Of a stretch of 64,000 bases of DNA, positions 1 to 64,000 are shown in pieces. The DNA comes from Methanocalculus sp. (GTDB lineage Archaea > Halobacteriota > Methanomicrobia > Methanomicrobiales > Methanocorpusculaceae): assembly GCA_013329165.1 (NCBI GenBank), contig DUKV01000061.1, positions 1 through 64,000 on the forward strand, read 5' to 3'. Under the pieces are notes generated by a model. That model saw nothing but the letters and a program-made list of their open reading frames with translations, did no database searches and was not told the origin of the DNA. A program made the position numbers and the translations under genes. The first letter of the stretch is position 1. Each line of letters starts with the position of its first letter.

Positions 1-3
1 GGT

Positions 4-699
4 ATGAGTCTGTTACGGTACGCACACACCATCTACAAGTATAATGATTTCGTCGATCTCTTCTTCGGTGCCTGCCGGTATGTCTCCGCAAATGCCCTCT
101 CGGAGAAGGGGATCGTTGACGCCCATCACCGGCTCACCAGATCCGGCGACCGGGTCGTTATCATCGGTGGCGGAGATGGTGTGACGGCGGTCACTGCGGC
201 AAAACTGGTGGGCAGATCCGGTTCCGTGCAGGTTTATGAAGGGGGAGACCGGGCAGCCGGACGGCTCACCACGCTCTGTGTACGTGAAGCTATCAGTGGA
301 ATCTGCACCATCCACCACGCGGTTGTCGGCCCGCATATCGATGTCTATGGCGGGGATTTTGCGACTGCGGCCCATGTTGCCCCGGATGAGATCCCGGACT
401 GCGATGTCATGGAACTTGATTGCGAAGGATCAGAAGTGGAGATCCTCAGATCGATGACGATCCGCCCCCGTGCGATCATCGTCGAGATCCACCCGTTCCT
501 CTTTGCAGAAGATCCGGCATGGGTCACTGACCGGCTTGTGGAGCTTGGATACCGGATTGTCTATAGTAGCGGCCACGACGGAACAGAGATCGATGACGAC
601 GATCTACACAAGCTCCTCACCCGCTCACAGCAGTGCGGCGTCATCTACCTGAAGAACGGGGCACGGTCGCCGGCTGTTGTGGCGGGGGTCAGTGAGTGA
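4..699 (+). CDS. FkbM-like SAM-dependent methyltransferase
   Basis: A 231-residue protein of the class I SAM-dependent methyltransferase type. Residues 51-60 (VVIIGGGDGV) form the glycine-rich SAM loop, residues 139-144 (DCEGSE) match the D-x-EG-E motif typical of FkbM-like enzymes, and VEIHP follows at 160-164. The substrate is unknown; FkbM relatives O-methylate sugars or small molecules, often in cell-surface loci. The ATG lies 4 nt from the window edge and the preceding in-frame codon is open, so the true start could be upstream. An IS1-family element is inserted directly at its stop codon, but the target duplication keeps the TGA, so the reading frame is intact. Confidence 0.75.
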   Translation: MSLLRYAHTIYKYNDFVDLFFGACRYVSANALSEKGIVDAHHRLTRSGDRVVIIGGGDGVTAVTAAKLVGRSGSVQVYEGGDRAAGRLTTLCVREAISGICTIHHAVVGPHIDVYGGDFATAAHVAPDEIPDCDVMELDCEGSEVEILRSMTIRPRAIIVEIHPFLFAEDPAWVTDRLVELGYRIVYSSGHDGTEIDDDDLHKLLTRSQQCGVIYLKNGARSPAVVAGVSE

Positions 700-716
700 T
701 TTTTCGGTAGTGTCCT
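698..716. repeat. IS left end: target duplication plus left terminal inverted repeat
   Basis: Positions 698-705 read GATTTTTC and recur exactly at 1779-1786, giving an 8-bp target-site duplication. Positions 706-716 read GGTAGTGTCCT, the exact reverse complement of 1768-1778. An 8-9 bp duplication is usual for IS1-family elements. Confidence 0.93.
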
Positions 717-767
717 CGAATAGCGTACTTTATAGTCTATCACAACATATTGTATCTTGTGATTTGA

Positions 768-1765
768 ATGGCCAGACCACGTGGGCACATAGATGTTGTA
801 TGTCAAAACCCTGATTGTCGATATTATCGCCTGGAGGAGGGAAAGGACATTATTAAGCGAGGTAAAGATGCAAAAACATCCCGCCAACGCTATTATTGTA
901 ATCATTGCAAGACGTTCTTTATGGAAACGAAAGGCACTCCGCTCTTCAGGAAGCATCTTTCCGAGACAGAAATCCTTGTGATCTGCAAACATTTTGTCGA
1001 AAAGAATGGTATCCGGAGTATTGAGCGTATTACAGGTCATCATCGAGACACAATAGGGCATCTCCTGACAGATATTGCAGAGCATGCCACACAGATGAAT
1101 GAGATCCTGATTCAAGATCTTGAACTGACTCCGATTGAATGTGATGAGTTCTGGACGTTTGTTAAAAAAAACAAAAGAAAGTTGTCAAAGAAGGCTCAGA
1201 ATCAGATTTCAAAGGCGATGCATGGATCTATACCTGCATAAAGAGGGGTACGTATTTTCTCATCGCCTATTCAGTTGGCAAACATACTCAGCAGACATGC
1301 GATCATATGATGAACCAACTCTCTGAGAGAATCAGAGCACCCTCTCCTGATTCAAACCTCGATATTTTCTCAGATGGGAACAATCAATATGAAGAATCGC
1401 TTAAAAACCTTTACGCACCCTCTTGTGTAAATTATGGCCAAATTGTAAAAATTCGAAAAAGCGGGAGAGTTGTTGACAAAGTGAAACGCATAGTTATTGG
1501 CACCCCAAGTCTCTCGGAGATCGAAACGACTGATGTCGAAAACTCAAATGGCATCTTCCGAGAACGGGTAGGTCGACTGGTCAGAAAAACGAAATGTTTT
1601 TCAAAACTGAAATGCCGCTTAGAAGCAGCTCTGAAGATATTCCAATTTTATTGGAACTTCATGAATGAAATGAATGGAAAAACAACACCGGGGATGGCGG
1701 AGGGTATTATTGACCGCACGATCACGTGGAGGATATTTTTTCATACATCAATTAAGTATTGTTAA
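768..1765 (+). CDS. IS1-family transposase, expressed by -1 frameshift
   Basis: The first frame (768-1241) encodes a zinc-ribbon-like N-terminus (C-x4-C, then C-x2-C) and a helix-turn-helix region, and ends at DEFWTFVKK. The catalytic part continues in the -1 frame (to 1765): after slipping at 1166-1172 it reads KQKKVVKEG and then GDAWIYTCIKRGTYFL, joining a continuous product of about 332 residues. DEFW and FSDGNNQYE carry the first two acidic residues of the DDE catalytic site. Without the shift, translation stops at 1239-1241 and gives a truncated 157-residue InsA-like protein, which in IS1 acts as a repressor. No internal stop is present in the shifted frame, so this looks functional and not decayed. 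Confidence 0.88.
1164..1172 (+). other. Programmed -1 frameshift slippery site (A8C)
   Basis: Eight A residues followed by C. In the zero frame the heptamer A AAA AAC (1166-1172) is positioned for a -1 slip, the motif used by bacterial IS1. The zero frame then continues for only about 23 codons with no transposase similarity, while the -1 frame immediately continues the transposase. Confidence 0.82.
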
Positions 1766-1767
1766 TT

Positions 1768-1786
1768 AGGACACTACCGATTTTTC
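1768..1786. repeat. IS right end: terminal inverted repeat plus target duplication
   Basis: Positions 1768-1778 read AGGACACTACC, the reverse complement of the left end; 1779-1786 is the second copy of GATTTTTC. From here to the tRNA at 1956 I see no gene, only a weak hairpin (TGTACG at 1874-1879, CGTACA at 1888-1893). Confidence 0.93.
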
Positions 1787-1955
1787 CACCTAAGCAGCGG
1801 TTACGATTGGTTCAGTCCGGTTCTTCCCTTCGAACAAATGTCTTTTCTCCTTGATGGTTTCTAAATGTGGTCATGTACGGACTCGTGCGTACAGTCAAAT
1901 TGTCATTCCAAAAACCAAAATAACAGTATTTAATGCTTTAATCTCGAAAACAAGA

Positions 1956-2029
1956 TGGGCCCGCTGAGATTCGAACTCAGGACCTCCGCCATGTCAAGGC
2001 GACGTCATAACCAGCTAGACCACGAGCCC
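1956..2029 (-). tRNA. tRNA-Val (anticodon GAC)
   Basis: Read on the minus strand from 2029 the sequence folds as a cloverleaf. The acceptor GGGCTCG pairs with CGGGCCC, the anticodon loop is TTGACAT with anticodon GAC, and the T arm contains GTTCGAATC. The discriminator base is A; CCA is not encoded. A TATA-like CTTTTATACTG lies about 35 nt upstream (around 2061-2071). Confidence 0.96.
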
Positions 2030-2129
2030 AATGCCTTGCGACCTTACGATATTGGCTTTTGCAGTATAAAAGAATTGGTTTTTGCTCCAGTGATATGACC
2101 CACTGAAGCTCTCATTTTCGTTAAAGTCT

Positions 2130-3716
2130 TCAGAGCGTTGCAAATGTTGCCGAGATGATGCCGGGGACCGCCCTCAGCTCGTCCATCACATTCTCAGGAA
2201 CATCCGAGTCCACATTCAGCACCATGAGCGCCTCTTCACCTGCACTCACCCGGCCGACCTGCATCCCGGCAATATTGATTGCATGTTTCCCAAGGATTGT
2301 GGCGGCGGGTCCGATAACCCCGGGGCGATCGATATGGCGGGAGATGACGACTGAGCCCTCGGGGATGAGATCCATCGTAAAGGCGCCGATCCCAACGATA
2401 CGGACACGGCTCTTCCCAAAGACCGATCCGCTGATCGTCTCTTCGCCGTCCTTTGTTTTGATGGTGATACTGATGAGGTTCTTAAAACCATGAGATTCTT
2501 CAGTCATCGTCTCGGCAACAGCGATCCCCCGCTCCCGTGCAACAAATTCCGCATTCACGATGTTAACCGGCCGCTGGAGCACCGGGTCAAGGATGCCCTT
2601 GATCGCCATCCGGGTCACAAATTTGAGGTTCTGCCGCATCTCGACGAGATCGCCTGCATAGGTCACCTCAACCTTTGTGATTGCACCACCCACAACCTGG
2701 GAGACGAGCCGCCCCATCCTCTCGGCCAACCGGGCATACGGCTCGATCGTCTCCTGGAGCTCTGTTGGGATCATCGGTGCATTCACGACATACTTCGCGG
2801 CACCGCCTTTTAAGACATCAATGCACTGGTGTGCAATCGAGATCGCGACATTCTTCTGCGCCTCGACGGTGCTTGCCCCGAGATGCGGGGTGACAACGAC
2901 AGTGTCAAGGCCAAGGAGCGGGGACCCGGTCGGCGGCTCCTCCTCAAAGACATCAAGTGCCGCACCGGCAACCTTCCCGCTCACAATGGCATCGGCAAGC
3001 GCCTTCTCATCGATGATGCCCCCACGTGCACAGTTGATGATCCGGACGCCGTCTTTCATCGTGGCAATTGAAGCCGCATTGATCAGGTGCTTCGTCTCCT
3101 TGATGAGCGGCGTGTGTACCGTGATCACATCGGCGACCCTGAAGAGCTCCTCGACACTCATCATCTCAACGCCAAACTGGGCCCCGCGCTCGGGGGTGAT
3201 GAAGGGATCATAGGCAACGACCCGCATGTTGAAAGACTGGGCACGCTGTGCCACTTCCCGCCCGATCCGGCCGAAGCCGACAATACCGAGCGTCTTTTCG
3301 TTCATCTCAACACCCATGAACTTCGACCGCTTCCACTCGCCCTTTTTGAGAGAGGCATTTGCAGATGGAATCCTCCGGGCAAGCGAGAGCATCATTGCCA
3401 TCGTATGCTCGGTTGCGGCGAGAGTATTTCCTTCAGGAGCATTTGCGACGATGATACCTTTCCGGGTTGCGGCATCGGTATCGATATTGTCGACCCCGGC
3501 ACCGGCCCGGCCGATATATTTCATCTTCGTGGCTGCTTCGATGACCCGTGCTGTGACCTCGGTTCCGGATCTGACGACGAGTGCGTCATAGTTGCCGATT
3601 ATGCCGACCAGTTCGTCCTCGGAGAGTCCGGTCTTTTCATCGACATTACAGAAATTTTTCAGTATTTCAATACCCTCTTCAGCCAGCGGATCGCTGACAA
3701 GGACGTTATAACTCAT
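2130..3716 (-). CDS. serA: D-3-phosphoglycerate dehydrogenase
   Basis: Catalyses the NAD-dependent oxidation of 3-phosphoglycerate to 3-phosphohydroxypyruvate, the first step of serine synthesis. The 528-residue length matches the long form with two additional domains. The Rossmann loop GFGRIG is at about 147-152, followed by the catalytic segments NCARGGIIDE, the Glu-rich FEEEP and VTPHLGAST. An intervening substrate-binding domain follows, and the last ~75 residues look like an ACT domain (HIDRPGVIG), the usual serine feedback site. It is divergent from ppsA; on its strand a TATA-like GATATAAACG lies about 25-30 nt before the ATG, so the transcript is probably nearly leaderless. Confidence 0.97.
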   Translation of the reverse strand: MSYNVLVSDPLAEEGIEILKNFCNVDEKTGLSEDELVGIIGNYDALVVRSGTEVTARVIEAATKMKYIGRAGAGVDNIDTDAATRKGIIVANAPEGNTLAATEHTMAMMLSLARRIPSANASLKKGEWKRSKFMGVEMNEKTLGIVGFGRIGREVAQRAQSFNMRVVAYDPFITPERGAQFGVEMMSVEELFRVADVITVHTPLIKETKHLINAASIATMKDGVRIINCARGGIIDEKALADAIVSGKVAGAALDVFEEEPPTGSPLLGLDTVVVTPHLGASTVEAQKNVAISIAHQCIDVLKGGAAKYVVNAPMIPTELQETIEPYARLAERMGRLVSQVVGGAITKVEVTYAGDLVEMRQNLKFVTRMAIKGILDPVLQRPVNIVNAEFVARERGIAVAETMTEESHGFKNLISITIKTKDGEETISGSVFGKSRVRIVGIGAFTMDLIPEGSVVISRHIDRPGVIGPAATILGKHAINIAGMQVGRVSAGEEALMVLNVDSDVPENVMDELRAVPGIISATFATL

Positions 3717-3834
3717 GTGAAACCCATTAGGCGTTTATATCTCACGGGTAATGATGGTTGTTCCTCATGGGCTTCCGGTGAAGGGTCTTCACCCTCTTTT
3801 ATGTATCTTCGGGTCGATTCATACCTGATATGCT
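3717..3834. promoter_or_regulatory. Divergent serA / ppsA promoter region
   Basis: 118 nt between divergent genes. TATA-like boxes are visible for serA (minus strand, ATATAAAC around 3733-3741) and for ppsA (CTTTTATGTATC, about 3794-3805). Both would place transcription starts close to the start codons. Confidence 0.5.
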
Positions 3835-6132
3835 ATGAAGGACGCGCCGAACATTCTCTGGCTAGAGGAGATAAGAAAGAACGATCTGCCCTCGGTAGGT
3901 GGCAAGGGTGCATCCCTTGGCGAGATGGCCTCGATCGGCCTGCCGGTACCCAAGGCATTTGTCGTGACTGCCCAGGCTTTCCGCCGTTTTCTTGTAGAGA
4001 CCGGGCTTGAAGAATCGCTCTATTCGATCCTTGAGGGGCTTGATGTGGATAATAACAGCGCACTGGAGTCTGCTGCGGCAAAGGCCCAGGATCTCATCAT
4101 GTCGGTCCCCATCCCGGATCATATGTCAACTGAGATCAAATCCGCATATGCCCGTATGGGTGATGACACCGTCGTTGCGGTGAGGTCGAGCGCAACCGCA
4201 GAAGATCTCCCCGATGCAAGCTTTGCAGGGCAGCAGGAGACATTCCTGAACATCCTCGGGGAAGATGATGTGATCGAAGCGGTCCAGAAATGCTGGGCAT
4301 CGCTCTATGGAGCGCGGGCAATATACTACCGATCCAAGCAGGGCTTTGATGACAGAAGCGTCAACATCGCAGTTGTCGTCCAGCAGCTTATCTTCTCTGA
4401 GAAGGCTGGTGTGCTCTTCACCTCCCATCCGGTCACTGGTGAATCTCTCACCATCATCGAAGGATCGTGGGGGCTCGGCGAGGCGGTTGTGTCCGGCTCG
4501 GTATCCCCTGACAACTATGTCTTTGACCAGGTAAAGCAGAAGGTCATCGATACGATCATCGCCAGCAAAGAGACCGAGATCATCCCGGATGGAAAGAAGG
4601 GAACAAAGGAAGTACCTGTCTCTGAAGAGAGGAAAAATGCCCAGGTCCTCTCAGCGAACGAGATAGGACGGCTTGCCGAACTTGGCAAACTCTCCGAGGA
4701 TCATTATGGCATCCCGCAGGATATTGAATGGGGTATTGTCGGTGATGATGTCTATATTCTTCAGTCACGCCCGATCACCACGATCAAACCCGCTTCATCC
4801 TCCCGGAAGAAGTCTGATGCCTCCACAGGTTCAGGGACGATCCTCATTGAAGGGCAGGGTGCATCTCCCGGTATTGCAACCGGCAGGGTTGCCATCATTC
4901 AGAGTGTGAAAGATTCTGGATCGGTTAAGGAAGGCGATATTCTCGTTGCAAAGATGACGAACCCCGATATGGTGCCTGCCATGCGGCGGGTGAAGGGGAT
5001 CATCACCGATGAAGGCGGGATGACCTGCCATGCGGCGATCGTCTCACGCGAACTGGGAACACCTGCTGTTGTCGGGACCAAGAAGGCAACAACCATGCTC
5101 AAAGACGGCCAGATCGTCACCATCGACGGTGACAAGGGCATCGTCTATGAGGGCGAGGTCCGGAAAGCCCAGGAGGATACTCCGGCTGTTGTGCAGGCAG
5201 GATCAGCCCCAATCGTTACGGGAACTCTCGTTAAGGTGAATGTCTCGCTCCCCGAGGCGGCACAGCGGGCAGCTGCCACCGGCGCAGATGGTGTCGGTCT
5301 CCTCAGGATCGAACACCTGATCCTGGGACTGAACCGGACACCCCAGTGGTTCATCGCCAATAATAAGGAAGAGGAATGTATCGCAGAACTCTATGATGGC
5401 ATCAGGACCATCCTCGATGCATTCCCCGGCAAACCCGTCTGGGTCAGGACACTGGATGCACCGACTGATGAGTTCCGGAATATGGAGGGCGGAGAGGACG
5501 AGCCGATCGAGCACAACCCGATGCTCGGATGGCGCGGAATCCGCCGTGATCTCGGAGCGCCCGAACAGTTCCGGCTCCAGATCGAAGCATTCAAGCGTCT
5601 CTGGAAGGCCGGGTACGAGAATCTCGGCCTGATGTTCCCGCTTGTCAACCACCCGCGGGAGTTTATCCAGGCAAAAGAGCTCCTTCGTGGATGGGGCGTC
5701 CCCGTCGATTCGGTCACCCTCGGTATCATGGTCGAGGTCCCATCATCTGCCATCATGATCGACGAGTTCATCCAGGCCGGCATCAAATTCGCCTCATTCG
5801 GTACAAACGATCTCATCCAGTATACACTTGCAGTCGACCGGAACAACGAATATGTTGCCTCGATGTACGAACCGACGCACCCGGCAGTACTCCGGCTGAT
5901 CGACTACGCAATACGCCGGTGCCGTGCGGCAGGTGTTGAATGTTCCATCTGCGGGCAGGCTGGATCTGATCCGAAGATGGTTGCCTGGCTCGTCGAACAC
6001 GGTATCCGCAGTGTGTCTGCGAATATCGATGCAGTACAGGTGATCCGTGAGGCAGCAGCCCGGACCGAACAGCGGATGGTTCTGGATATGGCGTTCTCGA
6101 AGGGTGGAAATGAAGGAGAACGGTTCTTCTGA
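3835..6132 (+). CDS. ppsA: Phosphoenolpyruvate synthase
   Basis: Converts pyruvate, ATP and water to PEP, AMP and phosphate, the gluconeogenic entry step from pyruvate in autotrophic methanogens. The 765 residues show the family order: an N-terminal nucleotide-binding domain (GGKGASLGEM near residue 22, AVRSSATAEDLP near 116), a central phosphohistidine domain with GGMTCHAAIVSRELGTPA where His399 is the phosphorylated residue, and a C-terminal PEP/pyruvate barrel (SFGTNDLIQYTL, ECSICGQAGSD). It heads a plus-strand run with mfnA, hpt, dph2 and a methyltransferase, most of which overlap the next gene. Confidence 0.97.
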   Translation: MKDAPNILWLEEIRKNDLPSVGGKGASLGEMASIGLPVPKAFVVTAQAFRRFLVETGLEESLYSILEGLDVDNNSALESAAAKAQDLIMSVPIPDHMSTEIKSAYARMGDDTVVAVRSSATAEDLPDASFAGQQETFLNILGEDDVIEAVQKCWASLYGARAIYYRSKQGFDDRSVNIAVVVQQLIFSEKAGVLFTSHPVTGESLTIIEGSWGLGEAVVSGSVSPDNYVFDQVKQKVIDTIIASKETEIIPDGKKGTKEVPVSEERKNAQVLSANEIGRLAELGKLSEDHYGIPQDIEWGIVGDDVYILQSRPITTIKPASSSRKKSDASTGSGTILIEGQGASPGIATGRVAIIQSVKDSGSVKEGDILVAKMTNPDMVPAMRRVKGIITDEGGMTCHAAIVSRELGTPAVVGTKKATTMLKDGQIVTIDGDKGIVYEGEVRKAQEDTPAVVQAGSAPIVTGTLVKVNVSLPEAAQRAAATGADGVGLLRIEHLILGLNRTPQWFIANNKEEECIAELYDGIRTILDAFPGKPVWVRTLDAPTDEFRNMEGGEDEPIEHNPMLGWRGIRRDLGAPEQFRLQIEAFKRLWKAGYENLGLMFPLVNHPREFIQAKELLRGWGVPVDSVTLGIMVEVPSSAIMIDEFIQAGIKFASFGTNDLIQYTLAVDRNNEYVASMYEPTHPAVLRLIDYAIRRCRAAGVECSICGQAGSDPKMVAWLVEHGIRSVSANIDAVQVIREAAARTEQRMVLDMAFSKGGNEGERFF

Positions 6133-7207
6133 GGAGGAACTCTTCTCCTATCTCTCTTCTCTCAGGGAAGAGGATCTCTCGTACGGCCGGATTCTCTCAT
6201 CCATGTGCACAACACCCCATCCGGTAGCAATCCGTGCACATATGCAGTTCATCGAGACGAACCTTGGAGATCCGGGTCTCTTCCCCGGAACAATGGGGCT
6301 TGAGGATGAACTGATCAGGATGCTCGGCGATCTCCTCCACCATCATGGAGCAGGCGGGTATGCCACTTCAGGTGGAACCGAGTCGAATATCCAGGCACTC
6401 AGGATCGCAAAGAAGCAGAAACCCGTTGCAAAACCCAATGTCATCATCCCTGCATCCGCACACTTCTCCTTTGACAAGGCATGTGATATGCTCGGGCTTG
6501 AGATGCGGTCGGTTCCGCTTGATAGCAACTATCGGATGAATCCCGACTCCGTTAATGAAGCAGTTGATACCAATACGGTCGCGATCGTCTCGGTCGTCGG
6601 TACCACCGAATACGGGATGATCGATCCGGTGAAGGAGATCGGATCGGTGGCAGCCGGGAACGGGGTCTTCTTCCATGTCGATGCCGCATTCGGCGGCCTC
6701 GTTGCGCCCTTCCTCCCAGATCCTGCACCATGGGACTTCCTTGTTCCATCGGTATCGAGCATCTCCATTGATCCGCATAAGATGGGGATGAGCACCATCC
6801 CCTGCGGGGCACTCCTCCTCCGGGATCCGGAGGCGTTTGGATGCCTGAATGTCGATACTCCCTACCTGACGGTGAAGAAGGAATGCACGCTGGCGGGAAC
6901 CAGGCCCGGTGCGCCTGTGGCAAGTGCGTATGCCGTCCTCAGGTATCTCGGGAGGGAAGGACTTTCAGCTATCGTGCAGGGGTGCATGGAGAATACCCGC
7001 CGCCTCATCGAAGGGATGGAGGCATATGGGTATGTGCGTGCTGTTACCCCGGATGTGAATGTCGCCACCTTCGACTGCCCCCTCACACCACCGGACTGGA
7101 GGGTCTCCCGGACACGATGGGGCCATATGCGCACGGTGCTGATGCCCCATGTGACACGGGATGTTGTTGAATCATTTTTAGAAACAATTGGTGAATTTCA
7201 TGCTTGA
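6110..7207 (+). CDS. mfnA: MfnA-type L-tyrosine/L-aspartate decarboxylase
   Basis: PLP-dependent group II decarboxylase. In methanogens MfnA makes tyramine from tyrosine for methanofuran, and the same family can make beta-alanine from aspartate for coenzyme A. From the ATG at 6110 the protein is 366 residues, a normal length. FPGTMGLEDE and TSGGTESN (substrate and PLP region) are followed by HVDAAFGG and SIDPHKMGMS, in which Lys224 should bind PLP. The chosen start overlaps the end of ppsA by 23 nt; an earlier in-frame start at 6047 adds residues unlike the family. Its stop overlaps the hpt start. Confidence 0.92.
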   Translation: MKENGSSEEELFSYLSSLREEDLSYGRILSSMCTTPHPVAIRAHMQFIETNLGDPGLFPGTMGLEDELIRMLGDLLHHHGAGGYATSGGTESNIQALRIAKKQKPVAKPNVIIPASAHFSFDKACDMLGLEMRSVPLDSNYRMNPDSVNEAVDTNTVAIVSVVGTTEYGMIDPVKEIGSVAAGNGVFFHVDAAFGGLVAPFLPDPAPWDFLVPSVSSISIDPHKMGMSTIPCGALLLRDPEAFGCLNVDTPYLTVKKECTLAGTRPGAPVASAYAVLRYLGREGLSAIVQGCMENTRRLIEGMEAYGYVRAVTPDVNVATFDCPLTPPDWRVSRTRWGHMRTVLMPHVTRDVVESFLETIGEFHA

Positions 7208-7751
7208 GACACTCAAGATATCTCTGGAAACCTGTCCGATCGTGCAGCGGGGTGAGTATAGCTATTTTATTCATCCGATAACCGATGGTGTTCCGCTCGT
7301 TGAACCAAATCTCCTCAGGGATGTGGCACGTGCCCTCTTCAAGGCGCTTGATCTGAAAAATGTCAATAAGATCGTCGTCAGCGAAGCGATGGGTATCCAT
7401 ATCGGTACCGTCCTCTCCCTGATGACCGATATCCCCTACACCATCGTCAGGAAACGGGAGTACAAACTCCCCGGCGAGGTGGTGATCGGCCAGACGACCG
7501 GGTACTCGAAAGGAACGCTTTACTTAAACAGCGTCTTTGAAGGCGATCGGATCGCATTCATCGACGATGTGATCAGCACCGGCGGCACGATCCGGGCACT
7601 CCTCCCTGCACTTGAGTCAACTGGCGCAGAAGTGGCGGATCTCTGTTTTGTCATCAACCGCGGCAACCCCGATATCGGGCGGCCGTACAAATCCCTGGTC
7701 ACCATTGACGTTGACAAAGACGGCGTACATGTCCTTGATTCCTATTTCTGA
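7200..7751 (+). CDS. hpt: Hypoxanthine/guanine phosphoribosyltransferase
   Basis: Purine salvage enzyme joining hypoxanthine or guanine to PRPP; 183 residues as in the archaeal Hpt group. The PRPP-binding loop RIAFIDDVISTGGTIR is clear at about 115-130, preceded by SEAMGIHIG. The ATG at 7200 overlaps the mfnA end by 8 nt; an alternative start 12 nt earlier (GTG or ATG context at 7188) would add four residues. Adjacent genes suggest translational coupling, not pathway linkage. Confidence 0.93.
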   Translation: MLETLKISLETCPIVQRGEYSYFIHPITDGVPLVEPNLLRDVARALFKALDLKNVNKIVVSEAMGIHIGTVLSLMTDIPYTIVRKREYKLPGEVVIGQTTGYSKGTLYLNSVFEGDRIAFIDDVISTGGTIRALLPALESTGAEVADLCFVINRGNPDIGRPYKSLVTIDVDKDGVHVLDSYF

Positions 7752-8679
7752 TATCCTTGCACGGGTACGATCGCTTTCTGTCAGGAAAATCGCCCTCCAG
7801 GCCCCCGAAGGCCTGAAGAGGGAGCTCCCCGTCCTTGCAGAAGCCCTCCGTGCAGAGGGATATTATGTCATCATCTCAGGAGATCCCTGTTACGGGGCAT
7901 GCGATCTCGCCCTTGATACACTTGAGTATGCCGATATCCTGATCCATTTCGGGCATACGCCCCTGATGGATCACCCCCAGGTGCTCGTTGAGCCGATCCT
8001 CCAGCCGGAAGAGATTCCCCCGCTTGATTCCGTACTTCCCCTGCTGACAGGGAAGAAAATAGGCCTCATATCGACCGCACAGCATGCGAACTCCCTTCCC
8101 CTGCTTGCAGAAGAACTGAAGAAGCATGGGTTTTCACCGGTGATCGCACCCGCCTCCCCCCGGACTCCTCTCCCGGGGCAGGTTCTCGGCTGCACCTACA
8201 CGGCAGCACGGGTGGCAGAAGCCGACTGCCTCCTCTATCTTGGAACGGGCGTCTTCCATGCGATCGGCTCAGGGATTGCAGGCAGAGTCCCTGTCATCTC
8301 CCTTGACCCGTACACCGGTGAAGCAGGTCTCGTCAGGACCGATCGTCTGCTTCGGAGACGGTTTGCCGTTATCGAGAAGGCACGATCTGCGGATCGGTTT
8401 GGGATCATCGTCTCGCAGAGATGCGGGCAGAACCGGATGAAACTGGCAGAAGAGCTCCTCTCACTCCACCCGCGTGCGGAGATTGTTCTTCTCCGCGAAG
8501 TAACCGCTGATCAGTTACTCAACCTCGGGTTCCCCTGTTATGTCAATACCGCCTGCCCCCGGCTCGGACTTGATGATCAGGTCCGTTTCCCGGTCCCGGT
8601 CCTCTCGCCACCGGAATTTGAGATCCTCTGTGGCAGGCGGGAGTGGGAAGACTACGAAATCGATGAGATCCGGTCATGA
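7729..8679 (+). CDS. dph2: Dph2, diphthamide synthesis 4Fe-4S radical enzyme
   Basis: Transfers the 3-amino-3-carboxypropyl group from SAM to a histidine of elongation factor 2, the first step of diphthamide formation. In archaea one homodimeric Dph2 does this using a non-canonical radical SAM cluster. The three cluster cysteines are expected at Cys58 (GDPCYGACD), Cys155 (GCTYTA) and Cys276 (NTACPRLG), each at the family position. The ATG at 7729 overlaps hpt by 23 nt; the longer open frame from 7612 adds only antisense-like residues. 316 residues. Confidence 0.94.
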   Translation: MSLIPISDILARVRSLSVRKIALQAPEGLKRELPVLAEALRAEGYYVIISGDPCYGACDLALDTLEYADILIHFGHTPLMDHPQVLVEPILQPEEIPPLDSVLPLLTGKKIGLISTAQHANSLPLLAEELKKHGFSPVIAPASPRTPLPGQVLGCTYTAARVAEADCLLYLGTGVFHAIGSGIAGRVPVISLDPYTGEAGLVRTDRLLRRRFAVIEKARSADRFGIIVSQRCGQNRMKLAEELLSLHPRAEIVLLREVTADQLLNLGFPCYVNTACPRLGLDDQVRFPVPVLSPPEFEILCGRREWEDYEIDEIRS

Positions 8680-9272
8680 AACTCAGGACACTCGAGATAA
8701 AACTGGAACGGGTCTCCGGCATCCCGGATCCCGATCCTGCACAAGAGCAGTACATGACGCCCGCCCCCCTTGCAGCCCGGCTCCTCTTTGATGCGTATCT
8801 TGCAGGAGATATCGAGGGGTGTTCTGTCTGTGATCTCGGATCAGGATCCGGCATCCTCTCGATCGGTGCGGCACTCCTCGGTGCAGATGAAGTGGTCGGC
8901 GTGGAAGGGGATGCACGCCTCGTCGCTCTTGCCCGTGAGAATGCGGAGACGCTCTCTGCAGACTGCAGGTTTATCGCAGATGACATCAGATCTATGAGAG
9001 AATCCTTTGATACCGTGGTGATGAACCCCCCGTTTGGTGCACAGAGCGAGCATGCGGATCGGCCGTTCATCGATGCCGCTCTCAGGATCGCACCTGTCAC
9101 TTATGGAATCTTTAATGCAGGAACGATGCCGTTTCTGGCTTCGTATATCCGGGGCAGGGCCGAGATCGTCGGCGCGGTATCTGCGCTATTTCCACTAAAA
9201 AGGACGTTCTCCTTCCATTCACGGGATCTCCTCGAGATCCCGGTCGAAATTGTCTGTCTGAGGCGCATATAA
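8676..9272 (+). CDS. METTL5-like RNA/DNA N6-adenine methyltransferase
   Basis: A 198-residue class I methyltransferase. CDLGSGSGILSIGA (around 50) is the SAM loop and VVMNPPFGAQ (around 112) is the NPPF motif of N6-adenine amino-methyltransferases; the overall order resembles METTL5-type enzymes, which modify rRNA. The ATG overlaps the dph2 stop in an ATGA, so the two are probably co-translated. Both act on the translation apparatus, which fits a shared operon. The rRNA target is inferred from the family. Confidence 0.85.
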   Translation: MKLRTLEIKLERVSGIPDPDPAQEQYMTPAPLAARLLFDAYLAGDIEGCSVCDLGSGSGILSIGAALLGADEVVGVEGDARLVALARENAETLSADCRFIADDIRSMRESFDTVVMNPPFGAQSEHADRPFIDAALRIAPVTYGIFNAGTMPFLASYIRGRAEIVGAVSALFPLKRTFSFHSRDLLEIPVEIVCLRRI

Positions 9273-10424
9273 ATGATAAAAATCCCCCGTCCTATCGCCG
9301 GGTATACCTTCGGCCATATTGTCATCGATCTCTATAGTCCGGTGATCCCCGCTCTGATTCCTCTCCTGATCCTCTATCCCGGGATAGGGTACTTCCTGGC
9401 GGGCCTTCTGGTCAGTGTCTTCCAGATCACCTCCTCACTCTTCCAGCCGGTCGTCGGCTGGCTCTCTGACCGGAGCGGGTGGTCGGCTCCGATCTGGCTC
9501 TGTATCCTGACGAGCGCAACCTGTATCAGTCTCTACGGGGTGGTACAGGACTACTATCTCCTCCTCATCTTCGCAGCAGCTGCCGGGATCTCCCATGCCC
9601 TCTTTCACCCCTCCGCTCTCCTCCGGGTGCATGGTGAGACAACTGACAGAAACCGGGGTTCTCTCACCTCGATCTTTGTCACCGGCGGAAACCTCGGTTT
9701 TGCGGTAGGGCCGGTCATAGTCGGCATCCTTATCGGGTTTGGAGGGATGTCTGCGCTTACCCTGATCGCAATCCCCGGTCTTCTGACGGCTGCGTTTCTC
9801 TTTTACCTGACAAGAGGAGTTGAAAAGGAGAAGAAAGCCAGGCTCGTTCAGGCAGAGCAGAAGAAGATTCCTCTTGGTCCTGTCAGCCTGATCGTCACCA
9901 TCGCTGCTCTCCGTTCATGGGTGATCATGTCCTCTGTTGCATTCTTCCCCGCATACCTGATCGCCTCATCTGGAATTTCAATCATCCTTGCAAACACGAT
10001 GCTCACCCTGATGCTCCTTGCCGGGGTTGTCGGTCAGGTATCCGGAGGTTTCCTCTCTGACCGGTATGGAAAGAAGGAGGTGACGATCATTGGCCTCTTT
10101 GCCTGTATCATCCCATATGTCCTCTTCTTTACCACAACCGGATGGGTGGCACTTCTGTTGATGCTCGCCATCGGCTACCTTGCCTGGTCGACCTTCTCGG
10201 TGACGGTAACGATGGCACAGGAGTATCTTCCCGGGCGGGTCGGGCTTGCATCGGGGCTTCTCCTTGGGTTCTCAATCGGGGCAGGAGGGCTCGGTGTGGC
10301 AATCATCGGAATAGCAGCCGATATGACAGATCTGTACACGGCACTCTTTGCCCTGATAGTTCCATTGATCCTGGCTGCCCTCCTCTCCCTGGCTCTTCCC
10401 AGGTCCCCGGTTGCTGCTGCCTGA
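9273..10424 (+). CDS. MFS transporter, fosmidomycin-resistance-like
   Basis: An integral membrane protein of 383 residues with about twelve hydrophobic segments and the loop-2/3 motif WLSDRSGW, repeated in the second half as FLSDRYGKKEV, the hallmark of the major facilitator superfamily. The sequence is closest in feel to the Fsr (fosmidomycin resistance) group. The substrate cannot be told. The ATG directly follows the TAA of the preceding methyltransferase gene with no gap. Confidence 0.82.
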   Translation: MIKIPRPIAGYTFGHIVIDLYSPVIPALIPLLILYPGIGYFLAGLLVSVFQITSSLFQPVVGWLSDRSGWSAPIWLCILTSATCISLYGVVQDYYLLLIFAAAAGISHALFHPSALLRVHGETTDRNRGSLTSIFVTGGNLGFAVGPVIVGILIGFGGMSALTLIAIPGLLTAAFLFYLTRGVEKEKKARLVQAEQKKIPLGPVSLIVTIAALRSWVIMSSVAFFPAYLIASSGISIILANTMLTLMLLAGVVGQVSGGFLSDRYGKKEVTIIGLFACIIPYVLFFTTTGWVALLLMLAIGYLAWSTFSVTVTMAQEYLPGRVGLASGLLLGFSIGAGGLGVAIIGIAADMTDLYTALFALIVPLILAALLSLALPRSPVAAA

Positions 10425-10476
10425 TCCCCTCCACAACACCTTTTAGCCCGAAGAGCAATCCAATGCTGATTGCGCT

Positions 10477-12138
10477 ATGCTTGAGGGGATGAAACGGTAT
10501 GTCCAGATCGCCGATATTCTGGTGAAGCATGGGTTTGGGATCGTCGTCGATGAGCTCTTTCCTGGTCTTCCCGGATATGGCCTGAAGCTCGGGAGGGGTG
10601 AGGTGTCGCCTTCACTCTCGGTCTATGAGCGGATCCGCCTCTCATTTGAGGAGCTTGGTCCGACATTCATAAAATTTGGCCAGATCATGAGCACCAGACG
10701 TGAACTCTTTCCACCTGATCTGATAGGTGAACTCAGTAAACTCCAGGACCAGGTACCTCCCCTTCCGTTTCCTGAGATTGAACCTCTCCTTGATAATTCT
10801 CTTCCTGGCTGGAAGGATATCTTTCTCACGCTTGCACCATACCCGGTTGCCGCCGCCTCGCTCTCACAGGTGCACCGGGGGGTGCTGGCCGACGGGACAC
10901 AGGTTGCGGTGAAGATCCAGCGTCCCGGAATCGATGAGGTGATCGAGACCGATCTCCTCATTCTCTCCTCTCTCGCTGAGAGGATCGAGGTGATATCACC
11001 GGATTACCGTATTTTTAACCCGACCGGCCTTGTCCGTGAATTTGCAGGCCAGATTCGAAAAGAGCTGGATTTCACCCGTGATGGCAAGAATGCCGAACGA
11101 ATACTGCGAAATATGGCTGAGATGGAGGGTATCCGGGTTCCCCGTATCCACTGGAATGCCAGTTCCCGCCGTGTTCTGACGATGGACTATGTCGAGGGTG
11201 TCCGGATAGATGATGTTGAGTCCATCAGGGGTATGGGGCATGATCCGGTGGTCATTGCAGAACACGGGTTTGCGGCATATATCAAACAGATCATGATTGA
11301 TGGGTTCTTCCATGGCGACCCCCACCCCGGCAACCTGCTTGTCATGCAGAATGGTGATATTGCGTTTCTTGATTTTGGGATCTGTATGGTACTTCGCCCA
11401 GAGCGGCGGGAAACATTCATCAGGCTTCTTGCCGGAATCGCAGAAACCGATGTTGAGGCATGCCTCCAGGCATTTGCCGATCTCGGTGTGAGTGTTTCAG
11501 ATGAAGATACTGAGCTTTTCCGTGATGATCTCTACATTCTGCTGCTTGATTACTCGGATTATGAGGTTCAGCAGTATGATTTCTCGAAGATGTCGATTGA
11601 GCTCTCTGAGATCCTGAGAAAATACGAGCTCCATGTCCCGGGAGAGCTTATGCGGCTTCTGAAAGTGATCGGAATGGTCACTGAGATCGCACTCACACTT
11701 GATCCGTCCTTCTGTTTTAGCGAGCGGATCCGGCCATACCTGGATGAGCTTGTGAAAGAGCAGTATTTCTCATATGATACTCTCAAAAAAGAGATCTCAA
11801 CCGGAATTGGATCCTTTCGGACACTTCTCCGGATCCCGGATCAGGTCTCCTCAGCCCTGAAGAAGGTGAGTGAGGGGAAGGTCCGGATCGATGTGGTTGC
11901 AGATGATCTCCGCCGGCTCCAGGAGACGATGGATCGCTCAACCGACCGGATCATGGTGGGGCTGATCACCTCTTCGGTTGTGATCGGATCCTCTCTCCTG
12001 CTTCTTGCCTCCGGGTCAAGCATCGTCAATGTCCAGTATATTGCCCTGTTCGGCTACGGTACCGCGGTCTTCGTTGGATTCTATGCAATTATCCATGCCT
12101 TCCGCGTATCACGGCGTGCAGAATTCAGGCGGAGATGA
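10477..12138 (+). CDS. AarF/UbiB/ABC1-family atypical kinase
   Basis: A 553-residue protein with the ABC1 kinase-like fold. KFGQIMSTRRELFPPDLI (near 66) is the KxGQ motif, AAASLSQVHRG (near 125) the alanine-rich loop replacing the P-loop, GFFHGDPHPGN (near 280) the catalytic loop and AFLDFGICM the DFG motif. Two hydrophobic segments at the C-terminus suggest membrane anchoring. In bacteria UbiB supports quinone synthesis; in methanogens the role is unclear and may concern isoprenoid lipid handling. An in-frame ATG five codons in (10492) is an alternative start. Confidence 0.92.
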   Translation: MLEGMKRYVQIADILVKHGFGIVVDELFPGLPGYGLKLGRGEVSPSLSVYERIRLSFEELGPTFIKFGQIMSTRRELFPPDLIGELSKLQDQVPPLPFPEIEPLLDNSLPGWKDIFLTLAPYPVAAASLSQVHRGVLADGTQVAVKIQRPGIDEVIETDLLILSSLAERIEVISPDYRIFNPTGLVREFAGQIRKELDFTRDGKNAERILRNMAEMEGIRVPRIHWNASSRRVLTMDYVEGVRIDDVESIRGMGHDPVVIAEHGFAAYIKQIMIDGFFHGDPHPGNLLVMQNGDIAFLDFGICMVLRPERRETFIRLLAGIAETDVEACLQAFADLGVSVSDEDTELFRDDLYILLLDYSDYEVQQYDFSKMSIELSEILRKYELHVPGELMRLLKVIGMVTEIALTLDPSFCFSERIRPYLDELVKEQYFSYDTLKKEISTGIGSFRTLLRIPDQVSSALKKVSEGKVRIDVVADDLRRLQETMDRSTDRIMVGLITSSVVIGSSLLLLASGSSIVNVQYIALFGYGTAVFVGFYAIIHAFRVSRRAEFRRR

Positions 12139-12220
12139 TCAAAGGGTTGAGGGGATTGCAGATGCCCTCCGGGCAGGCATATTCTCAGAAAAAACTCATT
12201 GTGGTGAGGGATATGAGGTA

Positions 12221-12496
12221 TCATTCCCTGAAGAAGAGATTGCAGTGGCAGTGCCCGTCCCTATCGATCTCATCTTTATGATAGATGCAGGGGCAGATGA
12301 TCTGTTTATCAACATCCGGATCCCCGCTCAAGATCCTGCACGGGCAGTACCGCTCACCATTCCTGACCATCTTGCGGGCAAGCCCCCTGATGACCGCGTC
12401 AAGCTGTTTGGGATCCGGATTCAGCACATATCCGTTCTCTTCTGCATACCGTTTTACCCAGTCCCGGATCAGCCGGGCAGCTTCAATTTCATCCAT
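12221..12496 (-). CDS. Ferredoxin-thioredoxin reductase catalytic chain
   Basis: A 91-residue protein carrying the six cysteines of the FTR catalytic subunit: CPC at 51-53, CPC at 68-70 with IYH following, and CHC at 83-85. These bind a 4Fe-4S cluster beside a redox disulfide that reduces thioredoxin with electrons from ferredoxin. No variable subunit is visible nearby, as is usual in methanogens, where the chain probably works with other partners. A good ribosome site (AGGAGATTG) overlaps the purQ stop, so it is likely the last gene of the cofG-pur operon. Confidence 0.93.
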   Translation of the reverse strand: MDEIEAARLIRDWVKRYAEENGYVLNPDPKQLDAVIRGLARKMVRNGERYCPCRILSGDPDVDKQIICPCIYHKDEIDRDGHCHCNLFFRE

Positions 12497-12508
12497 GCTT
12501 ACAATCTC

Positions 12509-13204
12509 CTAGGACTCTTCCACATAAGCAATCATCGAATCGAAGATCTTCTTCCCGTCAGCTGATCCCAGAATCTCTTCGGCTGCCCGCTCGGGATGTG
12601 GCATCATCACAAGCACATTCTCTCTCTCCGAGAGGACGCCGGTGATATTGCCGGTGGCGCCATTTGGGTTTGTAGATCTGGTGACGTTTCCGGCCTCGTC
12701 GCAGAACCGGAATGCGATCCTCTTCTCTCTTTCAAGGCGGCCCAGTTCCTCTTCGGGGATGATGTAGCGCCCTTCCTTGTGGGCAATCGGGAACCTCACA
12801 ACCTCGCCCTCGGAATAGAGCCGGGTGAAGGGGGAGGTGGTATTCTCAACCCTGAGATATGCCGGACGGCAGAGGAACTTCGGATAGGCATTGATGGTGA
12901 AGACGCCGGGGATCAGGCCGCTTTCAGCTGCGATCTGCGCTCCGTTGCAGATCCCAAGGACGAGGCATCCCTTCTCTGCCGCCCTGATGATATCGGCCAT
13001 GATCGGTGTCCGGGCAGCGATTGCACCTGCACGGAGGTAGTCGCCATAGCTGAAACCTCCGGGAAGGATGATGGCATCATATGATCTCGTCAACCCATCC
13101 TTATACCAGATCAGATCGGCATCGGCACCGCAGACTTCCTCGATCACATGCACGACATCACGGTCACAGTTGCTCCCCCCGAACTGGATGACCGCCGCCC
13201 GCAT
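12509..13204 (-). CDS. purQ: Phosphoribosylformylglycinamidine synthase subunit PurQ
   Basis: Glutaminase subunit of FGAM synthase in de novo purine synthesis; it supplies ammonia to PurL. The 231 residues are a class I amidotransferase: GGFSYGDYLRAG near 50, the nucleophile Cys in VLGICNGAQIAAE near 85, and the C-terminal His/Glu pair in MMPHPERAAEE. The start codon abuts the purS end. purL is not in this window. Confidence 0.96.
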   Translation of the reverse strand: MRAAVIQFGGSNCDRDVVHVIEEVCGADADLIWYKDGLTRSYDAIILPGGFSYGDYLRAGAIAARTPIMADIIRAAEKGCLVLGICNGAQIAAESGLIPGVFTINAYPKFLCRPAYLRVENTTSPFTRLYSEGEVVRFPIAHKEGRYIIPEEELGRLEREKRIAFRFCDEAGNVTRSTNPNGATGNITGVLSERENVLVMMPHPERAAEEILGSADGKKIFDSMIAYVEES

Positions 13205-13446
13205 CAGATGACCTCGATGGTATATGTGTGGATCACCGGGTTTGCGAGGAGACGCTCGCAGATGGATCGGGCAATCTCTTCTGCCTGTTTTTTGTCTTCT
13301 GCATCCAGCGTGAAGCGGAACTGATCTGCTGTTGCGAGGCGATCTGTTGTGTATCCAAGGTGGGCAATCGCCCGCTGTATTGCTTCTGCTTCAGGGTTCA
13401 GCATCCCCTCTTTCAAGGTGATAGTGATGATTACGTCACATTTCAT
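13204..13446 (-). CDS. purS: FGAM synthase subunit PurS
   Basis: An 80-residue PurS, the small subunit that brings PurQ and PurL together. The start MKCDVIITITLKEGMLNPEA and the segment AIQRAIAHLGY are characteristic of the family. It shares a base with the purQ start and follows purC by 3 nt, so purC-purS-purQ are one translational unit. Confidence 0.95.
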   Translation of the reverse strand: MKCDVIITITLKEGMLNPEAEAIQRAIAHLGYTTDRLATADQFRFTLDAEDKKQAEEIARSICERLLANPVIHTYTIEVI

Positions 13447-13449
13447 GAT

Positions 13450-14160
13450 TTATCTGCTCCCGGTTATTCTGGCCGATACGGCATGGTATGCCTCCATGAC
13501 ATCCCCTTTCTCAAACCTGTAGACATCCTTGTCCATGGATTTCATCGTGCCTTTCTCCCAGAGTCTCATCGAATCCATGCTGATCTCATCCCCGAGCATG
13601 ATGGCGTCGCCATATCTGCCATACTCGATCTTGAAATCAACGAGATCAAGGCCGATCCCATCAAAGAATGCCTTCATCACACGATTGACTTTCAGTGCTG
13701 ATGCCTTCACAGCGTCAATCTCCTCATGGGTGAGCAGGTCCAGTGCCACGATGATATCGTCATTTAACATCGGATCATGCCGTGTATCATCCTTATAGTC
13801 AGTGACGATGATCGGCGGGTTAAAGTACTGCCCCTCGGTGAAGGGATAGTTCCTGACGATCGATCCGGCGGCCCGGTTCCTGACGATCACCTCAAGCGGG
13901 ATCATGTTGAGTTTTCGGACCCGCATCGTTATTGGATCTTCCATCCTGATGAAATGAGTCCGGACTCCGGCTTCCTCAAGGAGCCCGAAGAGGAATGCCG
14001 AGACACCGGCGTTCGAGGCACCCTTGCCTTCCAGCTGATCCTTCTTGCCGCCGTCAAATGCCGTGATATCATCACGAAATGAGACGATCAATTCGTCTGG
14101 CTTTTCCGAGAGGAAGATGGTCTTTGCCTTTCCACTGTAGAGAATGTCGCCCCGGGTCAT
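13450..14160 (-). CDS. purC: SAICAR synthetase
   Basis: Joins aspartate to CAIR using ATP in purine synthesis. 236 residues with the family landmarks: YSGKAKTIF near 9, SFRDDITAFDG, EVIVRNRAAGS near 96, and VDFKIEYGRYGD near 180. The start overlaps the cofG stop by an ATGA, so the two are coupled. Confidence 0.96.
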   Translation of the reverse strand: MTRGDILYSGKAKTIFLSEKPDELIVSFRDDITAFDGGKKDQLEGKGASNAGVSAFLFGLLEEAGVRTHFIRMEDPITMRVRKLNMIPLEVIVRNRAAGSIVRNYPFTEGQYFNPPIIVTDYKDDTRHDPMLNDDIIVALDLLTHEEIDAVKASALKVNRVMKAFFDGIGLDLVDFKIEYGRYGDAIMLGDEISMDSMRLWEKGTMKSMDKDVYRFEKGDVMEAYHAVSARITGSR

Positions 14161-15140
14161 AGGTGATACTCCTGTACCTGTTTGTCAAGCTGCATGATAA
14201 GTGGTGCGAGTGCCGGATCGAACCACCCTCTTTCGATGTACCGGGGATAGATGCAGAGCCGCTCCCGGAGCGTATATCCGGCTGTGATCTCCCTGAGCCG
14301 CTCGATCTCCGGCCATGGATGTTCCGGGTTGATGTAATCGACGGTGACCGGGGAGACGCCGCCGAGGTCATTTACTCCGCATTTCAGGAAATACCGGGCA
14401 TCGGCAAGGTTTGGCGGTATCTGAACCGCAACCTCTTCAGGCAGGATCGCGCGCGCCATCTGAATTGTCTCTGCAAACTCCGTCGTTGTGACAGTTCCGT
14501 CTTCGCCCATCGGGGTGCCGGGTTTTGGGCAGAAGTTCTGGATGATCACTTCCTGGATATGGCCGTATTTCCGGTGAATTGCAGCTATTGTTTCAAGAGA
14601 TTCTTCGCGGTCTGCTGCTGTCTCTCCGATCCCAACCAGAAGCCCTGTTGTGAAGGGGATCTTCAGCCGTCCCGCATCCTCGATCATCCTGATTCTCACC
14701 GCAGGATCCTTGCCCGGTGATGTGGTATGCGCAGGTATCCTGGCGGTCGTCTCAAGCATCAGTCCCATGCTTGCATTCATCGTCCTGAAGCGGGCAAGCT
14801 CGTCCGCGGTCATGATGCCGGCGTTTGTGTGGGGGAGGAGGCCGAGTGCAAGTGCCTCCCTGCAGAGGTCAAAGCAGTAGTCAAGGATGTCGCCATAGCC
14901 AATCTCGTTCAGGTAGCGATCAAATCCTTCTTCCTCACCCGGCCGCTCGCCGAAGGTGAAGAGGGCCTCGGTACAGCCTGCAGCTGCGCCCAGCCGGAGT
15001 ATCTCACGGACCTCCTCCGGAGCCATAAGGCAGCCGTTTTCGACTGGCCTCCTGAAAGAACAGTACCCACAGCGGTTGTGGCAGACTGATGTCAGCGGAA
15101 GGAAGACGTTCTTTGAGTAGGTGATGGTTCTCCCCTGCAT
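14157..15140 (-). CDS. cofG: 7,8-didemethyl-8-hydroxy-5-deazariboflavin synthase subunit CofG
   Basis: Radical SAM enzyme that with CofH makes the F420 chromophore FO. The cluster motif CHNRCGYC lies near the N-terminus in the form C-x3-C-x2-C, followed by CTEALFTFGERPGE and later QNFCPKPGTPM, all typical of CofG. I chose the ATG at 15140, preceded by GAGAAAGAG, because CofG proteins begin close to the ITYSKNVFLP segment. Longer starts at 15185 (ATG) or 15200 (GTG) would run into the preceding RDD-like frame. cofH is not in this window. The linkage to purine genes makes sense loosely, since FO derives from a GTP-derived flavin precursor. Confidence 0.92.
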   Translation of the reverse strand: MQGRTITYSKNVFLPLTSVCHNRCGYCSFRRPVENGCLMAPEEVREILRLGAAAGCTEALFTFGERPGEEEGFDRYLNEIGYGDILDYCFDLCREALALGLLPHTNAGIMTADELARFRTMNASMGLMLETTARIPAHTTSPGKDPAVRIRMIEDAGRLKIPFTTGLLVGIGETAADREESLETIAAIHRKYGHIQEVIIQNFCPKPGTPMGEDGTVTTTEFAETIQMARAILPEEVAVQIPPNLADARYFLKCGVNDLGGVSPVTVDYINPEHPWPEIERLREITAGYTLRERLCIYPRYIERGWFDPALAPLIMQLDKQVQEYHL

Positions 15141-15171
15141 GCTGATTCTCTTTCTCGTAAAACTACTTGAA

Positions 15172-15445
15172 TCAGTCGTCTTCATGGATATAGGTGACAC
15201 CGTCCGGAGGCATGTAATCGCATCTGATCACGATCATATCCGAGAGGCGGTTGAAGAGCCGGAGACGGGTCTTCTCCATTGCAAACCACCCGATCAGGCA
15301 GGGCGGGTGCTGAGCCCGGAGGAATCCACCCGGTAAGGGTGGAGATGGCGGATTCTATGACTGCAACAAGGGCGTATATGGGGATGATATCGATGATCCA
15401 GGCAAAAAGCCTGCTCTCCCAGCCGGCGATGCGTATCTCGACCAT
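15172..15445 (-). pseudogene. RDD-like small membrane protein, apparently frameshifted
   Basis: The minus-strand frame from 15445 begins with GWESRLFAWIIDIIPIYALV, which has the R-x3-AWxID pattern of RDD-family membrane proteins, then one hydrophobic segment. Near 15335 the plausible continuation changes frame: after ISTLTG the alternative frame reads GFLRAQHPP and ends with FNRLSDMIVIRCDYMPPDGV and a stop at 15172. One extra G in the ACCGGG run would explain it. The unshifted frame ends in unrelated residues at 15182. It may be a decayed or misread gene of the cofG operon. Confidence 0.4.
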
Positions 15446-15527
15446 GGTACCTGATCTGTTTGTTATGGCATCACATGTTTCCCTGATGCCGGGTGGAGAG
15501 CTCTGTCTGCATCCCTGCCCGGATCAG

Positions 15528-15650
15528 GAGAACCCGCGACTGCTCATCATGGGGAGCCGGGGGCCGGGCTCACTGAAAGGGGCTGTACGTGGGAGTGTCA
15601 GCCAGAAGGTGGCACAGCACTCCGCCTGCCCTGTGATGATTGTGAAGTAG
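15528..15650 (+). pseudogene. C-terminal fragment of a universal stress protein (UspA)
   Basis: About 40 residues match only the end of the UspA fold: LLIMGSRGPGSLKGAVRGSV followed by SQKVAQHSACPVMIVK. This is the conserved G-x2-G-x9-GS ATP-binding tail and the final strand. The upstream part of this open frame is antisense to the RDD-like gene and shows no Usp similarity, so the first ~100 residues are missing. No start signal is evident. I consider it a remnant. Confidence 0.55.
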
Positions 15651-15675
15651 ATCTGCCGGAAAAGAGGTGGATTGG

Positions 15676-16032
15676 TCATCCCCGTTTTGACCGTATTCTA
15701 TTCAGAAGAACCGCAGTGAGATCTTCGATCTCTTTGAACTGCGGCTCTTCCATCCCATTTTTTACTATCCCGCATTCTGTGGCGATGATATGATGATCCG
15801 GCCGTCGCCCGGAATGCTGAATCTTCTTCAGTGCACAGCAGTCGCTGCATCCGTCAAGGATGAGGAGTTCCTCTGCATGCCGGAGTGCCTCATCGATTGC
15901 TTCTCTCTCCCGTGTTGCCGGGATACAGCAGTCGATCTCGCCTGCACATCTCCGCAGGAGGTTTATCGCACACTGGGTGGTGAGTTTCCCGGTATTTGAG
16001 ATCCCGGAGCAGGTGATGATGGTATATGTCAT
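15676..16032 (-). CDS. DGC-domain (putative zinc-binding) protein
   Basis: 118 residues beginning MTYTIITCSGISNTGKLT and carrying DGCSDCCALKK in the middle, the motif that names the DGC family (PF08859), with further cysteines in GEIDCCIPATR and ATECGIVKNG. The family is thought to bind zinc through four cysteines; its role is not known, but it recurs beside arsenate and selenium/redox genes. The ATG at 16032 has a clear ribosome site (TGGAGAGGC); the TTG 33 nt earlier is less likely. It is the last gene of the metalloid-resistance run and starts 3 nt from the arsC stop. Confidence 0.78.
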   Translation of the reverse strand: MTYTIITCSGISNTGKLTTQCAINLLRRCAGEIDCCIPATREREAIDEALRHAEELLILDGCSDCCALKKIQHSGRRPDHHIIATECGIVKNGMEEPQFKEIEDLTAVLLNRIRSKRG

Positions 16033-16034
16033 TT

Positions 16035-16442
16035 CTATGCCTCTCCAAGTGTTTGATCGATCCAATCGGTGATCGCGTCCCGGATCGCCCGTATGCCAGC
16101 GAGGCGTTCTTCCTCTGTCCCGGTGATCGCCTTTGGATCGGGGAAGGTCTGGTGAATCGTCTCCTCTGCCCAGGGGAAGACCGGGCAGGTCCCGGAGTCG
16201 CAGAGGGTGACGAGCAGATCCATCCCGATACCGTCGAACTCGTCGATCAGCTTCGGTTTTGCATCCGGGATGTCAATTCCGATCTCCTGCATCGCCCTGA
16301 TGACGAGCGGGTTCACCCGGCTCGCGGGCTCTGATCCGGCAGAGTATGCAGAGTAGCGGTCACCATACGTTGCGTTTACATACCCCTCAGCCATCTGGGA
16401 TCGGCCTGCGTTATGGGTACAGATAAAGAGTATTTTTTTCAT
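16035..16442 (-). CDS. arsC: Arsenate reductase, thioredoxin-coupled (ArsC)
   Basis: Reduces arsenate to arsenite for export. It has the low-molecular-weight phosphatase fold: the P-loop [10 protein letters not shown] contains the nucleophile Cys8 and Arg14, and [12 protein letters not shown] near residue 80 carries the two relay cysteines that distinguish thioredoxin-dependent ArsC from ordinary phosphatases. 135 residues is the usual size. Its start overlaps the acr3 stop (ATGA), pairing reductase and exporter. The thioredoxin-like protein two genes upstream is a natural electron donor candidate. Confidence 0.95.
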
Positions 16443-17521
16443 TGTGCATCACTCCTGAATAGTCCCTGTGTGCGTACGCATATCTTCACCAGCATCAGCA
16501 TCAGCGGCACCTCGATCAGTACCCCGACAACGGTTGCCAGTGCCGCACCCGAGGAGAGCCCGAAGAGGATGACTGCGGTTGCAATCGCCACCTCAAAGTG
16601 GTTCGATGCCCCTATCAGGCCGGCGGGTGCTGCATCTTCGTAGGGAAGTTTCAGGGACCTGGCGAGGAAGAAGTACGTGATGACAAAGATCAGGATCGTC
16701 TGTATCATCAGCGGGATTGCGATCCAGAGGATCGTCAGCGGATTCTCTACGATCAGATCCCCTTTGAAACTGAAGAGGAGGACGAGCGTTCCGAGGAGGG
16801 CGATGATCGAGATGGGTGTTAAGTAATGGAGGAACTTCGTCTCAAACCATGTTTTTCCTTTCACCTGCAGGATCCACCGGCGGGTCAGGTATCCGGCGGC
16901 AAGGGGGAGGGCGACGTAGACGGCAACCGAGAGGAGGATCGTCTCCCAGGGAATCGGCATTGCGGCAACCCCGAGGAGGAAACCGCCGAGCGGTGCATAG
17001 AGGAAGAGCATCAGAAGCGAATTAATTGCCACCATCACGAGCGTGAGCCCCTGGTTCCCTTTTGCAAGATATCCCCACATCAGCACCATTGCCGTGCAGG
17101 GAGCAATTCCAAGGAGGATACACCCTGCGATATAGCTCTGGTAGAGATAGACTTCACTTCCATCAAGCAGGATCTCGGTTCCCGGCAGGAAGTCGACAAA
17201 GAGGTACCCGAGGAAGAAGGTGGCGATCGCAAACATCGTGAAGGGCTTGATCGCCCAGTTGACAAAAAGGGTAAGGGCGACAGGTTTTGGTGTCTTTGCC
17301 GCCTTCATGACCTCGCCAAAATCGATCTTCACCATGATCGGGTACATCATGAAGAAGAGGGCGATTGCAATCGGGATCGAGATCTGGTACACGGAGAATG
17401 AATCGAGGGTGATGGCAACCCCGGGTGCCAGTCTCCCAAGGGCAATTCCCCCTATGATGCAGAGCCCCACCCAGAGGGTGAGGTATTTTTCAAAGGTACT
17501 CAGATTTCTGGTTTCTGTCAT
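16439..17521 (-). CDS. acr3: Arsenite efflux transporter Acr3
   Basis: A 360-residue membrane protein of the bile/arsenite/riboflavin transporter superfamily with about ten hydrophobic segments. [19 protein letters not shown] is the Acr3 signature containing the conserved Cys needed for As(III) transport. It exports the arsenite made by ArsC. It lies 22 nt after the thioredoxin-like gene and overlaps arsC. Confidence 0.95.
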
Positions 17522-17543
17522 GTTGGTTCAACCTGATCTGATT

Positions 17544-17783
17544 CTATCTCTCTGCCCCGAGGAGTTCTTTTAATTCAGCCACATCTGCAACCCTGCCCGA
17601 GACCTTCAGTTCGCCATCGACCATAAGTGCGGGTGTCAGCATCACATCCCGTTCCATGATCGCGGTGATATCCTCCACCTTCACAATATCGGCCGAGATT
17701 CCGAGTTCGGCGACTGCTTTTTCAACATTCTTTGCAAGGCGTCTGCATTTCATGCATCCGGTTCCAAGGACTTCTATCTTCAT
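17544..17783 (-). CDS. Thioredoxin-like redox-active disulfide protein
   Basis: 79 residues starting MKIEVLGTGCMKCRRLAKNV; the C-x2-C (Cys10, Cys13) and MLTPALMVDGELKVSG fit the small thioredoxin/glutaredoxin-like proteins (redox-active disulfide protein 2 group) common in methanogens. It could reduce ArsC or a permease cysteine. It overlaps the preceding 86-residue gene by 4 nt. Confidence 0.88.
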   Translation of the reverse strand: MKIEVLGTGCMKCRRLAKNVEKAVAELGISADIVKVEDITAIMERDVMLTPALMVDGELKVSGRVADVAELKELLGAER

Positions 17784-18040
17784 CGCTTCACCTCATGTGT
17801 GTATTCTCTCAACAGTGCAGAGCGGTACTGCTGCTCTGCGGCCTTTGGGATATAATTGTATATTCTCATTCTTTTCATCAGTTCGTCTGCGATCTCTTCA
17901 TCTTTGAGAAGGTTCATCCGAGCCACCTCATGCATTGCATCATCAAGCATCGCAAGGCCGATGGTGATGCCGCCAACATCGATCTGCCTGATCCGGCGCA
18001 TCGCCTCAGCCGCACAGCATGGCTTTTTCATCTCTGCCAT
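17780..18040 (-). CDS. Unknown small protein in metalloid island (86 aa)
   Basis: I do not recognise this protein. It begins MAEMKKPCCAAEAMRRIRQI with a vicinal Cys8-Cys9 pair and continues with VGGITIGLAMLDDAMHEV, predicted mostly helical and soluble. The C-terminal half is basic. It is tightly packed: 6 nt after a permease and overlapping the thioredoxin-like gene in an ATGA, so it is surely translated with them. A paired-cysteine metal sensor or chaperone would fit, but that is inference. Confidence 0.75.
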   Translation of the reverse strand: MAEMKKPCCAAEAMRRIRQIDVGGITIGLAMLDDAMHEVARMNLLKDEEIADELMKRMRIYNYIPKAAEQQYRSALLREYTHEVKR

Positions 18041-18046
18041 CTCTCT

Positions 18047-19117
18047 TCACCCCATAATAAGCCCATAGCCAAATCCAGCGAGGGCTGAGAAGATGATCAC
18101 GATAACCGCATAGACGATCGTCTTCTTCATCCCCATGATCCGTGAGATGACAAGAAGCGAAGGCAGGCTCACCGTTGGTCCTGAAAGAAGGAGGGCGAGT
18201 GCCGGGCCCCCTGCCATCACACCTGCTGTGTATCCGAAGGTGGTACCGATCACCGGTACCTCAAGGAGTGTTGGCATATACAGGATGGTGCCGACGAATG
18301 AGGCAAGCAGGTTCGATTGAAGTGTGTTTGTCCCGAAGAATGGCGCGAAGGTCTCCGGTGGGAGGAAGAAGGCGAGCATTCCGAGGGCGAATGTGCCGAT
18401 GAGGAGGATCGGAACGATCTTCTTTGTGAGATCCCAGGTCTCCCATCCCCACTCGGTCACTTCGTCTCTCTGGAAGAAGTATATCAGGAGATATGCCACC
18501 CCGAGGGTGAGGGCATAGAGTACCGGGAACTTGATCATCCAGTCGATCTGTGCTGTGCCTGTGATCAGGATGCCGATTAAGAGGATGAAGAAGAGCGGGA
18601 CGATCCAGCGTGGCCGTTCCTCCTCAGATACGGGTGCCGGTGGCATCGCCGCCATCTTCTTCCTCGTTGCGTCATCATCTGATCGGAAGAGTGCTGCCAT
18701 GATCAGGCCGATTGCAATCGCGAGGATGATCGCAGAGACGGCCCGGGCAAGGCCGAGATCAATCCCGAGCACCTTCGCGGTGTACACAATTGCCAGGATG
18801 TTGATCGCCGGCCCTGCATAGACGAAGGTGATGGCAGGGCCAATCCCACTCCCCCGCTTGAAGAGGCCTGCAAACATCGGGAGGATGGTACAGGAGCAGA
18901 CGGCAAGCACGGTGCCTGAAACGGATGCGATCCCGTATGCGACCGTTTTCGGCGCATCCGGGCTGAAGTACTTCATGATCACATCCTTTCTGATGAAGGC
19001 GGCAATTCCTCCGGCGATGAAGAACGCCGGGATGAGGCAGGTGACGACATGCTCGGCGAGGTATTCTGCGAGTGTCGTCCATCCCATCATGAGGGAGCCG
19101 ATGAGGAGGTCAATCAT
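18047..19117 (-). CDS. Permease, PF03773/ArsP type (copy 2)
   Basis: About 356 residues with eight or more hydrophobic segments in two halves. VLAVCSCTILPMFAGLFKRG carries the CSC motif that typifies this family, repeated in spirit by GGPALALLLSGPTVSLPSLL in the second half. PF03773 includes ArsP, which exports trivalent organoarsenicals in bacteria; other members have unknown substrates. The ATG at 19117 has a GGAG site 6-8 nt upstream; a TTG at 19129 is the only longer start. It follows the first permease by about 40 nt. Confidence 0.88.
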   Translation of the reverse strand: MIDLLIGSLMMGWTTLAEYLAEHVVTCLIPAFFIAGGIAAFIRKDVIMKYFSPDAPKTVAYGIASVSGTVLAVCSCTILPMFAGLFKRGSGIGPAITFVYAGPAINILAIVYTAKVLGIDLGLARAVSAIILAIAIGLIMAALFRSDDDATRKKMAAMPPAPVSEEERPRWIVPLFFILLIGILITGTAQIDWMIKFPVLYALTLGVAYLLIYFFQRDEVTEWGWETWDLTKKIVPILLIGTFALGMLAFFLPPETFAPFFGTNTLQSNLLASFVGTILYMPTLLEVPVIGTTFGYTAGVMAGGPALALLLSGPTVSLPSLLVISRIMGMKKTIVYAVIVIIFSALAGFGYGLIMG

Positions 19118-19157
19118 GGTCTTCTCCAATTATTTTGATCTGTTGTCTTCGTAACTA

Positions 19158-20081
19158 TCATGAAAGTATCACCTGGAATATGACTCCGGCGAGAATGGCG
19201 ATCCCGATCACGGTGGTGACAAAGGCTCCTACCATCCGTTTTTTGAAGATTGCCGAGAGGAGTGCCACCTCAGGTATGCTTGCCCCGGCACCACCGATGA
19301 TCAATGCCATAACTGCTCCAATTCCCATGCCTTTCCCGATAAGAACGGCGCTGATTGGAATGATCGTTTCAGCCCTGATGTACATCGGAATGCCGATCAC
19401 TGCTGCTACAGGTATTGCGAGCGGGTTGTCTGGTCCTGCAAGTCCGACGATGAGATCTTCCGGGATAAACCCATAAATAAATGCTCCTATGGCAGCGCCA
19501 AGGAGAAGGTATGGCATTACCTGTCTGAAGAGCGTTATTGCAAAACCAAATGCAATTTCCAATCGTGGACCATGCCGCTCCCTGAAGGTGCCTTCGGTAA
19601 CCACAGGTATCGTTTCTTCGGGTATTCCTTCAACCATCACCTGCTTGAAGTCAGATGCAAAACCAAGCTTTTCAAGTAAAGTTGCCAGGATAAGTGCTGT
19701 CACAAAAGTGATGACTGCGTATACTGCGGTATATACCGGCCCGATGAGCGCAGCAAGAAGGATAAGAATCACCGGATTGAGCAAAGGAGAGGTGAGGAGA
19801 AACGCCATGCATGCGGCAAAAGGAACCCCGGCATTCAGCAGGCTTACCAGAATTGGGATCGTCGAGCAGGAACAAAACGGTGTCAGGGCGCCAAATACTC
19901 CGCCAAAGAGTGTGGCTGTCCCCTTCCCTTTCCGCATCATTGTCTGTCGGATCCGCTCTCTTGAGATATAGGTCTGAAGAAGGCCTACGAGAAAACTGAT
20001 TCCGATAAAGAGGAGTACCAGCTCTCCAGCGATCACAATGAAGAACCATCCGGCGGAGATCAGTGTGTCGAAGAAGGTCAT
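19158..20081 (-). CDS. Permease, PF03773/ArsP type (copy 1)
   Basis: A 307-residue membrane protein paralogous to the downstream permease but only distantly similar. ALTPFCSCSTIPILVSLLNA holds the CSC motif; LTSPLLNPVILILLAAL and the second-half GGAGASIPEVALLSAIFKKR are typical of the family. Two different members in tandem could form a heterodimer or handle two species of substrate. It overlaps the preceding 62-residue gene in an ATGA. Confidence 0.88.
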   Translation of the reverse strand: MTFFDTLISAGWFFIVIAGELVLLFIGISFLVGLLQTYISRERIRQTMMRKGKGTATLFGGVFGALTPFCSCSTIPILVSLLNAGVPFAACMAFLLTSPLLNPVILILLAALIGPVYTAVYAVITFVTALILATLLEKLGFASDFKQVMVEGIPEETIPVVTEGTFRERHGPRLEIAFGFAITLFRQVMPYLLLGAAIGAFIYGFIPEDLIVGLAGPDNPLAIPVAAVIGIPMYIRAETIIPISAVLIGKGMGIGAVMALIIGGAGASIPEVALLSAIFKKRMVGAFVTTVIGIAILAGVIFQVILS

Positions 20082-20266
20082 GTTCTCCCTTCTTCAGATC
20101 TCTTATAACTGCTTGTTTTATTCCTTCCAGTACAACACGAACAGATCCCTTCGTGCAGGCATCTTCTCATAATGAGGTACATCAGAACAAGGCCGATCAG
20201 GACGATCGGTACAATGATCATGATCATACCCTTGCCTATCGAGAGTGTAATCAAGGTATCTGTCAT
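20078..20266 (-). CDS. Small membrane protein with Cys-rich tail (62 aa)
   Basis: One transmembrane helix (about residues 13-32) is followed by MRRCLHEGICSCCTG, then a charged tail. The four cysteines next to the membrane could hand metal or metalloid to the adjacent permease. A strong ribosome site (AAAGGAGAG) precedes the ATG and the stop overlaps the permease start, which supports real translation. No family recognised. Confidence 0.75.
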   Translation of the reverse strand: MTDTLITLSIGKGMIMIIVPIVLIGLVLMYLIMRRCLHEGICSCCTGRNKTSSYKRSEEGRT

Positions 20267-20325
20267 GTTTCTCTCCTTTTGTTGGCAATCATTTCTGCTC
20301 CCTCGTCAGGATCAGGCAATACGGC

Positions 20326-20346
20326 TTGATAAAATCATTTTATCAA
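20326..20346. repeat. Perfect 10-bp palindrome between small genes of the island
   Basis: TTGATAAAAT, one central C, then ATTTTATCAA. It lies between the 52-residue gene and the 62-residue gene of the minus-strand operon, about 60 nt before the latter's start. It could be a regulator site for an internal promoter or an RNA processing/terminating hairpin. Confidence 0.55.
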
Positions 20347-20351
20347 ACCCA

Positions 20352-20510
20352 TCAGTCTGTTTTTGTGTCGGTGTCTGTTTCGTCTTTCTGCGTATCTTTC
20401 GGGACGATCTTCATACTTCCACAACATCCGCAATCACAGTTTGAATTGCCCATTGCCTTCATACGTGCAAGGAAACCCTGGCTTTTCTTCTTTGGATCAT
20501 TCTCTGTCAT
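20352..20510 (-). CDS. Cysteine-rich 52-residue protein, first gene of metalloid operon
   Basis: Open frame from ATG at 20510 to TGA at 20352. The product starts MTENDPKKKSQGFLARMKAM and has NSNCDCGCCGSMKIVP in the middle, four cysteines in C-x-C-x-CC, ending in a Asp/Thr/Lys-rich tail. It is the gene closest to the divergent arsR promoter, directly behind the TATA box and the TTTCA/TGAAA palindrome. A metal(loid)-binding or delivery function is likely but unproven. No family recognised. Confidence 0.7.
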   Translation of the reverse strand: MTENDPKKKSQGFLARMKAMGNSNCDCGCCGSMKIVPKDTQKDETDTDTKTD

Positions 20511-20527
20511 TTCTATTCGACTCCATG

Positions 20528-20545
20528 TTTCAAATTTGTTTGAAA
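20528..20545. promoter_or_regulatory. Putative ArsR operator 1 (TTTCA-N8-TGAAA)
   Basis: TTTCAAATTTGTTTGAAA is a perfect 7-bp dyad with a 4-nt centre. It lies 18 nt before the start of the 52-residue gene and about where transcription would begin from the TATA box at 20557-20571, so a bound repressor would block initiation. Confidence 0.6.
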
Positions 20546-20556
20546 TTCTATATGCA

Positions 20557-20571
20557 TATATATCGTATAAA
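20557..20571 (-). promoter_or_regulatory. TATA box of metalloid operon
   Basis: On the minus strand the sequence reads TTTATACGATATATA, a good archaeal TATA element, 46 or more nt before the first start codon and flanked on both sides by the palindromes. Confidence 0.55.
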
Positions 20572-20576
20572 GATTG

Positions 20577-20600
20577 TTATTTCAGCAATTTTTGAAATAA
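20577..20600. promoter_or_regulatory. Putative ArsR operator 2 (TTTCA-N8-TGAAA)
   Basis: Eight-base arms TTATTTCA and TGAAATAA with an 8-nt centre. The TTTCA-N8-TGAAA core has the same spacing as operator 1. It sits immediately upstream of the operon's TATA box. A third, closer-spaced relative (TTTCA-N4-TGAAA) is at 20614-20627. Confidence 0.58.
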
Positions 20601-20726
20601 CATATGTTCTCTATTTCAGCAATGAAACAATAGATTTGGGTGAGATATGAGAATTGACGCTTACAGGTACATTCTCCTGTTGAATCTCTCGAAATTATTA
20701 TATGCACGCATTTCTGATATGATTTA

Positions 20727-21104
20727 ATGATACATGAACAGGGTGAAGAATGCTCCCGGATGCTCCTTCCTGAAGAGGTTGAAATCTCTCTTTATGATAC
20801 AGGAGGTCTTGAAGGGCTGATCTCGCATCTACCGGATGACGAGGTATTTGCTTCATCTTATCTCCTCTTCCGTGCCCTGGCTGATCCTTTCAGGCTGAAG
20901 ATTCTCGCCCTGCTCGCGATACAGCCACTCTGTGTCTGTGTGATCCGCTCTGTTCTCGAAATCTCTGACTCCCGCCTCTCGTACCATCTCTCTATCCTGA
21001 AGAAGGCAGGGTTGATCGCGGGGGAGCAGTCCGGTACCTGGATCATCTACCGGCTGACTGAGAAGGGGGAGCAGGTGAGGGGGATGCGAGCGGGGGTTGG
21101 ATGA
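20727..21104 (+). CDS. arsR: ArsR-family metalloid-responsive repressor
   Basis: 125 residues with a winged helix: ALADPFRLKILALLA (about 50-64), then LCVC with Cys69 and Cys71 at the start of the recognition region, and SRLSYHLSILKKAGLI. The ELCVC-like cysteine pair is the As(III) site of classical ArsR. It is divergent from the metalloid operon with the palindromes between, the standard autoregulated layout. The residues before about 35 are unusual for ArsR, and a later ATG at 20760 is possible. Confidence 0.88.
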   Translation: MIHEQGEECSRMLLPEEVEISLYDTGGLEGLISHLPDDEVFASSYLLFRALADPFRLKILALLAIQPLCVCVIRSVLEISDSRLSYHLSILKKAGLIAGEQSGTWIIYRLTEKGEQVRGMRAGVG

Positions 21105-21135
21105 GAGATAGCAGAAATAACTCCTCAAATGATTA

Positions 21136-21186
21136 TGTCACAATTCGCTCACATTTCTCTCCAGAAAATGTGATGTAAATGTGACA
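21136..21186. repeat. Nested symmetric dyad (TGTCACA / TCACATTT)
   Basis: TGTCACA (21136-21142), 6 nt, TCACATTT (21149-21156), 9 nt, AAATGTGA (21166-21173), 6 nt, TGTGACA (21180-21186). Both arms are perfect and the spacing is symmetric. It lies between the convergent ends of arsR and the Fic gene. A further TCACA is at 21200-21204. Terminator or protein site, undecided. Confidence 0.6.
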
Positions 21187-21305
21187 ATTGCATTTCCGAT
21201 CACATATCATTTTTAGATATTCAAAGACCTTCTCTCAGGATTCTGCCTGAAAATGTTCCGATCCGGATTCATATCTACTGGCAGGATATTGCTGCTCAAA
21301 GAGAG

Positions 21306-22463
21306 TTATATGCGTGTTCCCTCCTCGATTATCCTGACATAGTCCACAAACATATACTGCTTATATCGTTCTTTCCCGGTAATCTCTTCCAGTATTCCAA
21401 TATTCTCAAATTTTCCCACGAGATTGGTTGCAGACTGGCGGCTTATTCGTAACTCCTCTGTCACCTGCCCGATCGTGATGATCGGGCGATTAAAGAGTGT
21501 ATCGATCAGCTTTACCGCATGCACACCGCCGATATTGTTCTCCAGCAACCTTTCAATCAGCGTCTCCTTGAGCAGGATAATTTTCTTTGCTGTTTCAATA
21601 GAGTTATTAGATACGTCAATGACTCCCTGAAGGAAGAAAGCCAGCCATGCTTCCCAATTCCCCTGATACCGGATACCATTAAGGAGTGTATAGTACTCCT
21701 CCCGATATCTCTTCAGGTAATAACTAAGATACAATAATGGCCTTGCCAGAACACCTTTTGAGCAGAGGTAAAACGTTATCATCAAACGCCCCATTCTTCC
21801 GTTACCCTCCAGATACGGATGGATTGTTTCCAATTGGGCGTGAATGAGAGCGGCCTTGATCAGCCTCGGCGTTTTATCATCGTTCTGGATAAAACGTTCA
21901 AGATCCTGCATTAATCCCGGGACCTGCTCTGGTGGAGGAGGAACAAATACCGCATCCTGAATCGTCCCTCCCGGCAGACCGATCCAGTTCTGAAGATGCC
22001 GTAGCTGACCCGGAAGTTTATGTGATCCCCGTGTTCCGTGAATTAAAAAGCGATGAATCTCATTGATCAGATCCAGAGTGAGTGGCGAGAACTCCAGTTT
22101 CTCTATACCATGATGAAGTGCTTTTATGTAATTCAATACCTCCTGTATCTCGTTGATGTCGTCTTTTGGCCGTATATGGGCTTCGAATTCAAGAACTCCC
22201 TGAAGTGATGCCTGCGTTCCCTCGATCTGAGAACTTAACAATGCCTCTTTCTTGATGTACATCGCCACGAAGAGATCGGGGTTTGGGAGTACCTGGGTGA
22301 CTCCATCAAGGCGGGCCAGAGCTCCGTCGGCTTTCGATAACAGATAGAGAAGTCCCTCATCGAAAACCAGATTCCCGGGGGGTAAAGGATGTGGGATAAA
22401 GGCTTCATATCCGCCTTTCTGGCGGACGAAAACCCCTGCCCGATTATCGGAATATTTTCCCAT
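21306..22463 (-). CDS. Fic-domain protein with winged-helix C-terminus
   Basis: 385 residues. The catalytic Fic motif HPYLEGNGRMGR lies at 215-226 with the essential His215. An N-terminal SSQIEG (77-82) matches the [S/T]xxxE[G/N] inhibitory motif, so the activity should be self-restrained in cis. The C-terminal ~80 residues (IITIGQVTEELRISRQSATN) form a winged helix, suggesting DNA binding. Fic enzymes transfer AMP to a target hydroxyl; the target here is unknown. An array of TAAGTCA half-sites lies immediately upstream of the start, consistent with autoregulation. Confidence 0.93.
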   Translation of the reverse strand: MGKYSDNRAGVFVRQKGGYEAFIPHPLPPGNLVFDEGLLYLLSKADGALARLDGVTQVLPNPDLFVAMYIKKEALLSSQIEGTQASLQGVLEFEAHIRPKDDINEIQEVLNYIKALHHGIEKLEFSPLTLDLINEIHRFLIHGTRGSHKLPGQLRHLQNWIGLPGGTIQDAVFVPPPPEQVPGLMQDLERFIQNDDKTPRLIKAALIHAQLETIHPYLEGNGRMGRLMITFYLCSKGVLARPLLYLSYYLKRYREEYYTLLNGIRYQGNWEAWLAFFLQGVIDVSNNSIETAKKIILLKETLIERLLENNIGGVHAVKLIDTLFNRPIITIGQVTEELRISRQSATNLVGKFENIGILEEITGKERYKQYMFVDYVRIIEEGTRI

Positions 22464-22501
22464 ATGTGGTATTTCAATGTGTAATACTATAAAGTGTCTT
22501 G

Positions 22502-22602
22502 TAAGTCAATCTATGTTGACTTAGATGACTACTGCTCTCTCTAACGCAACCAGACATGACTTACATGCCACAAAGCCATGTAAGTCAATCTAACCTGACT
22601 TA
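22502..22602. promoter_or_regulatory. TAAGTCA half-site array upstream of Fic gene
   Basis: Two 22-nt palindromes with the form TAAGTCA-N8-TGACTTA lie at 22502-22523 and 22581-22602. Between them TGACTTACATG (22557-22567) and CATGTAAGTCA (22577-22587) form a perfect 11-bp inverted repeat sharing the second palindrome's left half. Five half-sites in about 100 nt, starting 39 nt before the Fic start codon. Confidence 0.7.
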
Positions 22603-22661
22603 GCAGACACTCTCCTCTCCTAAGGTATCATACATTGAGTTAGACAAAAGTGCTTTCAAAA

Positions 22662-22745
22662 CGCTGAGGGGGAGATTTGAACTCCCGAGAGACAAACGCC
22701 TCACGAGGTTTCCAGCCTCGCGCCTTACCGCTAGACTACCTCAGC
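22662..22745 (-). tRNA. tRNA-Ser (anticodon GGA)
   Basis: Minus-strand cloverleaf with acceptor GCTGAGG pairing with CCTCAGC, anticodon loop CTGGAAA (GGA), a long variable arm (GAGGCGTTTGTCTC) as in class II tRNAs, and T arm GTTCAAATC. Discriminator G, CCA not encoded. Confidence 0.96.
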
Positions 22746-22776
22746 AAAAGATGCAGTAAATTAATTGTTCCGGGTA

Positions 22777-23685
22777 TTACTTAATCCTGCTCTTCTTCTT
22801 CCAGCCACGGGGGTACCTGCCGGGCTCCATCAGGATCGATTGTGGGCGTGCAACAAAGCCGTGTTTCCCAGGCACACACTTTTCTGATGGGATACGGGCG
22901 GTTCCAAGGCCGATGCATTCGCCTGCCCCGGTCATCAGCGCAACCGTATCGCCTTTTGCAAATGTGGTGCAGGAGAGAACCCCGGCGCCTGCAAGCTGTG
23001 CGCCCCGGCATATCGCATCGACGGCAGAACTCCTGACGGTAATTGACGGAAGATCAGCAACTGCCCGCTCCACCGGGAGGATCATCTGTTTGAGCGGTTC
23101 CGGATCCCCATCATCTGCTGCGGCTTTTGCGTCCGCAAGTTCATGGAGGGTATGTGCATCTGCCTCACCGAAACCTCCGGAGAGGGTGCGCCGGAGCTCG
23201 ACCATCTGCCCCCGCACTCCGAGTGCGAGACCGATATGGACGCAGAGTGTCCTGATGTAGGTGCCTGCCTCACACCTCACCCGGAAGAGGACAAGCCGAC
23301 CTTCGATATCCAGCACCTCGATCGCATAGATCGTCCTGATACGGAGCGCCCGCTTCACTGCACTCCGGCGTGGGGGGCGCTGGTAGATCCTGCCGCAGAA
23401 GCTGCTGATCACCTCCCGGATCTCGTCTTCGGCTACATCGCCATGCAGTTTGAGGAGGCAGATATACTCCTTGTCATGGGCGAGGAGATGCTCTGCAATC
23501 TTGGCAGCCTTTCCAAGCATCACGATCAGGATGCCGGAGACCATCGGGTCAAGGGTGCCCCCCTGCCCGGTCCTGACACCGAGGATATCCCGCACCCAGG
23601 CGGCAACCTCGTGGCTGGTGGGGCCCGGCGGCTTATCGATGATGATGATTCCTGACTGGATGCTGGCCTCTCGATCTTCGGTCAT
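22777..23685 (-). CDS. cbf5: Cbf5/TruB-family pseudouridine synthase
   Basis: Catalytic subunit of archaeal H/ACA RNPs, guiding pseudouridylation of rRNA, and able to make tRNA position-55 pseudouridine. IIIIDKPPGPTSHEVAAWVR opens the domain and GQGGTLDPMVSGIL contains the catalytic Asp46. The C-terminal part after about 230 (SAVDAICRGAQLAGAGVL) is a PUA domain. 302 residues, slightly shorter than typical Cbf5. The start overlaps the hemD stop (ATGA). Confidence 0.95.
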   Translation of the reverse strand: MTEDREASIQSGIIIIDKPPGPTSHEVAAWVRDILGVRTGQGGTLDPMVSGILIVMLGKAAKIAEHLLAHDKEYICLLKLHGDVAEDEIREVISSFCGRIYQRPPRRSAVKRALRIRTIYAIEVLDIEGRLVLFRVRCEAGTYIRTLCVHIGLALGVRGQMVELRRTLSGGFGEADAHTLHELADAKAAADDGDPEPLKQMILPVERAVADLPSITVRSSAVDAICRGAQLAGAGVLSCTTFAKGDTVALMTGAGECIGLGTARIPSEKCVPGKHGFVARPQSILMEPGRYPRGWKKKSRIK

Positions 23686-24368
23686 GTTCTCTTCCTGCTG
23701 AGATACTCATTCAGCGCTTCAAGGGTTCCGGTAAGGGATCCATCGCCGATAACTGCCGGCTCCACTCCCCCTCTCCGCATCGCGTCTGCGGTGATATCTC
23801 CGATTGCAATCGGGATGATACCGGTATCCTTCTCCCAGATTGCCATTAAAAACGAGTTTGCGCTTGTGAAGAGGATCGCGTCTGCGCCTTCCGTGTCAAG
23901 TGGTCTCTGCGTCGGAACAAGCCCGTAGCACCGGTACTCATATGCCAGACCCCCGGCATCCTCAATTGCCTGGATGAGGGCGGGGTTTGGGACATCGGCA
24001 CGGGGAATACCGATCGCCTTCCCCCCAATCCAGTCGCCGAGGTAGGGCACAAAATCCCGGGAATAGTATGTGGGGAGCGTTTCGACCTTCAGCCCTTCCT
24101 TCTCCAGCATCCGGGCTGTCTGGGGTCCGATTGCGATGATCCGGGCATCTGTTGCGAGCAGCGGGGCTATATGCCCGGCAGGCAGCGCGCTTGTGAAGAA
24201 GATGCAGTCGAAGGCGCCGCGGTTTGCTTCAAGCACAAAGGCCTGGATCTGGTTATCATAGATATCTGCTGCCAGAGGCGAGACAATCCGGCAGGAATGG
24301 CCGTATTGCTCACAGGTAGCCTGATCCCTGCCTGCCTTCTCCGGAAGCCTGGTTACCGCGATGATCAT
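23682..24368 (-). CDS. hemD: Uroporphyrinogen-III synthase
   Basis: Closes and inverts ring D of hydroxymethylbilane, a step toward the corrinoid and F430 cofactors that methanogens need. The family is poorly conserved; support comes from the two-domain alternating pattern, the segment CIFFTSALPAGHIAPLL and ILFTSANSFLMAIWEK with the serine and asparagine typical of HemD, and the length of 228 residues. Overlaps cbf5. Other tetrapyrrole genes are not in the window. Confidence 0.88.
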   Translation of the reverse strand: MIIAVTRLPEKAGRDQATCEQYGHSCRIVSPLAADIYDNQIQAFVLEANRGAFDCIFFTSALPAGHIAPLLATDARIIAIGPQTARMLEKEGLKVETLPTYYSRDFVPYLGDWIGGKAIGIPRADVPNPALIQAIEDAGGLAYEYRCYGLVPTQRPLDTEGADAILFTSANSFLMAIWEKDTGIIPIAIGDITADAMRRGGVEPAVIGDGSLTGTLEALNEYLSRKRT

Positions 24369-24429
24369 TGATCTCTATAGGGACGGATGCATGATATTCT
24401 TGTCTTCTCATGCCGATGTCTGTTATCGC

Positions 24430-25650
24430 ATGATGGATGGGATCCTGATCGGAGCGGCAATCGGGGTGGTACTCGGCACCATCAGCGGGTGTACGCCGGG
24501 GATCCATTCAAACACGATGGCAGGTATCCTGCTCGGGATCCATCCGGCGCTCCTCGTCCTATTTGGCCCTGCTGTCTTTGCTGCATCGGTAACGGCAACC
24601 CTGATCACGCATACCTTCCTGGATGCCGTACCTTCCACCTTCCTCGGTGTGCCTGATCCCGATACTGCGATTGCGGTTCTGCCTGCCCATGATCTCTGCA
24701 TGAAAGGGCTTGGAGAGGAGGCGGTTCGGATCTCGGCACTGGGATCTGCTGCGGGTGCTGCATTCGGGCTGGTGCTCTTCCCGCTCTTCTTCTCTCTCCT
24801 GCCCCCCCTCCAGCCGTACCTCGACTGGTGGATCGGCCTGCTCCTGCTGACGGTTGCCGGGGTGCTTGTGGTCAGGTCCGAGGCGCCGGAATGGGCGGCT
24901 CTTGTCTTCATCGCATCGGGGATCCTCGGTTCATTCACACTTGCCTATTCATACCTCTCCTGGCAGGTGCTCCCCGGTGGGAGCCCGCTCCTCCTTCCGC
25001 TTCTGACCGGACTCTTTGGACTGCCGATCCTCCTGAAAGGAGCGACTGGCACAATCCCTGAGCAGACATACCGGGGAATCCGGATGGAGCGGCGGGAGAT
25101 CGCAGGGGCTGCTGCTACCGGGACGCTTGCCGGTGCAGTCGTCGGGTGGATGCCGGGTTTCTCAAATGCAACCGCAAATGCGGTACTTGCCTCATTCATC
25201 TCGTATACGCGGAATGGGAGGGGGTATATCCTTGCAACAGGTGCGGCGAATACGGCGAATGCGTTCCTTGGGATAGCTGCCCTCTATGCACTTTCACGGG
25301 CACGGAACGGGGCAAGGGGGGCAATCGCAACAGAAGAACTGCCGCCGCTTGCCGGGATCATGCTTGCGGCCTGTATTGCAGCGGTGGCGGCGTATCCTCT
25401 CACGATTCTTTTATCGAAGGGTTCCCGGTACCTGGCGGCCCTGAATGTCAGGCGGCTGAATCTTCTGGTCATCATCTTCCTTGTGGCGCTGACCGGTCTT
25501 GTGACGGGACCTTTCGGACTCCTGATCCTCGCGCTTGCAACTGCTATCGGGGCGGTGCCCCCGATGGTCTCGGTGCAGCGGGTCTTCTGCATGGGGGCGA
25601 TCATGGTCCCGATCATCTGCTGGTCGGTTCTTGGGATTCCGCTCTTTTAG
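24430..25650 (+). CDS. TctA-like integral membrane permease (archaeal DUF112 type)
   Basis: About 406 residues with ten or more hydrophobic segments. GTISGCTPGIHSNTMAGILL near the N-terminus and AGAVVGWMPGFSNATANAVL in the middle are the paired G-x3-G-x-PG motifs of TctA-type proteins (PF01970). TctA works with TctB and a binding protein; neither is present here, as in most archaea, so the substrate is unknown. I prefer the ATG at 24430; the longer frame from 24361 overlaps the divergent hemD start. Confidence 0.85.
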   Translation: MMDGILIGAAIGVVLGTISGCTPGIHSNTMAGILLGIHPALLVLFGPAVFAASVTATLITHTFLDAVPSTFLGVPDPDTAIAVLPAHDLCMKGLGEEAVRISALGSAAGAAFGLVLFPLFFSLLPPLQPYLDWWIGLLLLTVAGVLVVRSEAPEWAALVFIASGILGSFTLAYSYLSWQVLPGGSPLLLPLLTGLFGLPILLKGATGTIPEQTYRGIRMERREIAGAAATGTLAGAVVGWMPGFSNATANAVLASFISYTRNGRGYILATGAANTANAFLGIAALYALSRARNGARGAIATEELPPLAGIMLAACIAAVAAYPLTILLSKGSRYLAALNVRRLNLLVIIFLVALTGLVTGPFGLLILALATAIGAVPPMVSVQRVFCMGAIMVPIICWSVLGIPLF

Positions 25651-25657
25651 AGCCTGC

Positions 25658-25998
25658 TCGCTATTTCATGTGGGTAGTTTGAAGCAGGTGCGGCGCGGGT
25701 ATCGGGGGGCGGGGTAGAGCTGGATCAGGCTGACAGGGGTGATACACCCTTGCTCAAGAGAGCTACCTGAAAGGCGATTCATCAGAATCGGGGATTTATC
25801 TGCTTCTGGCAGCCCACAAAGCCTTCCCGCCCCTCCCGCGCTGCAATCTGCGGTCACCCGGTACAACCTCCCTGCGAAGCATGTGCGGACGGGGACGGGG
25901 CGGTGGGGAAAAAAAGCCTGAGTGAACAGATCCGAATGCATGATTCAAAGATCTGATAGCCATATGATGACTCGTTCCCTATGTAAAAACCACAACAG
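25658..25998 (-). repeat. Dispersed ~340-nt repeat, copy A
   Basis: Read on the minus strand this stretch aligns along its whole length with 36344-36681 on the plus strand. A ~55-nt core (from CGCGGGAGGGGCGGGAAGG to CCCCGATTC) is identical. Shared features: hairpin CGATTC-N4-GAATCG (25775-25790) with a different loop in each copy, a GCTC/GAGC hairpin, and GGGGCGGG (25706-25713) complementary to CCCGCCCC (25826-25833). An open frame of 91 codons exists on the minus strand but looks spurious. Lies between the TctA-like and antiporter genes. Confidence 0.85.
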
Positions 25999-26015
25999 AT
26001 CAGCGAAGCGCCCTT

Positions 26016-26942
26016 TTAGATGAGTCCCGCCAGTATCCCGATGTAGGCGAAGTACCCGAAGAGGACGATAGCTGAAATGACCCGGGTTGCCCGCTCGCCT
26101 GCATAGATGAGGGGGATTGCGGCGAGCGAGAAGAATGCCATTATCAGGAGATCGCCGGTTTCTGTGATCGGGATGGGAACAATCAGGGCGATGATGCCCA
26201 TCACGAAGAGGAGGTTGAAGATGTTGCTTCCAAGCAGGTTGCCGACCGAGATCCCAGGCTCGCCTTTCAGAATTGCTGCGGCTGACGTGGCAAGTTCAGG
26301 GAGCGAGGTGCCGATGGCGACGATGGTCATCCCGATCACAAAAGCGGAGATCCCAAGGGCTGTCGCGATTCCGACTGCGGAGGTGACAACAAGTTGTGCG
26401 CCGATGATGACTGCGATAATCCCTCCTGCCGTAAGGATATAATCGAGACTGCCTTTTGCCAAAATGGGCAGTGTCCCTTCTATCCTGCTCTCCTTCCAGA
26501 GCGTTCTGAGGATTAAGACAAATGCGATCAGGAAAATGGCTCCTGCTGGTGCGGAGAGGGTGCCGGACCATGCAACGGCAACAAAGAGGGCAGTTGCCGC
26601 AAGCATCAGCAGAGCCTGCCTCTTCACCCCTTTGTTTGCAGGATCATGCCTGTTGAGTGCATGGGGGTTGAGCAACCCGCAGATCGCCAGTACAAGTGCG
26701 ATATTGGCGATATTGCTCCCGATGATGTTTCCGGTTGCGATCTCGGGGTTACCGGTCAGGCCTGCATTCATGCTGACGACGAACTCAGGCAGCGAGGTTC
26801 CGAATGCGACAACAGTGAATCCGATGAGTGAGGGGGTGATCCCAAACCGTGAGGCGAGCCCGCTCCCCCCGCCGACAAAGAGATCCGCACCCTTCACAAG
26901 GAGTATGATGCCGACTACAAAGAGTGCCGCCTCGATGAACAT
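26016..26942 (-). CDS. Calcium/sodium antiporter (CaCA family)
   Basis: 308 residues in two inverted halves of about five helices. Each half has the alpha-repeat motif: GTSLPEFVVSMNAGLTGNPE and later GTSLPELATSAAAILKGEPG, each followed by GN-x-x-GSNI. These line the cation path in YrbG/NCX_Mj-type exchangers. Exports Ca2+ or a similar cation against Na+ or H+. A stand-alone gene facing away from nop5. Confidence 0.95.
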   Translation of the reverse strand: MFIEAALFVVGIILLVKGADLFVGGGSGLASRFGITPSLIGFTVVAFGTSLPEFVVSMNAGLTGNPEIATGNIIGSNIANIALVLAICGLLNPHALNRHDPANKGVKRQALLMLAATALFVAVAWSGTLSAPAGAIFLIAFVLILRTLWKESRIEGTLPILAKGSLDYILTAGGIIAVIIGAQLVVTSAVGIATALGISAFVIGMTIVAIGTSLPELATSAAAILKGEPGISVGNLLGSNIFNLLFVMGIIALIVPIPITETGDLLIMAFFSLAAIPLIYAGERATRVISAIVLFGYFAYIGILAGLI

Positions 26943-26996
26943 GATTGAAGATTCGGTCGCCGGATATATAGGTGCTGAGGTATCATCTCTTCTGCA

Positions 26997-27863
26997 ATGA
27001 CGGTGTACTGGTGCGGGAGCGTAGATGATGAGGGGGTCTTTGTACCGTCTCGTGGGTCACCGGCTGAGCTGCTGGCGAGGGTGGAGTCACTAAAGACCAA
27101 TATGCAGGTATTCCGGCCTCTAACAGCTGATCTGATCGAAGGAAGCGGGATCTTCCCTGATCGTGCCACCTATATCCGGCAGCTCCGCGAGGTTACCATT
27201 CTCCAGGTACAGGGGGTGATCGAGGCGGCAGCATCAGGCAAGGATGCAGAACTCCTCCAGATGGTCCGGATGCTCGACCAGATGGATGAGGTGATTAATC
27301 TCCTCTCCGAGCGGCTGGTCGAATGGTACCAGGTGACGAACCCGGCGTTCTCGCAGAAAGGGAGGCAGGGTTCGGTGAAGCGGGTCCTTCCGAAGATCCG
27401 GCGGAGCAGATCCCGTCCCCTCAGGGGAATGGCTGACGAGGTGGAAGGGCTGATCGCCGCCCGGACATCACTTGCCGCTGATGTCTCGCGGCTGGCGGCA
27501 CAGGTGATCCCAAACACAAGCGAGCTGGTCGGTGGCCTTGTTGCGGCACGTATCATGGCACGTGCCGGGGGGCTTGAGAAGCTTGCCCGGATGCCCGGCA
27601 GTTCTGTGCAGGTGATCGGTGCCGAGGCCGCCCTCTTCTCGCATATCCGGGGGAACTCTCCCTCCCCAAAACACGGGATCATCTTCCAGCACCGGCGGGT
27701 TCATAATGCCCCCCGCGAGGTTCGTGGGCGGGTGGCCCGGGTGCTTGCTGCGAAACTTGCGATTGCGGCCAGAATCGACTTCTATCGTGGTGAGGCGGAT
27801 CCCGGTTTCCTCTCGTCGGCGCAGGCGTTGATCGATGGGATCGCAGGAGGTGGATCTGTTTGA
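26997..27863 (+). CDS. nop5: Nop5/Nop56-like C/D box RNP core protein (short form)
   Basis: Scaffold of the box C/D RNP; it binds fibrillarin and L7Ae and places the guide RNA for 2'-O-methylation. The Nop domain is clear: PNTSELVGGLVAARIMARAG near 165 and KHGIIFQHRRVHNAPREVRG near 220. At 288 residues it is shorter than the ~380-residue family norm, with a shortened N-terminal domain and no lysine-rich tail. It overlaps the fibrillarin gene by an ATGA-like 4 nt. Confidence 0.94.
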   Translation: MTVYWCGSVDDEGVFVPSRGSPAELLARVESLKTNMQVFRPLTADLIEGSGIFPDRATYIRQLREVTILQVQGVIEAAASGKDAELLQMVRMLDQMDEVINLLSERLVEWYQVTNPAFSQKGRQGSVKRVLPKIRRSRSRPLRGMADEVEGLIAARTSLAADVSRLAAQVIPNTSELVGGLVAARIMARAGGLEKLARMPGSSVQVIGAEAALFSHIRGNSPSPKHGIIFQHRRVHNAPREVRGRVARVLAAKLAIAARIDFYRGEADPGFLSSAQALIDGIAGGGSV

Positions 27864-28486
27864 TTCGAATCGATGGACAGCTGGTCTCGCGGGGGTCGGG
27901 CGGGGTCTATAATGAACGGATGGTGAAAGGGTACCGGGTCTGGGATCCCTACCGCTCAAAGTTTGCTGCCCTCTGTATGCTGGATGAGTCTGTGGATCTT
28001 GCGGATGCAATGAAGGTGCTCTACCTCGGTGCTGCAAACGGAACCACTGTCTCGCATGTCGCAGATTATGTGGATTGCGTGTATGCGGTCGAGTTTGCCC
28101 CGCGCCCCCTCCGGGATCTGCTGGTGGTTGCGGAGAAGCGGAAGAATATCGTTCCGATTGCAGGCGATGCGACCCGTCCGGATCGGTATGCGCCGTTTCT
28201 GGAAGAGGTTGACCTGCTGTACCAGGATGTTGCCCAGCCCGATCAGGCAGGGATTCTGATCAAGCACCTGCCGTTTCTAAAGCAGGGGGTCGGGATCGAT
28301 GGCGGGATGAGGGCGATTCTGATGCTGAAGACGAGGTCCGTTGATGTCAGGAGGACGCCGGACGAGGTCTTTGCCGGGACGATCGAGCGTTTGGAAGGTG
28401 CAGGGCTGTCGATTCTGAAGAGCTGCTGGCTTGAGCCGTATCATCATGACCATGCGGCAATTGTCTGTGGTGTTGGGGAGAGGTGA
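27860..28486 (+). CDS. flpA: Fibrillarin-like rRNA/tRNA 2'-O-methyltransferase
   Basis: The methyltransferase of box C/D RNPs. 208 residues with the SAM site VLYLGAANGTTVSHVADYV near 54, VYAVEFAPRPLRDLL, and the catalytic region VDLLYQDVAQPDQAGIL, all matching archaeal fibrillarin. The start overlaps the nop5 stop, so the two partners are made together. Confidence 0.97.
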   Translation: MIRIDGQLVSRGSGGVYNERMVKGYRVWDPYRSKFAALCMLDESVDLADAMKVLYLGAANGTTVSHVADYVDCVYAVEFAPRPLRDLLVVAEKRKNIVPIAGDATRPDRYAPFLEEVDLLYQDVAQPDQAGILIKHLPFLKQGVGIDGGMRAILMLKTRSVDVRRTPDEVFAGTIERLEGAGLSILKSCWLEPYHHDHAAIVCGVGER

Positions 28487-28506
28487 AGGTGAGGGTTATT
28501 CTCACT

Positions 28507-28731
28507 TTATTTTGTATGGCTGAGGAACTCTTTCTTTTCAATACCTGCCTGCTTCAAAATTGGTAGGAGTGTTCCCGTTGCCACTTCCCGGTAATTTGGA
28601 ATTGTAACCAGTCGCCTGGTTTCTTCATTGAATAGATGAATGTGGCTTCCAGTTTGCCTTACCTGTTTGAATCCAAAATGGTAGAGAATTTTGATAATCT
28701 CACGAGATGATAGAGGCGGAATTTTTGACAA
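28507..28731 (-). CDS. hicA: HicA-type mRNA interferase toxin
   Basis: 74 residues of the double-stranded-RNA-binding HicA fold: LSSREIIKILYHFGFKQVRQ then TGSHIHLFNEETRRLVTIPN, in which the His in the GSH motif is the catalytic residue, and a C-terminal LLPILKQAGI. HicA cleaves mRNA when free of HicB. The frame begins at a TTG overlapping the hicB end by 32 nt; a later start is not evident. Confidence 0.92.
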   Translation of the reverse strand: MSKIPPLSSREIIKILYHFGFKQVRQTGSHIHLFNEETRRLVTIPNYREVATGTLLPILKQAGIEKKEFLSHTK

Positions 28732-28933
28732 AGCTATCTACTTCAATATCAATATAGGTCAATTTGTGATCTCTGGGGCTTAATTCGATTAACAGCTTGT
28801 AGTGTTCTTCAAGCCCTTTTTTTAAGTTGCGTATTGCCTCCTCCTCAGTGAAACCCTGATCGGCGACATGGGTAAGAAGATCAATAGCAACATAGTATTT
28901 TCCTTCTCTGTGTACTTCGATGAGGGTCTTCAT
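28700..28933 (-). CDS. hicB: HicB-type antitoxin
   Basis: 77 residues with the partial RNase-H-like HicB fold: KTLIEVHREGKYYVAIDLLT and the segment VADQGFTEEEAIRNLKKGLE. It lies first, followed by hicA, the reverse of many bacterial loci but common in archaea. The ATG at 28933 is chosen; a longer frame from 28963 adds ten residues without family similarity. Presumed to neutralise HicA and repress the pair. Confidence 0.88.
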   Translation of the reverse strand: MKTLIEVHREGKYYVAIDLLTHVADQGFTEEEAIRNLKKGLEEHYKLLIELSPRDHKLTYIDIEVDSFVKNSASIIS

Positions 28934-28999
28934 ACTATCAGGAGTATCTCTGTTTCTTTCCAATAATAATGGTTTTCCCTGTGTTCTGCTTATTCAATA

Positions 29000-29326
29000 T
29001 CATGCATATATGGCGTCCTTTTCGATATAGCTCATCAGGCGTGGCCGGGTGGCTACGCCACCTTTCAGAACAAGGTCGACGCTTCTGTTGAGAATGTCTT
29101 CGAGTTCATCTTTCAGGTCGATGACATCCCAGCCAATGGGTCTTTCAAATGCCACCAGGATATCAAGATCACTTTCTTCTGTTTGTTCGTTTCGTGCGAA
29201 TGATCCAAAGATGGCTATCTCTTTGATAGGGTAGCGGCGTTGTAATTCGGGTTTGGCTTTTTGAATCTTCCTGATAATGGAGTGAACAATCCATGTTTTG
29301 GGTATATCCTCCGGTCTTTGTGGCAT
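29000..29326 (-). CDS. MNT-type minimal nucleotidyltransferase
   Basis: 108 residues with the polymerase-beta-like core IAIFGSFARNEQTEESDLDI, where GS and D-x-D bind nucleotide and metal. MntA proteins act as antitoxins by AMPylating a HEPN toxin. No HEPN gene is adjacent: the neighbours are HicB and an apparently empty stretch. The ATG at 29326 follows AGGAGAG; a GTG three bases earlier is the alternative. Confidence 0.88.
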   Translation of the reverse strand: MPQRPEDIPKTWIVHSIIRKIQKAKPELQRRYPIKEIAIFGSFARNEQTEESDLDILVAFERPIGWDVIDLKDELEDILNRSVDLVLKGGVATRPRLMSYIEKDAIYA

Positions 29327-29672
29327 CACTCATTACTCTCCTGTGGGTTATTGGTAAATATGATCTTGTGCATGATAATGATTCTTTCGTGGGTATCTTT
29401 CGTTCTTCCAGCAGTCCGTATTGTTCCTTTCAAGGGCTTATATTATTTTATTTACGAATTTGATGTTCAAATTACGTCTAATTTGTGTGGATTGCCGACG
29501 AGCTGCATTTTCGTCAATAAACTGTATATGAGTTTATAGTGGTGGTGAAGAGCCGGGTGCAGGCCTGTCTTTCTCCTCTCTCCATCTTTCATGAAAACCT
29601 GCCTTATGGCAATCTCGGAATGCGATCTCATCGCCTCCATCGATACCCTAATAATAGAGCTGATGCAAGAGA
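29327..29672. other. AT-rich gap without recognisable gene
   Basis: About 345 nt with no convincing coding frame. It holds a near-palindrome, ATAAACTGTATATGAGTTTAT at 29517-29537, that recurs with two changes at 32042-32062 on the other strand. Otherwise I see only TATA-like stretches (GCTTATATTATTTTATTT near 29438-29456). Confidence 0.5.
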
Positions 29673-30431
29673 ATGGATTATACGAAGTATAAGGATCGTC
29701 TGCTCATGCCCCGATATGTCTTCTTCAATCCCTTCTCCATCCTGATGGTGATCATTCTCTTCGCCGCACTCATCCTCTTAATCCCGCTCCTTCTTCTCGG
29801 CATTGTCGGAGGTGCCCTGACAAATCTCGGGTTTTCGTGGTTCCAGGCGATCGGGCTTCTCCTGCTGATCCTGGTCGGGAGCCTGGTGAATATCCCGGTG
29901 ACAGAGATTCGGGAACGGGCGCCTGATCCGGTGGAGCGGCCTGCCAGGCGCCAGTTTGCCCCCTCCCTCTATGATGGGATGTATAAGGTGCAGCCACCGG
30001 CACAGGTGACGAACGTGGCACTCAATCTTGGTGGTGCAGTGATCCCGGCTGTGATATCGGTGTATCTCCTTCTTCATGCACTCATCGGGATGGGTGATAC
30101 CCGGCTCTTCCTCCTCGCCTGTGTGGGAGCCTTTGCTGTCACCATCATCGTCAACCGGTATGCACGGCTCATCCCCGGCGTCGGTATAGGGACGCCGTTC
30201 TATCTGCCGCCGCTTGCAGCTCTCGTCTGCGGGATCCTGCTTGCCGGTGGTTTTGGGCTGGATGCCGCGATCATCGCCTATGTGAGCGGGACAATCGGGA
30301 CGCTTATCGGAGCAGATCTCCTCAATCTCAGGAAGATCGGATCTCTTGGGGCGCCAATTGTCTCGATTGGGGGTGCCGGGACGTTTGACGGGATCTTCCT
30401 CTCCGGGATCATCGCGGCGTTTCTGGCGTGA
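29673..30431 (+). CDS. DUF1614-family membrane protein
   Basis: 252 residues with about seven hydrophobic helices. NIPVTEIRERAPDPVER after the second helix, and GSLGAPIVSIGGAGTFDGIF at the C-terminus, fit the DUF1614 family (PF07758) seen in many methanogens. Function unknown; the C-terminal GGAGTFDG loop is its most conserved part. An ATG at 29706 (MPRYVFFNPF) is an equally good start. Codon use is that of the chromosome core, unlike the AT-richer toxin genes around it. Confidence 0.8.
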   Translation: MDYTKYKDRLLMPRYVFFNPFSILMVIILFAALILLIPLLLLGIVGGALTNLGFSWFQAIGLLLLILVGSLVNIPVTEIRERAPDPVERPARRQFAPSLYDGMYKVQPPAQVTNVALNLGGAVIPAVISVYLLLHALIGMGDTRLFLLACVGAFAVTIIVNRYARLIPGVGIGTPFYLPPLAALVCGILLAGGFGLDAAIIAYVSGTIGTLIGADLLNLRKIGSLGAPIVSIGGAGTFDGIFLSGIIAAFLA

Positions 30432-30502
30432 AGGGGGAGTTGGTGTTAAGAGGATCATTAATCCCTAAGCGGGATGAATTACTGGCGTAATGGAGTTTTA
30501 CT

Positions 30503-30964
30503 GTGAAAATATATCTTGATGTTTGCTGTCTATGCCGACCTTTTGATAATCAGCTTGTTCCGCGAATCAGGTATGAGAGTGAGGCGGTTATTGCTATACT
30601 TAATCGATGTTCGGTTGATTGGACATTGATATGGAGTTATGCAATTATCTATGAGGTTTCAAAAATTATTGATGGTCAAAAAAATCAATATCTGAGTAAT
30701 CTTAGGGATCGTGCAGAAATTTGTATCATGGTCGATGGAGCAATTAAGAATCGGGCTGAATTATTCATGGGGTGTGGCATAAAAGCCCTTGATGCATTAC
30801 ATCTCTCTTGTGCTGAACGTGCGGGTGTAGATTTTTTTATTACTACAGATGATAAGTTGAAAAACATTATGAGTAGGTATCGTGATATCTCTACAGTAAA
30901 GGTTGTTAATCCTGCTCAATGGTATCAGGAGGTGGTAGATGATGAAAGTGAAAACGCTGCATGA
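30503..30964 (+). CDS. PIN-domain (VapC-like) RNase toxin
   Basis: 153 residues. The first Asp of the PIN active site is in MKIYLDVCCLCRPFDNQ, later acidic residues in ALDALHLSCAERAGVDFFIT (D/E and the FITTDD motif), as in VapC-like ribonucleases. The start is a GTG with TGGAG upstream. A small partner overlaps its end by 23-26 nt, giving a toxin-first pair. The gene is clearly richer in A+T than the neighbouring DUF1614 gene, suggesting transfer. Confidence 0.87.
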   Translation: MKIYLDVCCLCRPFDNQLVPRIRYESEAVIAILNRCSVDWTLIWSYAIIYEVSKIIDGQKNQYLSNLRDRAEICIMVDGAIKNRAELFMGCGIKALDALHLSCAERAGVDFFITTDDKLKNIMSRYRDISTVKVVNPAQWYQEVVDDESENAA

Positions 30965-31160
30965 GATCCATGTCGAAGGGATCCAGGCTCTCTATAAAAC
31001 CCTGGGTCCGGTGGATATGATACGTTTCCTTCAGATGTTTGATCATGGGAAGGGGGATTATACGGAGGAGCGAAACAAGTGGCTTAGTGAGAATCTTGAG
31101 GAAATATACGCTGAGATTGTTGAGATGCAGGGGGATGTGGAGTCCAATGACTCCTCATAG
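30942..31160 (+). CDS. Small partner protein of PIN toxin
   Basis: 72 residues from the second of two adjacent ATGs (30939 and 30942). KTLHEIHVEGIQALYKTLGP and IRFLQMFDHGKGDYTEERNK are features I associate with the short proteins regularly encoded beside this PIN subfamily, presumably antitoxins. Overlapping start supports co-translation with the toxin. The same frame continues after the TAG as an antitoxin-like remnant. Confidence 0.72.
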   Translation: MKVKTLHEIHVEGIQALYKTLGPVDMIRFLQMFDHGKGDYTEERNKWLSENLEEIYAEIVEMQGDVESNDSS

Positions 31161-31298
31161 TTCTATTATGGCTCATCGCTGACCAATGAACCTCTCACTG
31201 ATGAGGAGATTGCCGGGATCCGGGAAGCTCTGGAAGAGATTGAACGGGGTGTGTTCGTCACCCATGAAGAGCTGAAGCGTGATCTGGGGCTTGAATGA
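31161..31298 (+). pseudogene. Antitoxin C-terminal remnant
   Basis: In frame with, and directly after, the stop of the PIN partner gene, the sequence encodes YYGSSLTNEPLTDEEIAGIR and then EALEEIERGVFVTHEELKRD ending at TGA. Such a DEE-rich helix followed by THEELKRDLGL is common at the end of short antitoxins that precede RelE-type toxins. No start codon suits it and no toxin follows, so it is probably a leftover. Confidence 0.45.
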
Positions 31299-31381
31299 GT
31301 GGAATCACCGGGATGACTTCGATATTTTCTGGCTTATATTAATATGCCTTCCGATAATAGTATGTTGAAGGAGTATTGCGT

Positions 31382-31855
31382 ATGGCATCACTATCCTCCC
31401 ATGTTAATTCTGGCAAACATGATCTGAATGAGCGGGCGAGGGAACGGATTATCGGTGAGATCGCTCAAGTCTTCGCTTGTGACTCGGAATTCACTGCTGA
31501 TGTTATTGTGGTGTATATTTTCGGCTCATTTCTGAAAAGCAATCGATTTAATGATATTGATATTGGGGTTCTGGTGTCTGGGGAGAGGAAACCCTATGAT
31601 TGCTTCAAATATGGTATGCGAATTGCCTCTGTTATAGAACAACGTATTTCTCCGCGGTGTGAGGTTGATCTTCGTATTCTCAATGGTTCTCCCGTTCGCT
31701 TCCTCTATGAGGTGGTACGGAGCGGCCGACTTGTTTTTGCCCGTGATGAGGATGAACGTAGCTCTTTTGAGGCAGATGTTCTGACACAGTATCTTGATCT
31801 GCTTCCGATGTTTGAGATGATGGATAGGGCGTGTATTTCACCGGTGAAAGGATGA
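31382..31855 (+). CDS. MNT-type nucleotidyltransferase
   Basis: 157 residues with VVYIFGSFLKSNRFNDIDIG, the GS-x10-D-x-D nucleotidyltransferase motif, and a later VDLRILNGSPVRFLYEVVRS typical of this DNA-polymerase-beta-like group. GAAGGAG before the ATG at 31382 supports the start (a TTG at 31376 is the alternative). It probably modified a HEPN-type toxin. Only a 23-codon frame overlapping its stop (from 31853) follows, so the partner is absent or deleted. Confidence 0.85.
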   Translation: MASLSSHVNSGKHDLNERARERIIGEIAQVFACDSEFTADVIVVYIFGSFLKSNRFNDIDIGVLVSGERKPYDCFKYGMRIASVIEQRISPRCEVDLRILNGSPVRFLYEVVRSGRLVFARDEDERSSFEADVLTQYLDLLPMFEMMDRACISPVKG

Positions 31856-32029
31856 GGGTATATCATCATATTGATGAGGTTGTTGCTCAGGGTGTATTGG
31901 CTGAGATGGTAATTGTTCAATAATCGAACTCAGAAAAACATCCTGCGATCCTTCATCTGGCTCTGAGAGCCTTTCGATTTTCTGTAATTCTTGTGTTTTC
32001 ATTGTATCTTCTATTCTCTCTTCTTTCAT
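31838..32029 (-). CDS. Doubtful small ORF (63 codons)
   Basis: Begins MKEERIEDTMKTQELQKIER with a purine-rich ribosome-site-like leader (GAGAAGAGA) and ends antisense to the tail of the nucleotidyltransferase gene. Low-complexity charged N-terminus, Pro/Gln-rich C-terminus; no family recognised. The near-palindrome 32042-32062 lies 12 nt upstream. Could equally be noise. Confidence 0.22.
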   Translation of the reverse strand: MKEERIEDTMKTQELQKIERLSEPDEGSQDVFLSSIIEQLPSQPIHPEQQPHQYDDIPSSFHR

Positions 32030-32265
32030 TCTCTTCTCTTCATAAACTCATATATGGTTTATCGCAGATAGACTGGATGGATTCATGAGTGTAGATTCTC
32101 TCTTGTTTCAAAGCAGTATTGTATTCCGCTGATCAATTGAATGACTTAAAATAGGGTTAAAAATCGTTATTTTGATCTAATGAAACCATTTCAGAGTTCC
32201 CAGAAGTGTTGTGAAAAGGGCAGAATAGGCATTATTCGAAAAAGATTCAAACAGAAAAGGAAAAG
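32030..32265. other. AT-rich intergenic stretch before tRNA-Gln
   Basis: No gene seen. Contains the near-palindrome at 32042-32062 (copy of the one at 29517-29537) and otherwise unstructured A+T-rich sequence downstream of tRNA-Gln, a place where transferred DNA often joins. Confidence 0.4.
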
Positions 32266-32338
32266 TAGTCCGGAGCAGATTCGAACTGCTGTCGGGGGAT
32301 CCAGAGTCCCCCATGATTGACCGCTACACTACCGGACT
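32266..32338 (-). tRNA. tRNA-Gln (anticodon CTG)
   Basis: Minus-strand cloverleaf: AGTCCGG pairs with CCGGACT, anticodon stem GGGGA/TCCCC with loop CTCTGGA (CTG), T arm AGTTCGAATCT. Discriminator A. A TATA-like ACATATTATGG lies about 15 nt upstream on its strand. The toxin-rich block ends on its 3' side. Confidence 0.96.
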
Positions 32339-32535
32339 ATTGTGCCATAATATGTGAATCCTGATGATTAATGAACCTGACGGAAATCGCCGGTCTGGTG
32401 GAGTCTTCAGGGAGTTTTCCGTCAAACAGTAATTCTGTATCCCGCACGAGATCTACAATATGGGATCCTCTTCTGAGGAATGAAGAAAAAAAGCAGGATT
32501 ATAGCAATAATCTGAAAGAAAAAGCGATACAAGGG

Positions 32536-33273
32536 TTAGATCTCCTCTGCTCTTTGGCATCCCCGGCATGCTGCACAGACAATTCCCAGCGGTCGGATCA
32601 GCTTAGCTTCACCACAGAACGGCGGGATGTCCGCCACATCCCTCGTATAATAGATGTGCGGGACGAGCGAGATATGGGTGTATGCTCCAACCGGCACGCC
32701 GATTGCCTCTGCAATATGTTGCTGGAGGCGTGCAAGTGCATACATATTTGCACCAGCTGCTGAGAGCATGTCATTTGATCGGAAGACGACCTTCATATCA
32801 AGGAGCCGGGCATCTCCCTCCTTCCGTATAACGCACTGGATCAGCTGGAGACAGGGGCAGTCGTTGAGTGTTTCGTCAATGGCGGGGTTCCAGGTGACGG
32901 CGACCGCCCGCCTGCTGACCGGCTCGCTCTTTAGCTTCTCTATAATGTACCTTATCTGGTCGGCATGGATATCAGCTCCATTGAGTTTGAGTCCCTGCCC
33001 CCAGTCGAAGAGTCGGGAATGGTAGTCATATTCAAAGACGGCATCAGATCCCCTGATCAGGTCATCAGCATAACAGTCCAGAAAAGCTCTTTTGAAGCGT
33101 GAATGGGCGCTTGCCATCGGCTCAGCGAGTGTATTCTCGACCCGGAGTGCGATCTCGTCAGTCTCAAGCGTCTCCTCGCCGTTCTCGGTTCGCCGTTCCC
33201 TCCCTCTCTCAAGGATATGTTTGATGATGAGTTCGTGGGCACGGCCAAGGCTTGCAGCACGGATGATCTTCAT
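32536..33273 (-). CDS. thyA: Archaeal-type thymidylate synthase
   Basis: Methylates dUMP to dTMP. 245 residues from the ATG at 33273 (MKIIRAASLG); longer frames to 33351 add unrelated residues. The nucleophile region is LNDCPCLQLIQCVIR, followed by FRSNDMLSAAGANMYALARL, the dUMP-binding RSND motif; the C-terminus has ICAACRG-like clustered cysteines (CAACRGC). This family in methanogens probably uses a methanopterin-linked C1 carrier instead of folate. Confidence 0.9.
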   Translation of the reverse strand: MKIIRAASLGRAHELIIKHILERGRERRTENGEETLETDEIALRVENTLAEPMASAHSRFKRAFLDCYADDLIRGSDAVFEYDYHSRLFDWGQGLKLNGADIHADQIRYIIEKLKSEPVSRRAVAVTWNPAIDETLNDCPCLQLIQCVIRKEGDARLLDMKVVFRSNDMLSAAGANMYALARLQQHIAEAIGVPVGAYTHISLVPHIYYTRDVADIPPFCGEAKLIRPLGIVCAACRGCQRAEEI

Positions 33274-33654
33274 GATCATACTAATGGTGCGGGGGGTAGA
33301 TAGTAATAGTGCGAAGTGGGGTATCCGGCTGAATCCCGGGTGGTGTTTCACTCAACCTTCTGCGGCGTTTCCGCTGTGGGTTGCATGATGTTCTCTGTCG
33401 GGGGCGGATCAGATCAGAAATCTCTTCAGATCAGGGAGTATCATCTGTTTTGCACCGCCCGGCTTTCCCATATCTGCTCCCGGCATCGCGTCCGACCACA
33501 AAGGATATATTAAGTCTACATCTAATATGGAAGCATATTCCGTTGATCGGAGTATGCAGCACGTTGAAACGAATTTCGGCAACTGTCGAACCTTTTCATC
33601 TGTGCATGTAAGGTAATTGAATTGTTCAAACTGAACAAAAGGAGGAAATGATTA
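33274..33654 (+). promoter_or_regulatory. S-layer gene promoter and leader
   Basis: About 380 nt before the S-layer gene without a coding frame I trust. A TATA-like GGATATATTAAG lies at 33503-33514, which would give a leader of roughly 115-125 nt. The ribosome site GGAGG at 33641-33645 is near-ideal and 9 nt from the ATG. A long leader with a strong site fits a highly expressed gene. Confidence 0.5.
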
Positions 33655-36210
33655 ATGACTAAAAGATTAACGATCGCACTTATTGCGTTCCTTGCACTCG
33701 CTATGGTTGTAGTGCTTCCGGCTGCTGCCGATGAGAAAACCATCGAGAGGCCTGGAGATACTGTCTTCCTTGGTGAAGAGGGATTAGATCTTAGCAATAT
33801 CCCTGGGTTGCCATCTGGAACAACCATTGCATGGTTTGCACCAGGGTCATCACCTACAACCGACTCTCCATCCCAGACATGGATTGTATCGGATAATGCC
33901 AATTTCTTTGTTGATCCAAGCATGAAAACTGGAACTTGGTATTTAACATGGGGTGTTGCAGCTCCCGGTCCGGCATTTGTAGTGGCTGATCCAGCCATTG
34001 ATATTCAAATCCGTAATGGAGTTGATATTGTTAATGATAAGACCGTCGTAAAGGGAACTGCATTGAATATGAGGATTGTCTCAAATCTGGATGCATTCTC
34101 CCAGCGTGACGGTACTGTCAGTGGTACAGCACCAGCCGTAGGAGCAACAATTGGAATTACGGTAACCGATCCAAATGGAAACGTGTATACCAGCCTCCGT
34201 GGTGGTCCACTGGCTGCTCCAGTCACATATGATCTTACTGCGACTGGTGGTTTCACAACAGTGAATGTAAATCCATTCCCGGTTGCAGGTGTTGGTGTAA
34301 ATGTCTGGAATACAGGATTTGATACTTACTCACGTGGTACTTATACCGTTAAGGCTGATATTAATGTCAACAGAATGAACGACAACTATGACGTTGTCGG
34401 CAAGACTGTATCAAAGAGCTACTCTCTTACAATTGCCGATGATGATCTTACTATCACCTCGAACATGGATAACGTTGTCAGAAACAACGACTTTGCTGTC
34501 ACAATCGAGGGTAGACCAAGCACCAACTATGTCCTCTGGGTGAAGGGAACCTCAACACTCACTGTAGCTGAAACCCCGCAGATCAAAGCTGGTCAGCAGG
34601 GTGTTACCCTTGATAATGGTTTAGGCAACCTTGGTACTTTTGCTGGTGCATATTCCTTCACCGGAACTCAGAGCGTCGCCGCTGACACTCCATCGGGTGC
34701 AGTTGCAGGCTCTCCATTCTATGCAATGGTTGGATTGAACTCTGCAGGAAAGAGAACAGTTGGTTTCTCAACAGCGCAGACTACTAAAGACCAGAGCTTT
34801 ACCATCCGGACTGACAGGTACGTAGCACCCGGTCCATCCGGCGACTACGATGAAGTAAAGGTTCGTGTCGAAAAGGGCGAGGTTACCATCACCGCCTCAG
34901 GTGACCGGAGCTACTATCTCGGCGAAGAAGTGACCTTATCAGGTACAAACACTGACTCAAACGACATTTACCTCTTCATCACCGGTCCAAACCTTGCTGC
35001 AAATGGAGCAGATATTGATGATCCGTCTCGTGCTGCTCAGACAGCGGCTGGAGTCTGGCAATCTCAGGTACGGACAGTAAAGGGTGACAACACCTGGGAG
35101 TACAAGTGGGATACCGCTAACCTTGCACTTGATGCCGGCACCTACACTATCTATGCAGTTGGTGCACAAAGCGACAAATCACAACTTGGCAATGCTCCTG
35201 TTCCAAAGTATGAAACTGTTTCAGTTGTGATTCGGAAGGGCTTTGTCTCAGCGACTGCCTCACAGAGCTCTGTTGCAAAGGCTGATGCTCTCTTCATCCG
35301 TGGAAATGCAGAAGGTAATCCGACACCTGGTGTTGCAATCTGGGTTCTTGGACGCAACTTCTATCTTCATGACACCCAGACTGTCGAAGATGACTCAAGC
35401 TTTGAATTTGAGTTAACCCGTGCAAGGACGCAGACTATGGCTTCCGGCCAGTACTTCGTCGTTGTGCAGCACCCGATGGGTAACAACGTCTTCGATGTTA
35501 ATGATGATGACACAACCCGTGCTGGAACAACCTATGTAGGTACTCTTTCAGGTCTTGCAAATGTACTTGCACCGCCTGCTCCAGCCCCAGAACCATCCGC
35601 AGATCTGTTCATTGCAGAAGGTGCAGGCCGTCTCCAGGGATCTGATGCAGCAGAAGCGCTTATTCAGATGATCAACATGGCTAACATCGATGACACCTAC
35701 ACCAAGCTGACCTTCCTTGTTGAAGAGCCATGGGTCCGGATCGACAGTGTCGGCGACAAGACCGTCGGATCGACATTCACCATCACCGGAACCACAAACC
35801 TTGGTGTTGACAACGATCTCCTCGTTGAAGTCACCTCATCAGCTTTCAAGCCAACCGAGAAGACTCAGGCAACTGAATTCTCAGGTTCATCCGGAACTGT
35901 AAAGGTTGTAAAGGGTGACGCAGGCTACAACACCTGGTCATTCGAAGTTGATGCAACTGCATTCAAGGCAGACGAGTACATCGTCAACGTTGAATCCATC
36001 GAAGCAGATGCATCATCCACCGCCACCTTCAATGTTCTTGAAGCTGTCCCGGTAACCCAGCCACCTGCAACCCAGCCACCGGCAACCCAGCCACCGGCAA
36101 CTACACCACCAACCGAAGTTCCGGCAACCCCGGCATCACCCGGATTTGGTGCACTTGTAGCGATTGCAGGACTTGGTGCGGTAGCGTTCCTCGTTCTTCG
36201 CAGGGACTAA
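33655..36210 (+). CDS. S-layer surface glycoprotein (DUF3821-like, PGF-CTERM-like anchor)
   Basis: 851 residues. Signal peptide KRLTIALIAFLALAMVVVLP with cleavage near AAA-DE, then RPGDTVFLGEEGLDLSNIPG, the opening seen in Methanomicrobiales S-layer proteins (DUF3821). The body is a series of beta-rich domains with recurring FTITG/VTLSG strands. The C-terminus has a Thr/Pro stalk (PPATQ repeated) and SPGFGALVAIAGLGAVAFL followed by RRD, the PGF-CTERM sorting signal that archaeosortase replaces by lipid. Codon use is skewed to a few codons (GTT, GCA, ACC), as in highly expressed genes. Likely the main cell-wall lattice protein. Confidence 0.9.
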   Translation: MTKRLTIALIAFLALAMVVVLPAAADEKTIERPGDTVFLGEEGLDLSNIPGLPSGTTIAWFAPGSSPTTDSPSQTWIVSDNANFFVDPSMKTGTWYLTWGVAAPGPAFVVADPAIDIQIRNGVDIVNDKTVVKGTALNMRIVSNLDAFSQRDGTVSGTAPAVGATIGITVTDPNGNVYTSLRGGPLAAPVTYDLTATGGFTTVNVNPFPVAGVGVNVWNTGFDTYSRGTYTVKADINVNRMNDNYDVVGKTVSKSYSLTIADDDLTITSNMDNVVRNNDFAVTIEGRPSTNYVLWVKGTSTLTVAETPQIKAGQQGVTLDNGLGNLGTFAGAYSFTGTQSVAADTPSGAVAGSPFYAMVGLNSAGKRTVGFSTAQTTKDQSFTIRTDRYVAPGPSGDYDEVKVRVEKGEVTITASGDRSYYLGEEVTLSGTNTDSNDIYLFITGPNLAANGADIDDPSRAAQTAAGVWQSQVRTVKGDNTWEYKWDTANLALDAGTYTIYAVGAQSDKSQLGNAPVPKYETVSVVIRKGFVSATASQSSVAKADALFIRGNAEGNPTPGVAIWVLGRNFYLHDTQTVEDDSSFEFELTRARTQTMASGQYFVVVQHPMGNNVFDVNDDDTTRAGTTYVGTLSGLANVLAPPAPAPEPSADLFIAEGAGRLQGSDAAEALIQMINMANIDDTYTKLTFLVEEPWVRIDSVGDKTVGSTFTITGTTNLGVDNDLLVEVTSSAFKPTEKTQATEFSGSSGTVKVVKGDAGYNTWSFEVDATAFKADEYIVNVESIEADASSTATFNVLEAVPVTQPPATQPPATQPPATTPPTEVPATPASPGFGALVAIAGLGAVAFLVLRRD
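36058..36102 (+). repeat. Three 15-bp tandem repeats in S-layer stalk
   Basis: CAGCCACCKGCAACY three times in frame, encoding (Q)PPAT units of the glycosylated stalk before the sorting signal. Short slippage-prone repeat. Confidence 0.85.
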
Positions 36211-36222
36211 ACCTAACCAACC

Positions 36223-36242
36223 CTAATTTTTCTTTTTCTTTG
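36223..36242 (+). terminator. Oligo-T terminator after S-layer gene
   Basis: AATTTTTCTTTTTCTTTG directly follows the stop codon by about 13 nt; runs of T on the sense strand are the usual archaeal termination signal. Confidence 0.55.
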
Positions 36243-36312
36243 TCAGAGCAAAACAGGTGAGCGATAGCACTTTTCTTGTTTAAACGCGCTTCTGAGTTTT
36301 TGAAGTTATTCT

Positions 36313-36331
36313 TCTCTCTCTCTCTCTCTCT
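36313..36331. repeat. TC dinucleotide microsatellite
   Basis: About nine TC units in a row between the S-layer gene and repeat copy B. Confidence 0.8.
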
Positions 36332-36343
36332 GCTCCTCGCGGT

Positions 36344-36681
36344 AACGTGTGGGTTTTCAATACGGAACGAGTCATCATCCGGCTATAGGGTGGCTTGAAT
36401 CACGTATTTGGATCTGTTCACTGAGGCATTTTCCCCACCACCCCTGTCCTGTCCGCACGTGCTTCGCAAGGAAGTTGTACTGGCTGATCGCAGATGCTGG
36501 CGCGGGAGGGGCGGGAAGGCTTTGTGGGCTGCCAGAAGCAGATAAATCCCCGATTCTTACGAATCGCCTTTCAGGTTGCTCTATCGAGCAAGGGTTTATC
36601 AGCTCTGTCATCCTTATCCCTTCGCTTGCCCCGCCCCCCTATACCTGCGCCGCACCTGCTCCAATCAGTTCCCATGATCCG
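36344..36681 (+). repeat. Dispersed ~340-nt repeat, copy B
   Basis: Inverted relative to copy A (25658-25998). Conserved hairpins: CGATTC-TTAC-GAATCG at 36551-36566 and TTGCTC-TATC-GAGCAA at 36576-36591; GGGGCGGG (36508-36515) is complementary to CCCGCCCC (36630-36637), closing a domain around both hairpins. Loops differ from copy A while stems are kept. Lies downstream of the S-layer gene, as copy A lies downstream of the TctA-like gene. Open frames across it look spurious. Confidence 0.85.
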
Positions 36682-36764
36682 TTTGTTGGATCACGAAAGA
36701 GCAAGGGAGGGTGTTTTCTTACCGGAATCACTATCCGGATTGAAAACAACATTCCTGTATTCTC

Positions 36765-36947
36765 ATGAAGGCTCCAAGACAGGTTTTTCTCAGGGAGGAT
36801 ATCGTTGAGGATCTCCTTCATATGCGAAAACCCGGAATGACGCTCTCCGGGGTTATTGAAGAGATGATCGAGCACGAAAAGAAACAGCGTCTTCTTGATG
36901 ATATCAGAAGGATTCAGGAGAGAGAAGAACTTGTGGAGCTCTTATAG
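36765..36947 (+). CDS. Small antitoxin-like protein
   Basis: 60 residues: KAPRQVFLREDIVEDLLHMR then KPGMTLSGVIEEMIEHEKKQ and a charged helix. A short beta strand followed by helix-turn-helix resembles ribbon-helix-helix or VapB-like antitoxins of archaea. No toxin follows within 260 nt, so it is an orphan. Start chosen at the ATG after TGAAGG-poor sequence; no clear ribosome site is seen. Confidence 0.6.
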   Translation: MKAPRQVFLREDIVEDLLHMRKPGMTLSGVIEEMIEHEKKQRLLDDIRRIQEREELVELL

Positions 36948-37211
36948 TTATTTTGCTATAGAATAAGCAGATTATTCAACAGGAATAGCTTTTCCAGGCT
37001 TTCCGGCAACTTCAATGTAGTCTGCAAAGCCATTATGCCCGTCTCATTTCTTTCACTTCTCCTTCTCTCCTCTCAACATCCCTCTCCCGACTATCGACCT
37101 CTCGATCGAGTCCACAACTCCCCTTCCGACAACCCTTATCCCTCCCGCCAACCAGATCCTCTTGTCATATGCCGGAAAATACCGGAACGATTCAAAAAGG
37201 TAGTGTGATCT

Positions 37212-38750
37212 ATGGTTCGTCTCTCTGGAAAAGTGCTTGATATAGAATACCGGGGCGTCCTCCTGAACCGGGACGACGCCCGCACCATCGGCGTCCTGGA
37301 CGGGGATCGCGTCGAGGTGATCAATGAAGAGAAGAAGACCGCTGCACAGGCATTTGTGACAACAACCGCCACCCTGCTCCCCCAGGGAACAGCTGGCGTC
37401 TACCAGGTGACGAACCGGCGGCTCGGTCTTGATGGGGGAGAGTCGATTGAAGTCCGGGCAGTCGGGAGGCCTGCCTCGATTGACTTCATCAAGAAGAAGA
37501 TGGATGGCGGCAAACTCTCGATGGAGGAGACCCGGTCGATCGTCCGCGAGATCGTCGACGATACTCTTTCCCCCGGCGAGATCAGCGCATACATCGTCGG
37601 TACCTACATCAACGGTATCGACATGGATGAGATCGAATATCTCACCCGCTCAACGGTATCAACCGGGGAACAGCTCTCCTTTGCCTCGCACCCGATCGTC
37701 GACAAGCACTCAATCGGCGGTGTCCCCGGCAACAAGATCACCCTGCTTGTGGTGCCGATCATCATGGCAGCGGGCCTGAAATGCCCAAAAACCAGTTCAC
37801 GGGCGATCACCGGTGCAGGCGGGACAGCCGACCTGATGGAAGCGATCGCCCCGGTTGCCTTCACCGGATCCGAGCTCCAGGAGATGACCGAGAAGGTCGG
37901 GGGCGCCATTGTCTGGGGTGGTGCCACAAACATCGCACCCGCAGATGACAAGATCATCCTGTATGAATACCCGCTCAAGATTGATCCGCACGGCCAGATG
38001 CTCGCCTCGGTGATGGCGAAGAAGTTCGCAGTCGGTGCCGATCTCGTCGTCATCGACATCCCCGTTGGCAGGGATGCCAAAGTCACCACCGTCGAGGAAG
38101 GGCGGAAGCTCGCCCGCGACTTCATGGAGCTTGGGGATCGGCTCGGGATGAAAGTCGAGTGCGCCCTCACCTATGGTGAGACTCCGATCGGCCATTCTAT
38201 CGGCGTCAATCTTGAAGTCGCAGAAGCCCTCTCCATCCTGAAAGGCGCCGCCGGTCCCGACTCCCTCATTCAGAAGAGCGCCGCAATCGCAGGGATAGCC
38301 CTTGAGATGGCGGGTAAGGTGCAGTATGGCACCGGGACAGAGGCGGCGCTTGACCTCCTCTCATCAGGGAAACCCGATCTGATGATGCAGAAGGTGATCG
38401 AGATCCAGGGCGGCGATCCCGGTGTAACAGCAGAGGATCTCCCGCCCGGTGAAGATTCCTTCACCATTAATGCCCCGGAAACCGGGTATGTGGTCGAGAT
38501 GAATAACCGGGCGCTGATCACCATTGCGCGCGCAGCAGGCGCCCCGCATGATCATGGCGCCGGGATCATGTTCCATAAGAAACAGGGGCAGCACGTGAAG
38601 AAGGGAGACCCGATCTTCACCATCTATGCAGACCGCGGCTGGCGGCTCCAGAAAGCACTCGAAGATGCCCGCCGCCTCATGCCGATAGCCGTTGAAGGGA
38701 TGCTGATCGACCGGGTGCCGGGGAACCGCTGGCGGATACCGATGCACTAA
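37212..38750 (+). CDS. deoA: AMP phosphorylase (archaeal DeoA)
   Basis: Phosphorolyses AMP, CMP or UMP to ribose-1,5-bisphosphate and base, the first step of the archaeal nucleotide-degradation pathway that feeds R15P isomerase and RuBisCO. 512 residues: an N-terminal ~90-residue domain found only in the archaeal group, then the thymidine-phosphorylase signature [20 protein letters not shown] and [20 protein letters not shown], and a C-terminal domain with [13 protein letters not shown]. The isomerase and RuBisCO are not in this window. Confidence 0.95.
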
Positions 38751-38778
38751 TAGGTGAGAAAACAATACTACCCTGTAT

Positions 38779-40158
38779 ATGCGTGCTATGCGTCTTCTGC
38801 TCAGTCTCATCCTGCTTCTGGCACTCGCCTCAACAGTACAGGCGGTTGTCACCCTCAACATCTATGTCGAGGATTCTGAAGGGTACCGGATACCGGATGC
38901 GGCCGTCTATGTCAGTGAGAGTTATATCGGGTCAACCAGCTCGACCGGCTATATCTCCTATACCCACCCGGGAACAGAGAGCTTCCTTCTCAGGGTGACA
39001 AAAAGCGGCTACGACAGCCGTTCGGTAACCGTCCAGCGATCTGAGACCAGCCGCACCATAACCCTCACCCGGAGCTCTGCGACTCTGACCGTGCTTGTCT
39101 ATGACGAGAATGTCGCCCCGCTCTCAAACGCGATTGTTAGGGTCGTCGGCCCGTCATCAGAGAAGACTGAAGAGACCGGATCAAATGGAAAAGCGGTCTT
39201 CTCCCTGGCCGATGGGGAGACCTACGAGATCTTCATTACCGCCCTCGACTATCGTGACGCTGAGACCTCCATCCAGGTATCAGGGGCATCCCGTGAGGTC
39301 TCGGTGGTGCTGGAGCGGGGTGACCGGTTTGCATTCAGGATCACCGACGAAGAGACCGGCAATCCCATCCAGGGGGCAGAGATCACCGTAGACGGGATTG
39401 TCCGGGGCACAACACGGGATGATGGAATCTTCTCCTACAATCTCAGGAAAGGCTATGAATATCAAATAGAGGTGAAGAAACCCGAGTACCGCCCCTACTC
39501 GCTGCGGCAGTATATCACCGGTGATCAGCAGGTACTCTCGATTGCACTCTCCAAAGATTACTACTCGCCCTTCGTCTCGGTCTTTGACCCTGATAAAAAA
39601 GTGGTAGAGGGGGCAGATGTCTATCTGGATGGCACCCTGCTCAGGAAGACTGATGGGTATGGCAGGGCATCTCTTGGCAGCCTCACCGCCGGAAGCTACC
39701 TCCTTGAGATCAGAAAGAGTGGCTTTGAACCCTACAGCCGTGAGATCACCATCTCGGACGGATCAATCGACTTTGCCGTGGATCTCTCCTATTCATCGGT
39801 GCCGGTCAGGGTACTTGTCGCCGATCCCTCCCATTCGGTCATCCCCGGCGCAACCGTCTCTGCCGGTGGCGTTGTCAAAGGAACAACTGACGAATCCGGT
39901 CTCCTCTTCATCAATCTTCAACCGGGATCGGAATACGTTCTCTCTGCGGCAAAGGACGGGTACCATGAAGGGAGCGTGACACTTGTCGTGCCGGTGGACG
40001 GGCAGCAGGAATCTGTCACCATCACCCTTGAATCACAGATCAGCCCGGTTTTGATCGGTGGCATCGTGCTGGTGCTGATCATCATTGCAGGGGGCCTCTA
40101 TCTCGTCAGGATGAGGATGCAGAAGGGAAAGCAGATTAAAAAATACAAACACTGGTAA
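38779..40158 (+). CDS. Surface protein with carboxypeptidase-regulatory-like/PEGA repeats
   Basis: 459 residues. Signal peptide MRLLLSLILLLALAS ending at VQA, then five or six repeats of ~80 residues, each with a Y-x-V-x-V-x3-GY...TG or LTAGSYLLEIRKSGFEPYSR pattern, the fold of carboxypeptidase-regulatory/PEGA domains. A C-terminal helix (PVLIGGIVLVLIIIAGGLYL) followed by a Lys-rich tail anchors it in the membrane with the domains outside. Start is either 38779 or the ATG three codons on. Possibly co-functional with the next, larger surface protein. Confidence 0.85.
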   Translation: MRAMRLLLSLILLLALASTVQAVVTLNIYVEDSEGYRIPDAAVYVSESYIGSTSSTGYISYTHPGTESFLLRVTKSGYDSRSVTVQRSETSRTITLTRSSATLTVLVYDENVAPLSNAIVRVVGPSSEKTEETGSNGKAVFSLADGETYEIFITALDYRDAETSIQVSGASREVSVVLERGDRFAFRITDEETGNPIQGAEITVDGIVRGTTRDDGIFSYNLRKGYEYQIEVKKPEYRPYSLRQYITGDQQVLSIALSKDYYSPFVSVFDPDKKVVEGADVYLDGTLLRKTDGYGRASLGSLTAGSYLLEIRKSGFEPYSREITISDGSIDFAVDLSYSSVPVRVLVADPSHSVIPGATVSAGGVVKGTTDESGLLFINLQPGSEYVLSAAKDGYHEGSVTLVVPVDGQQESVTITLESQISPVLIGGIVLVLIIIAGGLYLVRMRMQKGKQIKKYKHW

Positions 40159-40241
40159 CCTTATATACGCATTCCACCTCTTTTTACAAAAGTGGTCAAA
40201 AGTAACAAATTATTAAATACGGGAATTGGTGACACTATGGT

Positions 40242-43200
40242 ATGACCTCACCGACCCGGCTGCTCATTCTTCTTCTCATCATCGCAGCAGCCGGAGCAGC
40301 GCCGGCAGCAGCCCTGATTCCCGATGAAATCGTCATCACAACCGATACGGAATGGCTGGTGGCGGGATCATCCACACCTGCGACAATAACGGTTATAGCC
40401 TATAACCAGAGCATGCCTCTCCCCGGTGTTCTGCTCACCTTCTCACTCCCTGACCCAGATACCGGATCTCTTGCAAACCCTTCTCCTGCTACCGATGGTG
40501 CGGGGGCGGGCACCGTCTCCTTCCTCCCCGGTACAACAAGCGGGGACGCTACCATAAGGGTTGAAGCCAGGTATCCCGCAGGGGATGAGATGGAGACGAT
40601 CGAAGCTCAGCTCATCCAGTCTGTCGATCACGGAGAACCCGTGGCAATCGACTCTGTCTCCTATCCACAGGAGGCGACTGTCGGCTCAACGGTGCCCATC
40701 TCCCTGCAGCTCATAGATGCCTATGGGAACCCCGTTGAAAACCGAAGGGAAACGGCACTATCGGTATCTCCGGAGTATGTGACGATGACGGTCACCTCGC
40801 CCGGAGGTGGCGCGGGCTTCTTCGATGGGAATGAATCAAGCTCAACCGTCTCTATCCCGGTTGATGCTGACGGCTATCTGAATACAACCCTCCGACTCGA
40901 AACAGAACCCGTTGATCATGTGATCCTGATCGACCCGTCACCACCCCTCATCCCGTCCCGGTGGATCGCGATCACCGCCATCGCAAACGGAATCCCGCAC
41001 TCTGTCTATCGTCACCCCTCAACATCCCCCCTGTATGCTCCGGCAGATGGGGCATCGAAGATCGATCTCTTCTATACATTCTATGATGAGTATGGGAACC
41101 GTGCCGGGAACAGGGAAATCTGGTTCAACGCGACAAGCGCCTCGGGGACGGCCTCCGCACGGTATGTAACAAGCAGCGCCGGGGAGATCCGGATCAGCTA
41201 TGGCCCGGTGATCACCCTCGGCGAGGTGACCATCACCTGCACCGCCGTTGATAATGAGGCGGTCCATGATACAGCCACCCTGGAGTTCTACCATACCGAT
41301 CCGGTGGCGATGCTCCTCACCGCCAATCCCCAGGTCATACCAAGCGCGGACGTGGACTCACGAATCACCGCCGATATCCGGGCAAAGGTGATCGATGCAC
41401 GTGGAAACCCGGTGCCCGGTGAGACGGTCAGCTTTTCTATCCAGTCTGTTGATTGCGGCGACTACATCACAACAGGCGATGCATCACTGGATGGAACAGA
41501 AGCAGTCACAAACGACGACGGCCTTGCGATCGTAACCTTCTCCCCATCAGGATTCACAACCGATCCGGAATTACCCGGGTATAGTAAGAACGCAACCGGC
41601 ACCGCTGTCATAGCAGCCGAATGGGCTGGTCAGGAGAAGACGGTCTCTGTCACCTGGAAGAACTATCCCTTCCTCAGCATCAGCACCATGGTCGAACCGG
41701 AGACGGTCGCGGTGAACGAGACGATCAATGTGACGGTGACGATCATCGGTGATGGCTGGGCACTCCAGCCGGATCCCGTCGATGTGGTGCTCGTCATCGA
41801 TACCTCGGGCAGTATGTCGCGCAGTATGACGGAAACTGATGTATTGCCAGACCGGATGGCAGCGGCCAGAAATGCCGCAAAAGAATTCGTCGCGCAGATG
41901 GATCTTGAATCGGGGAGAGATCGTGTCGCGGTGGCATCCTTCTCCTCCACAGCCACACTTCTCCAGCCACTGACGAACGATCCGGCTACAGTCAACGCCG
42001 CAATCGATGGCCTGACGGCAAACGGTGCGACGATCATGCGGCGGGGATATTACGAAGGTATCCGGCACCTGAAGCAGGAAGGGCGGCCGGGAGCCGTGAA
42101 GGCGGTGATCCTGATGGGGGATGGAGACTGGAACCTCCATGGATCCCCGCTTGCAAATGGGATCGGTTTCCCTGATACAGCTTCTGATCAATCTGTTCGA
42201 TATCAGAGTTATGCAACCTCATATGGAATTGCCCTTTCAGCATATCCGTGGAGCGGGTCAACATATGATTTCTCAAACGAAGGTTATGAGTGGTACAGCG
42301 ATATCCCAGAGCCAAAAGGGTTATGCGATGTCATCATGGAATGGCGTAGGTACTGGCCTGTGACTACATCCATATCTGGGGTTTTGAGACAGGGCGCCGT
42401 CTCCCTTGACGGGCAGCAGACCAACCAGAACATGTCGGTCTATGCGCTGAGCGGCACCCCGGACGAACAGGTGCGGGTGTATACCATCGGATTTGCCGCG
42501 GAGCTCACCCCGAGGGTGGTGCAGGATATCACCGTCCTCTCGGAAGCAACCGGCGGCAGCTATGTCTGGGCAGGCGATGAAGAGGATCTGACCGCCGTCT
42601 ATACGCAGATTGCAGGTGAGCTGATCACCGAAGCCGGGGTAAACACCACGCTGCATCTCTCCCATGACACTATCGAGATTAACATGACCGTCTACCAGGG
42701 AGGCGATCTCTTCGAATATGTACCAGAGACCCTGGTATCGCACTACAATACAAAAGATGAAGAGATCGTATGGGTTGACGGCTATCCGAAGGAGATCGAT
42801 CAGACAGATGACTGGCTCGGCAGCATCCCGCCACCCTATACCCTCTCCTTTGATATCGGCACCATCTACCTCCATGATCTCTGGCAAACGGAATACCAGC
42901 TCCGCCTCATCAAGGACGGGACATTTGAACTCTTCGGCCCTGCCGCATCGGTCACGTTCGAAGGAGATACTCTCACGCTGCCGACCACCCTCATCAGCGT
43001 GATACCGCCGATAGACGTCATCGGGCTGGACCAGCATGAACTTGAGGTGAAGAACCTCAGGTCAACCGCGCCCGGTCCCGTGACCGATATCCTCCCCATT
43101 GCCTGGGATCTCACCTATGGCGGGGATGGCAGTGTAACACAACTGGTCAGGTATACGGTCGTCGATCCGATGGTCTATGCGAGATTTGGTGACCTTGGCA

Positions 43201-43409
43201 CGTATGAGTGGACGGTGGCGGGCACGGTGTATTCGGATACTGGGCCATTGGACTCCAAAAACCAACAGTACTCAATTGACGTATCCGGACTCTCCGGCAT
43301 CTGTCTGGTGAAGGTGCACGCAAGGGCAGATGGATCCCCTGATAGCTACGCAGAGATGATGGTTGATATCGGTTTTGACCCCAATCAGGCATACATAAAA
43401 ATCGAATGA
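40242..43409 (+). CDS. Large secreted protein with Ig-like and VWA domains
   Basis: 1055 residues. Signal peptide ends about AAALIPDEI. Roughly residues 25-510 are Big_1-like immunoglobulin domains (VIAYNQSMPLPGVLLTFSLP and VIDARGNPVPGETVSFSIQS are typical). From about 512 a von Willebrand A domain begins: DVVLVIDTSGSMSRS is a perfect MIDAS D-x-S-x-S, with later AVILMGDGDWN. The last ~200 residues are beta-rich. No C-terminal helix or sorting motif is visible, so it is either released or held by partners. TATA-like TTATTAAATAC about 25 nt before the ATG suggests an almost leaderless transcript. Confidence 0.87.
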   Translation: MTSPTRLLILLLIIAAAGAAPAAALIPDEIVITTDTEWLVAGSSTPATITVIAYNQSMPLPGVLLTFSLPDPDTGSLANPSPATDGAGAGTVSFLPGTTSGDATIRVEARYPAGDEMETIEAQLIQSVDHGEPVAIDSVSYPQEATVGSTVPISLQLIDAYGNPVENRRETALSVSPEYVTMTVTSPGGGAGFFDGNESSSTVSIPVDADGYLNTTLRLETEPVDHVILIDPSPPLIPSRWIAITAIANGIPHSVYRHPSTSPLYAPADGASKIDLFYTFYDEYGNRAGNREIWFNATSASGTASARYVTSSAGEIRISYGPVITLGEVTITCTAVDNEAVHDTATLEFYHTDPVAMLLTANPQVIPSADVDSRITADIRAKVIDARGNPVPGETVSFSIQSVDCGDYITTGDASLDGTEAVTNDDGLAIVTFSPSGFTTDPELPGYSKNATGTAVIAAEWAGQEKTVSVTWKNYPFLSISTMVEPETVAVNETINVTVTIIGDGWALQPDPVDVVLVIDTSGSMSRSMTETDVLPDRMAAARNAAKEFVAQMDLESGRDRVAVASFSSTATLLQPLTNDPATVNAAIDGLTANGATIMRRGYYEGIRHLKQEGRPGAVKAVILMGDGDWNLHGSPLANGIGFPDTASDQSVRYQSYATSYGIALSAYPWSGSTYDFSNEGYEWYSDIPEPKGLCDVIMEWRRYWPVTTSISGVLRQGAVSLDGQQTNQNMSVYALSGTPDEQVRVYTIGFAAELTPRVVQDITVLSEATGGSYVWAGDEEDLTAVYTQIAGELITEAGVNTTLHLSHDTIEINMTVYQGGDLFEYVPETLVSHYNTKDEEIVWVDGYPKEIDQTDDWLGSIPPPYTLSFDIGTIYLHDLWQTEYQLRLIKDGTFELFGPAASVTFEGDTLTLPTTLISVIPPIDVIGLDQHELEVKNLRSTAPGPVTDILPIAWDLTYGGDGSVTQLVRYTVVDPMVYARFGDLGTYEWTVAGTVYSDTGPLDSKNQQYSIDVSGLSGICLVKVHARADGSPDSYAEMMVDIGFDPNQAYIKIE

Positions 43410-43434
43410 TCGCCCCATCCAGACAGAAAACAAA

Positions 43435-43506
43435 CGGATCCACCGGGAATCGAACCCGGGTCCTTGGGTTCGAAGCCCAAGAGGATATCCTCTACCCCAT
43501 AGATCC
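43435..43506 (-). tRNA. tRNA-Arg (anticodon TCG)
   Basis: Minus-strand cloverleaf: GGATCTA pairs with TGGATCC with one G-T pair, anticodon stem TTGGG/CCCAA with loop CTTCGAA (TCG), T arm GGTTCGATTCC. Discriminator G. A TATA-like CATATACTCATATAG lies just upstream. Confidence 0.95.
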
Positions 43507-43661
43507 AGAATTACTATATGAGTATATGCAGAAATCCTATTTCAATGCTGAGGAGCACCATCTCCCGTCTTCACCCGGACGTCATGCCTCTCCCTCCCCG
43601 GAGTTTTTTGTCTCATCATCAATCACCCACTCTTTTTCATCTCTTCCGCCGATATGATCTC

Positions 43662-44102
43662 ATGGTGTTATCAGCGGGAGTGATCCGAAAGAGGCTTGGT
43701 GATGACAGCAGAAAGGGAGATCTGGTGATCCGTCCCTTTGACGACGCCTGCCTCCAGCCTGCCTCTTATGATCTCAGGGTAGCAGAAGAGACGAATCTCA
43801 TCCGGGGGCAGTGCACGCTTGTTCCGACACTCGAATGGGTGGAGTTGCCTTCCGATCTCGCCGCAACCCTCAGGGGCCGCTCCTCCTATGGACGACGGGG
43901 CCTCCTCCTCGGCGCAGGATATGTCGACCCCGGATTCCGGGGCCAGCTCACCCTCTGCTGCACGAATATGGGAGGAGATGATATTCTTATTCCTCAAAAC
44001 ACCCGTATCGTCCAGATGATCTTCCACGAGGTTATTGGCGGCGATGAACTCTATTCAGGCCGCTACCAGGACAGCAGGGGTATAGTGCATGCGCGAGACT
44101 GA
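43662..44102 (+). CDS. dCTP deaminase/dUTPase-like protein (short form)
   Basis: 146 residues of the dUTPase/dCTP-deaminase fold: LQPASYDLRV near 31, LRGRSSYGRRGLLL near 70 (the RSS-x-GR nucleotide motif) and GAGYVDPGFRGQLTLCCTN near 85. It is shorter than usual DCD (~190). The position that in Dcd proteins holds the catalytic Glu (G-x-I-x-LE) is Cys99, so deaminase activity is doubtful and a dUTPase or non-catalytic role is possible. ATG at 43662 is preferred; the longer frame runs through the tRNA region. Overlaps nrpR by 14 nt. Confidence 0.82.
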   Translation: MVLSAGVIRKRLGDDSRKGDLVIRPFDDACLQPASYDLRVAEETNLIRGQCTLVPTLEWVELPSDLAATLRGRSSYGRRGLLLGAGYVDPGFRGQLTLCCTNMGGDDILIPQNTRIVQMIFHEVIGGDELYSGRYQDSRGIVHARD

Positions 44103-45048
44103 TCCCGGAAGCGAACGAAAATGCCTTGAGATCCTCCGTATCCTCAGGGATTCGCGGGATCCGATGGGTGCAAAACACCTCTCCGAACGGATGGCAGAAC
44201 AGGGCTTTATCCTCTCCGATCGGGCAGTCCAGTACTATCTCCACCATCTCGACGAACTCGGATTCACCCGGAAGATCGGGAACCGGGGTCGGGTCCTGAC
44301 AAACCTCGGGATTGCCGAGAGCGAGAGCGCACTAGTCGGCGATCGGATCGGTTTTGTCATCTCGCGGCTGGAGAGGCTTGCTTTCAGGAGCACGCTTGAT
44401 CCACACACATGCACCGGCGATGTCGCCTATAACCTCTCCTATGTGAGAAATGAGGATCTTGATTCTGTCAGATCGGCCTTTCAGGAGGTTCTCTCTGCGG
44501 ATATCGGATTCTTTGGAACCTATGCCGAGACCACAAACGACCCACGGGTTCCAAAAGGGCATACCGGTTTCATGACGGTATGCAGCATCACGATGGATGG
44601 GATCTTCCAGCACAACGGCATCCCGGTCAGGATGGCATATGGGGGCTGTCTCAATCACACACAGCGCATTCCACGGGGTTTCAACCATCTCATCGGATAT
44701 AAGGGCACAACGATCGACCCGCTTCAGCTCTTCCTGTACGCGGAGATGGCCTCGATTGGGAACCTGATCCGGACCGGAGACGGCGTTGCCCTTGCCAATA
44801 TCAGGAATATTCCGATAACTGCCATGGGGAGGGCTGAGGAGATCATGGCCTCGCTCAGACAGAACGGATTCCATCTCCCCGTTGCCGCAGGTTCAGGTGT
44901 TTTAAATGTCCCCTCAGATCCCTACCAGTCATCTATTGTCATCTACAGCGGGATGAATCTGATAGGCAGGGCATATGAATGCGGCATCAGCATGAAGACG
45001 GAGATTGGTGCGGGAACAATCCCGATATCCCGCATCCTTTCAGAATAG
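44089..45048 (+). CDS. nrpR: NrpR-type nitrogen repressor, single sensor domain
   Basis: 319 residues: an N-terminal winged helix (CLEILRILRDSRDPMGAKHL through DRAVQYYLHHLDELGFTRKI) and one NrpR domain (DUF128) from about 85 to the end, with GGCLNHTQRIPRGFNHLIGY as its most typical stretch. NrpR represses nif and glnK promoters in methanogens and releases DNA on binding 2-oxoglutarate. Some orthologues have two sensor domains; this form has one and may pair with another protein. No nitrogen genes are adjacent. Confidence 0.9.
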   Translation: MRETDPGSERKCLEILRILRDSRDPMGAKHLSERMAEQGFILSDRAVQYYLHHLDELGFTRKIGNRGRVLTNLGIAESESALVGDRIGFVISRLERLAFRSTLDPHTCTGDVAYNLSYVRNEDLDSVRSAFQEVLSADIGFFGTYAETTNDPRVPKGHTGFMTVCSITMDGIFQHNGIPVRMAYGGCLNHTQRIPRGFNHLIGYKGTTIDPLQLFLYAEMASIGNLIRTGDGVALANIRNIPITAMGRAEEIMASLRQNGFHLPVAAGSGVLNVPSDPYQSSIVIYSGMNLIGRAYECGISMKTEIGAGTIPISRILSE

Positions 45049-45081
45049 GGCAGGACCGCACTGCCAAACAGACCTCCTCTT

Positions 45082-47172
45082 TCATATCCAGGTGATCCCA
45101 TCATCATCGTCATCGGACTCCTGTTCCGTTGATGAACTCCCGCCGATGACCACAAACCTGGAGCGGCTCTTCACCTCATCACGCGGCCGGGGCAGATTCC
45201 GGCTGTCACGGCCGGATACCATCTCATCGTTCGGGGCGGGCTGTTTTCCAACCCTGATCGATCCTGATCGTCCGATGTATGCCGAATCATCCGGCCGTGC
45301 AGTGTTACTGACACCGATACGCCCCCTCCCGATCAGCGCATCATCATTTGGCCGGGAACCTGCTCCCCTGACAGTGATCTCTCCTCCCTCAAATGCGGTA
45401 TCGCGTGGGCGGGAGAAATGGGATTTCAGGGCGATTGTCTTTGCCTCAAACGAATCATCCCGTGCACGAACCATCGATGGGAGTGAGAAGGCGCCCTGTG
45501 CAGGATCCACTTCATACCGCCCCCTTTCGACAGGTGCATCCTTCATCCGGATGGCACCGGCATCCATCGATCGGTCATTCGGCTTCACCGGCCCCCCGAT
45601 TGCGGTCTGGCGCGAGATATCAGCCACTTCTTTTGCCTGCCTGCCGGGGAGGGAGAGTTTCTTCTCTCTCTGAGTCTCCCCCCGCTCCGGAAGGATCACC
45701 ACCTCATTTCTGTCAGCCAGAGCCTCCCCGGCGACACTATTCCATACATCCAACCCGGGTTCATCTCCTGCAAAGGCGATCCCGGCATGATCATCTCCGG
45801 TCACGGTGATCCCCTCATCCGGGATGAACTGCACCTCGTCCTCGTCCTCTTCATCATCCCAGATATCATCTTTCTGGAGGAGGGCTGCACGTTCTGCCCG
45901 CTCCCGTGCAATTCGTTCCATCTCTTCTTTCTCCCGCATATACTGCTCCTGCTCTAACCTGAGGGCTTCCTCACGCATCCTCTCCTCTCTCTCCTCCTCG
46001 CGGCAGGTGTCCCGTATCTCTTTCAGCTCATTGATCCGGGGGATATTCTTGATACCTGCAAGGACGACGATCACACCGACATATTTTGTGCTCAGCACCG
46101 GGTAGTCCCCGGCACGCATCTCGAGGCCGCTGATACTCCGGTCAATCCACTTCCTGACATTCTGAAATCCCTTCATTGAGAGTTCTTCAGATGGTCCTGC
46201 GATCAGGATAAGAGCCTTATCTGCACTGGTGAGATCGCAGGGAACAGATATCTCCTGGTAGATCGCCCGTTTTGCAAGCTCAACAACCCGTGATGCCCGG
46301 AGATGCCCCTCCTCAAAATCAGAATAGTTTCTCTTCAGTCTGTTCAGGAGTGAAAACTTCTGTTTTGGGATCATCTCGGTTGCGTACCCGATGGCAACCA
46401 TGCCCATGCCTGAGATGGTATTGATCACTTCGCCTGCATCCAGAACCACCTCTGCAACCGGACGTCCCCCCTCGACAAACTCTCCGGCACGAAGCAGCAG
46501 CCCGAACCGGCGTGCAATACGTTCATTCAGCAGATCGTTCCGTTCACGTGGATTCAGCGGAGTCCTGCTGAGATGTTCGTCATCAATCTGTTCATACTCA
46601 TCCGGCAGATCATTCCATGCCTGTTTCTCTCCTCCGGCTTCATTCGTCCGCTCAAGCCTGAGGAGTTCGGTTGCAATCTTTCGGTACCAGGTTTCGTTAT
46701 CAAAGATGATGCAACCGTCAACAACAGGCTCAATCGCCTCGATCTGGTCTGCTGCCGCAGCAGAGATCCGTCTGCCCTCATCCCGCATGGGGAGTGTCAG
46801 GATACTGACAACCGGTTCATAAAAGGAGTCCCTGATCTTCTCGACAAGCAGGGGGATGGCATCGGCATGCCTTCCGCCAAGTCCTGAGCAGATAATAACC
46901 GCATCAATCTCAACAGTGTTGGATTGCTGGATATGCTGAATCATCTCCGCAACATCGAGGATCTCCCCATCGATATGATCAATGGTATCATCAAGCATGG
47001 GAAGCACAATCCGTTGTGTATGGGGGATGTAATTCAGATCCTTTATACTTGCGAGATCGGTATCTATGGCGACAGCCAGAACGCTGTTTGTTCCACTCCT
47101 TCTATCGTGTTCATAGAGGATATCGGTGATCCGTGATCCGGCTCCACCAAGTCCGATGATAAATGCTTTCAT
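45082..47172 (-). CDS. Divergent FtsZ/tubulin-superfamily protein with coiled coil and repetitive tail
   Basis: 696 residues. The first ~380 follow the FtsZ order: GLGGAGSRITDIL (7-19) as nucleotide loop T1, AVIICSGLGGRHADAIP (91-107) where FtsZ has GGGTGTG, and AEVVLDAGEVINTISGMGMV (240-259), matching the T7 loop and following helix, with Asp245. The canonical GGGTGSG is replaced by SGLGGR. Residues ~380-432 form a charged coiled coil (EEEREERMREEALRLEQEQY). The tail (~435-696) is acidic then repetitive: exact 19-residue units at 588-606, 607-625 and 626-644, each opening RPxD. Probably a membrane- or wall-remodelling filament protein; this differs from the canonical cell-division FtsZ. Confidence 0.72.
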   Translation of the reverse strand: MKAFIIGLGGAGSRITDILYEHDRRSGTNSVLAVAIDTDLASIKDLNYIPHTQRIVLPMLDDTIDHIDGEILDVAEMIQHIQQSNTVEIDAVIICSGLGGRHADAIPLLVEKIRDSFYEPVVSILTLPMRDEGRRISAAAADQIEAIEPVVDGCIIFDNETWYRKIATELLRLERTNEAGGEKQAWNDLPDEYEQIDDEHLSRTPLNPRERNDLLNERIARRFGLLLRAGEFVEGGRPVAEVVLDAGEVINTISGMGMVAIGYATEMIPKQKFSLLNRLKRNYSDFEEGHLRASRVVELAKRAIYQEISVPCDLTSADKALILIAGPSEELSMKGFQNVRKWIDRSISGLEMRAGDYPVLSTKYVGVIVVLAGIKNIPRINELKEIRDTCREEEREERMREEALRLEQEQYMREKEEMERIARERAERAALLQKDDIWDDEEDEDEVQFIPDEGITVTGDDHAGIAFAGDEPGLDVWNSVAGEALADRNEVVILPERGETQREKKLSLPGRQAKEVADISRQTAIGGPVKPNDRSMDAGAIRMKDAPVERGRYEVDPAQGAFSLPSMVRARDDSFEAKTIALKSHFSRPRDTAFEGGEITVRGAGSRPNDDALIGRGRIGVSNTARPDDSAYIGRSGSIRVGKQPAPNDEMVSGRDSRNLPRPRDEVKSRSRFVVIGGSSSTEQESDDDDDGITWI

Positions 47173-47361
47173 ACCTGATTAATCCATCAATGCATGGAGC
47201 AGCTGAGTACTGGCGTCCATGGTACTGGTATTCTCATATCATCCCGAAGACATAAAGCCTTTCACTCCGGGTTAACCAGACGTTCATCTCGGAAACCCTC
47301 TTTTCCGACCATTCTGCACCGGGATTTCCCTCCTATGGATGCAGTATCAGGGGTAAATGAT

Positions 47362-47400
47362 AATGATTATATGTGTGTGTGTGAAACAACTCACTGAGGT
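47362..47400 (+). promoter_or_regulatory. mer promoter and ribosome site
   Basis: GATTATATGTG at 47362-47372 is a TATA-like element followed by a short TG run; the ribosome site GAGGTG (47396-47401) precedes the TTG start of mer by 9-10 nt, which decides that unusual start. Confidence 0.55.
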
Positions 47401-47409
47401 GAATTTACC

Positions 47410-48396
47410 TTGAGCTATGGAATTGAATTCGTCCCTGGAAACCTCTCTGTTAAGCAGGTAGTAAACTACTGCAAACTTGCAGAGACGAAAGATATTGACT
47501 ATGCCTGGATTACCAACCACTACAACAACAGACACTGCTACCCAATTCTTGCGCAGATTGCGGCAGCAACAAGTGAACTGAAGATGGGTCCGGGTATCAT
47601 GAACGCCTTCACCGACACACCAGCGGCGATGGCATCCTTTGCATGCACATTAAACGAGATTTCAGATGGACGCGCAGTCCTTGGTATTGGTCCGGGTGAC
47701 CTGTCCACACTCCCGAAACTCGCAATTGACCCTGTCAAACCTGTTTCCCGCCTGAAGGAAGCTGTCTCCCAGATCCGTGCACTCTGCTCTGGAGCTGAAG
47801 TGAAGAAGACCGGTCTTGAGTTCTTCGACTATGACGGTGCAAAGCTCACCGGTGTCCAGCTTCCCGGAAAGAAAGGCATCCCGATCTACATCGGTGCACA
47901 GGGTCCAAAGGTCCTTGAACTTGCAGGCACAATCGGTGACGGTGCCCTCATCAACGCTTCAAATCCAAAAGACTTCGAAGCTGCAATCCCAATCATCAAA
48001 GCCGCCTGTGAAAAGGTCGACAAGAAGGGATTCGATATCGGTGCATACACTGCCATGTCCATCGACATGAGCGAGAAGAAGGCGCGCAATGCAGCCAAGA
48101 TCGTCGCAGCATTCATCGCCGCAGGTTCGCCACCCGCCCTCCTTGAGCGCCACGGTCTTGACCTGAACAATGTTGCAAAGATCAAGGAAGCCCTTTCAAG
48201 ATTCGACTTCAAGACAGTCGGCGGGCTCGTCGGCGATGCTGAGATCGACGCATTCACCATTGCAGGCACCCCTGATGTTGTCAAACAGAAGTGTGAGGAC
48301 TTAAAGAAATCCGGTGTCACCCAGATCATCTTCGGTTCCCCCCTCGGACCCGACATGGTCAACTCGATCCGGCTCCTCGGCAAGTACATCGTATAA
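47410..48396 (+). CDS. mer: F420-dependent methylene-H4MPT reductase
   Basis: Reduces methylene- to methyl-tetrahydromethanopterin with F420H2, a core step of methanogenesis from CO2. 328 residues with the bacterial-luciferase-like barrel: SYGIEFVPGNLSVKQVVNYC at the start, AWITNHYNNRHCYPIL, GRAVLGIGPGDLSTLPKLAI and GKKGIPIYIGAQGPKVLELA are diagnostic. The start codon is TTG, supported by GAGGTG upstream and by N-terminal similarity. Strongly biased codon use indicates high expression. Oligo-T tracts after the stop (48432-48453) probably terminate it. Confidence 0.97.
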   Translation: MSYGIEFVPGNLSVKQVVNYCKLAETKDIDYAWITNHYNNRHCYPILAQIAAATSELKMGPGIMNAFTDTPAAMASFACTLNEISDGRAVLGIGPGDLSTLPKLAIDPVKPVSRLKEAVSQIRALCSGAEVKKTGLEFFDYDGAKLTGVQLPGKKGIPIYIGAQGPKVLELAGTIGDGALINASNPKDFEAAIPIIKAACEKVDKKGFDIGAYTAMSIDMSEKKARNAAKIVAAFIAAGSPPALLERHGLDLNNVAKIKEALSRFDFKTVGGLVGDAEIDAFTIAGTPDVVKQKCEDLKKSGVTQIIFGSPLGPDMVNSIRLLGKYIV

Positions 48397-48429
48397 TCTT
48401 CCTGATAGAGGCATATTCAAACCTCTCTC

Positions 48430-48453
48430 ACAATTTTTTCAAAACCTTTTTAG
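48430..48453 (+). terminator. Oligo-T tract after mer
   Basis: Two T runs (ATTTTTTC and CCTTTTTAG) within 25 nt after a short inverted repeat (GAGG / CCTC) downstream of the mer stop. Confidence 0.5.
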
Positions 48454-48476
48454 CTTCTTTTGATCACCCTTCTATC

Positions 48477-49409
48477 GTGTCATTCTTCTCCACAACAGAG
48501 ATCCGTGTCCCGGGTTCTGTGATCAGTTACAGGATAGAATTTGCAACAGGCATCTCATCCAGGATCAGCCCGTTCCGGGGAACCAGAGGGATCAACGCCG
48601 GTGCCACCCCCCCTTTGCATCACGATGACGACCCGGCATGTCCTTTCTGCCGATCACGGATCTTCTCATCAACAAGGGGTTTTTCAGATGGCACCTGGAT
48701 CGAATCCGGTGAGAGTGTGACATTTCCAAACCTCTACCCGTTTGCCGATCGCCATACAGTGACCGTGATCACAGAAGCACATATGGTCGAATCTTTTTCA
48801 CCCCGCCAGCTCTCCGATGCACTCATCGGATCAGCAACATCACTTCTGGATCACCCCGGATACCCCTCGATCCACTGGAACTTCCTTCCATCTGCCGGAG
48901 CAAGCCTTCTGCATCCACACCTGCAGGGAATGGCTGACACCCGGCCGGTCTGTCTCTGTGCAGACTATCTTCTGGCATCTGCACAGACGGCATCCGGAGA
49001 TTACTGGGAGTGTGTCAGGGAGGAGGAAGAAGATGGCCCCCGCCATCTCTTTGGTGATGAAATCTTCTGGTATGCAAATCCGGTTCCAATCGGCGAGTGT
49101 GAGATCCGGGGGATACTGCCGATCAAAACTCTTGGGGATATCTTCACCCTGACTGACACTCTTGGGAGGGATATCAGGCGTATTATCGATATATATCGGT
49201 CTTTTGGTCTGTATGCATTCAATATGGGTATATTCTTCCAGAAGAACGGTCATTTTGCCTCTGATGGGATGCGCGCGTTCTGTACCATGATTGCACGGAT
49301 CAATCCAAACCCGCAGTCAATCAGTGACTCGGCATTTATGGAGCGGATCTGCCGGGAACCGGTTGTTATGACCCTGCCCGAGGATATCCGTACAATGGCC
49401 GGGCTATGA
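48477..49409 (+). CDS. Galactose-1-phosphate uridylyltransferase-like protein
   Basis: 310 residues of the HIT/GalT superfamily. PACPFCRSRIFSS near 58 carries the zinc-type C-x2-C, NLYPFADRHTVTVIT matches the GalT core, and SAGASLLHPHLQGM near 140 holds H-P-H, the place of the nucleotidylated His in H-P-H-x-Q. It presumably transfers a nucleotidyl group between sugar phosphates, or acts as a phosphorylase; the donor cannot be told. The start is a GTG. It lies between mer and mtd without obvious link to them. Confidence 0.8.
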   Translation: MSFFSTTEIRVPGSVISYRIEFATGISSRISPFRGTRGINAGATPPLHHDDDPACPFCRSRIFSSTRGFSDGTWIESGESVTFPNLYPFADRHTVTVITEAHMVESFSPRQLSDALIGSATSLLDHPGYPSIHWNFLPSAGASLLHPHLQGMADTRPVCLCADYLLASAQTASGDYWECVREEEEDGPRHLFGDEIFWYANPVPIGECEIRGILPIKTLGDIFTLTDTLGRDIRRIIDIYRSFGLYAFNMGIFFQKNGHFASDGMRAFCTMIARINPNPQSISDSAFMERICREPVVMTLPEDIRTMAGL

Positions 49410-49523
49410 TTGGATCTTTCTCTCTGAAAGGGGAGATCTATCGCGAGAATTCCTTCGCTTCTGATCTCGGAAATAACGCCTCCGCTCTATCTGTGTATCT
49501 CTATAAAAAGAAGGAGTATGGTT

Positions 49524-50366
49524 TTATTCCGGCTTGCTGATCAGCTTTGTCTTGGTGACGATGACGCCGTCTTTCTTGTGAGGGCTTCTGATGATGCAGT
49601 CTGCTCCCTTCTCAAGTTCGCGTGCCTCGTCACAGAGGGCAGCTGCCTGGCGCATCATTTCGTGTGCTGAACAAACGATCGGGATGTACTTCTCCCATTC
49701 CTTGGTCATGAAACAGCCCTTCACATTGACGCCTGCAACAGACTGTGCAATCTCATATGCTGCACGTGCCTTTGCCATTGCGTAGGGGTTGTTGAATGCT
49801 CCATCAACTGCCTTGTCGGAGGTCATGACAACCTTCGGGAGGACGAGGTCTGCACCCTTCTTGCCTGCCTTCACCTGGTCAATCACCTTGTCGAGCTCCA
49901 CCTGGAGTTTGGTGAATGCGCCGGTGAGTGCAAGAACCTTCACGAGGTTGCTGTTGTAGTCAGCCATCTCGACAGGGTCAAGGAATTCACGCCGGGCACC
50001 GATCATTGCGTCGGCCTTCATGATGATGTAGCCGAAACTGCTTGCCTTCAGTGTATCAAACTGCTCTTTCTTGGTGGTGATGTCATCGGTGATGACGACA
50101 ACGGGGATGCCTGCCTTTGCAAGCTCCTCACGTGCACCGGTTGGTCCGGGAAGAACACCATTTGGTGAGACGACGACACAGAAGTCTGGTCCCCATGCCT
50201 TCATGTTGGTGATGACACGGTCGATATCTTCGGGCTGAAGTTTGGTACCGGAGGTTGCCATGAAGGTCTGCATGTCTTCACGGTCTGCACGCTCGTCGAG
50301 GAGCAGCTCAGCCATGACACCGGAGGCGATATTGCCAAGTTTTGCTATGCCTACTTTTACTACCAT
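49524..50366 (-). CDS. mtd: F420-dependent methylene-H4MPT dehydrogenase
   Basis: Reduces methenyl- to methylene-tetrahydromethanopterin using F420H2, the step before Mer. 280 residues; [20 protein letters not shown] at the start, [20 protein letters not shown] and [20 protein letters not shown] are characteristic. The ATG at 50366 has the ribosome site GAGAGGTG; the upstream frame to 50429 is only leader. Convergent with the GalT-like gene; its 3' side on the sense strand has a T5 run near 49505-49510. Divergent from tfx. Confidence 0.97.
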
Positions 50367-50400
50367 AGAATTACACCTCTCAAAAAATTTGAGAACACTT

Positions 50401-50430
50401 CCTTTTTTGATAAAAAGGCATATAAACATT
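50401..50430 (-). promoter_or_regulatory. mtd promoter with palindrome between TATA and start
   Basis: On the minus strand a TATA element TGTTTATATGCC lies about 50419-50430. Directly downstream is CCTTTTT-N4-AAAAAGG (50401-50418), a perfect 7-bp dyad positioned between the TATA box and the expected transcription start, a site where a regulator would act. The neighbour tfx is a candidate. Confidence 0.5.
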
Positions 50431-50512
50431 TTGAAACTGCTTTTTCTAAAACACCAGGGATGGAGTCAGTTAAGGTAAAATGTTTAAACTTGTGGTGCGA
50501 TATAGTACATTA

Positions 50513-50917
50513 ATGAAAGACGGCCTCCTCACCGAGCGGCAGAAAGAAGTACTCAGGTACAGAAAACAGGGAATGACCCAGCAGCAGATCGCTGATCTCA
50601 TCAATACGTCAAAAGCAAATGTCTGCACCATCGAGAAGTCGGCAACAGAGAATATCAGGCGTGCACGGGAGACACTTGATTTTGTGAACACCCTTGACGC
50701 AAAGGAACTCTGTACCATCACCGCAGAAGAGGATCTTCTTGATGCTATAAATACAATCTATGAAGAAGCCGAGAGGCGTGGTATCAAAGTCCGGTATGAT
50801 ACAGTGTCCCTCATTAATCGTGTCAAGGCGGCAAACCCGGATAAGATTCATGCACGCTACATCCAGAGTACTATTCAGGTATTCATCAATGACAAAGGGG
50901 ATCTCTTCTTTGAATGA
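50513..50917 (+). CDS. tfx: Tfx-family DNA-binding regulator
   Basis: 134 residues. LLTERQKEVLRYRKQGMTQQ then QIADLINTSKANVCTIEKSA form a sigma-70-region-4-like helix-turn-helix, typical of Tfx, which in Methanothermobacter binds downstream of the fmdECB (molybdenum formylmethanofuran dehydrogenase) promoter. The C-terminal half (AEERGIKVRYDTVSLINRV-like) is the acidic Tfx domain. The ATG at 50513 fits the family N-terminus; the longer frame from 50480 adds eleven odd residues. Here it is divergent from mtd, with no fmd/fwd genes nearby. Confidence 0.9.
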   Translation: MKDGLLTERQKEVLRYRKQGMTQQQIADLINTSKANVCTIEKSATENIRRARETLDFVNTLDAKELCTITAEEDLLDAINTIYEEAERRGIKVRYDTVSLINRVKAANPDKIHARYIQSTIQVFINDKGDLFFE

Positions 50918-51449
50918 TCCCAGACAATTCGTTCCCTGTTCTTCATTATCTTTATAATCTCTTCATGTCAATAGTATAGGAAGCCGGATCAGGCTGTCTC
51001 AGATCGAATCGGTAACTATCGCTGATTCAATCTGTGCGAAGAGATCATTCATCACTGCTGTTTAGATAGCAGATTGATGAATGTTGCGAAGAACTCGCAA
51101 CAAGACGACCATAAGCAGGTCTGATTACACGCGCCGGGCCAACGCATCGCCGAGCCCATTTCCCGATCATAGGGAAGCGCGGTATGGGTCAGGAACTCTT
51201 TAGAGAGAAAAAATAACCTGATAATACGAGCAGAACAACTCAGTTCTGAGGAGAAATTGAGATCTCCGGAAAGAATATTCCGTAGATGGTATTTTTCATC
51301 CACGCTCAATCATCAGGTGCCAGATCTCTTCCCATACTGTTCCTACCAACGTATCCCGCTTATCTGCCTCCAGTGAGGCAAACAAAGCGGTGCAGGATGG
51401 ACTTTTCAGATAAAGTCCAGATAGATAGACTTGAAGGATTGAAGAATAC
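50918..51449 (+). other. Hairpin-rich region before the ribosomal operon (leader or ncRNA)
   Basis: 532 nt without a trusted coding frame. A TATA-like CTTTATAATC is at 50950-50959. Perfect inverted repeats follow: CATTCATC/GATGAATG (51047-51054 with 51074-51082 region), GTTGCGA-AGAAC-TCGCAAC (51083-51101), TTCCC/GGGAA inside CCCAT/ATGGG (51155-51187), CAGAAC/GTTCTG (51231-51248), GCCTC-CAGT-GAGGC (51366-51379) and GGACTTT/AAAGTCC (51399-51418). The density is far above other gaps of this window. Confidence 0.5.
51399..51418 (+). promoter_or_regulatory. Leader hairpin 31 nt before uL3
   Basis: GGACTTT-TCAGAT-AAAGTCC, a perfect 7-bp stem with a 6-nt loop, lies just before the first gene of the ribosomal operon; a second stem GCCTC-CAGT-GAGGC is 20 nt further up. 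A binding site for an autoregulating ribosomal protein is a reasonable guess. Confidence 0.45.
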
Positions 51450-52463
51450 ATGCCGAGAATTCACAGGCCACGCTCAGGTTCACTCGCATTCAGCCCACGG
51501 AAACGAGCAAAGAGTGAAGTGCCAAAGTACAAATCCTGGCCAGAATATACTGGTTCACCGGTTTTACAGGGATTTGCAGGGTATAAGGTTGGCATGACCC
51601 ATGTCATCATGGTCGACGACCACACGAGCAGCCCGAGTGAGGGGAAGGATATCATGATCCCTGTAACAGTGGTTGAGGTGCCCGCGATGAAGGTTGCCGC
51701 CATCCGCGCGTACCGGAAAGATACCTATGGGAAACATCCGATGACCGAGGTCTGGGCCGATTCGCTCAGTGAAAACCTTGCAGGCAGGATCACGATGCCG
51801 AAGAACCATGATCGCGAAGGAACAATCAACGCGATCAACGAAGCTGTTTCTACCGATTCAGTCGTTGAGATCATGCTCCTCATGCACACCACTCCTGAGA
51901 TCATCTCCGGTATCCCGAAGAAGGTTCCGGATCTGATGGAGATCCGTGTTGCAGGCGGTTCGATGGAAGAGCGTCTTGCATATGCGCAATCCCTCCTTGG
52001 GGCTGAAGTGGACTTCGCTTCAGTTTTGAAGGAAGGGGCATATGCCGATATTACCGCCATCACCACAGGCAAGGGGACACAGGGAGCCGTAAAACGCTGG
52101 GGTATCAGCCTCAGAAAGCGGAAACACTCCCGTGGTAAAAAGGAACGCCATATCGGAACCCTTGGTCCATGGACTCCGCATCATGTCCGCTGGCAGGTGC
52201 CAAACGTCGGTCAGATGGGCTATCAGCAGAGGACAGAATACAACAAGCGGATCATCAAGATCGGCCAGGAAACAGAAGAGATCAACCCCGAGGGAGGATT
52301 CCTCCACTATGGACTTGTCAGGAACAACTACGTCCTGATCAAAGGTTCAATCCCGGGTCCGGTCAAGAGGATCATCAGGTTCCGCCCTGCAATCCGCCAG
52401 GGTGAACACCAGGTACGGGTTCCGGTTGTCGAATATGTCAGCCAGAAGAGTAAGCAGGGGTGA
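51450..52463 (+). CDS. rpl3: Ribosomal protein uL3
   Basis: 337 residues, the archaeal/eukaryotic-length L3 that helps form the peptidyl-transferase centre. [20 protein letters not shown] at the start, [10 protein letters not shown], and the long central loop [20 protein letters not shown] with [15 protein letters not shown] are typical. First gene of the S10/spc-type run; its leader has two hairpins. Confidence 0.98.
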
Positions 52464-52470
52464 ATAAGAG

Positions 52471-53220
52471 ATGAAAGCAGCAGTAAAAACACTTGACGGC
52501 TCGCCCCTGAAGGAGATCGACCTTCCGGACGCTTTCGAGACACCATATCGTCCCGATATCATCAAGCGGGCGGTTCTGGCACTTCAGAGCACCCGGTTCC
52601 AGCCACATGGCACCGACCCCTTTGCAGGGATGAGGACATCTGCGGCAAGCTGGGGATCCGGCAGGGGTGCAGCCCAGATCCCGCGTATCAAAAACGGCTC
52701 ACGTGCCGCGAAAGTTCCACAGACACGTGGCGGCAGGGCATGCCATCCTCCGGTTACAGCGAAACACCTGGTCGAGAAGATCAATAAGAAAGAGAAGGTA
52801 ATCGCCATCCGATCAGCCATCGCAGCAACTGCAAATCCTGATCTTGTCCGGGCACGGGGCCACCTCTTTGAGCAGGATGTTATCTCAATCGTTGATGACT
52901 CTTTTGAGAAGATCGAGCGGACAGCCGACGTCATTGCCGTCCTTGAATCACTTGGCCTGATGGGCGATGTGATCCGATCAAAGCTCAGCAGAAACAGAAA
53001 GCCGGGCCGCGGCAACCTTCGTGGAAGAGGGATGAAACAGAGGAAGAGCCTCTTAATTGTCACTTCAGAGACCCCCCTCCGTGCAGCAGCCAACCTCCCC
53101 GGTGTTGACTCGGTATCTGTCAATGAACTCAACGCCGAACTCCTTGCTCCGGGCACCCATGCAGGGCGCCTCACCGTCTGGACAGAATCGGCACTGAAGC
53201 AGTTATCGGAGGTGAACTGA
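52471..53220 (+). CDS. rpl4: Ribosomal protein uL4
   Basis: 249 residues. The extended internal loop reaching the exit tunnel is seen in ASWGSGRGAAQIPRIKNGSR and GRACHPPVTAKHLVEKINKK. In bacteria L4 autoregulates the S10 operon; here the leader hairpins upstream of uL3 would be the place to look. Follows uL3 by 7 nt. Confidence 0.97.
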   Translation: MKAAVKTLDGSPLKEIDLPDAFETPYRPDIIKRAVLALQSTRFQPHGTDPFAGMRTSAASWGSGRGAAQIPRIKNGSRAAKVPQTRGGRACHPPVTAKHLVEKINKKEKVIAIRSAIAATANPDLVRARGHLFEQDVISIVDDSFEKIERTADVIAVLESLGLMGDVIRSKLSRNRKPGRGNLRGRGMKQRKSLLIVTSETPLRAAANLPGVDSVSVNELNAELLAPGTHAGRLTVWTESALKQLSEVN

Positions 53221-53221
53221 G

Positions 53222-53470
53222 ATGGTTCTGAATCATCCTTCTGTTACAGAAAAGGCAATGGCGATGCTCGAAAACGAGAACAAGCTCGTTTTCATCGTCA
53301 GAAAAGAGGCCAATAAAGAGATGATCACTCGTGACATCGAGAAGACATTTGGAAAGACTGTCGCCGATGTCAGGACCCTGATGACGAATAAAGGAACCAA
53401 GAAGGCTATTGTGAGCTTTGAAGATGACAGGGCCGCAGAAGAAATCTTAAGCCGTCTTGGAATCGTGTAG
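53222..53470 (+). CDS. rpl23: Ribosomal protein uL23
   Basis: 82 residues (HPSVTEKAMAMLENENKLVF, TFGKTVADVRTLMTNKGTKK). Sits at the tunnel exit and contacts SRP and the Sec translocon. The start codon is one base after the uL4 stop. Confidence 0.97.
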   Translation: MVLNHPSVTEKAMAMLENENKLVFIVRKEANKEMITRDIEKTFGKTVADVRTLMTNKGTKKAIVSFEDDRAAEEILSRLGIV

Positions 53471-53480
53471 GTGATTTGAG

Positions 53481-54194
53481 ATGGGACATAGAATAAGCAG
53501 TCAGGCGCGTGGAAAGGGAGGCCCTACGTACCGCGCTCCCTCACACAAGTACACATCAGATCTCAAGCATCCTGGCACCGGCGATAAGACGATTCGTGGA
53601 ACGATCATTGATATCGAGCACGATCCGGCACGCCATGCCCCAATTGCCCGTGTTGCCCTTGAAGAAGGTACGAAGACGTACCTTCTGGTCACTGAAGGCA
53701 TGGGTGTTGACGATGTTATCGAGTGTGGATCTGATGCAACAGTCAGAAACGGAAACACCCTCCTTCTCCGGGATATCCCGACAGGAGCTGCGGTCTGCAA
53801 CATCGAGGCACGTCCAAACGACGGCGGCAAGTTTGTCCGCTCAAGCGGCGTGCAGGCACAGGTCATCGGAAAATCCGAAGACCGTGTTGGCGTCCGGATG
53901 CCAAGCGGGGCGATCAAATGGTTCAACAGCCATTGCCGTGCCACCATCGGCATCGTTGCAGGCGGCGGCAGAAGTGAGAAGCCCTATGTGAAGGCCGGAA
54001 AAGTCTTCCACAAAGTAAAATCCCAGGCAACCCGGTGGCCCCGTGTCCGTGGTGTTGCAATGAACGTCATCGATCATCCATTCGGAGGCGGTGGCCACCA
54101 GCACCCGGGACGTCCAAAGACCGTATCGCGTGGCACATCTGCCGGACGAAAGGTTGGACATATAGCTGCACGGAGAACCGGATACAAGAGGTGA
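53481..54194 (+). CDS. rpl2: Ribosomal protein uL2
   Basis: 237 residues, archaeal-length. GHRISSQARGKGGPTYRAPS opens it and VIDHPFGGGGHQHPGRPKTV near the C-terminus carries the conserved His of the GGGGHQHPG loop close to the peptidyl-transferase centre. Confidence 0.98.
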   Translation: MGHRISSQARGKGGPTYRAPSHKYTSDLKHPGTGDKTIRGTIIDIEHDPARHAPIARVALEEGTKTYLLVTEGMGVDDVIECGSDATVRNGNTLLLRDIPTGAAVCNIEARPNDGGKFVRSSGVQAQVIGKSEDRVGVRMPSGAIKWFNSHCRATIGIVAGGGRSEKPYVKAGKVFHKVKSQATRWPRVRGVAMNVIDHPFGGGGHQHPGRPKTVSRGTSAGRKVGHIAARRTGYKR

Positions 54195-54200
54195 TCGGAT

Positions 54201-54614
54201 ATGGCAAAGAAACAGGTTAAACGAATGCCGAGACGGCGTGAGGAGTTCACCTATCATGGGTATACAATTCCCGCCCTCCAGGAGATGTCGATCAATGATC
54301 TCATTCCGATCATGCCATGCCGCGCCCGAAGGAAGATGCAGCGTGGGCTGACCCGTGATGAAACGAATCTCCTTGAAAAGATCCGTTCCGGCGATGAGAA
54401 GATCAGAACACACAGCCGTGCGATGGTCATTCTCCCCGAAATGATTGGAAAGACGATCGAGATTTACACCGGAAAAGAGTTCCAGCGGGTTGAAATCCCG
54501 GTTGAGGGTGTCTTCCATTATCTTGGAGAGTTTGCCCAGACCCGGCGGAAGATCTCACACGGAAGTGCGGGTATCGGTGCAACCCGGTCGAGTAAGTACG
54601 TTCCCCTGAAGTGA
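54201..54614 (+). CDS. rps19: Ribosomal protein uS19
   Basis: 137 residues. EEFTYHGYTIPALQEMSIND is the archaeal N-terminal extension; HSRAMVILPEMIGKTIEIYT and GEFAQTRRKISHGSAGIGAT form the conserved core binding the 30S head with uS13. Confidence 0.97.
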   Translation: MAKKQVKRMPRRREEFTYHGYTIPALQEMSINDLIPIMPCRARRKMQRGLTRDETNLLEKIRSGDEKIRTHSRAMVILPEMIGKTIEIYTGKEFQRVEIPVEGVFHYLGEFAQTRRKISHGSAGIGATRSSKYVPLK

Positions 54615-54619
54615 TCTCT

Positions 54620-55087
54620 ATGGCACGAACAGATTATATCATGAAGCTCGAAGGCGAGAATATCGCACGAGCAAAGGCAAATGAGCTGAACTGCTCACCA
54701 AAACATGCCATTGAGATTGCGAACTTCATCAGGCACAAGGATGTCAACTACGCACTTGAGTACCTGCATCAGGTTGTCGAGAAGAAGAAAGCCATCCCAT
54801 TCCGGCGGTTCAAGCACAATGTTGCTCACCAGAAAAGCCTCTCGGGCGTCGTCTGCCAGGGGCGCTTTCCGGTGAAGGCATCAAAAGAGTATATCCGCCT
54901 CCTCGAATCGGTGAAGCAGAATGCAGAATATGCCGGGCTCTCAACAGAAAACCTTGAGATCGTCCATGCCGCAATAAACAGGGGTAGAGCTATGAAAGCT
55001 ATCTTCCCCCGTGCAATGGGGCGTGCAACTCCAAAAGCCCGTGAAACCGTCACCCTCGAAGTGATTGTGAGGGAGGTCGAGGAATAA
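54620..55087 (+). CDS. rpl22: Ribosomal protein uL22
   Basis: 155 residues from the ATG at 54620 (MARTDYIMKLEGENIARAKA); a GTG at 54611 is less likely. The tunnel-lining hairpin region follows GRAMKAIFPRAMGRATPKAR. The stop shares bases with the uS3 start (TAATG). Confidence 0.96.
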   Translation: MARTDYIMKLEGENIARAKANELNCSPKHAIEIANFIRHKDVNYALEYLHQVVEKKKAIPFRRFKHNVAHQKSLSGVVCQGRFPVKASKEYIRLLESVKQNAEYAGLSTENLEIVHAAINRGRAMKAIFPRAMGRATPKARETVTLEVIVREVEE

Positions 55088-55803
55088 TGTCAGGAGAAAA
55101 GAAGTTTATCTCTGAAGGTGTCCGGAAGGTCCGTGTTGAAGCATTCCTGCGGAAAGAGCTGAAGAGAGCAGGATACGGAGGCATGGATATCTTCAGGACT
55201 CCGATCGGCACCCAGGTCGCAATCTTTGCTGAGAAACCCGGTATTGTCATCGGGAAAGGTGGCAAGCTTGTCCGCCAGATCACCTCTGATCTCCAGACCA
55301 TCTATGGCATCGAATCTCCGCAGGTTGAAGTTCAGCAGGTTGAAAATCCCAACCTGAATGCGCAGATTCTTGCAGAGCGGCTTGCAAATGCCCTTGAACG
55401 GGGCTGGTACTTCAGGAAGGCAGGAACCAGCGTGATCCGCCGTGTGATGGAATCGGGTGCCCTTGGGTGTGAAGTGATCATCGCAGGAAAACTGACCGGA
55501 TCACGATCCCGTGTCCAGAAGTTTGTCGAAGGATACATCAAACACTCTGGTGAGCCTGCAATCAGCATCGTCGAGTCCGGATATGCAGTAGCGATTAAGA
55601 AACTCGGCACCATCGGTGTCCAGGTGAAGATCATTCCGCCGGGCGCACGTATCCCTGACCAGTTTGATATCGTTCCGCCAGTAGCTCCACCGGAGCCGCA
55701 GGAGATCATTGTTGAGGATGTCGGTGATATCGGTGATGATATTGATCGCGAACTTGCGGCTGTCTCCTCACCAGAGGATGAATATGAGAGGGAGGATCTC
55801 TGA
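55087..55803 (+). CDS. rps3: Ribosomal protein uS3
   Basis: 238 residues with an N-terminal KH domain (EKPGIVIGKGGKLVRQITSD, near 46-65) that touches mRNA at the entry channel, a C-terminal S3 domain (IKKLGTIGVQVKIIPPGARI) and a long acidic tail (IVEDVGDIGDDIDRELAAVS) common in methanogen S3. Start and stop both overlap neighbours (TAATG, TGATG). Confidence 0.97.
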   Translation: MSGEKKFISEGVRKVRVEAFLRKELKRAGYGGMDIFRTPIGTQVAIFAEKPGIVIGKGGKLVRQITSDLQTIYGIESPQVEVQQVENPNLNAQILAERLANALERGWYFRKAGTSVIRRVMESGALGCEVIIAGKLTGSRSRVQKFVEGYIKHSGEPAISIVESGYAVAIKKLGTIGVQVKIIPPGARIPDQFDIVPPVAPPEPQEIIVEDVGDIGDDIDRELAAVSSPEDEYEREDL

Positions 55804-56006
55804 TGGCAATCATCCGCGCTCGTGAAGTGGCAGAGTTCTCGGATGTAGAACTGACCGAACAGGGGAGCAAGCTCAGAACCGAACTCATTCAGCAGTACGG
55901 CAAGGTCAGTGCTGGCGGTGCCCCGGATAACCCGGGCCAGATCCGCGAACTCCGAAGAACCATTGCCCGGATAAAAACCGAGCAGAATAAGAGAAGAAGT
56001 GTATGA
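55803..56006 (+). CDS. rpl29: Ribosomal protein uL29
   Basis: 67 residues, two helices: REVAEFSDVELTEQGSKLRT and IRELRRTIARIKTEQNKRRS. Located at the tunnel exit next to uL23. Overlaps both neighbours by one or four bases. Confidence 0.96.
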   Translation: MAIIRAREVAEFSDVELTEQGSKLRTELIQQYGKVSAGGAPDNPGQIRELRRTIARIKTEQNKRRSV

Positions 56007-56278
56007 TCACGCCAGAAAACGTTCTTCGTCACGAGCTGATCGGACGGAACGTTCTGGTTGTGCATGCGACAAACCCTGCCCAGGAGGGAATATCGGGTAT
56101 GATCGTCGATGAGACGAAGAGCATGATCTCAATCCTGACATCCGTCGGATTAAAGCATGTTCCGAAGAAACATACTATATTCCGGGTTACCCTCCCGGAC
56201 AGGGTGCAGGTGGAACTCTCCGGGTCGACGATTATCGGTCGACCCGAGAAGCGGATCACCATGCGCATCAGAAAATGA
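56003..56278 (+). CDS. rnp1: Ribonuclease P protein component 1 (Rpp29/Pop4)
   Basis: 91 residues. HELIGRNVLVVHATNPAQEG, then GISGMIVDETKSMISILTSV and KKHTIFRVTLPDRVQVELSG make the small Sm-like barrel of archaeal Rpp29, which with Rpp21 assists RNase P RNA in tRNA 5' processing. Its place between uL29 and uS17 is the usual archaeal one. Confidence 0.96.
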   Translation: MITPENVLRHELIGRNVLVVHATNPAQEGISGMIVDETKSMISILTSVGLKHVPKKHTIFRVTLPDRVQVELSGSTIIGRPEKRITMRIRK

Positions 56279-56287
56279 GGGTTGTTA

Positions 56288-56614
56288 ATGGCACGAAACA
56301 TTGGGTTGAATGTTGCACTCCCAACACAGGAATGTAACGAAGATGATTGCCCGTTTCATGGCACTTTGCCGGTGCGCGGCCAGGTGATTACCGGCAAAGT
56401 CGTGAGCGAGAAGATGAAAGGGACTGTTGTGGTCGAACGCGAATACCTGCACTTCATCAGGAAGTACGACAGGTATGAGAAGCGCTCTTCCAAAATCCAT
56501 GCCCACATCGCCCCCTGCCTTCATGTGAAGGTTGGTGACGAGGTGAAGGTAGCGGAGTGCAGGCCTCTGAACAAGACGACGCATTTCGTCGTTGTTGAGG
56601 TGAAATCAGCATGA
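56288..56614 (+). CDS. rps17: Ribosomal protein uS17
   Basis: 108 residues from the ATG at 56288 ([20 protein letters not shown]). [20 protein letters not shown] is the OB-fold core that binds 16S rRNA. An ATG two codons upstream exists but the second is the conserved start. Confidence 0.97.
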
Positions 56615-57009
56615 AGGCGCTGGGATCAAAAATTCCCCGTACACTCCAGACCGGGTCGCGGATGGTCTGTGCTGATAACACCGGTGCGCGTGTCGTCGAG
56701 GTTGTCTCGGTTGACAGATACCATGGTGTGAGAAGGCGCCAGCCCAAACTCGGGCTTGGTGACGTTGCCACCGTCTCTGTCAAGAAAGGAACTCCCGACA
56801 TGCGTAAAAAACTCGTCAAAGCAGTTGTAGTACGGCAGAAGAAAGAATTTAGAAGGCCGGGCGGCCTCCGTGTCTCATTTGAAGAGAATGCAATGGTTCT
56901 CATCAATGATAACGGCGATCCACGTGGTACCGAGATTAAAGGTCCGGTTGCACGTGAAGTCGCTGCACGGTTTCCAAAGATCGCGTCGATGGCGACGATC
57001 ATCATCTGA
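56611..57009 (+). CDS. rpl14: Ribosomal protein uL14
   Basis: 132 residues. [20 protein letters not shown] is the family signature; [20 protein letters not shown] and [20 protein letters not shown] complete it. Forms part of the factor-side intersubunit bridges. Overlaps uS17 in ATGA. Confidence 0.98.
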
Positions 57010-57018
57010 GGTGCTTTA

Positions 57019-57384
57019 ATGGTGCGAATAGCAAGCAGTCAGCCAAGAAAACAGCGGAAGGTCCGGTACAATGCACCGAATCACCTCCGGGGTTCGCTTC
57101 TCCATGCGATGCTCTCACCTGAGCTTCGTGAAAAGCATGGCCGCCGTCACTTCAGGGTTGTAACCGGAGATACGGTCCGGGTGCTTCGTGGCGAGCACGC
57201 CGGGAAAACAGGTGTTGTTGATGGAGTCGATCTGAAGCGCCTGGCGATACAGGTTCATGGCGTTACGGTAAAGAAGGCGGATGGAACTGAGGTTGCCCGC
57301 CCGCTCGATCCCTCAAAGGTGATGATCACAAAGCTGAACCTGAAGGATCCAAAGCGCGGGGAACGTCTTGGGGTGAAGGAATAA
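57019..57384 (+). CDS. rpl24: Ribosomal protein uL24
   Basis: 121 residues with a KOW motif (VVTGDTVRVLRGEHAGKTGV) and the archaeal N-terminus SSQPRKQRKVRYNAPNHLRG. An early assembly protein of the large subunit. The stop overlaps the eS4 start (TAATG). Confidence 0.97.
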   Translation: MVRIASSQPRKQRKVRYNAPNHLRGSLLHAMLSPELREKHGRRHFRVVTGDTVRVLRGEHAGKTGVVDGVDLKRLAIQVHGVTVKKADGTEVARPLDPSKVMITKLNLKDPKRGERLGVKE

Positions 57385-58112
57385 TGGCACATATAAAGCG
57401 TATAGTTGCTCCAGACTCCTGGAGTATCGAAAGAAAAGTCAGTACCTACTCCCCGGCAACAGCCCCCGGACCACATAATGCAGGCGCGCTTCCGATTGCC
57501 GTCTGGATGCGGGATCATATGGGCCTTGCCAGAAACATGAAGGAGGTCAAACAGATCCTTCATGATCGACAGGTTGTGGTAAATGGCAGAATCTGTACTG
57601 ATCCACATATCGGACTCGGGGTCTTTGATATCATCTCATTCCCTGCAATCGGAAAGCATTACACCATGCTTCTTGACAAGCGTGGTCGATTTGCAGCTTC
57701 CGAGATCGATGCCGGGGCAGCAAGGATCCGCCTCTCAAAGATCAGACACAAGACGACGCTTCCCGGAGGAAAAGTCCAGTTAAACCTTCTCTTCGGAGCA
57801 AATCTCATCGCTGATAACTCATACCGGCCAAATGATTCGGTTGTTCTGAAACTCGGCGTCGATGGAGACTCCCGCTTTGAGATCACCGATCACTTCCCGT
57901 ATGTAGTCGGAAACGTTGCCATGGTCGTTGGCGGCCAGCACTCCGGCAGGGTAGCCCGGATCCGCGAAGTGATCCCGGTACAGGGAAGTGTCCCAAACCG
58001 TGTGAGCCTTGAAGAACTCTCAACAGGAGAGGTATTCGAGACGATCGAGCCGTATATCTTTATGGTTGGACGGGATGCGCCGGCACTTGGAATATGGGGG
58101 ATTACCGTATGA
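57384..58112 (+). CDS. rps4e: Ribosomal protein eS4
   Basis: 242 residues, an archaeal/eukaryotic protein. HIKRIVAPDSWSIERKVSTY, an S4 RNA-binding motif (MKEVKQILHDRQVVVNGRIC) and a C-terminal KOW-like segment (VGNVAMVVGGQHSGRVARIR). Overlaps uL5 in ATGA. Confidence 0.97.
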   Translation: MAHIKRIVAPDSWSIERKVSTYSPATAPGPHNAGALPIAVWMRDHMGLARNMKEVKQILHDRQVVVNGRICTDPHIGLGVFDIISFPAIGKHYTMLLDKRGRFAASEIDAGAARIRLSKIRHKTTLPGGKVQLNLLFGANLIADNSYRPNDSVVLKLGVDGDSRFEITDHFPYVVGNVAMVVGGQHSGRVARIREVIPVQGSVPNRVSLEELSTGEVFETIEPYIFMVGRDAPALGIWGITV

Positions 58113-58621
58113 CCGGGATGCAGGAGCTCTATGTCGATAAGATTGTTGTCCACATGAGTGTTGGCGAAGGTGGAGACAAGCTGATGAAGGCAGAGTCTCT
58201 AATAAAAGAGATCTGTGGCGGAGCAACATCTGTCCGGACAATCGCCAAGAGGACGGTACCTGCCTTCGGCCTTCGAAAAGGCCAGTCGATGGGGTGCAAA
58301 CTCACTCTGAGAGGAGATAAAGCCGAAGATTTTCTCCGGACTTCCCTGAACATCATTGGGAATAAGATTGACGCAAGCCGGTTCGATATAAACGGGAACT
58401 TCGCCTTTGGGGTTGAAGAACATACTGATTATCCCGGGCAGTCCTATGATCCGCAGATCGGTATCTATGGCATGGACATCAATGTCGTCATCGAAAAGAA
58501 GGGTGTACGGATCGCACGGCGGTCTGCACAGAAGAAGAAACTCCCCTCAAAGCAGCATGTGAAAAAAGATGAATCCATGTCGTTTATGAAGGAGCGTTTC
58601 AATGTCGAGGTGGTTGAGTAA
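58109..58621 (+). CDS. rpl5: Ribosomal protein uL5
   Basis: 170 residues from the ATG at 58109. [20 protein letters not shown] and [20 protein letters not shown] are conserved, as is [20 protein letters not shown]. Binds 5S rRNA and forms the central protuberance. The upstream in-frame start at 58094 lies inside eS4 and is rejected. Confidence 0.97.
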
Positions 58622-58785
58622 TGGCGGAGAAGACAAAAGCTCCTCAGAAGAAGGTCAGCTATGGGAGCAACACATGCCAGATGTGCGGACGTAAGCAGGG
58701 TCTTGTGCGGAGATACAATATCATGTTCTGCCGCCAGTGCTTCCGCGAGTGGGCTCCGACGATGGGCTTTAAGAAGATGAACTAG
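58621..58785 (+). CDS. rps14: Ribosomal protein uS14 (zinc type)
   Basis: 54 residues. The ATG shares its A with the TAA of uL5. [20 protein letters not shown] and [19 protein letters not shown] give two C-x2-C pairs, the zinc ribbon of the archaeal uS14, located in the 30S head. Confidence 0.97.
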
Positions 58786-58796
58786 GTGGCCGGAGA

Positions 58797-59189
58797 ATGA
58801 CACAACAGAATATTATTGCCGATGCGATGAGCGCCATCAAGAATGCAGGCGATGCAGGCAGGCTTGAGGTGACGGTAGAACCAGCCTCCAGGCTCTTTGG
58901 TGCGATGCTCGGTATCATGCAGGAGAACGGATACATCGCCGGCTTTGAATACATCGATGATGGCCGGGGAGGCCGTTTCTCGATCCAATTAACAGGTCGG
59001 ATCAATAAGTGTGGTGCAATATCACCCCGCTTTGCCGTAAAGATGGAAGACATGGAATCGTGGGAGACACGGTACCTGCCTGCCAAAGGCTTTGGCCTCC
59101 TGATGATGACCACCTCACAGGGTGTTCTGTCTCATGAACAGGCGAGGAAAGCCGGAATTGGCGGCCAGCTGATCGGGTATGTTTACTGA
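58797..59189 (+). CDS. rps8: Ribosomal protein uS8
   Basis: 130 residues (IIADAMSAIKNAGDAGRLEV and the C-terminal LMMTTSQGVLSHEQARKAGI). A primary 16S rRNA binder; in bacteria S8 represses the spc operon. Confidence 0.97.
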   Translation: MTQQNIIADAMSAIKNAGDAGRLEVTVEPASRLFGAMLGIMQENGYIAGFEYIDDGRGGRFSIQLTGRINKCGAISPRFAVKMEDMESWETRYLPAKGFGLLMMTTSQGVLSHEQARKAGIGGQLIGYVY

Positions 59190-59200
59190 GGTGCACTGAG

Positions 59201-59725
59201 ATGGTACACACAGAGAATATTGTGATCCCCGACTCGGTCCAGGTCTCAATGGATGGTGATATGATCGTCGTGAAAGGTCCCAAGGGTGAGCTTCAGCGAT
59301 CGATGTACTATCCAAACATCTCGGTCTCCATTGAAGACGGGGTTGTTGCGATCAGCACCACATCCAGCCGGAAGGCGGTGTATGCGATGGTCGGGACATT
59401 TGCTTCCCACATCCGTAATATGTGCACCGGTGTAACCGAGGGATATGAGCTCTCAATGAAGGTTGTCTACAGCCACTTCCCGATCCAGCTCAAACTTCAC
59501 CCGGGAATCCTTGAGATAGGCAATTTCCTTGGTGAAAAAATGGTACGGAACGCAAAAATACCTGAAGGCGTCACCGTGAAGCTGGGTTCAGACGAAGTGT
59601 TCCTGACAGGTATTGACAAGGAGAAAGTGGGTAACACCGCAGCGAACATTGAGAAGGCAACACGGATCCGAAAGCGTGATCCGCGTGTCTTCCAGGATGG
59701 CATATACAGAGTGGAGATGGCGTGA
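59201..59725 (+). CDS. rpl6: Ribosomal protein uL6
   Basis: 174 residues, two related L6 domains: VIVKGPKGELQRSMYYPNIS in the first and VFLTGIDKEKVGNTAANIEK in the second. Lies near the sarcin-ricin loop. Confidence 0.97.
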   Translation: MVHTENIVIPDSVQVSMDGDMIVVKGPKGELQRSMYYPNISVSIEDGVVAISTTSSRKAVYAMVGTFASHIRNMCTGVTEGYELSMKVVYSHFPIQLKLHPGILEIGNFLGEKMVRNAKIPEGVTVKLGSDEVFLTGIDKEKVGNTAANIEKATRIRKRDPRVFQDGIYRVEMA

Positions 59726-59730
59726 TCCAG

Positions 59731-60180
59731 ATGGTTGCTATTAAGAGGCTGATTCGCGATCGCCATGCAAAACGGGGAAACTTCAAGCGGCAGTGCCTGT
59801 CCCAGAAAGCCAAACTTGATGATGTCTGGCGCAGGCCCCGTGGTGGTCAGAGCAAACAGCGAAAACAGAAGAAAGCCAAGGGCATAATCCCGGCCCCGGG
59901 ATTTGCAGGTCCGGTTGCTGTCCGTGGCTTCCATCCATGCGGTATGAAGGAAGCACGTGTACACACAGTTGCAACACTTGAGTCCCTTGACGCGGAAACC
60001 ACTGCAATCCGGATTGGCGGAACAGTCGGGATGAAGAAGCGGATGGCGATCCAGGAGAAGGCTCTCTCAGGCGGCTTCAAGGTCATAAACCCAAAAGTAA
60101 TTGCCGCAGAGGAGCCTGAGGTCGACGAGGATCTCGAGGACGAACAGGTCTTTGATGAGGAGGTGGCAGACGATGAGTGA
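59731..60180 (+). CDS. rpl32e: Ribosomal protein eL32
   Basis: 149 residues from the ATG at 59731 (MVAIKRLIRDRHAKRGNFKR); a GTG 9 nt earlier is the alternative. DDVWRRPRGGQSKQRKQKKA is the family core. The last ~25 residues (EEPEVDEDLEDEQVFDEEVA) are highly acidic, an unusual tail for a ribosomal protein though seen in halotolerant relatives. Confidence 0.95.
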   Translation: MVAIKRLIRDRHAKRGNFKRQCLSQKAKLDDVWRRPRGGQSKQRKQKKAKGIIPAPGFAGPVAVRGFHPCGMKEARVHTVATLESLDAETTAIRIGGTVGMKKRMAIQEKALSGGFKVINPKVIAAEEPEVDEDLEDEQVFDEEVADDE

Positions 60181-60625
60181 TCTCGCATCGCAGAGGCGTA
60201 TTGCAGCAGCAATTCTCAAATGTGGTGAGAATCGCGTCTGGTTCAATCCCGATCAGATCGATGAGATCACCGATGCCGTATCACGAGAGGATATCAGGAA
60301 TCTCATCGGTGATGGTGCAATCACGGCCCATCAGAAGAAGGGTGTCAGCCGTGGACGAGCACGCCTCCGTATCATCAAGCGCGCCTATGGCCACTGCAAA
60401 GGGCATGGCCGCAGGAGAGGTGCACAGGGGGCCCGTACTCCTTCAAAGAGGGTCTGGATCCAGAAGATACGTGCCCAGCGCACGATGCTCCGCGAGATGC
60501 GTGACAATGGCATAATTGACCGCTCGGTATACCGGACATTCTACAGGCGTGCAGCCGGTGGACAATTCAGGAATGTATCACACCTGAAGCAGAACATCGA
60601 GCTGCATAAAGAGAAGGTGAACTGA
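60173..60625 (+). CDS. rpl19e: Ribosomal protein eL19
   Basis: 150 residues from the ATG at 60173, overlapping eL32 by 8 nt. LASQRRIAAAILKCGENRVW, the basic GHCKGHGRRRGAQGARTPSK and IRAQRTMLREMRDNGIIDRS are diagnostic. Confidence 0.97.
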   Translation: MSDLASQRRIAAAILKCGENRVWFNPDQIDEITDAVSREDIRNLIGDGAITAHQKKGVSRGRARLRIIKRAYGHCKGHGRRRGAQGARTPSKRVWIQKIRAQRTMLREMRDNGIIDRSVYRTFYRRAAGGQFRNVSHLKQNIELHKEKVN

Positions 60626-60626
60626 T

Positions 60627-61154
60627 ATGGCGACAAGTGCGCGATATTTCGTCCCGTTCAGGAGACGGAAGGAAGGAAAAACCGATTACTATCAGCGGAT
60701 GCGCCTTATCATATCAAGAAGGCCACGGTTTGTTGTCAGGAAGACATCACGCCAGATCATCGTTCAGCTTGTTGTTGCTGAGATGACCGGAGACCGGACA
60801 CTTGTATCGGCAACCAGTGGCGAGCTCTCGAAGTTCGGATATACCGGATACACCGGCAATACCCCGGCTGCATACCTTACAGGCATGCTCTGTGCCGTCC
60901 GTGCCCAGAAAGCAGGGTATGAGAGTGGTATCCTTGATATTGGTTTGAATCGTGCGACAAAAGGTGCACGGGTCTTTGCTGCTCTGAAAGGAGCAGTTGA
61001 GGCCGGATTTGACATACCCCACGGTGAAGAGATCCTCCCGGATGAAGACCGTGTGAAGGGTGTCACAATCGCCGGATATGCCCCCGATCGGGCAGGCAAC
61101 CTTGTTGCAAATGTGGAAGAAGTGGCAGATGCCATTATGAAGGAGCTTGAGTGA
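60627..61154 (+). CDS. rpl18: Ribosomal protein uL18
   Basis: 175 residues, the archaeal form. [20 protein letters not shown] and [20 protein letters not shown] are typical. Binds 5S rRNA together with uL5. Confidence 0.97.
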
Positions 61155-61155
61155 C

Positions 61156-61776
61156 ATGGCATTTGAACGTGAGGAATGGATCCCTGTCACCGGCCTTGGT
61201 AAAGCAGTGGCTGCGGGAGAGTTTGGCTCTCTTGAAGATGTACTCAACAGCGGCCGCCCGATCAAGGAGGCAGGTATCGTGGATGCATTCATCCCTGATC
61301 TCAGTGATGAGGTGCTTGCCATCGATATGATGCAGAGGATGACCGACTCTGGCAGGCGGATTAAGTTCCGTGCAGTTGTCGTCGTCGGAAACCGTGACGG
61401 CTATATCGGCTTTGGCCAGGGTAAAGATGTCCAGGTCGGCACCGCCATCCGTAAGGCGATTGTTCAGGCTAAACTGAATATCATCAAAGTACGGCGTGGC
61501 TGTGGCAGCTGGGAATGTGGATGCAGCAATCCACACTCGATACCCATGCAGGTGGAAGGAAAGGCAGGGAGTGTCCGTGTCACCCTGAAGCCCGCACCAC
61601 AGGGTATAGGCCTTGTGACCGGTGAAATTGGAAAGAAGGTGCTTGATCTTGCTGGAATGAAGGATGTCTGGGTGATGACAAAAGGCCACACCAGGACAAC
61701 CCTCAACTATGCAAAGGCGACCTTTGAGGCATTGAAGGAGACGAATATGGTTCGTATCGGGGGAGGTCAGTACTAA
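61156..61776 (+). CDS. rps5: Ribosomal protein uS5
   Basis: 206 residues from the ATG one base after the uL18 stop; a TTG at 61147 is possible but unlikely. [20 protein letters not shown] and [20 protein letters not shown] form the dsRBD-like domain, and [20 protein letters not shown] the C-terminal one. Important for decoding fidelity. Confidence 0.97.
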
Positions 61777-62237
61777 TGTACGCAGTCGTGCAGGTGCGCG
61801 GCGTCGTCAATACCCGCCACGAGATCAAAGAGACGCTGAAGATGCTCCGTCTCCATCATATCAACCACTGCGTCCTCATCCCGGAGACTCCCGAGTACCT
61901 CGGGATGCTCCGGAAAGTGAAGGATTTTGTCGCCTATGGCGAGGTTGATGCCGGGACGCTTGAGACGATTCTCAGGACACGCGGCCGCCTCCTTGGCAAC
62001 AAACCTCTCACCGATGAGTACCTGAAGAGTGCATCAGACTATGGAAGTGTCAGCGAACTTGCAGAAGCCCTCGCCGAAGGAAAAGTGAAGCTGAAGGATA
62101 TCCCCGAACTCAAACCGGTGCTCAGGATGCACCCCCCGAGAAAGGGATATAAGACCATCAAGCGGACCTTTAACCAGGGAGGAGCGCTTGGCTATTATGG
62201 CAGGGAGATCAACGCTCTCCTGTATAAGATGAGGTGA
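61776..62237 (+). CDS. rpl30: Ribosomal protein uL30
   Basis: 153 residues, archaeal long form. YAVVQVRGVVNTRHEIKETL and MLRLHHINHCVLIPETPEYL are the conserved N-terminal domain. Shares its first base with the uS5 stop (TAATG). Confidence 0.97.
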   Translation: MYAVVQVRGVVNTRHEIKETLKMLRLHHINHCVLIPETPEYLGMLRKVKDFVAYGEVDAGTLETILRTRGRLLGNKPLTDEYLKSASDYGSVSELAEALAEGKVKLKDIPELKPVLRMHPPRKGYKTIKRTFNQGGALGYYGREINALLYKMR

Positions 62238-62244
62238 ATTCGCG

Positions 62245-62667
62245 ATGCCAGTCAATAAGCGATCAAAATATCGTGGTTCGAGAACCTGTGGCGGTGGAAC
62301 ACATAAAAACCGCCGTGGAGCAGGAAACAGGGGCGGCCGTGGTGCAGCCGGATGGCGTGACCACAACTTCACACGGTTCCACCTCCTTGGCAAGCGTGAA
62401 GGAAAACATGGCTTTATCTCACCAACATCAGTCGATCTGACTGTCCTTGATATCGGTGAGATCGATCAGATGATTCCCATGCTGGTTCTGCAGGGAATTG
62501 CCCGCGAGGAGGATGGATGCATCATCCTCGATGCAGCCCATCTCGGCATCGAGAAGATCCTTGGAGGAGGTCGGGTTCATCACAAGATGAATATTACGGC
62601 TCTGGAATTCTCTGAGCGTGCAAAGGCAAAGATCGAAGAGCTCGGTGGCCAGGCATTGGCCCAGTAA
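62245..62667 (+). CDS. rpl15: Ribosomal protein uL15
   Basis: 140 residues. The basic Gly-rich extension SRTCGGGTHKNRRGAGNRGG and AGWRDHNFTRFHLLGKREGK are archaeal L15. Last ribosomal gene before secY. Confidence 0.97.
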   Translation: MPVNKRSKYRGSRTCGGGTHKNRRGAGNRGGRGAAGWRDHNFTRFHLLGKREGKHGFISPTSVDLTVLDIGEIDQMIPMLVLQGIAREEDGCIILDAAHLGIEKILGGGRVHHKMNITALEFSERAKAKIEELGGQALAQ

Positions 62668-62683
62668 AATTTTTTGGTGACCT

Positions 62684-64000
62684 ATGGGAGAACTGCTGGA
62701 TAGAATGGAGCCTCTTCTTGCAAGGATGCCTGCGGTGAGAGCACCGGAAGGGCATGTTCATTTTAAGAATAAGTTAATCTGGACACTTGCTATTCTGCTT
62801 CTGTATTTTGTTCTGACAAACATTCCTGTCTTTGGACTTGCACCCGACTCTATGGATATTTTCCAGTTCTATCGTGCACTTCTTGCAGGTGAGAGCGGAT
62901 CGATTCTTCATGTGGGTATTGGTCCGATTGTGACGGCATCTATTGTCCTTCAGCTTCTGAAAGGCGCAGATTTAATTCCTCTGGACACATCCGATGCCCG
63001 CGGGCAGGTTATGTACATGGGGCTCCAGAAGATCCTCATCCTTGTGATGATCGTCCTGCAGGCAGCACCCAACCTTGTTGGTGGTTTTCTCCAGCCGGAT
63101 CCAGCTATTGCAGCCGCATTCTTTGGAGACAGTTTATCGGCAGTTTCATTCCTGATCTTCATTCAGATCTGCCTTGGCGGTGTTCTGATCTTCTTTATGG
63201 ATGAGGTGGTAACGAAATGGGGTATCGGATCTGGTGTTGGTCTCTTCATCGTTGCGGGTGTATCACAGGGAATTATTAACGGGTTCTTTAACTGGACTCC
63301 TGTGACGGATCCCTACCCGGTAGGTTTCTTCCCGCGTCTCTTCGCCATCATATTTGAAGGAGGAAATTTCCTTCAGTACTTTACGCCTGATATCATCGCA
63401 CTGATCACAACGGTGATCATCTTCCTGGTGATCGTCTATGTCGAATCGACCCGGATCGAGATCCCCCTGGCCCATGCAAATGTCAGGGGATCCAGGGCAA
63501 AATTCCCGGTGAAGCTCATTTATGCAAGCGTGCTCCCGATGATCCTTGTCCGTGTCCTTCAGGCAAACGTCCAGATATTTGGAATGTTCCTTTCAAGCAT
63601 GGGGATCACGATATTCGGGCGTTTTGACGGGACACAGCCACTTGATGGCATCATGTACTTCCTTGCACCCATCAACAATCCTCAGGACTGGATGTGGTGG
63701 ATGAGCGATCTCGGCCACGCACCATGGGAAGTGCTATTGCGTCTTGGTATCGATGTGACTATCATGGTTGTCGGTGGCGCGATATTTGCCCTCTTCTGGG
63801 TGAAGACGGCAGGGCTTGATTCAAAGCATGTTGCCCGGCAGATCCAGAACAGTGGCATGCATATCCCGGGTTACCGCCGCAACCCCCAGGTGCTCGAGCG
63901 GTACCTTGATCGCTACATTCCGCGTGTGACGGTCATCGGGGGTGTCTTTGTCGGTCTCCTCTCGGTCGCCGCAAATCTCTTCGGTGTCATCGGTGCCGTT
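62684..64000 (+). CDS. secY: Protein translocase subunit SecY (3' end beyond window)
   Basis: 439 codons without a stop up to the window edge. The channel subunit of the Sec translocon, with ten expected helices. ELLDRMEPLLARMPAVRAPE is the N-terminus; SGSILHVGIGPIVTASIVLQ matches the plug/TM2 region; KWGIGSGVGLFIVAGVSQGI, AHANVRGSRAKFPVKLIYAS and the end RNPQVLERYLDRYIPRVTVI are typical archaeal SecY. The ATG at 62684 starts 17 nt after uL15, with GGTGA upstream. Confidence 0.97.
   Translation, partial: MGELLDRMEPLLARMPAVRAPEGHVHFKNKLIWTLAILLLYFVLTNIPVFGLAPDSMDIFQFYRALLAGESGSILHVGIGPIVTASIVLQLLKGADLIPLDTSDARGQVMYMGLQKILILVMIVLQAAPNLVGGFLQPDPAIAAAFFGDSLSAVSFLIFIQICLGGVLIFFMDEVVTKWGIGSGVGLFIVAGVSQGIINGFFNWTPVTDPYPVGFFPRLFAIIFEGGNFLQYFTPDIIALITTVIIFLVIVYVESTRIEIPLAHANVRGSRAKFPVKLIYASVLPMILVRVLQANVQIFGMFLSSMGITIFGRFDGTQPLDGIMYFLAPINNPQDWMWWMSDLGHAPWEVLLRLGIDVTIMVVGGAIFALFWVKTAGLDSKHVARQIQNSGMHIPGYRRNPQVLERYLDRYIPRVTVIGGVFVGLLSVAANLFGVIGAV

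Follow-up and report, generated by a model that had tools for sequence, protein, structure and literature searches.

The locus

The window, i.e., the whole analysed stretch of 64,000 nucleotides from a Methanocalculus genome, contains two related stretches in opposite orientation, 25658-25998 on the minus strand and 36344-36681 on the plus strand, which can be aligned over their full length, with a BLAST match of 83% over query positions 5-320 (320 aligned columns). The initial annotation had described them as a dispersed repeat of two inverted copies, and this description was borne out by the full-length alignment and by many more matches in the genome. The structural details given there also hold: the stem CGATTC-N-GAATCG is intact in both copies with different loops (TGAT and TTAC), the GCTC/GAGC stem is likewise kept despite loop changes, and GGGGCGGG and CCCGCCCC are complementary in copy 1 and in copy 2. 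On the other hand, terminal inverted repeats and target duplications, which had been reported as lacking, are both present a few bases beyond the limits drawn at that time (Table 1).

The genes that border copy 1 are convergent, and each of the two CTTTTAGA duplications contains the stop codon of one of them. The empty site, CTCTTTTAGATGAG, is undivided in G004 and has its counterpart in G003, the genomes of two related species. Copy 2 occupies the same place as the insertion L075 of G006 and is missing in G003 and G004; compared by eye, its sequence is a mosaic, the ends resembling type I and the part to the right of the core type II. A CT dinucleotide repeat was noted at 36310-36330, at the left end of copy 2, and it is because the left flank now contains this repeat that copy 2 has no clean target duplication. 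Copy 1 is short (361 bp), without transposase, has terminal inverted repeats, a target duplication and an empty site, and belongs to a family of several dispersed copies, and it is close to certain that both copies are MITEs, i.e., short non-autonomous transposons.

Table 1. Positions in the window of the two elements and of their parts
Feature	Position	Strand	Basis
Copy 1, complete type I MITE, 361 bp	25652..26012	-	Ends aligned to those of further type I copies; G004 and G003 have the empty site
Target duplication CTTTTAGA of copy 1, containing the TAG stop of the plus-strand gene 24361-25650	25644..25651	.	
Target duplication CTTTTAGA of copy 1, other side, containing the stop of the minus-strand gene 26016-26942	26013..26020	.	
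Type I right terminal repeat of copy 1, GCCTGCTCGCTATT on the plus strand	25652..25665	-	Imperfect inverted repeat of the left end (by eye)
Type I left terminal repeat of copy 1, GGCGCTTCGCTGAT in element orientation	25999..26012	-	Alignment with type I copies
Core B of copy 1, ~230 nt, common to type I and type II MITEs	25679..25908	-	Alignment of 53 copies
Most conserved hairpin domain of the core, 26 base pairs modelled	25732..25808	-	
Copy 2, ends like type I, sequence right of the core like type II; approximate limits	36331..36711	+	By eye against the orthologous insertion L075 in G006
Core B of copy 2	36434..36666	+	

Ends and target duplications of the two element types

Full-length type I copies start with GGCTCTTCGCTGAT and finish with AATAGCGAGGAGGC, with variation, and by eye these ends form an imperfect inverted pair of ~14 bp (GGCTCTTCGCTGAT versus the reverse complement of AATAGCGAGGAGGC). 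Most type I copies are bordered by an 8-bp AT-rich target duplication: for the 20 copies with both ends, the flanks match on average at 6.55 of 8 positions (best 8-mer, small offsets allowed) versus a mean of 4.58, with a maximum of 5.6 in 2000, in the control with shuffled right flanks, the duplication being perfect in 6/20 copies and agreeing at 7 or more of the 8 positions in 11/20. Type II copies span from GG(C/T)TCTTCTCCATATTTCTG to CAGAATTTTGGAGAAGAGTC; their target duplications, inspected by eye, are perfect in L060 (TTTATTCT), while in the others an imperfect one or none was seen.

A long type I form, with ~110 extra bases between the left module and the core, was noted in L034, L064, L067 and L082, and seems to have moved as a unit, since that of L082 has a perfect target duplication. 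A mini element of ~100 bp with type I ends was found in G006 (L111, C556:8658); its left end leads into a hairpin-like stretch.

Family size and distribution

The whole-genome nucleotide search proposed in the initial annotation gave 18 places at E<=0.001 in the genome of the window, 13 of them of at least 229 bp and five of them fragments, with a best non-self match of E 3.3e-138, a similarity well beyond chance; the cores in this genome number 13. The search among other Methanomicrobiales, proposed there as well, brought up further copies, all of them in Methanocalculus. By BLAST among 61 genomes (that of the window and 60 relatives), matches occurred in six, all of one genus, and the covariance model of the hairpin domain, with strict filters, matched in six of 199 genomes of the order, again of one genus, and gave no match in the other 193. 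The model recorded 13 matches in G000, 10 in G003, two in G002, seven in G004, 13 in G006 and at least 24 in G001, where the core L054, found by BLAST, is not among the matches listed. Its 69 rows, minus two opposite-strand repeats of the same places and one 25-nt fragment, correspond to at least 66 cores spread over six of the eight Methanocalculus genomes, G005 and G007 showing no core by BLAST or by the covariance model.

The exact core pattern was found in 23 stretches of named genome contigs, all of Methanocalculus or of Methanocorpusculaceae archaeon UBA456, and there was no match in phages, plasmids or, for the one exact pattern searched, viral contigs. A sample of the phylum gave matches in six of 392 genomes, five of Methanocalculus and G394, the match in the latter, outside the genus, covering 33 nt at 88% and being taken as chance. 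The family is confined to Methanocalculus within the genomes searched.

A core common to two backbones

The core of ~230 nt sits in two ISL3-like MITE backbones and has been exchanged between them. From the 53 aligned copies, L065 and L067 (runs of N) and L058_2845 were dropped to give 50 cores, in the tree of which the backbone label I/II switches at least eight times, as counted on the rows labelled I or II and with the tree bootstrap not settled. Mixed clades with high support include one at 98/92 that joins the type I copy L078 to the type II copies L059 and L060, and one at 100/99 in which the type II copy L054 groups with two type I copies, L037_4983 and L081_2630, and with L038, which is unassigned. 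The element L208 of G001 is a hybrid of 494 bp, its left end being of type II and its right end of type I; the flanks of L208, CTTTTTTT and GTTTTTTC, agree at 6/8 positions. Core-deleted elements persist in both the type I and the type II families.

Some arrangements were noted beside these. The same core-deleted type II insertion stands before an orthologous gene in L042 (G000) and L072 (G004), and the L042 copy additionally contains an IS605-type tnpA/tnpB pair (names by eye). The locus L052 (G001:C3:266467-267069) is a tandem array in which a full core and two partial ones follow each other at ~185 bp. Another GC-rich hairpin-like repeat, GGGCGCGAAGCGCC ... GCGGGGCGAATAGCCCCGC ... GGAGGATGTT, adjoins the cores in L037, L057, L069 and L083, and in L084 it lies between an ISL3 remnant and its end.

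Relation of the ends to ISL3 elements

The search for ISL3 transposases by PF01610 in 120 genomes of the order found them in five. In one of these loci, L171 of G033, the transposase lies between the matching inverted ends GGCTCCTCGCTGTTTTAAGTAGGTAA and GGCTCCTCGCTGTTTTATGTGGGTAA. In BLAST against a database of nine ISL3 loci, the type I right end matched the locus L167 of G058 over 19/19 nt (E 2e-4) and L171 over 26 nt at 85% (E 0.009), the subterminal part of the right end of copy 1 matching both; the type I left end only resembles ISL3 ends, and the ISL3 end matches are short. When the whole element was compared with the same nine loci, the end alone was matched and no core was found there. 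In G001, a type II end was located ~360 nt downstream of what remains of an ISL3 transposase. The eight Methanocalculus genomes, which are draft assemblies, yielded no intact ISL3 transposase, G001 having a remnant of 45 positions and the other seven none; this is weak counter-evidence, as draft assemblies lose IS copies. A link of the MITEs to ISL3 is very likely. An 8-bp repeat has also been described for a transposon whose transposase is of the ISL3 family (PMC9782665). The MITEs would have been moved in trans by an ISL3-family transposase that is now mostly lost or absent from the assemblies.

Position between convergent genes

Among the type I copies, 15 of the 22 scorable ones lie between convergent genes, versus 64 of 312 adjacent pairs (20.5%) in a background that includes the gene pairs around the elements (binomial p 1.8e-6, with orthologous insertions counted repeatedly), while the other copies do so in 6/24 cases; scorable neighbours were missing on one side for 5/27 type I and 2/26 other copies. 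In this test, the type II class comprised every copy without a type I label (26 in all), among them the two chimeras, the four unassigned copies and L055_3003, a type I copy in the tree count. Archaeal terminators are A- or T-rich. The duplications are A- or T-rich in the same way, which is compatible with a target preference as well as with selection against insertions elsewhere. The positions of type I copies would be accounted for if the elements enter AT-rich 3' ends where genes converge, either because such sites are preferred as targets or because insertions in other places have been purged.

Fold and covariation of the core

For 14 sampled copies, folding compared with shuffles gave z from -1.5 to -6.2 on the element strand and from -1.4 to -7.5 on the other strand. 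By RNAalifold the gap-trimmed alignment reached -119.7 on the element strand and -135.0 on the other, versus a poor energy of -12.1 for the MAFFT alignment of the whole core; the difference was attributed to alignment quality, and the shorter hairpin domain was relied on. The inferred changes per column were 1.8 at paired versus 5.0 at unpaired positions, such conservation of stems being partly expected, because the structure was derived from the same sequences. In the first hairpin, GATTC/GAATC is retained in 44 of the 49 copies fitting the pattern, among which the loop takes 23 forms and the spacer measures 2 to 5 nt; this stem and TTGCTC/GAGCAA are near-perfect dyads.

The alignments differ in the copies included, A2 consisting of 46 copies (L077, L082, L055_3003 and L051_4919 being further left out) and A3 of 48 of the 50, L049 and L039 being excluded because they deviate from the pattern. 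Of the cells in the 26-pair domain, 91.4% are paired. The covariation test proposed in the initial annotation had a divided outcome. The double-sided changes, 26 cells in five pairs and all in helix 1, were reached by 0/500 shuffles and compare with at most 11 cells in slid controls, and the covariation score of the domain was likewise reached by 0/500; the number of double-sided pairs (five) was, however, matched by 37/500 shuffles and that of further pair types (12) by 225/500, these two being the measures least misled by the relatedness of the copies. In A3 the outer CAG and the four TCC/GGA variants, which belong to hairpins 1 and 2, are misaligned, and hence they were miscounted in the 500-shuffle test.

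The middle arm segments pair above all 2000 shuffles, with p 0.007 on 30 distinct combinations, and direct arm parsing gave p 0.007 for the AGX-Y pair. All five middle arm pairs are formed in 28/49 copies and in 5/13 held-out copies; in the 13 held-out copies of G001, the covarying pair m2-r4 is standard in all (GC in seven, AT in five, GT in one) and the AGX-Y pair in 11. The replacement of CCT/AGG by TCC/GGA in hairpin 2 occurs in 4/50 copies and in 2/13 new ones. Changes to non-standard mismatches were inferred 72 times versus four direct Watson-Crick to Watson-Crick changes, and the background-corrected ranking placed just two structure pairs within the top 100 of 27261 column pairs, which speaks against strong covariation. 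The Watson-Crick to AC events (39) versus the Watson-Crick to GU events (23), p 0.056, do not favour the strand chosen in the initial annotation as the RNA. As related copies are not independent, the structural evidence is graded as moderate and mixed, and a multi-hairpin fold of the core is plausible from the modelling.

Comparison with known systems

BOX repeats are of a modular build. Together with RUP and SPRITE, they have been described in Streptococcus pneumoniae as clustered mobile intergenic repeats, some of them terminator-like (PMC10969869); compared by description, the Methanocalculus elements differ in their unrelated host and their two ISL3-like backbones. In the same review, QMITEs of Coxiella are linked to small RNAs (PMC10969869), and they are similar in that a MITE sequence possibly gives rise to RNA, the Methanocalculus core being known from sequence alone. 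The ISL3-derived MITE of Methanosarcina acetivorans, with ISMac21 as the partner, is listed with 179 bp, six copies, IR 22 and DR 7 (PMC3852290), and is likewise a short archaeal non-autonomous element, multicopy, with ISL3 ends and direct repeats, while the Methanocalculus elements, set apart by description, are longer and have a hairpin core in two backbones. The ISL3 elements L171 and L167 share the ends matching the type I right end; unlike the MITEs, they carry a transposase, with no core there by BLAST.

In the open-licence PMC literature, Methanocalculus and "miniature inverted-repeat" never occur together. Because MITEs, including an ISL3-derived one in a methanogen, are already known (PMC3852290; review PMC10969869), the novelty lies in a hairpin-rich module exchanged by two MITE families. 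Thus, two ISL3-like MITE families with a common mobile hairpin core, and a hybrid having one end of each, are documented in a methanogen genus, and their polymorphic insertions (empty and orthologous sites) allow tests of target choice at convergent gene ends and of the effects on archaeal mRNA 3' ends.

Interpretation of the elements and their core

The initial annotation had suggested a structured RNA or a non-autonomous element. The second suggestion agrees with the many copies, the terminal repeats and target duplications, the empty sites and the ISL3-like ends; the first is met in part, by a foldable core with kept stems and variable loops, while the mixed covariation and the lack of an Rfam match at the cut-off limit the support. 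None of the outcomes named as refuting in the initial annotation occurred: there are further copies, some pairs show changes on both sides, and none of the frames stays open through all 50 cores. It is highly probable that these are Methanocalculus MITEs with ISL3-like ends, moved in trans and carrying an exchanged hairpin core. With weaker backing, the core may fold, as single-stranded RNA or DNA, into several hairpins; the 3' ends of transcripts from neighbouring genes are the most likely setting, and mRNA ends could be stabilised or insulated there. The core would be retained because it is helpful to the element or makes the element tolerable to the host, and recombination among the copies would spread and homogenise it. 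The best guess as to its function is a hairpin in neighbouring 3' transcripts that may render the element harmless or useful, and the persistence of core-deleted elements counts against a structural role of the core.

That persistence, together with the exchange between backbones and the hybrid L208, the few direct compensatory events and the pair and type counts inside the shuffled range, is what would be expected under the main rival, quite possible in our estimate, by which the element is purely selfish and the core nothing more than the inside of a MITE, its copies resembling each other through recent amplification and gene conversion; the uneven conservation (1.8 versus 5.0 changes per column at paired and unpaired positions) and the near-constancy of the first stem, whose loop has 23 variants, argue against it. 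The same contrast of conserved stems and variable loops, the folding of both strands better than shuffles (z about -1.4 to -7.5, 14 copies), a part of the covariation measures and the occurrence in two backbones could also point to a genuine non-coding RNA gene acting in trans, the cargo of two MITE families. This is rather unlikely, since by eye no consistent promoter was found in both backbones, the core was not found in two of the eight genomes of the genus and the covariation is mixed, and in the Rfam search four tRNAs alone were recorded in the window at gathering scores, the three matches around copy 1 being all far below the cut-off. The near-perfect dyads GATTC/GAATC and TTGCTC/GAGCAA might instead be double-stranded binding sites of a dimeric protein; the chances of this appear slight, as the first spacer ranges over 2 to 5 nt among the 49 copies fitting the pattern, by which the half sites would be turned relative to each other, and the flanking arms pair too, with double-sided changes. 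Slighter still are those of a transposon-encoded structured RNA or ssDNA fold that both ISL3-like MITE families would require to be mobilised or to insert safely at gene ends. To our knowledge, no RNA or hairpin partner is known for ISL3 transposition, and such a partner would be new if this reading were true.

Complementary ends around small hairpins are reminiscent of the msr-msd RNA of retrons, which serves a reverse transcriptase, but this reading was rejected as very improbable: reverse transcriptases were detected in just three of the eight genomes of the genus and not in three core-bearing ones, and of the two that were scanned, one has a maturase domain of the group II intron type. The core does not code for protein. 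Although open reading frames of 91 and 104 aa cross the window copies, they have no Pfam match, no frame is open in all 50 cores (the best in 29/50), as expected from the judgement of the initial annotation that the open frames were spurious, and the core lengths fall in all three classes modulo 3, so that a remnant of a protein-coding gene is hardly conceivable. A TnpB/omega-RNA origin was also set aside, L108 and L042 being read as probable IS605-type insertions into these MITEs.

The reverse transcriptase genes L163 (G000:C39) and L164 (G001:C12), the latter being the one with the group II maturase domain, are located on contigs with three cores each. In L042, a fragment of the core 3' end lies beside the IS605-type pair, and in L108 (G000:C29:49028) a type I left end is followed by a hairpin-like stretch and then by a TnpB gene (Pfam OrfB_IS605, Cas12f1-like_TNB).
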